28,593 bases of DNA, from IMG/VR virus record IMGVR_UViG_3300035698_018527, positions 1-28,593 of that record; one strand, given 5' to 3'. This document shows positions 1 through 28,593 of the stretch, one piece after another. The stretch comes from a virus. The notes beneath the pieces were generated by a model. The model saw nothing but the letters and a program-made list of their open reading frames with translations, did no database searches and was not told where the DNA came from. The position numbers and the translations under genes were made by a program. The stretch's first letter is position 1; every line of letters starts with the position of its first letter.

Positions 1-26
1 CGACATTAGAAGGTAAATAGCCATCC

Positions 27-245
27 GTGTCTGATCATGAAGAACTGGAACGGCGCCGTCACAAGTTCTACGAGCGGCTGCGCAAGGAGAGAATTAAAGA
101 CGACCTGCTGGTAAAATACGTGGTAGAGCATCACGTTCTGCCGGTCGAGAAACTCTGTGAGATATTGAACTGTGACATAGAAGACATAATGGGAGAAGAA
201 TATGAACTTCAGCGATCGCCTGAAACTAGCGAAACGAGTGGATAA
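27..245 (+). CDS. Hypothetical small phage protein, possible helix-turn-helix
   Basis: A 72-residue charged protein that I do not recognise. It begins with GTG and its 3' end overlaps the next gene by 44 nt, which is long for this window. The N-terminal third is rich in Arg, Lys and Glu and should be helical. Residues of about 29-54 (VKYVVEHH, then EKLCEILNCDIEDI) have the spacing of a helix-turn-helix, so DNA binding is possible, but this is inference only. The ribosome site (AGAAGG) is moderate. The window starts just upstream, so its operon context is unknown. Confidence 0.6.
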   Translation: MSDHEELERRRHKFYERLRKERIKDDLLVKYVVEHHVLPVEKLCEILNCDIEDIMGEEYELQRSPETSETSG

Positions 246-537
246 GTGGATAGCTGATAACGGGGTCAAGGCTGACGCCCATGGAACCATCTGCGCCCTC
301 GTCTCGTTTGGGTTGCTAACGATGCCGGACTGGTACCTATTCGAGGTTGGGGATATAGTCTCCCGCGAGGGATACGACGAGCACGAGATTCTTTCCTTCA
401 ACTCTGAGCGTGACCTCATGCAGGTAAAATGTATCCGCCAGGACCACTGCGTTGGCCATGAATCACCTACCTTTGACGTCGGCCAGGAAGAGTGGAATCT
501 CCCCCGCCGGTACACGTTCGTTCGCAAGAAGGACTAA
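202..537 (+). CDS. Hypothetical phage protein, 111 aa
   Basis: No family is recognised. The ATG follows a good GGGAGAAG ribosome site and starts inside the preceding gene. The protein opens with an amphipathic helix (residues 1-20, LAKRVDKWIADNG) and continues into a mixed alpha/beta segment containing acidic stretches and a single CVGHE motif near the C terminus. No membrane segment or zinc pair is present. Its place among small accessory genes suggests a non-structural role in infection. Confidence 0.7.
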   Translation: MNFSDRLKLAKRVDKWIADNGVKADAHGTICALVSFGLLTMPDWYLFEVGDIVSREGYDEHEILSFNSERDLMQVKCIRQDHCVGHESPTFDVGQEEWNLPRRYTFVRKKD

Positions 538-590
538 GCTCCCCTTTCCTTTATAGTAAATAGCACCTAACCACCAACAGGAGAGAAACC

Positions 591-971
591 ATGGCCATAC
601 TAGAAGAAGTAATCCGCACAGACATCACCAGGGGTAGGGGTAGTTCCTCTGATCCATTCAGAACCGTCTCACAGGTCTTTACTAAGGAAGGAGTCCTGAT
701 CGCCGAGAATGACACTGTAGCACCAATCCAGAACGAGGACGGCAGCTGGGGCACTCCTCCGGTTCTTGTCCAGTTTCCTACCCCTGACCAGGGATGGCGC
801 ATATACTGTGAAGAGCAACCGGCATTCCGAGGATTTGGGTATCTCGTCTACGGAGACTCGGCCATCAGCACTGCCGTATGGATAGAGGAGGGTCACCACT
901 TCATGTGTCACGGCAACTCTGTCCGCGTCGTCACGCATTGGATGCCACTGCCCACGCTACCCTCGGAATAG
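591..971 (+). CDS. Hypothetical phage protein, 126 aa
   Basis: An unrecognised protein with a strong ribosome site (CAGGAGAG, 7 nt before the ATG). The composition suggests beta strands: repeated aromatic and hydrophobic alternation such as GYLVYGD, TAVWIEEG and VRVVTHW. There is no signal peptide, membrane helix or metal pair. A 53-nt gap separates it from the previous gene and a 152-nt gap follows, so it may be the last gene of a small transcription unit. Confidence 0.75.
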   Translation: MAILEEVIRTDITRGRGSSSDPFRTVSQVFTKEGVLIAENDTVAPIQNEDGSWGTPPVLVQFPTPDQGWRIYCEEQPAFRGFGYLVYGDSAISTAVWIEEGHHFMCHGNSVRVVTHWMPLPTLPSE

Positions 972-1123
972 GGTAGAAAATAACGTAACAAAAGAAACAA
1001 ACGTGACATGATAGCCAATAATGGTATACCAATAGGTCATCAGATACTGCCAACCGCCTGTCTGAGCCCTGTTAAATGTATGCCAAATACTACCAGCAGC
1101 CTCTCTGGAGGCGAAGGAGCACG

Positions 1124-1333
1124 ATGAAAGCAAAAGACATAATAGACAAACTGAACGCTAATCTAGAGGCCACGGTCTGTTTCGAGGTTCCTGGCTTGTG
1201 CATGAATATCGACGCCGCCACAGTCTTTGCCAGCAGCGTGAACAAAACTCACTCGGAAATAGTTCTTCGCCCAAGCGCAGGCGACGCAGCATACCTGAAA
1301 GAGAAGACTATTCGGGAAGCAAGGAAAGATTGA
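1124..1333 (+). CDS. Hypothetical small phage protein, 69 aa
   Basis: The frame is open from 1076, but the ATG at 1124 is chosen because GAAGGAG lies 6 nt upstream, while the earlier ATG has no ribosome site. The protein starts with a helix (MKAKDIIDKLNANLE), followed by strand-like segments (TVCFEVPG, SEIVLRPS). The family is not recognised. The 150 nt upstream hold no clear gene; a 10-nt palindrome TGGTATACCA lies at 1022-1031. Confidence 0.65.
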   Translation: MKAKDIIDKLNANLEATVCFEVPGLCMNIDAATVFASSVNKTHSEIVLRPSAGDAAYLKEKTIREARKD

Positions 1334-1352
1334 GATAATTATCATTTAGGGG

Positions 1353-1380
1353 TTGACGTACATAAGCACTTATGTAAAAC
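1353..1380 (+). promoter_or_regulatory. Possible promoter with internal operator palindrome
   Basis: TTGACG at 1353-1358 is a good -35 element, and TAAAAC at 1375-1380 is a weak -10 at 16-nt spacing. Between them lies a perfect 8-nt inverted repeat, TACATAAG/CTTATGTA, at 1359-1376 with a 2-nt centre. Such placement is typical of a repressor operator. It precedes the 59-codon gene at 1423. Promoter activity is inferred. Confidence 0.45.
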
Positions 1381-1422
1381 TCTTCTCGTGATCAGGAACG
1401 AACTACCCAATGGGAGAGCAGC

Positions 1423-1602
1423 ATGAGCAAGGAAGACGTTGAAAAGAATCTAGCCAAGAAGGGCTACAAGTACGCCAGCACGCTCAGTGATGGTTCAATT
1501 GTCATGACGAAGAAGACCAGCAGCTTTGGCTGGCGTCAGGCCGAGATAGACCCCGACGGTTTGGTGAACGGTGAAGAACTCGCAGAATTCCTGAAACGCT
1601 AA
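1423..1602 (+). CDS. Hypothetical 59-residue protein
   Basis: A short ORF with a clear TGGGAGAG ribosome site before ATG and a 13-nt gap to the next gene. The protein is basic and soluble: an N-terminal helix (SKEDVEKNLAKKGYKY) followed by short strands (DGSIVMTKK, WRQAEIDPDG). It has no cysteines or membrane helix and I do not recognise the family. It would be the first gene after the candidate operator at 1359-1376, so it could be under that control. Confidence 0.6.
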   Translation: MSKEDVEKNLAKKGYKYASTLSDGSIVMTKKTSSFGWRQAEIDPDGLVNGEELAEFLKR

Positions 1603-1615
1603 CCAGGAGATCAGG

Positions 1616-1927
1616 ATGAACGTAATCGACGAAGCCAGAGTAATTTCCTGCTTTACTCCGGAACCAGAGATCAGTAAGGCCGACGTTCTATCATGGTGTA
1701 GCCGCCGGTGGAACGACTGGCCAGATTTCCCTTACGGCCGCTTTGAGTATTTCTTCGCTCCTCCATGCGAGCAGGAGAATGTGGAGTGGGAGAATATGCT
1801 ATCCGTTGACTGTGGGAAGCGACACTCCCCACAGATGTACGGAGGGATTGTGAAGGAGTGGGCGGCAAGCAAAGGTATCAAACTGACGATCAAAGAAGTG
1901 GTAGCGCAATGGCTAGGGAGAGAATAG
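1616..1927 (+). CDS. Hypothetical phage protein, 103 aa
   Basis: Unrecognised, but well supported by AGGAGA upstream of ATG and tight joining to the next gene, whose ATG directly follows this stop. It is rich in Trp and Phe (WNDWPDFPYGRFEYFF, residues about 32-47) and ends in a helix (KEVVAQWLGRE). Three cysteines are scattered and do not form an obvious metal site. The aromatic patch may be a ligand or protein contact surface. Confidence 0.7.
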   Translation: MNVIDEARVISCFTPEPEISKADVLSWCSRRWNDWPDFPYGRFEYFFAPPCEQENVEWENMLSVDCGKRHSPQMYGGIVKEWAASKGIKLTIKEVVAQWLGRE

Positions 1928-2146
1928 ATGGCAATCAAACACACAGCCAAAGACAACGTACTCAGAGACATCAAGGCTGATGGGCCATGTAGCTTCCATC
2001 ACCTCGTGTACGGCGTCATGGATCAGGTCATCGGGATGGACCGCAAATACGATGCCGAGGGTGCCGTTGTCCATGCCATCAATGAGCTGGCCAAAGAAGG
2101 TAAGATCGAACTGTATGACACTGGCGATGCATGGAACGTAGCGTAG
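1928..2146 (+). CDS. Small winged-helix-like protein
   Basis: A 72-aa protein whose start abuts the preceding stop (TAGATG), with AGGGAGAG as ribosome site inside the upstream gene. The pattern is helix, helix, helix, then two short strands at the C terminus (NELAKEGKIELYDTGDAWNV), the order of a winged helix, in which the wing strands follow the recognition helix. Assignment to a DNA-binding fold is inferred from this pattern; no catalytic motif is seen. It could be a transcription regulator or a host-takeover factor. Confidence 0.65.
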   Translation: MAIKHTAKDNVLRDIKADGPCSFHHLVYGVMDQVIGMDRKYDAEGAVVHAINELAKEGKIELYDTGDAWNVA

Positions 2147-2167
2147 GCTAACAATCGGAGAACTGAT

Positions 2168-2746
2168 ATGTCACATACGATGAATGCGGCAGACTTTGAA
2201 TTCTTGGGGTGCACCTACGGCGGGAGCGCCGAGGCTATAGTAGCCATGATGAAGGTCGAGCGGCAGCGAATCATGGCCATAATCACTGAGCGGAAGCTCA
2301 AGGTAGCGCGTGGGGTGAAGCGGGGGATCTGTGGAGGTTGCGGCGCCCCGTCGCTCTACCTGGGCTTCTTCGTCCATACCGCAAGCCTGACAGTCATGAC
2401 TCTCTGCGATGCCTGCAGCCAGCAGCTTGAGAATCCTATCGCCGTTGAAGAGGATCAGTCTACTGAGTGTCCTTCCGGCCGCCGTGAGATTGTTGGCCGC
2501 ATTGTGTCCTTCAAGGAGCAGAAGCATGAGACGTTCGGTACGAGCCTAAAGATGCTAGTAAAGACCAGTCCAGGCTGGAAGGCATACGGCACGGTACCGT
2601 CAAACCTGGAGTGCAGTAAGGGCGACAGGATATCATTCATCGCCGAGCTCTGCCAATCTCCTACAGATCCACGGTTCGGGTTCTTCAAGAAACCCAAAGA
2701 CGCCAAGAATCTGACGTCGATGGGGATGGAAGTGGTGGCATCATGA
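2168..2746 (+). CDS. Zinc-ribbon protein with OB-like C-terminal region
   Basis: A 192-residue protein with two cysteine pairs, C55xxC58 and C80xxC83, separated by about 21 residues: a classic zinc ribbon. The C-terminal part (about 108-180: GRIVSFKEQ, SLKMLVKTSPGWKAYGTVPS, KGDRISFIAEL, then DPRFGFFKKP) has the strand order and G-D-R-I-S-F turn of OB-fold-like modules found in phage and plasmid proteins. Nucleic-acid binding is therefore plausible but unproven. It starts 21 nt after the previous gene with a CGGAGA site, and its stop overlaps a possible small membrane ORF. Confidence 0.7.
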   Translation: MSHTMNAADFEFLGCTYGGSAEAIVAMMKVERQRIMAIITERKLKVARGVKRGICGGCGAPSLYLGFFVHTASLTVMTLCDACSQQLENPIAVEEDQSTECPSGRREIVGRIVSFKEQKHETFGTSLKMLVKTSPGWKAYGTVPSNLECSKGDRISFIAELCQSPTDPRFGFFKKPKDAKNLTSMGMEVVAS

Positions 2747-2841
2747 AGATGCTCGTCCTGTTAGCGTTCGAAGCGGCCGCTGGCGCATATCTCTACTGGA
2801 AATACGGGAGGCACTTACGTGGTAGTTTGTCCGAAATGTAA
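2743..2841 (+). CDS. Possible 32-residue membrane peptide
   Basis: An ATGA overlap with the preceding stop opens a 32-codon frame with one hydrophobic segment (LVLLAFEAAAGAYLYW) followed by a basic tail (KYGRHLRG), which fits an inside-positive single-span membrane peptide. It overlaps the GTG start of the next gene by 23 nt. The ribosome site is weak. The overlap style matches real genes here, but short length keeps confidence low. Confidence 0.35.
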   Translation: MKMLVLLAFEAAAGAYLYWKYGRHLRGSLSEM

Positions 2842-3013
2842 TCGTGAGTTGGTGTGCCACCATTGTGCATCAGCGACTGGCGGCCGCGCCAAGAACAAGA
2901 ATAAGGGGTTTGCCAACAAGAGCGTTCGGGAAAGAGCCGAAGCTACGCGGCGCCGCAATCAGGAAAAGAAGAAGCAAGTCCAAGAGGGAGAATCAGCATC
3001 ATGCCCACGCTAG
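2819..3013 (+). CDS. Small zinc-ribbon, basic tail protein
   Basis: A 64-aa protein starting with GTG behind a GGGAGG ribosome site. Residues C4xxC7 and C13xxC16 form a compact zinc knuckle (CPKCN, CHHC). The rest is strongly basic (KNKNKG, RERAEATRRRNQEKKKQ), compatible with nucleic-acid contact. Its last 13 nt overlap the next ATG. No specific family is recognised. Confidence 0.6.
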   Translation: MVVCPKCNRELVCHHCASATGGRAKNKNKGFANKSVRERAEATRRRNQEKKKQVQEGESASCPR

Positions 3014-3447
3014 AAGATAGAGTTCAGCTACATCGAGATACTGCCGACGCAATAGAATCCCTGTGCCTCGGAGATGGCAGAGAGATACAGGTGCTTTGTG
3101 GCAACGAGGAATGGCGCAAACACGATGGCGGAATAAGCGTAGGGTTCTTCTACCGCATCAAACCTAAAGCCAAATACCGACCATATACAATTGCAGAAAT
3201 TGCTAAATTCATTGGGCAGCCATTTCTGTTAGACCCTCAGAATCCTGAATCGACTCTCTACATTCAGGGCGTGCGCAACGACGACGTCACAGACCTTCCA
3301 TCGCCGTTGAGCAGTGTGCGAGTGTTGGCTGGTGGCGACTGGATCTTTGTCAACGCACTATGTGCAGGGTGTATATGGTGTAACGGATCCAAGATGGGCG
3401 TCAGGGTCAATGACGATGGTGGTGACTACTTGAGTGAGACTGAATGA
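3001..3447 (+). CDS. Hypothetical phage protein, 148 aa
   Basis: The ATG follows GAGGGAGA. The N-terminal 60 residues resemble the small phage modules that start with a helix and continue as G-x-x-I-Q-V..W strands. The remainder is predicted to be beta-rich, with CAGCIWC near residue 120 as a possible metal or redox site. No family can be named. It overlaps the preceding and following genes, so it belongs to one polycistron. Confidence 0.7.
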   Translation: MPTLEDRVQLHRDTADAIESLCLGDGREIQVLCGNEEWRKHDGGISVGFFYRIKPKAKYRPYTIAEIAKFIGQPFLLDPQNPESTLYIQGVRNDDVTDLPSPLSSVRVLAGGDWIFVNALCAGCIWCNGSKMGVRVNDDGGDYLSETE

Positions 3448-3836
3448 TGGCCGACCGCATTCTAGATACGCATCCTATACCAAACACAACATCAGTGACG
3501 GTGCAGATGCCTCAGAAGATAGTCCGGTGCGGCGTGCGCAAGGACAGAGCCCACGAAGGAAGGCAGGCTTGGCTTGATTGGATGACGGCCCTCAAGGTTG
3601 GCGAATCGTTCATGGTTAATAACTACACCGTCCAATATGTGAAGAGAATCGCTGTCATGCTTGACTACGACCTAGTCACGAAAAGCGATCAGGTAGATAG
3701 GTGGTATACGCGCATTTGGATTTACGGGAAGCCTGGGGAGCGCAACCCGATCTACAAGCGGGTAACGGTAACGCGTAAGACTGTACGGGAAGAAGTCATG
3801 CATCCCCGACCAATAGGAGAGGCGGCGAATAAATGA
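3444..3836 (+). CDS. Hypothetical phage protein, 130 aa
   Basis: Start codons at 3444 and 3447 both overlap the previous stop, and either may be used. The protein is basic, with a central region (ALKVGESFMVNNYTVQYVKRIAV broken into strands) and a C-terminal half rich in Arg and Thr (KRVTVTRKTVREEV). It carries no metal pair or membrane segment. The central GESFMV motif is common in small phage proteins of unknown function. Function not assigned. Confidence 0.7.
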   Translation: MMADRILDTHPIPNTTSVTVQMPQKIVRCGVRKDRAHEGRQAWLDWMTALKVGESFMVNNYTVQYVKRIAVMLDYDLVTKSDQVDRWYTRIWIYGKPGERNPIYKRVTVTRKTVREEVMHPRPIGEAANK

Positions 3837-4036
3837 GCCTGATATTGATGGAAGGTAACGGCTTGGTGCATGGGATGAATCCTCAAAATGCAGAGTACAC
3901 CATTTGTGGTGACGCTTTCGATATTGGATCGGAAGATGGCTTAGAGAATCTCAGATATACCGAGAAATTAGCCGTAAGTTGTCCTTCTTGTATTGCGATC
4001 ATAAAGGGATGCCGAGGAACGATGCTCGCACGGTAA
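3833..4036 (+). CDS. Small phage zinc-binding protein
   Basis: A 67-aa protein with H13, C25, C50 and C53 (VHGMNP, YTICGDAF, SCPSCIA), the arrangement of a small metal-binding protein family that I recall as common among phage accessory genes. It overlaps the preceding stop by ATGA and has GGAGAGG upstream. No catalytic residues are visible; the role is probably structural or protein binding. Confidence 0.65.
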   Translation: MSLILMEGNGLVHGMNPQNAEYTICGDAFDIGSEDGLENLRYTEKLAVSCPSCIAIIKGCRGTMLAR

Positions 4037-4046
4037 CGATAACAAA

Positions 4047-4070
4047 GGTGGTAATTCCACCGGAGGAGAA
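4047..4070 (+). promoter_or_regulatory. Hairpin directly joined to a Shine-Dalgarno site
   Basis: GGTGG-TAATT-CCACC (4047-4061) forms a 5-bp hairpin, immediately followed by GGAGGAG (4062-4068), 7 nt before the ATG at 4076. A hairpin abutting the ribosome site can stabilise the mRNA 5' end or shape ribosome access. A second example of this layout lies at 24029-24046. Confidence 0.45.
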
Positions 4071-4075
4071 ATGAC

Positions 4076-4672
4076 ATGACCATAGGCAACGAAGAACAAG
4101 TTGATGAATTCTTTCCCAATGACACTAAGAACCATGTCCTCTCGGAGCTAGTAGAGAATGGCGTCCACCGTTCAATGAAGTTTAGCCCCCAAGACTCATT
4201 CTGCTACGGATTCAGAATCATAACGTATCCTGGTGGTCTCCTCTACACTGGCGACATGAGGACATTCGTATTTGAGAGGGCGGAAGATATGTTTCGCTTC
4301 TTCCGCGGTGACACTGTCCGCAGCTTGTCATACTGCGCAGAGAAATGCGTAGCCGGTAACATCCGTGAATATTCAGAAGAGAAAGCTCGACAGTACATCG
4401 ACGAGATGCACGAGGATTACGGCGAGGAAGACTGGACAGCCGAAAAGGAATCACAGCGGCAAGACCTGATTAGACAATGGGGATATTGTGATAACCGCCA
4501 GCACGATTTCTATCGACTCCTATACGAGACTGAAATATCTGATATTAGCGACATGCCCAACACTGAGACATTGACCTACGATTTCCTATGGTGCCTGCGG
4601 GCTATCGAGTTGGTGATCCAAAGGTATGACGAACAGGCCATCATCACTGATACGCCAGAAGGAGGTGGGTGA
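4076..4672 (+). CDS. Conserved phage protein (PGGL..TGDM..FVF motif)
   Basis: A 198-aa protein behind a strong GGAGGAG site. It matches, from memory, a conserved phage protein of unknown function characterised by an N-terminal motif of the type F-x-I-x-T-x-PG-x-L-x-x-x-GDM-x-x-x-x-F, followed by DMF-x-FFR. Here this reads as GFRIITYPGG and TGDMRTFVFERAEDMFRFFR at about residues 45-77. The rest is helical and acidic, with a C-terminal YDFLWCLRAIELV helix. Biochemical role unknown. Confidence 0.8.
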   Translation: MTIGNEEQVDEFFPNDTKNHVLSELVENGVHRSMKFSPQDSFCYGFRIITYPGGLLYTGDMRTFVFERAEDMFRFFRGDTVRSLSYCAEKCVAGNIREYSEEKARQYIDEMHEDYGEEDWTAEKESQRQDLIRQWGYCDNRQHDFYRLLYETEISDISDMPNTETLTYDFLWCLRAIELVIQRYDEQAIITDTPEGGG

Positions 4673-4911
4673 TGCATTGCGGAGCCAAGACGACCCACAC
4701 AAAACAGCGCGGCAAGATCCACCGATGCGACTGGTGTAATCAGACAATTGAGATAGGCGAGAGATACGAGAAATGGCTATACTTCGACTGCGGAGAGAGA
4801 GTGACCGTCTATGCTCATAAGGAATGCGGTGAAGCATGGGAGCAAGCCACAATAGAAGAGCATGGCATGGTGGAATCCAGCGGGGAAAACGAACGTCCGC
4901 CCAAAAACTGA
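4672..4911 (+). CDS. Small zinc-ribbon phage protein
   Basis: The ATG at 4672 is preferred over the GTG at 4669, because GGAGGT at 4661-4666 is then correctly spaced. The 79-residue protein contains C19xxC22 followed by H49 and C52 (CDWCNQ, YAHKEC), separated by a strand pair (GERYEKWLYFD), a treble-clef or LIM-like metal site often seen in small phage proteins. The C-terminal tail is acidic. Function unknown; metal binding is a confident inference. Confidence 0.75.
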   Translation: MHCGAKTTHTKQRGKIHRCDWCNQTIEIGERYEKWLYFDCGERVTVYAHKECGEAWEQATIEEHGMVESSGENERPPKN

Positions 4912-5018
4912 ATGGACGACCAAGCATTATTTTCAACTTTCTCGACCAATTGGGCAACGACGGGATTTGCCGATACCGCCCGAAACCGTCCGAATGAAGA
5001 AAACCGGAAAAGCCAATA

Positions 5019-5027
5019 TGGTATAAT
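5019..5027 (+). promoter_or_regulatory. Extended -10 promoter
   Basis: TGGTATAAT at 5019-5027 is an exact extended -10 element (TG, one base, TATAAT). No good -35 hexamer is found at 16-18 nt upstream, which extended -10 promoters tolerate. It lies in a 149-nt gap and precedes the gene at 5061 by 33 nt, the clearest sigma-70-like promoter in the window. Confidence 0.6.
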
Positions 5028-5060
5028 GGTGTTGAAGTTAAACAACACAAGGAGGCGGAC

Positions 5061-5228
5061 ATGATCATTAAGAGCAAGCATTCAGATGGGACATGGAGAG
5101 CGCAAGGAGTACATCCGACGGCAGGGTCACTGAGCGTATCATTCGACCACGAACCAACTCAGAGGCAAGCAGCAGATGCCCTGAACGTCGCAGCCATGGC
5201 AGAGGTCAAGCGGGCAAGAGCACTGTAA
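5061..5228 (+). CDS. Hypothetical 55-residue protein
   Basis: A short gene with a strong AAGGAGG site 7 nt before ATG, directly downstream of the extended -10 promoter. The sequence (HSDGTWRAQGVHPTAGSLSV, then a C-terminal helix QRQAADALNVAAMAEVKRAR) suggests a beta hairpin plus a helix. No family is recognised. It is probably the first gene of a new transcript that continues into the nuclease-like gene. Confidence 0.65.
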   Translation: MIIKSKHSDGTWRAQGVHPTAGSLSVSFDHEPTQRQAADALNVAAMAEVKRARAL

Positions 5229-5246
5229 CGACAGGAAGGACTGTAG

Positions 5247-5687
5247 ATGCTGACCCATACTATTCTCGTTGACAAGGCTAAGGAATGGCTGTCTGTGTCG
5301 AAGAGCTGTAATCCTGTATTCACCGAGCGAGGAAGCGCGAAGAGCAACGAGATGCCAGATGCTTTGGGATGGTCTAGCGATGGCAGCTTCCTGGTAGAGG
5401 TCAAAATATCTAAGGCTGACTTTCTTGCCGATGCCAAGAAGCCGTTTAGACAGAACCCAGAGACAGGGATGGGAAAGTTTCGTTACTACCTATTCCCGTA
5501 TGAACTGTTCGATCAGATCCCAAGGGAGCAATTGCCGGAGGGGTGGGGAATTGTGACGATGAAAGAGAACGGATTCCGCCCACAACAAGTGCGCTTCATG
5601 AAATCGAAGGAGTGGGAGTACGACAAGCAGGCTGAGATTTTTTATCTCCGCTCCCGCATAATGGAAGTACAGCGATTTGGTAGATAG
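5247..5687 (+). CDS. PD-(D/E)XK nuclease-like protein
   Basis: A 146-residue protein with the core of the PD-(D/E)XK fold: P37-D38 in EMPDALGW, then E51-V52-K53 in FLVEVKIS, with E27 upstream as a possible extra metal ligand. The following KFRYYLFPYELF and GWGIVTM strands resemble the MmcB-like branch and the phage relatives often mislabelled in databases. The family acts on DNA as a metal-dependent nuclease in repair or recombination; nuclease activity here is inferred from these residues. It follows the 5061 gene by 18 nt and has AGGAAGGA upstream. Confidence 0.7.
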   Translation: MLTHTILVDKAKEWLSVSKSCNPVFTERGSAKSNEMPDALGWSSDGSFLVEVKISKADFLADAKKPFRQNPETGMGKFRYYLFPYELFDQIPREQLPEGWGIVTMKENGFRPQQVRFMKSKEWEYDKQAEIFYLRSRIMEVQRFGR

Positions 5688-5711
5688 CTGTTCAAAAAGA
5701 AAAGGATAACC

Positions 5712-5963
5712 ATGAAGGTAAAGACAATAGAAGCCGCCAAGACGAGGAATCATCGGGCAGCACTGAACCTGATCAGGGTAATCAAAAAGGAGTTCCCCGT
5801 AGGACGCAGGCTGACCGCACGGCTTGGTCGCCATAAGCTGAAACTTCAAGTCGTTTCGGTTGGCAGCTATTGGGGCGCCAATCCTGGGAAGATTTACGGC
5901 GCCAACGTCCAGACCGGCAAAATAAGGAAATTCACCACCGCGGACGTGATCCAGAGGTACTGA
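5712..5963 (+). CDS. Hypothetical basic beta-barrel-like protein, 83 aa
   Basis: A basic protein with AAAGGA before ATG. After an N-terminal helix (AALNLIRVIKKEF), the sequence runs through short strands (GRRLTARLGRHKLKLQVVSVG, then GKIYGANVQTGKIRKF split by glycines) consistent with a small SH3-like barrel. Binding to nucleic acid is plausible given the charge, but no family match is recognised. Confidence 0.65.
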   Translation: MKVKTIEAAKTRNHRAALNLIRVIKKEFPVGRRLTARLGRHKLKLQVVSVGSYWGANPGKIYGANVQTGKIRKFTTADVIQRY

Positions 5964-6007
5964 TTTAAGCTTGCATCCAGCCACGTAATCTGGTAGAGAT
6001 TAGACCA

Positions 6008-6727
6008 ATGACAGCGAACAGCAAGAGCGCCAGGAGCGCCAAGACTGACAAGAAGTCAACCAAGGCAGCTCCCAAGAAGAAGCCAACTGCCAAGAAGGCG
6101 GCCAAGAAGCCCGCCAAACCGCAGCTGCCATCCAAGCCACTCAAAGACTCCCGCCAGGAAGCCTTTGCCCAGAATGTATTCACACAAGAAAGCGGCATGT
6201 CGCACGGAAGAACAAGGGGCGATGCTTACATCGATGCAGGCTACGACTGTAAGAATCGTGGGGTTGCTCGCCGTGGGGCATGCCAACTATTGACAAATAT
6301 AGACGTTGAGAATCGTATCGAATGGTTGAAAGAGCAGACTGCGAATTCTAAGATCTTGACAGTAGTTAAAAGGAAGATAATCCTCAGCGAGATAGCCAAC
6401 GGCTGCCTCACAGACTTTGTCTCGATCAGTGAAGACGGGGAAAGCATGAGCATTCACCTCGACGGTGAGTCGGCAAATGGGCGTGCTGTCAAATCTTTGT
6501 CACTGTCAACCAGAACGTCAACGCGCAAAGATGGCGAATCAGTCTCGGAAACTAAGCAGACGATCAGCCTAGTCGACGGGGTCAAAGCCATCCATGAATT
6601 GAATATGATGGAGGGGATCCACAAGACCGGCACCCAGGATCTGGTCGACGGGTTCAGCGAGCTATTGAATCGGGTAAGCGGCAAAGGCGTCAAACCTCCC
6701 ATGGAACCGGCTGAGGTGGTGGGCTGA
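6008..6727 (+). CDS. terS: Terminase small subunit
   Basis: The 239-aa protein fits the Terminase_2-type small subunit: RQEAFAQNVF at residues 49-58, followed by the A-Y-x-x-A-G-Y (AYIDAGY) helix-turn-helix region and A-R-R-G-A-C-Q-L-L...I-E-W-L-K at about 87-108. The small subunit recognises the packaging site and delivers DNA to the large subunit. An unusual N-terminal extension (residues 1-46) is almost only Lys, Ala, Pro and Ser and may add nonspecific DNA binding. The large subunit gene lies 7.8 kb downstream rather than adjacent. The ribosome site is weak. Confidence 0.8.
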   Translation: MTANSKSARSAKTDKKSTKAAPKKKPTAKKAAKKPAKPQLPSKPLKDSRQEAFAQNVFTQESGMSHGRTRGDAYIDAGYDCKNRGVARRGACQLLTNIDVENRIEWLKEQTANSKILTVVKRKIILSEIANGCLTDFVSISEDGESMSIHLDGESANGRAVKSLSLSTRTSTRKDGESVSETKQTISLVDGVKAIHELNMMEGIHKTGTQDLVDGFSELLNRVSGKGVKPPMEPAEVVG

Positions 6728-6876
6728 TGAGCAGCTCGGGCAACAGGCCACTATTAGTCGTCCTGTTGCCGGTTACAGTCTTAGTATGGGCCTTAGAATG
6801 TATTGTGAATCGTAGATGGGAGTGGAGGCTCGCGAGGGATTTCCGAGCTGCGTGGTTGAGGGACTGGAATAGTTAG
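6727..6876 (+). CDS. Small single-span membrane protein
   Basis: A 49-codon frame starting in a TGATG overlap with terS. It holds one hydrophobic stretch (about residues 8-26, LLVVLLPVTVLVWALECIV) followed by an Arg/Trp-rich tail (NRRWEWRLARDFRAAW), consistent with a membrane anchor and amphipathic cytoplasmic helix. Function unknown. Tight coupling to terS supports translation. Confidence 0.5.
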   Translation: MSSSGNRPLLVVLLPVTVLVWALECIVNRRWEWRLARDFRAAWLRDWNS

Positions 6877-6902
6877 GACTAGGAACTAATGGGAGAATGG
6901 GA

Positions 6903-7244
6903 ATGGCAACGAACGAACTGATATATCTAGCCACGCCATATAGCGACGACGATCCTGAAATTAGGAAGCAGAGATTCCTTATCGTAAATGTGGTAGCTGC
7001 AAAACTCATGGCGGCCGGAGATCATGTCTTCAGCCCGATATCGCACACTCATCCGATTGCCTTAGCTGGCGACCTTCCCAAAGGATGGGACTACTGGGAG
7101 AAGTATGACCGCATAATGCTGGCTGCTTGTACGAAGCTGATTGTGGTATGCCAGGACGGATGGTCCAAGAGTACTGGCGTCACCGCAGAGGTCAAGATTG
7201 CTCATGAGATGGGGATACCAGTTGAATATATGGGGTCGGATTGA
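6903..7244 (+). CDS. DUF1937 / nucleoside deoxyribosyltransferase-like protein
   Basis: The start at 6903 is chosen over 6897 because GGGAG at 6891-6895 is then 7 nt away. The 113-aa protein shows the family pattern: YLATPYSD near the N terminus, R-x-x-x-x-N-x-V-A-A-K-L-M-A-A-G, VFSPISHTHPI at 42-52, GWDYWEKYD and a late GWSKSTGVTAEV strand-helix. These resemble DUF1937 proteins and nucleoside 2-deoxyribosyltransferases, which exchange bases on deoxyribose. A role in nucleotide salvage or base handling is inferred; catalysis is not established for DUF1937. Confidence 0.8.
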   Translation: MATNELIYLATPYSDDDPEIRKQRFLIVNVVAAKLMAAGDHVFSPISHTHPIALAGDLPKGWDYWEKYDRIMLAACTKLIVVCQDGWSKSTGVTAEVKIAHEMGIPVEYMGSD

Positions 7245-8539
7245 ATCCATATCATCAGGATAAGCATTGCACGATCTACCACGGGGATTGCTTAAATGTA
7301 TGTACAACAATGCCTGATAATAGCGTCGATAGCATAGTAACTGATCCTCCCTACGGATTACAGTTCATGGGAAAGAAATGGGATTACGATGTTCCGAGCG
7401 TAGAAGTATGGAGGCAGGTCTTTCGCGTATTGAAGCCAGGAGGTCACATGCTCTGTGCTTGCGGAACTCGCACTCAGCATCGCATGGTTGTGAATGTAGA
7501 AGATGCTGGATTCCATATCAGAGACGTCGTAAGCTGGATCTACGGTAGCGGATTCCCTAAGTCTATGAATATCAGTAAGTCGATCGATAAAGCTGCTGGC
7601 AAAGAAAGAGAAGTAGTTGGACGACGAAAGCATCCGACACTGACCGATACAGATAATAAGTTGTCGGAACCGGCCAACGCAGCACACGGAGGAAACGAAT
7701 GGGCCAGGGAATGGGATATCACGGCTCCATCAACACCAGAAGCAGAACAATGGGAAGGCTGGGGTACTGCTCTCAAGCCCGCCTGTGAGTTCTTCACTCT
7801 TGCCAGAAAGCCTTTAGGAGAAAAGACAGTTGCGGCCAATGTTCTCAAGTGGGGAACGGGCGCTATCAACATTGACGGGTGCAGGGTTGGCAGTGAACTT
7901 CGACATAACGGTGCTGCATCGCCGACGAGTGCCAGCAGGAAAAGTAGAGTAGAGGCGGGATACAGGAATGACGATGGCCGTGGTCCTGGGGCCGATGGAG
8001 AAGATGTTATAGGCCGCTTCCCTGCCAACCTGATCCACGATGGATCTCAACAAGTGATGGATCTATTCCCTGACAGCAAAGGCGCAATGGGTAGCGTAAA
8101 GGGTACAGAGCCTTCTCGTACCGGCGATGCCAATACGGTCTGTTATGGCGAGTATAAGGGGCGCCGGTCACAAGAAAAACGTGGGGATAGTGGATCGGCA
8201 GCTAGATTCTTTTACTGTGTTAAAGCCAGCAAGAAAGACCGGAACGAAGGCTTAGAAGAACCGCCATCTCAGCTAGAGCATGGAACCACATTGAGGAATG
8301 TAGAGAACGCAGATCTCAAGGGGAATAATCATCCAACGGTCAAGCCTACGGACCTTATGCGGTACCTATGCCGACTGATCACCCCGCCACAAGGCATCGT
8401 GCTGGACCCGTTCATGGGTTCTGGATCTACAGGCAAGGCCGCACTACGTGAAGGATTTAGTTTCATTGGCATAGAGCTCGAAGAGAAGTATTGCGAGATA
8501 GCAGCGAATAGGTTAAGTCAAGAAGTATTGGCGTTATAG
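7241..8539 (+). CDS. Beta-class DNA methyltransferase (N6-A or N4-C)
   Basis: A 432-aa SAM-dependent methyltransferase. The catalytic motif DPPY is at residues 35-38 (IVTDPPYG), and the SAM motif DPFMGSGST is near the C terminus (388-397), with NHPTVKPTDLMRYL just before it. Catalytic motif first and SAM motif last, with a long recognition region between, defines the beta class. DPPY fits N6-adenine or N4-cytosine methylation. The TTG start at 7241 overlaps the previous stop; no later Met keeps the motif I side. No restriction enzyme gene is adjacent, so it probably protects phage DNA as an orphan enzyme. Confidence 0.9.
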   Translation: MNPYHQDKHCTIYHGDCLNVCTTMPDNSVDSIVTDPPYGLQFMGKKWDYDVPSVEVWRQVFRVLKPGGHMLCACGTRTQHRMVVNVEDAGFHIRDVVSWIYGSGFPKSMNISKSIDKAAGKEREVVGRRKHPTLTDTDNKLSEPANAAHGGNEWAREWDITAPSTPEAEQWEGWGTALKPACEFFTLARKPLGEKTVAANVLKWGTGAINIDGCRVGSELRHNGAASPTSASRKSRVEAGYRNDDGRGPGADGEDVIGRFPANLIHDGSQQVMDLFPDSKGAMGSVKGTEPSRTGDANTVCYGEYKGRRSQEKRGDSGSAARFFYCVKASKKDRNEGLEEPPSQLEHGTTLRNVENADLKGNNHPTVKPTDLMRYLCRLITPPQGIVLDPFMGSGSTGKAALREGFSFIGIELEEKYCEIAANRLSQEVLAL

Positions 8540-8565
8540 ACGAGAGAAAAATTAGGAGAATGGGA

Positions 8566-8943
8566 ATGAACAAACCGTATTATGTAACGATTAAAGTCAA
8601 GATCGACGGGAAATTCTACGGGATCTGTCGAGTAGTCTTTGCTCCTACCACGCAGGACGCGAAAGCAATGGTCGCTCCTGACGCTGATGCGCTGGTCAGA
8701 ACATCAACGTCCTACGGGCATGAGGCCGAAGTAGTCAGTACCCAAATCAAGTCTGTCCAAAGTCCGCCAGTGCTCAGAGCGGAAGTAGCGCAGGAGAGGG
8801 AGGGGCACGATCCTGCTCGCTCTATATTCAAAGTACGTCTCAATGAGGATGTGATGGGCAAGTGGCTTGAGAATCTAATCAACAAGGCGCTGAAAGAGTA
8901 CCGCTCGGAAACTGTTGAGAAGATTGACCAGTCCCCAGAATAA
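8566..8943 (+). CDS. Hypothetical phage protein, 125 aa
   Basis: Unrecognised. ATG 8566 is preferred over 8560 because AGGAGA is then well spaced; the 14-nt leader GGAGAATGGGAATG is identical to that before the DUF1937 gene. The N terminus forms alternating strands (YYVTIKVKIDGKFYGICRVVF), then an acidic and helical C terminus (KWLENLINKALKEYRSE). No metal or membrane motif is present. Confidence 0.7.
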   Translation: MNKPYYVTIKVKIDGKFYGICRVVFAPTTQDAKAMVAPDADALVRTSTSYGHEAEVVSTQIKSVQSPPVLRAEVAQEREGHDPARSIFKVRLNEDVMGKWLENLINKALKEYRSETVEKIDQSPE

Positions 8944-8958
8944 ACCACAGGAGAACCA

Positions 8959-9141
8959 ATGGGCAAGGCAGTGACTATTACGCTGGAGGATGTATCAGAG
9001 GTGACCTGCAGCATTGATCAGGTGTTTGTTGTGAGCCACCAAGACAAACATTTCCTTAGAATCCCGCAGCTGGGCGTACAGGAATATATTGAGCTTGCCG
9101 AGTACGAGCGCCTGAAGAACCTGATAGAAAAGCAGGATTGA
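8959..9141 (+). CDS. Hypothetical 60-residue protein
   Basis: A short gene with CAGGAGA before ATG, 15 nt after the previous gene. The sequence alternates strands (AVTITLEDVSEVTCSIDQVFVVS, split by polar residues) and ends in a helix (ELAEYERLKNLIEKQ). It may be a small beta-plus-helix adaptor. No known family is recognised. A TGGGAGAGC leader 13 nt later belongs to the next gene. Confidence 0.6.
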   Translation: MGKAVTITLEDVSEVTCSIDQVFVVSHQDKHFLRIPQLGVQEYIELAEYERLKNLIEKQD

Positions 9142-9154
9142 TGGGAGAGCCGGA

Positions 9155-9559
9155 ATGAACTATGAACTAGGAGACAGAGTGCTAGAGCCAAACGCTAATC
9201 TAAAAGACAACGTATTCGACTGGCTGGTAAATGGCCGCGTCGGGTCAAGCTCCAGGGCTATGGCCTCCGCAGTTACAGGCACAGGAACCGAGACGGCGCA
9301 TCCTTATGACCCAGACGATCTTAACCGCTGCCTGCTATTCTTGGCAGCCGTGCCCGAGGCGCGAGAACATATGGACAAGATCGCCGGACTCTCTCCTACC
9401 TGGGCCGCGTTAGTTGAACGATGGGATGAACTGGAGGCATTGTTCCTCAGCGAAGTCGGTCTCAACTGGTGCAATGCTGATCGTGCTCCGGAGACCTATA
9501 AACTGATGCAGTCCATTCTGATATACAAGGGCAACGAGAAAGGGTTAGGCCAATCATGA
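9155..9559 (+). CDS. Conserved phage protein of unknown function, 134 aa
   Basis: It recalls a widespread family of phage hypothetical proteins: GRVGSSSRAM at about residues 28-37, then PYDPDDLNRCLLFLAAVPEAREHM, then PTWAALVERWDELEALF. The D-P-D-D-x-x-R-C core and W-x-x-L-V-x-x-W are typical. The biochemical role is unknown. The ribosome site is GGGAG; the stop overlaps the next gene by ATGA. Confidence 0.8.
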   Translation: MNYELGDRVLEPNANLKDNVFDWLVNGRVGSSSRAMASAVTGTGTETAHPYDPDDLNRCLLFLAAVPEAREHMDKIAGLSPTWAALVERWDELEALFLSEVGLNWCNADRAPETYKLMQSILIYKGNEKGLGQS

Positions 9560-9960
9560 AATACATCATGTGCGCCAGAGCGTTCCCAGTGTTCCACCCG
9601 AGGGCTGGGCAGCCAACCTTCTTCCGTGATTCGATACTGAACGGGACCAAGATTCATACGCTACGCAACCGTGCTGGCAATAAGAAGACCGGCGAGATCG
9701 TCTCCCTCCGCGAGTGGAGCGACTTGCCATACCGCAGCAAGCAGGTCGAGTTCGCCCAGTGCGCTATCACAGTCAACCGACTGACGATCGACGAGGAGCA
9801 GACTGCTAAATGCGCGATTCATACTCTTGCATTCAGTGACGGCTTTCCGGATACTCAGGACTTCCGGCACTGGTTCACTAAAGGCCGTGACGAGCCGATC
9901 GTCTTCGACGGAGTCCGCATTCACTTTCTTGACGTAGTGCCGAAGGGTGATCAGCAATGA
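9556..9960 (+). CDS. ASCH/PUA-like domain protein
   Basis: A 134-aa protein with features of the ASCH fold: a K-x-H-T-L-R motif (TKIHTLRNRAG, 31-41), then K-x-G-E-I-V-S-L-R-x-W (TGEIVSLREW) and PYRSKQVEFA, with a late FSDGFPDTQDFRHWF segment. ASCH proteins bind RNA or nucleotides and some phage members act on modified nucleosides; activity here is inferred. It overlaps both neighbours by ATGA, so all three are translated together. Confidence 0.7.
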   Translation: MKYIMCARAFPVFHPRAGQPTFFRDSILNGTKIHTLRNRAGNKKTGEIVSLREWSDLPYRSKQVEFAQCAITVNRLTIDEEQTAKCAIHTLAFSDGFPDTQDFRHWFTKGRDEPIVFDGVRIHFLDVVPKGDQQ

Positions 9961-10202
9961 TAAGCCCTGATCACACGACGCTGACTTCTGCGCTGGCCGC
10001 TGCAATAGCCAGAGGACAAATAGTAATCATACAATCCCCTGCGACGTCGACAGTAGGTTTCGAGTATGATCTCTTAGACTGCTATGAGCCTGATCCGATC
10101 CGCAGCGACTATCAATGCATGAGGGATGACTGGCGGTGGCAGGCTCGGCGCCATGACTACCACCAGAGGAAATGGGGAACTGACAAACCGAGGAGAAGGT
10201 AA
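9957..10202 (+). CDS. Hypothetical phage protein, 81 aa
   Basis: Unrecognised. The first 30 residues are hydrophobic with a helix and strand (SALAAAIARGQIVIIQS), and the remainder is charged with many Trp, Asp and Arg (DDWRWQARRHDYHQRKWG). The start overlaps the ASCH-like gene and its stop lies 3 nt before the Nudix gene. The ribosome site is inside the previous gene. Confidence 0.6.
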   Translation: MISPDHTTLTSALAAAIARGQIVIIQSPATSTVGFEYDLLDCYEPDPIRSDYQCMRDDWRWQARRHDYHQRKWGTDKPRRR

Positions 10203-10205
10203 GCT

Positions 10206-10685
10206 ATGACAAGATATGTATTAGGATTCATATTCGGCGAAGATGACGATTCGGAAAAGTATGTGCTATTGATCCGAAAAAATCGGCCCGAGTGGCAGAG
10301 GGGGAAACTCAACGGCATTGGTGGCCATATCAAAGAAGGGGAAACTCCAAGGCAAGCCATGATGCGGGAGGCGCGAGAAGAAACGACGATCAAAACCGTT
10401 CCGGCCGAATGGTCTCCGGTCTGTGTCATGGAGGGTCTAGGATTTCAGGTATATATTTTTGCTGCCATGAAGCTGCTCGCAGAACTAGAAGACAAGGACG
10501 GCATGGGGGTCGATGAGGGATGTCTAACAGTAGAATTCGTGGGTGGCCTTACGCTGGATAAGCACGATATAATCCCCAACCTCTTATGGCTCGTGCCAAA
10601 AGCTCTTGCATCAACAGTTCTAACAGGAACAAAGGACCGACTAATTGACATTGAACGTCCTTTCTCATCCATTGAAGAGGTATGA
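10206..10685 (+). CDS. Nudix hydrolase
   Basis: A 159-aa protein with the Nudix box at residues 40-62: G40, E46, R54-E55-A-R-E58-E59 match the G-x5-E-x7-REUxEE-x-G-U signature. The last conserved glycine is replaced by Thr61. Nudix enzymes split nucleoside diphosphates linked to another group, for example oxidised dNTPs, ADP-ribose or RNA caps, using Mg bound by the EE pair. The substrate cannot be inferred. The strong GAGGAGAAGG ribosome site precedes ATG. It is probably part of nucleotide clean-up or of mRNA decapping during infection. Confidence 0.88.
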   Translation: MTRYVLGFIFGEDDDSEKYVLLIRKNRPEWQRGKLNGIGGHIKEGETPRQAMMREAREETTIKTVPAEWSPVCVMEGLGFQVYIFAAMKLLAELEDKDGMGVDEGCLTVEFVGGLTLDKHDIIPNLLWLVPKALASTVLTGTKDRLIDIERPFSSIEEV

Positions 10686-10687
10686 TT

Positions 10688-10966
10688 ATGGCTGAGATCA
10701 AGACACCTGAACACAAATACAAGCACATCATATTCGAGAAGGTGAGTGATTCTGCTAGTGGGAAAACTGCCACCTTCTCATGTGAGAATCACGACGGTAC
10801 TCCGCTGGGCGCGATAGATTGGATGTGTGGCTGGCGGCAGTACTGCTTCTTCCCGCTAGAGGAAACATTGTATAGTCAGAGTTGTCTCAAAGACATTGCT
10901 GACTTCATCAGCAAGTTGATGGAGGACCGGAAACAGCGACTGCAGGGGGGAGATCCTTCGCAATGA
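10688..10966 (+). CDS. Conserved phage protein (WRQYCFFP motif)
   Basis: ATG 10688 is better spaced from GAAGAGG than the ATG at 10682, which is also in frame. The 92-aa protein contains WMCGWRQYCFFPLEE at about 47-61, followed by CLKDIADFISKLMEDR; this strand-then-helix pattern is familiar from short phage proteins of unknown function. No enzymatic residues are apparent. It overlaps the following gene by ATGA. Confidence 0.7.
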   Translation: MAEIKTPEHKYKHIIFEKVSDSASGKTATFSCENHDGTPLGAIDWMCGWRQYCFFPLEETLYSQSCLKDIADFISKLMEDRKQRLQGGDPSQ

Positions 10967-11202
10967 ATACAACGTGCGGTGGTAACGAGTTCAGCATAAT
11001 CTACGCTTGGCGCCGCAGGACCATCATGGTGATGGAAGATAGATACTTCCGTTCAGATGGAAAGGCAAGAGGGATTCTAGTAAGGCGGAAATGTTGGCAT
11101 GGTGCTGTGTGGTATCACAGATTGACGGATTACTTGAAATGGGATATCCACCTTAGAACGACAGATATATCGCAGCACAAAAGAGATGAAGGGGCAGAAT
11201 GA
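10963..11202 (+). CDS. Hypothetical phage protein, 79 aa
   Basis: A basic protein with a beta-rich start (FSIIYAWRRRTIMVMEDRYF, split here by charges) and a later CWHGAVWYHRLTDYLKWD segment. No family is recognised. Start and stop both overlap neighbours (ATGA), indicating translational coupling. No clear metal or active site is visible. Confidence 0.55.
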   Translation: MNTTCGGNEFSIIYAWRRRTIMVMEDRYFRSDGKARGILVRRKCWHGAVWYHRLTDYLKWDIHLRTTDISQHKRDEGAE

Positions 11203-11606
11203 TTAAGGCTATATTGCTCAAACTGCTGAAGGCAGTAGAAGTCGGCGATGATATGCTATGTAGGTGCACGGCCTCTGATCTTTGCCCGCACGATGGTAGA
11301 TGCGGACAATCGCCACGATGTACCGCCGGTGAATTACTAGCGAGAGGGTTCGTGGTCTATCATAAACAAACAACCAACGGCCAGACGGCCACAACAGAAA
11401 GGGAACATATGAAGGCATACCAGAAGTCGGTAGGGAAGGATAAGGCGGTCCTCGATGCGAATCTTGAGAGCCTAGCCGCATTCATCGATAACTCCAGCGA
11501 GTTCAAGGAACTCTCTGAAGAAGAGCAGACGTTGCTGATCGAGCAGCGGTCGTCCATGGCCACCTACTCGGATATCCTCGGCGAGCGGATCCGTAAGTTC
11601 ATCTAG
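11199..11606 (+). CDS. Acb2/crAss001_48-like domain fused to a Cys-rich N terminus
   Basis: A 135-aa protein. The C-terminal 65 residues (from M71, ATG 11409) match the helical pattern of the crAss001_48-related/Acb2 family: L-x-x-L-x-x-F-I near residues 88-96, then F-x-x-L-S-E-E-E-Q-x-L-L-x-x-Q, and M-x-x-Y-x-x-x-L-x-x-R-I at the end. Acb2 proteins bind and sequester cyclic nucleotide signals made by CBASS-type defences. The N-terminal 70 residues carry five Cys in 21 residues (C21, C23, C29, C35, C41) and are not part of that family. Internal initiation at 11409, with AAAGGGA upstream, could make the short form. Homology is from pattern memory, not a search. Confidence 0.6.
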   Translation: MIKAILLKLLKAVEVGDDMLCRCTASDLCPHDGRCGQSPRCTAGELLARGFVVYHKQTTNGQTATTEREHMKAYQKSVGKDKAVLDANLESLAAFIDNSSEFKELSEEEQTLLIEQRSSMATYSDILGERIRKFI

Positions 11607-11618
11607 TAAGTAAGCATT

Positions 11619-11637
11619 GGCGGGTGCGAGCCCCGCC
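11619..11637 (+). terminator. GC-rich hairpin, possible terminator
   Basis: GGCGGG (11619-11624) and CCCGCC (11632-11637) form a 6-bp stem with a 7-nt loop, in the 75-nt gap between two genes. No T-run follows, so termination would be weak; mRNA processing or stabilisation is another possibility. Confidence 0.35.
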
Positions 11638-11681
11638 CCGATTTAGACAGTGAACATCAACCACGAGAAAGAGGACAACCA

Positions 11682-12215
11682 ATGATCAGCATAAAGAAAT
11701 CAGAGACCGCCGATACTCGGACCTGCGACTGGAGCAAGGTCACCAAGGAAACGCTAAAGGAATCCAGCAACCGCCATATCATGGACGTCTACCATGGGTT
11801 GGCATTCTTCATGGCCAAGCTCAAGCAGGCTGGCAGGATCCACGACGAGGATAAGATCTCGGGGCTGGACCATTTCCATTCAGACTTCCAGACTGGGTTC
11901 AAGAACACTGGATGGCTGACAAACCATTACAAGATCACGCGGCATCATATCAACCAGCCAGAAGCCGTACCGGAAGATGTAAACCTTATCGATGTGATAG
12001 AGCATATCACTGACTGCGTCATGGCGGGCATGGCGCGAAGTGGGGATATCTACGATATCAATCTACCTCCAGCACTCCTGAGCAAGGCGGTGGCCAACAC
12101 CGTAGAGATGCTGAAGGCAGAAGTGGAAGTCTATGGCCCACCCGCAGAAGAACCGGATCCGGCTCCTAAACCTAAGAAGCAGGCAGCCAAGAAGAAGGTA
12201 GCCAAGAAGAAATGA
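11682..12215 (+). CDS. DUF5662/HD-like protein with Lys-Ala tail
   Basis: A 177-residue protein behind GAGGAC. Metal-type motifs are arranged as in DUF5662 and HD-like phosphohydrolases: H32 and H39 early, H54-D-E-D-K58, HYKITRHH at 82-89, then LIDVIEHITDC at 102-112. This suggests a metal-dependent fold, but hydrolysis is unproven. The last 25 residues are Pro, Lys and Ala (KKQAAKKKVAKKK), a histone-H1-like tail reminiscent of the terS N terminus. The gene ends 4 nt into the start of the next one. Confidence 0.7.
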   Translation: MISIKKSETADTRTCDWSKVTKETLKESSNRHIMDVYHGLAFFMAKLKQAGRIHDEDKISGLDHFHSDFQTGFKNTGWLTNHYKITRHHINQPEAVPEDVNLIDVIEHITDCVMAGMARSGDIYDINLPPALLSKAVANTVEMLKAEVEVYGPPAEEPDPAPKPKKQAAKKKVAKKK

Positions 12216-12418
12216 CTGGTGATCCCAAGGCGGCGCCGTTTTTGGCTAGGTATCTCTGCTTCAATATTGATCCAGCCAATCCGCCGCCATGGCTCACCAA
12301 CGATTTTGATGACAAACTCAAGAGAGACTGTGATGCTCACCTTACCTGCGTAGTTGACCAAGTGGAGCGAAAACGGTATTGTGCTGGTAAGTGGTATCCA
12401 ATGGAGGAGGCAGGTTGA
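12212..12418 (+). CDS. Hypothetical phage protein, 68 aa
   Basis: Unrecognised. The start overlaps the DUF5662-like gene by ATGA. The protein contains four aromatic-rich segments (FLARYLCFNID, PPPWLTNDFDD, KRYCAGKWYP) and three cysteines without a metal pattern. It carries the GGAGGAGG ribosome site of the following gene near its 3' end. Confidence 0.55.
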   Translation: MTGDPKAAPFLARYLCFNIDPANPPPWLTNDFDDKLKRDCDAHLTCVVDQVERKRYCAGKWYPMEEAG

Positions 12419-12582
12419 GTGTAAACAAATATAGCGACCCATATATCCCTGGCTTCCAGAAGGAAATAACTGAATTCAATAGAGCAATACGAGCATTCCA
12501 TTCTGAACTCTTTGATAGAACGGTACGGAAGATGAACAGACTAAAACGGAAGGGCGTGACCGGTTTCGACGGGTTGAGTTAG
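12415..12582 (+). CDS. Hypothetical 55-residue protein overlapping the tmRNA 5' end
   Basis: The TTG at 12415 is preferred because GGAGGAGG lies directly upstream and it overlaps the previous stop (TTGA). The protein has a central helix (FQKEITEFNRAIRAFHSELF) and a basic segment. Its last 10 codons and stop (12552-12582) lie within the tmRNA 5' acceptor and D-domain, so the C terminus (GVTGFDGLS) is read from tmRNA sequence. It may be a real gene with an overlapping RNA or a spurious end. Confidence 0.5.
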   Translation: MSVNKYSDPYIPGFQKEITEFNRAIRAFHSELFDRTVRKMNRLKRKGVTGFDGLS

Positions 12583-12905
12583 TACATTGATCGCGTGTCC
12601 CAGATGATCAGTTGGCTGGGTTATCAATCCTGATCGCACATTAAGTGCTACACAGATGAAAATGGCAGCTTAGTTGCCTTGGGGCTAAGGGAAGATACTC
12701 TGGGATTACCGAATGCCCGACATGCTACGCAGAGGAACCCGAGACCTGGGCGGTTACAACAGGGGGAATTCAGCGCCAGGACATAAAGACTGAATGGTGG
12801 AGGCGGGAAAGCTCGCCCAAGGTTGCCGGACCCAAACCGGATATACACGTAGACGTTAGTGCACGGTCAGTTCGGACGGGGGTTCGATTCCCCCCACGTC
12901 CACCA
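12552..12905 (+). ncRNA. ssrA: Phage-encoded transfer-messenger RNA (tmRNA)
   Basis: A 354-nt RNA. The acceptor stem GGGCGTG (12552-12558) pairs perfectly with CACGTCC (12895-12901), including the G3-U70 pair that defines alanine charging, followed by A and an encoded CCA (12903-12905). The D-domain reads CGGTTTCGACGGG, as in bacterial tmRNAs. The T arm is GGGGG-TTCGATT-CCCCC (12878-12894), preceded by CGTAGACG...TTCGGACG as in canonical tmRNAs. P2 pairs GTACATTGA (12582-12590) with TTAGTGCAC (12856-12864) and CGTGT (12594-12598) with ACACG (12845-12849). tmRNA with SmpB frees stalled ribosomes and tags proteins for destruction. No smpB gene is seen, so host SmpB would be used. Confidence 0.95.
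12647..12673 (+). other. Candidate tmRNA tag reading frame
   Basis: GCT at 12647 is a plausible resume codon, since the preceding TAAGT keeps the conserved A at position -4. Translation gives ATQMKMAA then TAG. The Ala-Ala end is what SspB/ClpXP-type degradation needs, and GCA-GCT-TAG parallels the GCA-GCT-TAA end of the E. coli tag. The +2 frame, from GAT 12655, reads DENGSLVAL without a stop. The tag frame is inferred. Confidence 0.55.
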
Positions 12906-12926
12906 AAATAACGAGGGAGAGACAGA

Positions 12927-13136
12927 ATGCAGGAACTGAAATTGTTTATGAGTAGAATGTCCAGCGGCCGATGGATACTAACCGTGTTGTCGGGGGTATC
13001 ATTTCTGATCCTGGTCCTGGCCTACGTCATGAAGGGGAAAGAGTTCAGCATCGCCCCATCTGCGATCACGGCCATCATCACCATGGTCTTCATGAGCTAC
13101 TTCAACAAGGACCGTAAGAACGGCGGTGCATCATGA
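12927..13136 (+). CDS. Small two-span membrane protein, possibly holin-like
   Basis: A 69-aa protein starting 21 nt after the tmRNA end, with GAGGGAGAG upstream. It has two predicted membrane segments, at about 16-35 (WILTVLSGVSFLILVLAYV) and 42-59, with a short basic C-terminal tail (NKDRKNGG). Size and topology resemble small holins, and the next genes are another membrane protein and an esterase. No holin family signature is recognised, so the lysis role is contextual. Confidence 0.65.
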   Translation: MQELKLFMSRMSSGRWILTVLSGVSFLILVLAYVMKGKEFSIAPSAITAIITMVFMSYFNKDRKNGGAS

Positions 13137-13516
13137 GCGATGATACACGAGCCACATTCGAACGGAACCAGAAGATAGTACCATTCCTGCTTTCCATAAT
13201 CGTGACGCTTATTTGCATTTCCTTGGGCTGCGTATTCTACATCTATGACTTGACGGACATGCCGCCCAAAGAAACGTTCGACTATAAAGCGGTCATCACA
13301 GAATTGAAGAAGCAGAACCAAGAGACGGTCGATGAAGCGAACAGGCTGCTCAATGAGTCAAACAGTCGAGAGCAAAGCTACGTGGCAGCAATGTGCGCGG
13401 TCGTTTATCATCATAAGGGCAAGTACATCATAGAGAAAGAGGATCTGGATGCCGTCCAGGGTAAGACGCTCATCTCTACCGTGAAAGACGAGACTGCCAC
13501 ACTGACAATGAAATAA
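13133..13516 (+). CDS. Membrane-anchored coiled-coil protein, spanin-like
   Basis: A 127-aa protein overlapping the previous stop by ATGA. One membrane segment lies at about 15-38 (VPFLLSIIVTLICISLGCVF), followed by a helical segment rich in Glu, Gln, Asn (residues 51-88: ITELKKQNQETVDEANRLL) and a small globular end. This N-anchored, coil-containing layout resembles inner-membrane spanins, which fuse the membranes at lysis, but no lipoprotein partner is visible. The assignment is tentative. Confidence 0.6.
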   Translation: MSDDTRATFERNQKIVPFLLSIIVTLICISLGCVFYIYDLTDMPPKETFDYKAVITELKKQNQETVDEANRLLNESNSREQSYVAAMCAVVYHHKGKYIIEKEDLDAVQGKTLISTVKDETATLTMK

Positions 13517-13523
13517 ATATTTT

Positions 13524-13596
13524 GGTGAGGAGTAGTTCACCTCACCATTGGTGCGCAGCGGAGTAGGATGCCCATTTCTCACTTCCGCTGCGCGCC
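13524..13596 (+). terminator. Two adjacent strong hairpins (double stem-loop)
   Basis: Stem 1: GGTGAGG (13524-13530) with CCTCACC (13540-13546), 9-nt loop. Stem 2: GGTGCGCAGCGGA (13550-13562) with TCCGCTGCGCGCC (13584-13596), 13 bp with one G-U pair and a 21-nt loop. They fill most of the 101-nt gap. No T-run follows, so this may be a Rho-independent-like stop, an RNase III site or a stability element for the SGNH gene transcript. Confidence 0.6.
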
Positions 13597-13617
13597 TCCA
13601 CTTGAAAGGAAAATGAC

Positions 13618-14199
13618 ATGTTCGCAATCGGAGACAGCATCGCAGCGGGATACAACGGCGAGACCAGGAAAGACAAAGATGGCTGGCCACAGCAGCTCGG
13701 GCTTGATGATAACCACGCCCTCGGCATATCGGGTAGTACGGCGGAAGAATGGGCCACTATATATGTTCCTATACTGAAGAAGGTAGTCCGCTCTGCGGTA
13801 CCCTCTGGAGAGCCTATCGTCATCTCTCTTGTGGGGAACGATTTCATAGCCGCGGTAGGTGATGGCATCCTCTCGGGGGGGGAGTCTACCCGCATGGTGG
13901 AAGCATACAAATCGGTGCTCCATCGACTGAGGCTCTGCCGGTGCTATATCATTCTTTACACGGATCCTACCTACGGAGCAGATCCTGAGATAGCGTGCCA
14001 AGTGCGCCTTCTCAGACAGTTGCTTATGGCCGTGCCTGACCGTCGAGCATTCCCAGCAGGTCTTTCTTGGTACGACTTAGATTCAATAATCGGATTCGAG
14101 CCAGGAATGATGGGTGATGACAAACTACACCCAAGCACCAAAGGCCACGAAGCGATCGCCAGACACATGGCATTCATGGGAATGACGGCAACATTCTGA
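13618..14199 (+). CDS. SGNH/GDSL family hydrolase
   Basis: A 193-aa protein with all four SGNH blocks: block I AIGDSIAAG with Ser7, block II GISGS (Gly36), block III VGND (Gly73-Asn74-Asp75), block V D168-K-L-H171 (GDDKLHP). The family cleaves ester bonds in carbohydrates, peptidoglycan O-acetyl groups or lipids. The start at 13618 is 7 nt after AAGGA. There is no signal peptide, so it would act inside the cell, on leaving it at lysis, or in the virion. Located after two membrane proteins and before packaging genes, it may help lysis or modify host surface sugars. Substrate unknown. Confidence 0.85.
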   Translation: MFAIGDSIAAGYNGETRKDKDGWPQQLGLDDNHALGISGSTAEEWATIYVPILKKVVRSAVPSGEPIVISLVGNDFIAAVGDGILSGGESTRMVEAYKSVLHRLRLCRCYIILYTDPTYGADPEIACQVRLLRQLLMAVPDRRAFPAGLSWYDLDSIIGFEPGMMGDDKLHPSTKGHEAIARHMAFMGMTATF

Positions 14200-14205
14200 T
14201 TCACA

Positions 14206-14269
14206 AACGTGCGGCGGCCCGCACCGGCTGCGGGCCGTGTTCTCCACACGGTACCAGCCGCCGCACGTT
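14206..14269 (+). other. Three-way-junction inverted repeat (T-shaped palindrome)
   Basis: AACGTGCGGCGG (14206-14217) pairs perfectly with CCGCCGCACGTT (14258-14269). Inside, CCCGCA (14218-14223) pairs with TGCGGG (14229-14234), and CCGTGT (14235-14240) pairs with ACACGG (14246-14251). The outer and two inner helices meet with no unpaired bases except TACCAG (14252-14257). The 64-nt element lies between the SGNH gene and the packaging genes. It could be a structured RNA, a terminator, or a DNA signal; nothing in the sequence decides. Confidence 0.85.
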
Positions 14270-14290
14270 GCGCTTTTAGATAGGGACAAT

Positions 14291-14539
14291 ATGGAAACAA
14301 TAGAAAAGTCATGGCAAGAGGCAAATAGCTGCAATCACATAGTTGGTTTTGCTGAAACCGGCCATGGTAACCGAATGGGAGAGGAAGACGTCCACGCTAG
14401 ACTCGTGTTAGCTGATGGGGCCAATAAAGAGAGGGTAGCAGCGGATCATTTCGAGGAGTTCGACTATTGCCCGCGGTGCGGTAAAAGCACGGAAGAAATT
14501 AGGCACGAGATCTACGTAGCCAAGGATACTTGTGGTTGA
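14291..14539 (+). CDS. Small zinc-site protein upstream of large terminase
   Basis: The frame is open from within the junction element, but ATG 14291, just after AGGGA, is the sensible start. The 82-aa protein carries C60xxC63 in YCPRCGKS and an earlier C14-x-H16 pair that may complete a metal site, with GHGNRMG between. No family is recognised. It overlaps the terminase gene by 8 nt, suggesting co-expression with packaging. Confidence 0.65.
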   Translation: METIEKSWQEANSCNHIVGFAETGHGNRMGEEDVHARLVLADGANKERVAADHFEEFDYCPRCGKSTEEIRHEIYVAKDTCG

Positions 14540-16085
14540 GAATTACACATCGGCAGAATACGCCCTTATGGGCGAGCACCTTGACAATCAATATTGGCGT
14601 CTCAATAATCTCTATTACATTCTAGACGAACACGGCCAGCGTGTCATTTTCAAGATGCGGCCGGTGCAAGAGTGGCTATTCTACAACATGACGTGGAGGC
14701 AGGTCATCCTCAAGGCCCGTCAGCTTGGTTTTACCACATTCGTCGACATACTCTTCCTCGATTTCATCCTGTTCAATGACAATCTACGTGCAGGCATCAT
14801 CGCCGACACCCGTCAGGATGCTGAGATCATCTTCCGAGATAAGGTTAAGTTTGCCTATGACAACCTTCCAGAATTCATCAAGATGCAACGCGTAGCCGAC
14901 CAGCGTACTGCTGGCGAGATTCTTCTCAGCAACAATAGCAGTATCAGGGTTAGTTCATCCCTTCGGTCAGCGACCGGCCAGCTGCTGCATGTCACTGAGT
15001 TCGGAAAACTCTCTGCCAAGTATCCGCAGAAGGCCCGCGAGATCATCACCGGCGCATTGCCCGCCATGCATAGAAACTCCTTAATCGTATTCGAAGGGAC
15101 TGCTGAAGGACGTGACGGTGCATTCTTCAACATGTGTGACGTAGCGCAGAAGCAGCATCTCACTGGTAAGCCGTTAAGTCGTCTGGATCTCAAGTACTTC
15201 TTCTTCCCTTGGTATCAGAACCCATCCTACACAGAAGACCCAACCCATGTAGACATCCCTGCCAGACTGAAAAAGTATTTCAAGAAGATACAGACAGAGA
15301 TTAACGTCAAGTTCACCCGCGGGCAAAAGGCGTGGTACACAAAGATAGAATGTGGTGCGACCGGTCTCGGGTCAGACATGTGGCGTGAGCATCCATCTAC
15401 TCCGGATGAAGCCTTCGCAGTCTCAGTCATCGGCGCCTACTATGACGAGGAGCTCAAGGCGGCTTATGGTGAGGGCCGCATAGATAAGTTCCCATTCAAC
15501 AAGAATTATCCAGTGCACACAGCATGGGACATCGGCGCTGAATGCACAGCAATATGGTTCTTCCAATTGATCAATGACATGATATTCCTGATCGATTACT
15601 ACGAGGACGTGGGCCCAGGCATGGGTCACTACGTCGAGGTGCTTGGCCGCCGGTCCCGAGAGCTCGGCTATAATTATGAACGCTACATAGGTCCGCACGA
15701 CCTGGGCAACGAAGAATGGGGAGTAAGCAAGACAAGGATAGAGACGGCCCGCGAGACCTACGGTATCAACTTTGAAGTACTACACCGCTATGGCCTTGCC
15801 GATGGCATCGAGGCAGCCAAGCAAGTACTGCCACATTGTTTCTTCGATTCTGAGAACTGCGTCCAGATGGTAGAGCGCAACGAGGACTTCCCGCGGCAGG
15901 CTGTTGGCCTTGCATCCCTGGAGAGTTACCGCAAGAAGTGGAGCCCTGCAGGCGACTGGATGAACAAACCACTCCACGACTGGGCAAGCCACGGCGCCGA
16001 CGCCTTCCGCTACATGGCCCTAGCGATCGGACTTGAGCGTACAGGTATGCTTACGAATTCACTTGTAAAACGATGTCGGCTCTGA
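14532..16085 (+). CDS. terL: Terminase large subunit
   Basis: A 517-aa packaging ATPase/nuclease. The Walker A variant K61-ARQLGFTT lies at 61-69, the acidic Walker B region HVTEFGKL at 153-160, and coupling motif FEGTAEG at about 188-194. The C-terminal RNase H-like nuclease shows D333 (AWDIG), a second acidic segment FLIDYYED at about 352-359, GPHDL at 387-391, and HDWASHGADAFRY at 482-494 with D490. It pumps DNA into the procapsid and cuts it. The first codon is GTG 14532 (ATG 14568 is an alternative). Its stop overlaps the open frame of the next gene. Confidence 0.95.
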   Translation: MVENYTSAEYALMGEHLDNQYWRLNNLYYILDEHGQRVIFKMRPVQEWLFYNMTWRQVILKARQLGFTTFVDILFLDFILFNDNLRAGIIADTRQDAEIIFRDKVKFAYDNLPEFIKMQRVADQRTAGEILLSNNSSIRVSSSLRSATGQLLHVTEFGKLSAKYPQKAREIITGALPAMHRNSLIVFEGTAEGRDGAFFNMCDVAQKQHLTGKPLSRLDLKYFFFPWYQNPSYTEDPTHVDIPARLKKYFKKIQTEINVKFTRGQKAWYTKIECGATGLGSDMWREHPSTPDEAFAVSVIGAYYDEELKAAYGEGRIDKFPFNKNYPVHTAWDIGAECTAIWFFQLINDMIFLIDYYEDVGPGMGHYVEVLGRRSRELGYNYERYIGPHDLGNEEWGVSKTRIETARETYGINFEVLHRYGLADGIEAAKQVLPHCFFDSENCVQMVERNEDFPRQAVGLASLESYRKKWSPAGDWMNKPLHDWASHGADAFRYMALAIGLERTGMLTNSLVKRCRL

Positions 16086-16129
16086 TATTGATAGCCACCT
16101 TGATTGCTGACATGACATTAGGAGGGAAC

Positions 16130-16540
16130 ATGGCAGAAGATCCACACAAGACATGGGGCACTATAAATATCAATCCTGAACCAGCGGTTCAGACCCGCAT
16201 GGACTACGATCCCGTTACCGGTAAGTCTCTATCTGACCTGCAGGACTCAATGACCGATGATCCAATAGACGGCATCATGGAGATGTTCTTCCAGTGCCGC
16301 CGCGAGGTCCGAGACGCACTAGGTTCCGACTATGCTACCGGTACACATATGGCGCGCCAGTCGATCGCTACGACCATGATAGACACTGGCAAGTCGATCT
16401 TCGGTGCAATGACTGAGCTCTATAAAGCCCTGCTAATCCAATCCGAGCGTGACCCACGGTGCACAGCCACCATGGGCCTTGTAATTTCTGCTGGGCTGGA
16501 CATGATAGACGAAGAGATGAGCAAAAAAGAGGGACCATAA
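16130..16540 (+). CDS. Hypothetical head-region protein, 136 aa
   Basis: ATG 16130 is chosen over the earlier open frame (16073) because GGAGGG lies 4-9 nt upstream. The protein is helical with many Met (DPIDGIMEMFFQCRREVRDAL, ATTMIDTGKSIFGAMTELYKALLIQ, split). No family is recognised. Its place between terminase and portal suggests a packaging or head factor. Confidence 0.65.
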   Translation: MAEDPHKTWGTININPEPAVQTRMDYDPVTGKSLSDLQDSMTDDPIDGIMEMFFQCRREVRDALGSDYATGTHMARQSIATTMIDTGKSIFGAMTELYKALLIQSERDPRCTATMGLVISAGLDMIDEEMSKKEGP

Positions 16541-16905
16541 TGACAGATAAACCGCGAGAGAAGATAGTAGCTTTCAGGATTAGCACCGGTGCGGCCGTCA
16601 TAGGCGCGATAATGGAAACCGAGGAGGAGTCTGACTCAGAGGTATTTGAAGTTGTAGACCCATTCTGCTACACCGTGAAGCAGGAAGGCCAACCAAAAGG
16701 TGACCAAATAGCATGGCGCATTACCATGGATCCGATCATTCCAATGGGGGGCGCCGGTCAGGTAGCTACCTTTGACAGTCTCCATGTCTTGTGTCACCTA
16801 CCTATGCCACACCCTGAAATCATCAACGACTGGAGCCGTCGTACCGGCCGCAACACGATTCAGATTGCAACGGACTTGGCGGTATCGCCTCCTTCGCCGA
16901 ATTGA
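16540..16905 (+). CDS. Sm-like beta-rich phage protein
   Basis: The ATG at 16540 overlaps the previous stop (TAATG). The first half of the 121-aa protein (EKIVAFRISTGAAVIGAIMETEEES, split here) resembles the strand pattern of Sm-like phage proteins, in which a F-R-x-S-T-G-x-x-V-I-G motif begins the fold; then EVFEVVDPFCYTV. The homology is from pattern recognition. Such proteins occur near portal and capsid genes; the function is unknown. Confidence 0.6.
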   Translation: MTDKPREKIVAFRISTGAAVIGAIMETEEESDSEVFEVVDPFCYTVKQEGQPKGDQIAWRITMDPIIPMGGAGQVATFDSLHVLCHLPMPHPEIINDWSRRTGRNTIQIATDLAVSPPSPN

Positions 16906-16906
16906 T

Positions 16907-17593
16907 ATGACTGCTACGGCATCTACCAAAACTCATAAACTAACAAGGGCCAACTTGGTAGAGGGTCCGAGCGCCTGCTACGCCAACCTAACGCGTAAGA
17001 CTTCAACACTCCACTTCGCCGACATGACCCACGCAGAGTTCCAGATGCGTGGCGGGATACTCTGGCCGCGGCGCTATGGTACTGATCAGCCCAAGGTAAC
17101 AGGATTCGCTGTCCTCTTAGGTCTTGACATACACACAAAGATCCTGTATGTATTCGAAAGTAATGAGTTTTCGTGCATAGACCATGTGGTAGGAGAAGAA
17201 GGTGTAATTGAGTTCACCGGCCTATCTTCATGGATTAACAAGTGCTGGCAGCGTTATTTTGCTAGAGATTTCTTCTGGCATCAGGACGAAGAGACCCATA
17301 AGAAGTACCGATTGCAGGTATCGCGCTCTAAGATGATCGAGCCGAAACCCCGATTTACAGAGGTCCATTGGCAGCAGGATGAACAAGCCCTACAATGTCT
17401 TTGGGAGCAGTCGACATTGCAGAGGCTCTTCTGGGAAGAAGGAACAGAGCTTGATCGGCAAGCCGACACCCAGGGGACATCCTTTCAGAAAGAGACGCTT
17501 CCAGCAGTGCACGCGCTAATGACGGCAGTTACGGGTTTCTCACGATTCCCATATAGGATCAAAAACGAGGACAACTCCTCGTATGAAAGGTAA
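16907..17593 (+). CDS. Hypothetical head-region protein, 228 aa
   Basis: The frame is open from 16772, but the ATG at 16907, just past the previous stop, makes the 228-aa protein reasonable. It is rich in Trp and His (NKCWQRYFARDFFWHQDEE) and contains a mixed central fold (VLLGLDIHTKILYVFESNEF). No motif identifies it. Because it lies between terminase and portal, it may be a virion or DNA-packaging accessory factor. Confidence 0.6.
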   Translation: MTATASTKTHKLTRANLVEGPSACYANLTRKTSTLHFADMTHAEFQMRGGILWPRRYGTDQPKVTGFAVLLGLDIHTKILYVFESNEFSCIDHVVGEEGVIEFTGLSSWINKCWQRYFARDFFWHQDEETHKKYRLQVSRSKMIEPKPRFTEVHWQQDEQALQCLWEQSTLQRLFWEEGTELDRQADTQGTSFQKETLPAVHALMTAVTGFSRFPYRIKNEDNSSYER

Positions 17594-17599
17594 GAGACT

Positions 17600-17971
17600 A
17601 TGCCCAAGAAACTCGCCGACATGCAACTGCCCAAGGGCGCATCTGAATATGGATTTCCGGAAGAGGCAGTCACAAGTTCCGAGAAGAAGAAGGAAAAGAA
17701 CGAGCCTAAATTCCCACATGGTCTCCGGATAGAACTCAATAGGCGAGAGATTGACAAGATCCATGGCCTCAATGACGTCAAGCCTGGAGACATGGTCAAC
17801 ATCATCGGCATGGCCAAAGTGATCAACGTCCGCACCAACGATAAGCCTAACGACAAGGGAACCAAGGAAATGACACTTCAGCTCCAGAAATTGGATGCAG
17901 CTCTCGATGGTGACGCTGAATTCTCCCGAGCTTTTGACGAAGCCACCAAGATCAATAAGACAAAGAAATAG
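17600..17971 (+). CDS. Capsid-staple-like protein
   Basis: A 123-aa protein with a low-complexity N terminus (LPKGASEYG, KKKEKNE) and a conserved core from about 37: KFPHGLRIELNRREIDKI, then GDMVNIIGMAKVINVR. The pattern of FPxGLRI-x-L...G-D-x-V-x-x-x-G resembles small phage proteins described as capsid staples, which reinforce mature capsids. The relation is from memory and needs a profile search. Position right before the portal supports a head role. Confidence 0.6.
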   Translation: MPKKLADMQLPKGASEYGFPEEAVTSSEKKKEKNEPKFPHGLRIELNRREIDKIHGLNDVKPGDMVNIIGMAKVINVRTNDKPNDKGTKEMTLQLQKLDAALDGDAEFSRAFDEATKINKTKK

Positions 17972-17981
17972 GTAATTCCTT

Positions 17982-20051
17982 ATGGCAGGAGAAGCAAACC
18001 AAACGCAGGGATCCAGTTCCCTTGCGAGCTTCGTCGTCACTCAGCACAAGTTCTGGGCGCGCCAGCGCGAGAAGATAGAACTCAAATGGAATCGTAACCG
18101 TAACTACTTCATGCAGGAAGCGGGCGATGAATGGAAAATAGGCGAGGGTGAGAAGTGGCGATCCAAAGCATTCCCATCCCATACCCGCGATAACATCATC
18201 GCAGCCCTAGCATTAGTACTCGATGCAGTACTGCAGGGCGGACGCATTCCTTTCGAGCTGCAGCCGGATCCGGATACGAGATCCACACAGCAAGATCTTG
18301 ACAACAAACAAAAAGAAATCATTGATGACGCTATCGATGAGATGGATAAACTCATCGAGGGGCAACTCGCCGACAGTCATGCCGATCGAGCCTTCGGTCT
18401 TAACGTCCTATCCGGTGCCGTCTACGGCGAGACCCTAGCCAAGACCCCACTGCTCACGACCATTAAGAAGGGTTGGCAGGAAGATACGATCGAAGGTGTT
18501 GAAGATACCAGCACCATTCCAGATTCCATGAAGACCTTTAGTCGATGGGTACGCTCGTCCGTAGCACTTGGTTGGCAATATGTATCCGTCTGGAACGTCT
18601 TCCGCGACTTAGAAGAGGATGACCCGCGCAAAGGTGCAGGATTCATCCATCGTGTATTCATGTCTCCCTGGGAACTACGTCAGAAGTTCGATGAACCATT
18701 CTTCATTCCAGGTGCCATCAACAAGGTGATCCAAGAGTCTGAAGCAGGAATTGGTACCAGTGGTAGCAATCAGACACTGAAAGATCCGGAAGGCGGACAA
18801 CGCTCTATATCTCCTGGCCAACGAGACATCCAGCATCGCAAGAAGAAGATTATCTATCGCGAGTTCTGGGGCCGCGCACCAATCAAGAGAGTAGAAGACT
18901 TTGAAACTCGACTGCGTAAGCTGGTAGAGAGCGGCGCCGATGTCAATAACTTTGAAGACCTGGGCATTGAAGGGACGGCCGTCGATCCACTTACCGCTCC
19001 AGAAGACGAGGACGGCAGAGATGTCGAGATTATGTGCGTAGTCGCTGACCGGCACGTAATACGCTTCTCCCGCTCCGACCAAGACCTGCGCCCGATCTAC
19101 CGCGGCATATGGGAAGAGAACCTTGATGAGCCGCACGGTCGTAGTGTTGCCGACAATACAGAAGACGAGCAACGCACACTGATAGGCGCTTACAGATGCT
19201 TTGAAGATACCAGCAAACTATCCAGCGTATTCATGATCGCCATTAAAGAGGCACTGCTGGAGAACCCCGAAGATATCAACAAGGGGATCCAGTCTGGATT
19301 CCTGAAACTCCTAGTGAGTGACGACGTCGACGACGCTCGCCGCGCAGTACAGCAGCTTGGCATGGAGAATTCAGGACAGAACGTGTTGAAGCTTGTTGAG
19401 CTCGTCGAGAAGCGACACGAGGAAGCGGGCAAGATCCCTCGCATCAACCGCGGCTTCCAACCCGAGCAGGCAACGACCACAGCTTTTGCAATAGCACAGC
19501 AGCTCGAGAAGTCCAGCAAGTATATCGGATCAGTCATCCGTAATTACGATGAAGGACTGATCGAGCCTATCATCACGTCGATGTACGACTACAACATGGA
19601 AGACCCGACAGTCACGAGGGGCAAGGGCAACTACACTGTCAAGGCCGCTGGCTACAGTTCCTTCCAGAACCGTATCCAACGCGTGCAGCGTCTGGAGATC
19701 CTCCTACGATTGATCCTTTCCGATGAGGACGTAAAAGCTCGCTACAAGATCAATGAGTTCATCAAAGAGATCGGCCATGCTATCGATGTAGATACCAAGA
19801 GCTTCGAGAAATCGAACGAAGAGCTTGAGGCCGAGCAGCAACTATTTGCACAGCAGCAGGCAGAAGCCGCTGAAATAGCCAAGCGCAGCGAAGAGTCTAA
19901 CACCGAAAAGAACCTCGCATCGGCAGCAGACAGCCGGTCCAAGGCCGTTACCCGCGCAGCAGAAGCAGAGTTGAAGGCTCAGGAGCAGGAGAAACTGGAT
20001 AACAATCAGACCCTCCTCGATGGAGATCTTGAAGGCGGGGCAGGAGTATAA
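17982..20051 (+). CDS. Portal protein
   Basis: A 689-aa portal, the dodecameric ring at one capsid vertex through which DNA moves. It starts RQREKIELKWNRNRNYF and continues with HTRDNIIAALALVLDAVL (about 64-81), typical of large podovirus-type portals, followed by the stem and wing regions and a long coiled-coil-like C terminus rich in Gln, Glu and Ala (about 610-670). No enzyme motif is expected. It stands in the standard order terminase, portal, scaffold, capsid. The ribosome site (TAGGTAA) is weak. Confidence 0.85.
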   Translation: MAGEANQTQGSSSLASFVVTQHKFWARQREKIELKWNRNRNYFMQEAGDEWKIGEGEKWRSKAFPSHTRDNIIAALALVLDAVLQGGRIPFELQPDPDTRSTQQDLDNKQKEIIDDAIDEMDKLIEGQLADSHADRAFGLNVLSGAVYGETLAKTPLLTTIKKGWQEDTIEGVEDTSTIPDSMKTFSRWVRSSVALGWQYVSVWNVFRDLEEDDPRKGAGFIHRVFMSPWELRQKFDEPFFIPGAINKVIQESEAGIGTSGSNQTLKDPEGGQRSISPGQRDIQHRKKKIIYREFWGRAPIKRVEDFETRLRKLVESGADVNNFEDLGIEGTAVDPLTAPEDEDGRDVEIMCVVADRHVIRFSRSDQDLRPIYRGIWEENLDEPHGRSVADNTEDEQRTLIGAYRCFEDTSKLSSVFMIAIKEALLENPEDINKGIQSGFLKLLVSDDVDDARRAVQQLGMENSGQNVLKLVELVEKRHEEAGKIPRINRGFQPEQATTTAFAIAQQLEKSSKYIGSVIRNYDEGLIEPIITSMYDYNMEDPTVTRGKGNYTVKAAGYSSFQNRIQRVQRLEILLRLILSDEDVKARYKINEFIKEIGHAIDVDTKSFEKSNEELEAEQQLFAQQQAEAAEIAKRSEESNTEKNLASAADSRSKAVTRAAEAELKAQEQEKLDNNQTLLDGDLEGGAGV

Positions 20052-20338
20052 TGGCAAACAACCTTTCCAAGCATTTAGATAGTGAGCCCAGCGAACGGGA
20101 AGTCCAGGTAGCGAGCATAATGCAAGCTCCAGAGGAATCATCTACCCAGGCGCTATTGTCTATCGCCAAGAAGATGCGAGACGACGAAGATCGACAATTT
20201 CGACTCCATCCCAAAATTGATGTTGACATTACCAACGATTTCAGATATAGGTTGGGAGTGATCGAAGGAATGGATAGAATTTTACGCTTGCCACAGGAAG
20301 CACAAGATCTATATCAAAAAGCACAATCCAAGGAGTAA
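20051..20338 (+). CDS. Conserved small phage protein after the portal
   Basis: A 95-aa protein starting in a TAATG overlap with the portal. It ends in NDFRYRLGVIEGMDRILRLPQEAQDLY, a motif I recall in short proteins encoded next to portal genes in many phages. It is probably a head or connector accessory factor; the actual role is unknown. Mostly helical, acidic and basic patches alternate. Confidence 0.7.
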   Translation: MANNLSKHLDSEPSEREVQVASIMQAPEESSTQALLSIAKKMRDDEDRQFRLHPKIDVDITNDFRYRLGVIEGMDRILRLPQEAQDLYQKAQSKE

Positions 20339-20342
20339 CCCC

Positions 20343-20969
20343 ATGAAAAAGACAGCCTCATTCTTGTTCGCCATAATGTTCATTGTATTATTCATGCTTC
20401 CGGCATCGATGCTGGCCGACGTCATGTCGCGACCTCTGGTTATGCGTGATAGACTCGTTATCGATACCGGCGGATCATTTGTAATAGGGACCGTTACGAT
20501 GACGGCTTCGTCCGCAGAGCTCAATCTATTGGATGGCGCCACCGTAACCTCCGCAGAGATTAACCGTCTCGATGAAAGCGCGATGACCGGCGACGGCAAG
20601 TTCGCTCCTTTCTTCATGAAAGGTTCCTATACATTCACGGACGCTATCACAAACTTGTCTCACCAGTCTCTAGGCGTGGCAGTTCCTAATAACTTCATCA
20701 TCCAGGCTGCCGTCCTCGATATTGGCACCGCAATGGTAGGTACAGGTAATACTGGAACCTTAGCCATAGCTGTCACCGGTGCTGCAGACATCATGGCCGC
20801 CATAGATGCCGATACGCTTGGCTCTACCCATACCAACTCGATGATCCCATTATATGGTGATCCAGCCACATGGATAAAGACCACCTCTGCCAGCAATGTG
20901 ACGATTAGTACTGTCGGCGTCACTCAAGGAGTTATCAACGTGACGATCCTTGGCATCCCTGGTAACTAG
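20343..20969 (+). CDS. Putative head fibre/decoration protein with signal peptide
   Basis: A 208-aa protein. The N terminus MKKTASFLFA plus a hydrophobic core (FIVLFMLPA) and possible cleavage after SMLA (residue 25) is a Sec-type signal, unusual in a virion protein. Residues 54-77 hold the fibre motif TASSAELNLLDGA...TSAEINRLDES, known from phage fibres and capsid decorations. The rest is Gly, Thr and Ala rich and likely beta-structured. Located between portal and scaffold, it may be a head fibre, comparable with phi29-type head fibres. AAGGAG gives a strong ribosome site. Confidence 0.65.
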   Translation: MKKTASFLFAIMFIVLFMLPASMLADVMSRPLVMRDRLVIDTGGSFVIGTVTMTASSAELNLLDGATVTSAEINRLDESAMTGDGKFAPFFMKGSYTFTDAITNLSHQSLGVAVPNNFIIQAAVLDIGTAMVGTGNTGTLAIAVTGAADIMAAIDADTLGSTHTNSMIPLYGDPATWIKTTSASNVTISTVGVTQGVINVTILGIPGN

Positions 20970-21012
20970 AGATTTGATAATCGGCCATTTGTGCCGCGAG
21001 AGGAACAATACT

Positions 21013-21348
21013 ATGAGCGATAAAGACCAAGAAGCTAAGACCAACGAAGAGACTACTGACTGTACCGCCGGTCAGCCCGCGACCGACGAGCAACCTGCAG
21101 CCGACGAAGGGACCAAAGAAGCCACTCCATGTCGTCCTCGTGGCCAGAACGTTCCTCCTCCTGAGCCAGGAGAGTATCCGTTCAAGACTTTGTATGAAGA
21201 TGAGAAATTTAAGATCGAGGCGATGAACGTCCGACAGGGCGGCGTCTTGATTCGTGAAGAGGTAATCGGAGGGTCATCTTCCATAGCCTACATGGAACGT
21301 GGCCAACTCAGCGACACCAAGCCGTATGAGCTCAGAGGTGAACACTAG
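21013..21348 (+). CDS. Hypothetical acidic phage protein, 111 aa
   Basis: ATG 21013 (after GAGAGGAAC) is chosen, since the frame upstream to 20950 lacks a ribosome site. The first half is disordered, rich in Glu, Thr, Ala and Pro (EAKTNEETTDCTAGQPATDEQ), and the second half contains strands (FKIEAMNVRQGGVLIREEVIGG, split). No family is recognised. It could be a capsid-assembly or decoration protein. Confidence 0.65.
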   Translation: MSDKDQEAKTNEETTDCTAGQPATDEQPAADEGTKEATPCRPRGQNVPPPEPGEYPFKTLYEDEKFKIEAMNVRQGGVLIREEVIGGSSSIAYMERGQLSDTKPYELRGEH

Positions 21349-21385
21349 ACTAGCTGATTAGAGATATCTTTCCACAGGAGTATTT

Positions 21386-22645
21386 ATGGCCGTCGAAGAA
21401 AAAGAAGAATCAGCAGGAGCCGCTCAAGAAGGCAATGAGTTCACCAAAGTATTTGAGGGTGCCGAGGGTGCCGAGGGTGCTGAGGGTGACGAGGGTGCTG
21501 AGGGTGACGAGGGTGACGAGGGTGCTGAGGGTGCTGAGGGTGACGAGGGTGCTGAGGGTGCTGAAGGTGCCGAGGGTGCTGAAGGTGCCGAGGGTGCTGA
21601 AGGTGCTGCCGCAGCTGCTACTGAAGCTGAAGAGGCTGCCGTTGCTGCGGAAGAGGCTGCCGTTGCTGCTGAGGGTACTGAGGGTGCCGAGGCTGCCACT
21701 GCCGCTGCCACAGAAGCAAGAACTGCCGCTGATGCTGCCGCTGTCGCCGCGGGTGAAGAGAAGGACGATCTAGTCAAGCTTGGCGAAGAGCTCGCCGGTA
21801 AGGATGGCGATGCCATCGCATTAGAAGAGCTGCTAGTCGCACTCGAAGTAGAACGTCCGGCCGTCCGCACCACGTTGGCCTCCACGGCCTTTGCAGCATG
21901 GTTTGATAAGCAGCCCAGCATGATTCAGAAGATCGGCAACGAGGGCAAAACTCAGGCAGATGCTGAGTACCTCCTTAAACTCTACGAGACCGATACAGGT
22001 ACCACGCCACCGGCAGCGGGCGACGAAGGTGATCCTTCGTTAGTACTTGGTGATGATTTTGAGCTGACTGACTCGCTGGGAAATAAGTTGACGCTTGGTG
22101 AGTACAACGAGCGCGTCGGACCCGAGCAGCAGCAGATAATGGAAGCAACCATTTCTAAGTATCTGGAGTCTTTTAAAAAGGCTCATGTCGATAGCACCGC
22201 AAGTGGTGACGATGTACAGCAGCTTCGATCAGAGATCCAGCAGGTCAACAAAATCAACCAGGAACTCAACTTCTGGTCAGAAGTGCGCGACGTGATGCCT
22301 GATGCGAAGGGCGTTATCAATAGTGAAGCTGGAAAAGCGTGGGCCGAAAAACAACAGCCCTGGGTTATTGACGTCCTGCAGAATTCTTTGCACCCGCCAG
22401 ACATGATTCGAGTAGTCTCCCGCATGAAGGAAGACATCGCCGCGACACAGAAAGCCGGTAAGGATGACGAGGCCGCTAAGACGCACGGAAAGAAGAATTT
22501 GGTGCGCACTGGAGCAGTGAGCGACAAGAAGACTGGCGGCGCTAAGACCAAGACCAGTGGCAGTGACGCTGGCAGCAACGCCAAGACTGACTCTGACCAG
22601 ACCGCAGAATTTGATGAAGCGTTCCACGAGGAGGCAGAAGTATAG
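21386..22645 (+). CDS. Probable scaffolding protein with Gly-x-Glu repeat
   Basis: A 419-aa protein immediately before the major capsid gene region, where scaffolds reside. Residues 25-72 are 16 Gly-(Ala/Asp)-Glu triplets, followed by an Ala/Glu-rich helical run (about 73-125). The C-terminal half contains a helical core (EYLLKLYETDTG, QQIMEATISKYLESFKK, a coiled coil at about 275-295, and PWVIDVLQNSLHPPDM) then a Lys/Thr/Ser linker. Scaffolds guide procapsid assembly and leave before DNA filling. Assignment rests on position, acidity and helicity. CAGGAG precedes ATG. Confidence 0.7.
   Translation: MAVEEKEESAGAAQEGNEFTKVFEGAEGAEGAEGDEGAEGDEGDEGAEGAEGDEGAEGAEGAEGAEGAEGAEGAAAAATEAEEAAVAAEEAAVAAEGTEGAEAATAAATEARTAADAAAVAAGEEKDDLVKLGEELAGKDGDAIALEELLVALEVERPAVRTTLASTAFAAWFDKQPSMIQKIGNEGKTQADAEYLLKLYETDTGTTPPAAGDEGDPSLVLGDDFELTDSLGNKLTLGEYNERVGPEQQQIMEATISKYLESFKKAHVDSTASGDDVQQLRSEIQQVNKINQELNFWSEVRDVMPDAKGVINSEAGKAWAEKQQPWVIDVLQNSLHPPDMIRVVSRMKEDIAATQKAGKDDEAAKTHGKKNLVRTGAVSDKKTGGAKTKTSGSDAGSNAKTDSDQTAEFDEAFHEEAEV
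21458..21601 (+). repeat. 9-nt coding tandem repeat, 16 units
   Basis: GGTGCCGAG and variants (GCC/GCT/GAC in the middle codon, GAG/GAA in the third) repeat for 16 units inside the scaffold-like gene and encode Gly-(Ala/Asp)-Glu. The near-identical nucleotide units indicate recent expansion by slippage or unequal exchange. Confidence 0.95.
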
Positions 22646-22647
22646 CC

Positions 22648-22839
22648 TTGAGCTCGCAGTCGAAGAATATGATTCATGATGAACGATATCCAGAGAAGAT
22701 CATTGACGTGGATACCAGCCGGTCATTCAGATGCCCGATGGCGGGATGCGACCGATTGCTGTTCAAAGGAACAATTGACGCAGTGGAGATAAAATGTCCG
22801 AGCTGTAAGAACATGGTGAACATAGGTACATTAGGTTAG
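22648..22839 (+). CDS. Com-like zinc-ribbon protein
   Basis: A 63-aa protein. The segment from about 27 (SFRCPMAGCDRLLFKGTIDAVEIKCPSC, split by position) resembles the Mu Com family: R-C-x-x-C-x-R-L-L-x-K-G and E-I-K-C-P-x-C, with C29, C34 (longer spacing), C50 and C53 as ligands. Com proteins bind mRNA to regulate phage genes. The start codon is uncertain: TTG 22648 lies 2 nt after the previous stop; ATG 22669 is also possible. Its place between scaffold and capsid is unusual and may imply regulation of capsid expression. Confidence 0.65.
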   Translation: MSSQSKNMIHDERYPEKIIDVDTSRSFRCPMAGCDRLLFKGTIDAVEIKCPSCKNMVNIGTLG

Positions 22840-22861
22840 GCAAGATAAACTGTTAATATCA

Positions 22862-22887
22862 CGTAGAGCACCAGAAAGCCGTAGAGC
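22862..22887 (+). repeat. 8-nt direct repeat in the capsid leader
   Basis: CGTAGAGC occurs at 22862-22869 and 22880-22887, 18 nt apart, in the 95-nt leader before the major capsid gene. This could be a regulator site but may also be chance. Confidence 0.3.
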
Positions 22888-22934
22888 TTCCGAGCGCCGA
22901 GTGAATTACTCACAAGACGAATAAGGAGCCTCTC

Positions 22935-23951
22935 ATGGCAGGAACAAAATACGGCGACATATCACCCCGAACGGCAGCATTTGCGGCCAAGAAATTGCTT
23001 GAGCGCGGCCAACATATCATGGTCTTCGAACGCTTCGGGCAGATGGACCCTCAAGGGAAGAACAAGACCAAGACCAGGACGTGGCGCCGTTACGAATCAC
23101 TGCAGCGCGCTTCCGCTCCCCTGGCAGAAGGTATCACTCCGGCCGGTCAGCAGCTAACCAAGACGGATATCATCGCGACGCTAGAACAGTATGGCGACAT
23201 GCTGCCTCTGACCGACGTGATTGAAGATACTCACGAGGATCCAGTCCTCAACCAGATGATGGGTCTTGTTGGCGAACAGTCGGCAGAAACCGTGGAAGAG
23301 ATCAGGATTAACGTCCTGAAGGGCGGTACAAACGTATTCTACGCCAATGGTGTAGCTTCACGTGCCCTAGTCAACTCTCCTGCAGTACGCGGCGACTTCC
23401 GCCTGATCTACCGGTCATTCAAACGCAACAAGGCGCGTGAGATTACCGAGATCATCAAGGCCAGTGCAATGATCGCTACAGAGTCGGTCATGCCAGCCTA
23501 TTGGGCCATTGGCCATACTGACCTCGATGCAGATCTGCGTGGTCTGACTGGTTTCACGGAAGTCAAGAATTACGCGGATTCCAGTAAGTCACTGCCAGGA
23601 GAGATTGGTTCGATGGACCAAATCAGAATCATCTTGACCGGCATGGTTGACCCGTGGTTGGCAGCTGGACTCACCGGCACGACACTCCTGTCGAACGGAG
23701 CAGCCGTTTCTGCAACAGCCCAAGCCGATGTCTATCCGATATTGGTCACTGCTCGGGATGCATACGCCATAGTGCCGTTGCAGGGTTCCAATGCGATCAC
23801 GCCGATCGTACTGAATCCGAATAACCCAGCCCCTGGAGATCCTCTAGGACAGACTGGCTCAGTCGCGTGGAAGACATATCAGACCGCGGCAATCTTGAAC
23901 GAAGCATGGTTCGCACGACTGGAAGTCGGGGCAACCGCCAACCCTAGCTAG
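22935..23951 (+). CDS. Major capsid protein, N4-gp56 family
   Basis: A 338-aa HK97-fold capsid protein of the N4 gp56 type: R-T-A-A-F-A-A-K near the start, a LPLTDVIEDTHEDPVL segment at about 95-110, SAETVEEIRINVLKGG, then a beta-rich P-domain and C-terminal FARLEVGATA. It forms the icosahedral shell. The ribosome site AAGGAG sits 6 nt before ATG. A strong hairpin follows the stop within 9 nt, limiting read-through and possibly raising the capsid mRNA level. Confidence 0.9.
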   Translation: MAGTKYGDISPRTAAFAAKKLLERGQHIMVFERFGQMDPQGKNKTKTRTWRRYESLQRASAPLAEGITPAGQQLTKTDIIATLEQYGDMLPLTDVIEDTHEDPVLNQMMGLVGEQSAETVEEIRINVLKGGTNVFYANGVASRALVNSPAVRGDFRLIYRSFKRNKAREITEIIKASAMIATESVMPAYWAIGHTDLDADLRGLTGFTEVKNYADSSKSLPGEIGSMDQIRIILTGMVDPWLAAGLTGTTLLSNGAAVSATAQADVYPILVTARDAYAIVPLQGSNAITPIVLNPNNPAPGDPLGQTGSVAWKTYQTAAILNEAWFARLEVGATANPS

Positions 23952-23959
23952 AAACCCGA

Positions 23960-23987
23960 AAGGGGAGGAGTAGATACTCCTCCCCTT
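23960..23987 (+). terminator. Strong hairpin after the capsid gene
   Basis: AAGGGGAGGAGTA (23960-23972) and TACTCCTCCCCTT (23975-23987) are perfect inverted repeats of 13 nt with a 2-nt centre (so a slightly shorter stem with a tetraloop or larger). It starts 9 nt after the capsid stop. No long T-run follows, so it may attenuate transcription and protect the capsid mRNA from decay. Confidence 0.75.
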
Positions 23988-24028
23988 ATGTCTTTGATAG
24001 TGTAGTCATAACGAAACGATAAACCATA

Positions 24029-24046
24029 GCCCGAAAGGGCAGGAGG
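24029..24046 (+). promoter_or_regulatory. GAAA-tetraloop hairpin joined to Shine-Dalgarno
   Basis: GCCC-GAAA-GGGC (24029-24040) is a stable 4-bp GNRA-loop hairpin immediately followed by AGGAGG (24041-24046), 5 nt before ATG 24052. CCCGAAAGGG also occurs at 23955-23964. The layout repeats the design at 4047-4070. Confidence 0.5.
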
Positions 24047-24051
24047 AACAC

Positions 24052-24765
24052 ATGAAGAACAATATAGCTGGAATAATCAACGGTACTGGCGCGGCACTTT
24101 TTGCTTGCATAGGATTCGTCCCTGACTGGGTAACGCTCTACAACCTGGAAGATGCAGACGAAGCACGACTCTTCTGGAATCGCAATATGATGCGTTCTGG
24201 TGACATGAAGCAGGGGCTTCGATTTGTCGGCAGCGGTGGTGCTACTCAGCAGACACCATTGACATCGCTCGGAATTGAGCCATACTTCGGTGGCGACACG
24301 ATGACCTCTACCAACCAGACCTCCGTCACTTACGGAGAGGGTATCTACCTTCGCTGGTTACATGGGGACTTACGCGGACTAAGCACTCGCGCCATCGCCC
24401 CAGGTGATGCTAAAAGTGCAGATATCAATGAGTGGACTCTGGACACCGCTGGCAGCTTCACTGGTCACTTCAACTCTGATATAGTGGCGAGCGGTAACCG
24501 CATACAAGAAGGAAGCGAGATCATAATCGATGGCAAGCGTTATGCGATCAATGCCATCACTGCAGATCAGGGATCTGGCGATGATGATGTCACACTCAAC
24601 CAGGCTGCAGCTACAGGCGCAGTCGAGTTTATCGGACCTTCCTTTGACCTCTCTCCTGTAGCCATAGGTGACGTGGCGCCAGCAGGGTTCCAGCTGAGTG
24701 CTACTGACGTGATCAATGTCAATGATGAGTTGATCTCGTTCGAGGCCGGTACCTGGGACGACTAG
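24052..24765 (+). CDS. Hypothetical virion structural protein, 237 aa
   Basis: Probably structural: the gene follows the capsid gene and has a strong AGGAGG site with a stabilising hairpin, as expected for abundant product. The N terminus has a hydrophobic helix (ALFACIGFVPDWV). The rest is Gly, Thr, Asp and Ser rich with strands (GEGIYLRWLHGDLRG, IDGKRYAINAITADQG). The family is not recognised. It could be a decoration or minor capsid protein. Confidence 0.65.
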   Translation: MKNNIAGIINGTGAALFACIGFVPDWVTLYNLEDADEARLFWNRNMMRSGDMKQGLRFVGSGGATQQTPLTSLGIEPYFGGDTMTSTNQTSVTYGEGIYLRWLHGDLRGLSTRAIAPGDAKSADINEWTLDTAGSFTGHFNSDIVASGNRIQEGSEIIIDGKRYAINAITADQGSGDDDVTLNQAAATGAVEFIGPSFDLSPVAIGDVAPAGFQLSATDVINVNDELISFEAGTWDD

Positions 24766-24785
24766 CATCTAACATTCGGAAACGG

Positions 24786-24811
24786 AAAGGGCTGGCGGGT
24801 GCTGGCCCTTT
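24786..24811 (+). terminator. Hairpin terminator-like
   Basis: AAAGGGC (24786-24792) pairs with GCCCTTT (24805-24811), a 7-bp stem around a 12-nt loop. The stem ends in TTT, but a longer T-run is absent. It lies in the 82-nt gap after a structural gene. Confidence 0.5.
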
Positions 24812-24847
24812 ACCGCTCCATAACGTATACCACGAGGGTAACACAAC

Positions 24848-25426
24848 ATGAGCGACAGCCAAGAGTCGGTACACGACCAAGAGCAAGACGAAGTCATATT
24901 CACTGCAGACAATCAACCCTTCAAAACCAAGCAGGCCGCAGCTGGTTGTATGGGTTCCAAAAACATAGACCAAAAAGTCTACGGGATCTGTCAGTATCCC
25001 CCTGGTAAAGAAACCTTCGCCATAATCAAGCGTGGGTCATCTAACTGGAACGGTGCGATAGAAAGCGAGCCGAAGGAAACGAAGAAGGCCGGTTCAGCAG
25101 AAGAACGGTTCTACAAGGTGATCTTTCAGCCGATGGCTCACCCCAACGACCTGACTGATGTCATGCTGGGAGTAAATGGTGAGCAGCTCGTCATTAAGCG
25201 AGAAGAGGCCGTCATTATTCCGGAGCGATTTAAGGAAGTCGCTGACAATGCATTGACTCCAAGATTTACGCAGGATCCAAAGCAGGGTCGAAAGAGCAGG
25301 GGCTCGACAAGAAAGTTCCCTTACCATTTTGTCGAAATGTCCACCAAACAGGCTTACGATGAACAAAAGGCTCGCGGCAACGAGATGACGCTCAACCGCC
25401 AGAAGATGCTCGCCGGTGAGCTGTAA
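24848..25426 (+). CDS. Hypothetical phage structural-region protein, 192 aa
   Basis: An acidic N terminus (DQEQDEV) leads to a beta-rich core (YKVIFQPMAHPNDLTDVMLGVNGEQLVIKREEAVIIPE, cited in parts) and a basic C terminus (KQGRKSRGSTRKF). The segment V-N-G-E-x-x-x-I-K-R-x-E-x-V-x-I-P is typical of unnamed proteins near phage capsid genes. The function is not known. The ribosome site is GAGGGT. It lies after the terminator-like hairpin. Confidence 0.65.
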   Translation: MSDSQESVHDQEQDEVIFTADNQPFKTKQAAAGCMGSKNIDQKVYGICQYPPGKETFAIIKRGSSNWNGAIESEPKETKKAGSAEERFYKVIFQPMAHPNDLTDVMLGVNGEQLVIKREEAVIIPERFKEVADNALTPRFTQDPKQGRKSRGSTRKFPYHFVEMSTKQAYDEQKARGNEMTLNRQKMLAGEL

Positions 25427-25464
25427 GATAGTCCGTTGTTCTGTGGCTTGGAGGAGCAGTACGA

Positions 25465-26469
25465 ATGTCACAGGTTACAACATATTCTGACTACTACACT
25501 CAGATGTTGACGGACCTGCCAGGAGCAAAGGTCAACTTGCTCCTGCAGGCACTTCAACGCATGGGCCGCGAGTTCGCCAGGAAGACCCAATCATTTCGTG
25601 AAGAGTTGGATCCTATTGCCGTCGTAGACTATCAGCAGGACTACGTCCTTACCCACGCCTACGAGGCCAGCATCCATCGAATCAAGCACGTCAAAATCAA
25701 CCAAGCGAAACAGAAGTCCAACTGGTTCGAGCTTCTCAAAGAAACAGACATCCGATTTGTAACTGGCCATACCCCCAACGCCAACCTAGCTGACATGTTG
25801 CTGACCTGCGGGACTATAGGCACGGCCACCATCGGAGACTGGACGTCGATCAGTGCCGGATCGCTGGGTGCTTCAATCAACGGATCCACTTACAGCATGA
25901 CCGATATCGACTTCACTGCTGATGTCGACTTCGACGACGTAGCACTTACCATCCAAACTGCTCTCCGTGTAGCCATAGGTGGGAACGTTGGATTTGTCCG
26001 GCCGATCTACAATAGCTCGAACGTCGTCACTAAATTCGTGATCTACGTCGAGGGCGGCACTATTTCATATATAACTGCTGGCAGCGAAGGTACCGACATC
26101 AGCGGCGCAGGCTATATGAACGGCCTGACGGGGACGGGAGTCCTCAGCCCTATGATCCAGGCGGATGTAATCTTTCGGCCAGACATCAATACCGACACCA
26201 TGCCTGACTGGTACCTGGACCGGTGGGGTGAGGCTATTGTAGCAGGCGCCACATGGTGGATGGCTAGACAGACATCATCTCTTCCATGGTCGGACCCTGT
26301 AATGGCCGCAGATCGTCGTAAAGACTATGACCGCGGAGTAACCTCCGCCCTGGCCGAGAACAATAAGCGCAGCCGAAATGGCGTGGTCAATTTTGATCTA
26401 GAAGAAGATGACTTCTCTGCCGACTATTATGAAGAAGGCCGTATCGAGAACTGGAAGGGTACATTCTAA
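25465..26469 (+). CDS. Tail adaptor/tubular-like protein with DUF3383-like insert
   Basis: A 334-aa protein. The N terminus (about 8-60: YYTQMLTDLPGAKVNLLLQAL then REFARKTQSFREEL) and C terminus (about 249-300: WYLDRWGEAIVAGATWWMARQ, then W-S-D-P-V-M-A-A-D-R-R) match the helical pattern of podovirus head-tail adaptors (T7 gp11-like). Between about 117 and 228 lies a beta-rich segment like DUF3383 domains (DWTSISAGSLGASING, DFDDVALTIQTALR). An inserted domain could add a binding surface. GGAGGAG precedes the start. Confidence 0.65.
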   Translation: MSQVTTYSDYYTQMLTDLPGAKVNLLLQALQRMGREFARKTQSFREELDPIAVVDYQQDYVLTHAYEASIHRIKHVKINQAKQKSNWFELLKETDIRFVTGHTPNANLADMLLTCGTIGTATIGDWTSISAGSLGASINGSTYSMTDIDFTADVDFDDVALTIQTALRVAIGGNVGFVRPIYNSSNVVTKFVIYVEGGTISYITAGSEGTDISGAGYMNGLTGTGVLSPMIQADVIFRPDINTDTMPDWYLDRWGEAIVAGATWWMARQTSSLPWSDPVMAADRRKDYDRGVTSALAENNKRSRNGVVNFDLEEDDFSADYYEEGRIENWKGTF

Positions 26470-28593
26470 TGAAGCGAGCAATCAGCATACTGGCAATGGC
26501 TATAGCCTTTACGACAGGAGCAGCTGCACAGACGCGGACGGAGACAAGTAATAGTGTATTCTTCAATAATGCTGACCCTCAGTTTACGATAGTCGCGGGA
26601 AAATACAATACCCCAAAACTGATCTTCTACACATGGGAATCCTTTGGTGTCGTCTATAACCCCACAGGTATGGTTTCTACTTACTTCTGGAGCACTAACC
26701 AGTATGCTGATGAGATCACAGCTGGTTTCTCGATCAGCGGCACAGCATTCAGTAACCGTGTTGAGTTCCTTGTTGGTACCAACGACTTCGGGTACCTGAC
26801 AGATCAGGGCTATGCAGCCATACGCCTTACGGACGCTGCAACACCTCTCAAGAGTAGCTTTGCCCGCGGTTGGCAGGTTGTGCTGCCGTCTCCTGAGATA
26901 AGTGGAGGAGCTGCGGCCTTGGCCACTACTCCACTCGATTGGTCCGCCCTGGGTCCGCACACGGCAGTATTGGCCTCCTTTCCTGTTCAGGCTGGCTCAG
27001 GGATCGTAGTACGGGCCAAGTCTGCCCCAGATGGCCAGTACTATTTCGACTCGTTGTGGGGCTCTCAGGGCTATCTGACAGCCGATTCCAACATGCTCGG
27101 CGATGTGACAGGCACCTATCTAACTACAGTTGTCGGTAAAGTGCGCGGAACGAGCTTCACGTCCGCTACACCAACCAATAACTACATATGGAAATATGAC
27201 TCTGCATTGGGTCTATTTAACCTGGAACCTGACGGAGGGTCTACAGTTACCTTCACTAACAGCATTGGGACTGTAGCCAACGACATTCTTCAGCGGATCG
27301 GTGCGCCAGATGCTGGTACTAACACGATCTGGGTTGGGATATCTGGAAGTGATACTAACTCTTGGATAACGGCTTCGGCTACGAGCATATCCAACAAGGC
27401 GTCACTGATAGAGTACGGGAACACCAACGTCAGCATGCAGTCGCAGATTAGCACTAACTTTAATGACCTTGCCGTTCTCAACCCCACCAAAACAATTACC
27501 ATCTCTCCGTCAGGAAGCGACTATACATCTATTCAAACGGCACTGGATGCGAACACCGCAGGCGGCGAGGCATTTCTTGTCTACCCAGGGACATATACGA
27601 ACACTATAAACTTCTCTGCAAACAATCAGTGCGTGCAGGGGATGGGTTGCTCTCCTGCTGTTCAGACTGTCACGCTGGCAGATGCAGACTTGTGCAACTA
27701 TGGGGCATGGACTGGTTGTAAATTGTCCAAGATTAAGATGCAAGTTACGGGTGCTACAAATGCCATCGCAACGATACAGGGTACGGGCTCGATCAGTATA
27801 AACCATTGTCATGTTAAGATGGTATCGGCTGCTGACTTCGTGAATGTAGGGCAACCTACTTGCATTAAAGGAACAGGCACGCTCAAGATGCGCCGAGGTA
27901 CAATCGAGTATGCACACACGGGGAATTGTGGTGCCACAGGCAGAAAGAACGCAGTACAATCAAAAGCTGGTTCTGATTTCGACTTTAGGGATGTTGATGT
28001 TAATGTGAAAAATTCAGGAACCGCAAGCCACACGGCAGGATTTCAGTCAACGGCTGGCGGCCTATTGGACTCGTTGATATGTCGCTTCGTTGTAGTAGAC
28101 GATGGCGCAGACACTACTTACGGCGAGGCGTTTCTAACTGCAAGCGGCGAAGTCGAAGCGCGGAGAAATTCATTTCATGTAACAAGTATTTCTGATGATG
28201 CTGTTGTGCTGAAAACCACAGGAACAATATCTATCAGGAGCGAGTATAATCATGTCCATTCACTCGCCTCTAATGGTAATGCAAGAGCATCGGATAATGG
28301 TTCTGGATGTGAGGTTATTGGTGGGAATGATACCGTTATAGCAGCTAACACGAATATCGGTGGTGGTACTTATTCTCTGTCGATCGTTTCGGCAGATGGC
28401 GATTATACCGCTACAGGAACAGGCACATTTGGGTTATTGTCAGTTGGTGGGGCGAGTACGTTTGGTGGTGATATTAACATGGGCGGCTTTGCTGTAACTA
28501 ATCTGCTTGACCCTGCCGCAGCGCAGGATGCAGTCACTAAAGCATACGGCGATGCCAACTATGCGGCACAAGACCTGACACCTTACGCGCTGA
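26469..28593 (+). CDS. Tail fibre/tailspike with signal peptide and beta-helix (partial)
   Basis: The frame is open from ATG 26469, which overlaps the previous stop (TAATG), to the window edge: at least 708 residues, C terminus missing. Residues 1-20 form a signal-peptide-like segment (MKRAISILAM, then AAA before Q21). From about 343 (TITISPSGSDYTSIQTALDA, then EAFLVYPGTY) the pectin-lyase-like beta-helix begins, as in tailspikes that bind or cut host sugars. Near the end of the window the fibre motif GGDINMGGFAVTNLLDPAA...DAVTKAYGDA appears. It probably recognises the host surface. Enzyme activity cannot be confirmed. Confidence 0.8.
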   Translation, partial: MKRAISILAMAIAFTTGAAAQTRTETSNSVFFNNADPQFTIVAGKYNTPKLIFYTWESFGVVYNPTGMVSTYFWSTNQYADEITAGFSISGTAFSNRVEFLVGTNDFGYLTDQGYAAIRLTDAATPLKSSFARGWQVVLPSPEISGGAAALATTPLDWSALGPHTAVLASFPVQAGSGIVVRAKSAPDGQYYFDSLWGSQGYLTADSNMLGDVTGTYLTTVVGKVRGTSFTSATPTNNYIWKYDSALGLFNLEPDGGSTVTFTNSIGTVANDILQRIGAPDAGTNTIWVGISGSDTNSWITASATSISNKASLIEYGNTNVSMQSQISTNFNDLAVLNPTKTITISPSGSDYTSIQTALDANTAGGEAFLVYPGTYTNTINFSANNQCVQGMGCSPAVQTVTLADADLCNYGAWTGCKLSKIKMQVTGATNAIATIQGTGSISINHCHVKMVSAADFVNVGQPTCIKGTGTLKMRRGTIEYAHTGNCGATGRKNAVQSKAGSDFDFRDVDVNVKNSGTASHTAGFQSTAGGLLDSLICRFVVVDDGADTTYGEAFLTASGEVEARRNSFHVTSISDDAVVLKTTGTISIRSEYNHVHSLASNGNARASDNGSGCEVIGGNDTVIAANTNIGGGTYSLSIVSADGDYTATGTGTFGLLSVGGASTFGGDINMGGFAVTNLLDPAAAQDAVTKAYGDANYAAQDLTPYAL

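Follow-up and report, generated by a model that had tools for sequence, protein, structure and literature searches.

A divergent one-piece tmRNA gene in the packaging and capsid region of a phage genome fragment

Results

Genomic setting of the tmRNA gene

The DNA analyzed here (the window) is a linear virus record of 28,593 bases, whose plus strand carries a phage module encoding the terminase small subunit (6008-6727), the terminase large subunit (14532-16085; phrog_2, E = 3e-24; 44-46% identity to phage terminases), an N6/N4 DNA methylase, a portal/head-tail connector (17982-20051) and a capsid protein (22935-23951). A complete one-piece tmRNA (ssrA) gene of 354 nt lies on the same strand at 12552-12905. 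The next gene (12927-13136, plus strand; phrog_34399, E = 4e-5) starts 21 nt past the tmRNA CCA and encodes a 69-aa membrane-like protein, and a GDSL-type lipase/acylhydrolase gene at 13618-14199 is located between the tmRNA and the terminase. Since the packaging and capsid module flanks the tmRNA, it is a phage gene. A targeted search in which the controls behaved as expected, together with a Pfam comparison of 30 window proteins, found no SmpB in the 28.6-kb fragment, which is possibly only part of the phage; the earlier claim of a phage-borne tmRNA with no smpB nearby was thus borne out. Two features of the structural module were noted in passing: the protein in the scaffold position (21386-22645) has a long EGAEGDEGAEG repeat tract and matches a collagen-repeat model, and the proteins at 20343-20969 and 26469-28592 have signal-peptide-like N-termini, which are unusual for phage structural proteins.

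Identification and structure of the tmRNA

ARAGORN called 12552-12905 (plus strand) as a one-piece tmRNA with the tag ATQMKMAA*, and Rfam model RF00023 matched the same interval over model positions 1-374, i.e., at full length, with 85.5 bits (gathering cut-off 47 bits) and E = 4.4e-32, which excludes a chance match. The two tools agree exactly on both ends. The sequence-only reading had proposed a complete tmRNA gene with these termini and had suggested Infernal with RF00023 and ARAGORN as the check; the high score and identical ends confirmed it. This is the sole RNA-family match to Rfam within the window. The full-length chromosomal tmRNAs listed above the cut-off score about 98-287 bits, all higher than the window tmRNA, which therefore is divergent. 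No recognizable promoter or terminator was found around the gene. Minimum free energy folding gave no signal (z = -0.35), a usual result for a pseudoknotted RNA and hence uninformative rather than counter-evidence.

The helices were verified by explicit pairing checks between the window tmRNA and that of a relative, G031 (described below); constrained folding was noisy in counting P2 pairs, so the explicit checks were used instead. The acceptor stem P1 pairs GGGCGUG (12552-12558, plus strand, as are all elements below) with CACGUCC (12895-12901) in 7/7 positions, the third pair being the G-U alanine pair (G3-U70), and pair 5 is swapped from G-C to C-G in G031. The long helix P2 has 19 pairs in three segments: P2a (12571-12577 with 12867-12873, 7/7), P2b (12585-12591 with 12855-12861, 7/7, two double-sided changes in G031) and P2c (12594-12598 with 12845-12849, 5/5), the last adjoining the conserved GUAGA bulge. 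The T arm (12878-12894; Rfam match and sequence) has a GGGGG/CCCCC stem and a UUCGAUU loop, and the 3' CCA is encoded at 12903-12905. The acceptor stem with its alanine pair, the TTCGACGGG D-domain, the T arm, the P2 pairing and the encoded CCA, all listed in the sequence-only reading, were each found. That reading would have been refuted by loss of the long-helix pairing in relatives; in the one relative compared, G031, P2, which joins the 5' and 3' parts of the RNA, remains paired with compensatory, double-sided changes.

Pseudoknot PK1 (12599-12636) is situated upstream of the resume codon and PK2 and PK3 downstream; their stems are present and conserved in G031. PK1 consists of stem 1 (12599-12603/12616-12620, 5/5) and stem 2 (12605-12611/12630-12636, 7/7), PK2 (12682-12734) of 12682-12685/12715-12718 (4 pairs) and 12698-12702/12730-12734 (5 pairs), and PK3 (12745-12795) of 12745-12749/12776-12780 (5/5) and 12768-12773/12790-12795 (6/6). 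The P5 hairpin around the tag stop codon (12664-12678; 12664-12669/12673-12678, 6/6) also appears in the minimum free energy fold. At the usual place of PK4 there is a hairpin, GGCGGG/CUCGCC (12802-12817, 6/6). Between the window and G031, compensatory changes keep the pairing in P1, P2b, PK2 and PK3, which shows selection on a structured RNA.

ARAGORN and the helix check place the tag reading frame at 12647-12673 (plus strand), GCU ACA CAG AUG AAA AUG GCA GCU UAG, with an alanine resume codon, a C-terminal Ala-Ala and an in-frame UAG stop. ATQMKMAA is short and its middle is unusual, yet it falls within the bacterial range, as 12 of 202 bacterial tmRNAs collected encode 8-residue tags and 23 of the 202 tags end in MAA.

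A probable gene overlapping the tmRNA 5' end

A frame at 12415-12582 (plus strand) has a TTG start after GGAGGAGG, the start overlapping the preceding stop codon, and runs 31 nt into the tmRNA, so that its last codons enter the tmRNA 5' end. Its codon score (0.05) fits the true frames here (0.13 ± 0.07) and not the wrong frames (-0.38 ± 0.15), and it is therefore probably a real small gene. No homologue was present in the loci compared. If the gene is real, RNase P cleavage at 12552 should remove its stop codon, and tmRNA maturation would itself yield a nonstop mRNA.

tmRNAs in related phages

Terminase relatives are many and distant (38-46%), and ARAGORN detected no tmRNA in the 80 loci around them; one such locus (L025, 1333-1413) carries a tRNA with the anticodon TTA, of the ochre suppressor type, according to the same program. 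Capsid relatives are closer. Four of 50 whole capsid-relative records contain a tmRNA above the cut-off, as two pairs. The first pair, G031 and G032 (IMG/VR contigs IMGVR_UViG_3300005512_000260 and 3300005613_000423; 57% capsid identity), has a tmRNA with the tag AEALDIAA that adjoins a tRNA-Arg gene and has its own terminator. In the second pair, G035 and G041 (52% capsid identity), the tmRNA encodes the tag AKPIMFPGQQMLAVA and is found between tRNAs. G025 and G028, the closest relatives represented by long records (67% capsid identity), contain no tmRNA.

The genome position also differs: the window tmRNA is upstream of the terminase, whereas that of G031 is downstream of it, between an orf16772 homologue and the portal gene. 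In G035 and G041 the tmRNA is ∼6 kb upstream of the orf16772 homologue, and no terminase homologue was detected there. A search of viral contigs for orf16772 relatives found none. Within this one capsid family, the tmRNAs at L150 (9036-9430), at L153 (1999-2400) and in the window (12552-12905) thus carry three different tags and occupy no fewer than two genome positions. Because it is present in only some relatives and varies in position and tag, the tmRNA is an accessory gene of this capsid group, in which it occurs in three lineages, in at least two positions and with three tag types.

A divergent pseudoknot region shared with one other phage lineage

The tmRNAs were compared over the region left after removal of the first 100 nt and last 70 nt. 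The window and G031 post-tag regions aligned with a score of 77.5 (z about 20 against shuffles; the maximum of 2,000 shuffles was 36). When 202 bacterial tmRNAs covering seven phyla were compared with the same region of the window, a few weak matches appeared, the strongest to one Actinomycetota sequence (z 7.6, local score 37); with the other phage tmRNAs the best z was about 2. This similarity and the compensatory changes together indicate that the window and G031 tmRNAs share descent. Among the sequences compared, the divergent post-tag version is common only to the window and one other, distantly related phage; a bacterial donor may lie outside the sample, which held 30 or fewer tmRNAs per phylum.

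Exact patterns of the shared region, run against 84,980 genomes/species and IMG/VR, had tmRNA-internal matches only in the two known phage contigs and in no bacterial tmRNA. By BLAST, the tmRNA showed no DNA similarity beyond 36 nt to 50,697 phage records and no match to plasmids; the exact pattern of its 3' end had no match in viral contigs, and a donor DNA search of 20 genomes matched the T arm only. Verrucomicrobiota gave the highest scores with the ends of the window tmRNA (Mann-Whitney p = 4.5e-5), and a weakly supported tree of the conserved ends places several phage tmRNAs beside this phylum. Such likeness is at most a hint at an origin or a host; G031, the closest relative, does not clearly give the same signal, and for this reason no host is assigned.

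Discussion

The gene, its ends, helices, pseudoknots and tag frame were observed directly in the window, and the pairing is conserved in one relative. Judged on these sequence features, the locus very probably encodes a functional phage one-piece ssrA RNA that works with the SmpB, AlaRS and EF-Tu of the host. This reading is based on the complete RF00023 and ARAGORN calls, the pairing of all diagnostic helices and the compensatory changes in G031, as well as on a tag that ends in MAA with a length in the bacterial range and on the recurrence of a tmRNA in three lineages of the capsid group. From these features we infer expression, charging, partners, tagging and a benefit to the phage as follows. 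Transcribed within the phage operon, the tmRNA would be excised by the RNase P and 3' exonucleases of the host, whose AlaRS would attach alanine via G3-U70; together with host SmpB and EF-Tu it would enter ribosomes stalled on truncated mRNA, add Ala-ATQMKMAA and terminate at its own UAG. Ribosomes would thus be freed during infection and the tagged proteins would pass to host proteases. It is plausible that the phage tmRNA supplements host ribosome rescue in this manner, whereas the idea from the sequence-only reading that it might replace a rescue system altered in the infected host is speculative. Gains suggested for phages with a tmRNA are that ribosomes are kept free in infection or that host proteins are recycled (PMC9004378).

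The phage tmRNA could instead act as a decoy or modulator: it would compete with the host tmRNA for SmpB, or substitute a tag that promotes degradation less well than that of the host, and phage or regulatory proteins would then receive less host-directed tagging. The lone tmRNA-like domain of phage DS6A reportedly inhibits the tmRNA of the host, ATQMKMAA is unusual for bacteria and the tags differ greatly among the three phage lineages. However, the one phage form known to be inhibitory is this tag-less one (PMC4131195), whereas the window tmRNA has kept its tag frame intact and conserved, along with P5, the region of the resume codon and all three pseudoknots, beyond the needs of a decoy, and its tag retains the Ala-Ala end; we regard such a role as unlikely. 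Capture of a host ssrA by imprecise excision has been proposed for other phages (PMC9004378), and the window copy might be a chance passenger of this kind, functionless and now drifting. This is very unlikely, given the covariation with G031 in P1, P2 and the pseudoknots, the lack of an integrase among the 30 window proteins searched with Pfam and a closest tmRNA that is a phage and not a bacterial one. The record is a metagenome-derived fragment, and a host tmRNA could have been fused to phage sequence during assembly; but genes run in one direction with tight spacing on both sides, and homologous tmRNAs are present in two independent contigs from phages in this capsid family, which makes a chimera extremely improbable.

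An extension of the functional ssrA reading, which we put forward as doubtful, is that a phage-lineage tmRNA has changed both its genome position and its tag among related phages, and that its maturation in the window cuts off the stop codon of the upstream gene. The resulting nonstop message would be cleared by trans-translation, and the tmRNA would generate its own substrate or form a regulatory loop.

In kind, a phage tmRNA without smpB is ordinary and well established. A 2022 survey found a tmRNA in 402 of 18,146 phage genomes (PMC9004378), and further examples are mycobacteriophages Bxz1, Cali and Wildcat and Bacillus phage G (PMC4131195), Bradyrhizobium phages (PMC12656738) and huge phages, some of which also encode SmpB (PMC7162821). 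The earlier statement that phage tmRNAs are rare therefore holds only in relative terms. A tmRNA-type 5' end occurs in 19 other virus records, none of which contained smpB, and smpB-less phage tmRNAs were usual in the records scanned. Like those of the phages named above and of Melnitz, the window tmRNA is a complete tmRNA in a lytic-type module, and smpB is usually lacking in such cases; the Melnitz tmRNA is two-piece with a riboswitch (PMC9004378), in contrast to the one-piece form here. It resembles bacterial one-piece ssrA (RF00023) in its TLD with G3-U70, P2, PK1-3, a tag ending in AA and the encoded CCA, and differs in being phage-borne, in its lower score, in the hairpin that stands for PK4 and in a post-tag region nearer to that of G031 than to any of the 202 bacterial tmRNAs. 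The tmRNA of G031 and G032 has a homologous post-tag pseudoknot region with the same helix set, and is unlike it in tag, in position by the portal gene and orf16772 homologue, in its tRNA-Arg neighbor and in its own terminator.

What is new is a divergent tmRNA in a phage group that is small and apparently unclassified, added to the few percent of phages that have one; knowledge of trans-translation itself is unchanged by it. Since members of one capsid family differ in the position and tag of their tmRNA, one can ask about a separate phage tmRNA lineage and about tag selection. One-piece tmRNAs were also seen inside or beside tRNA genes in three unrelated viral contigs (L092, L097 and L098).
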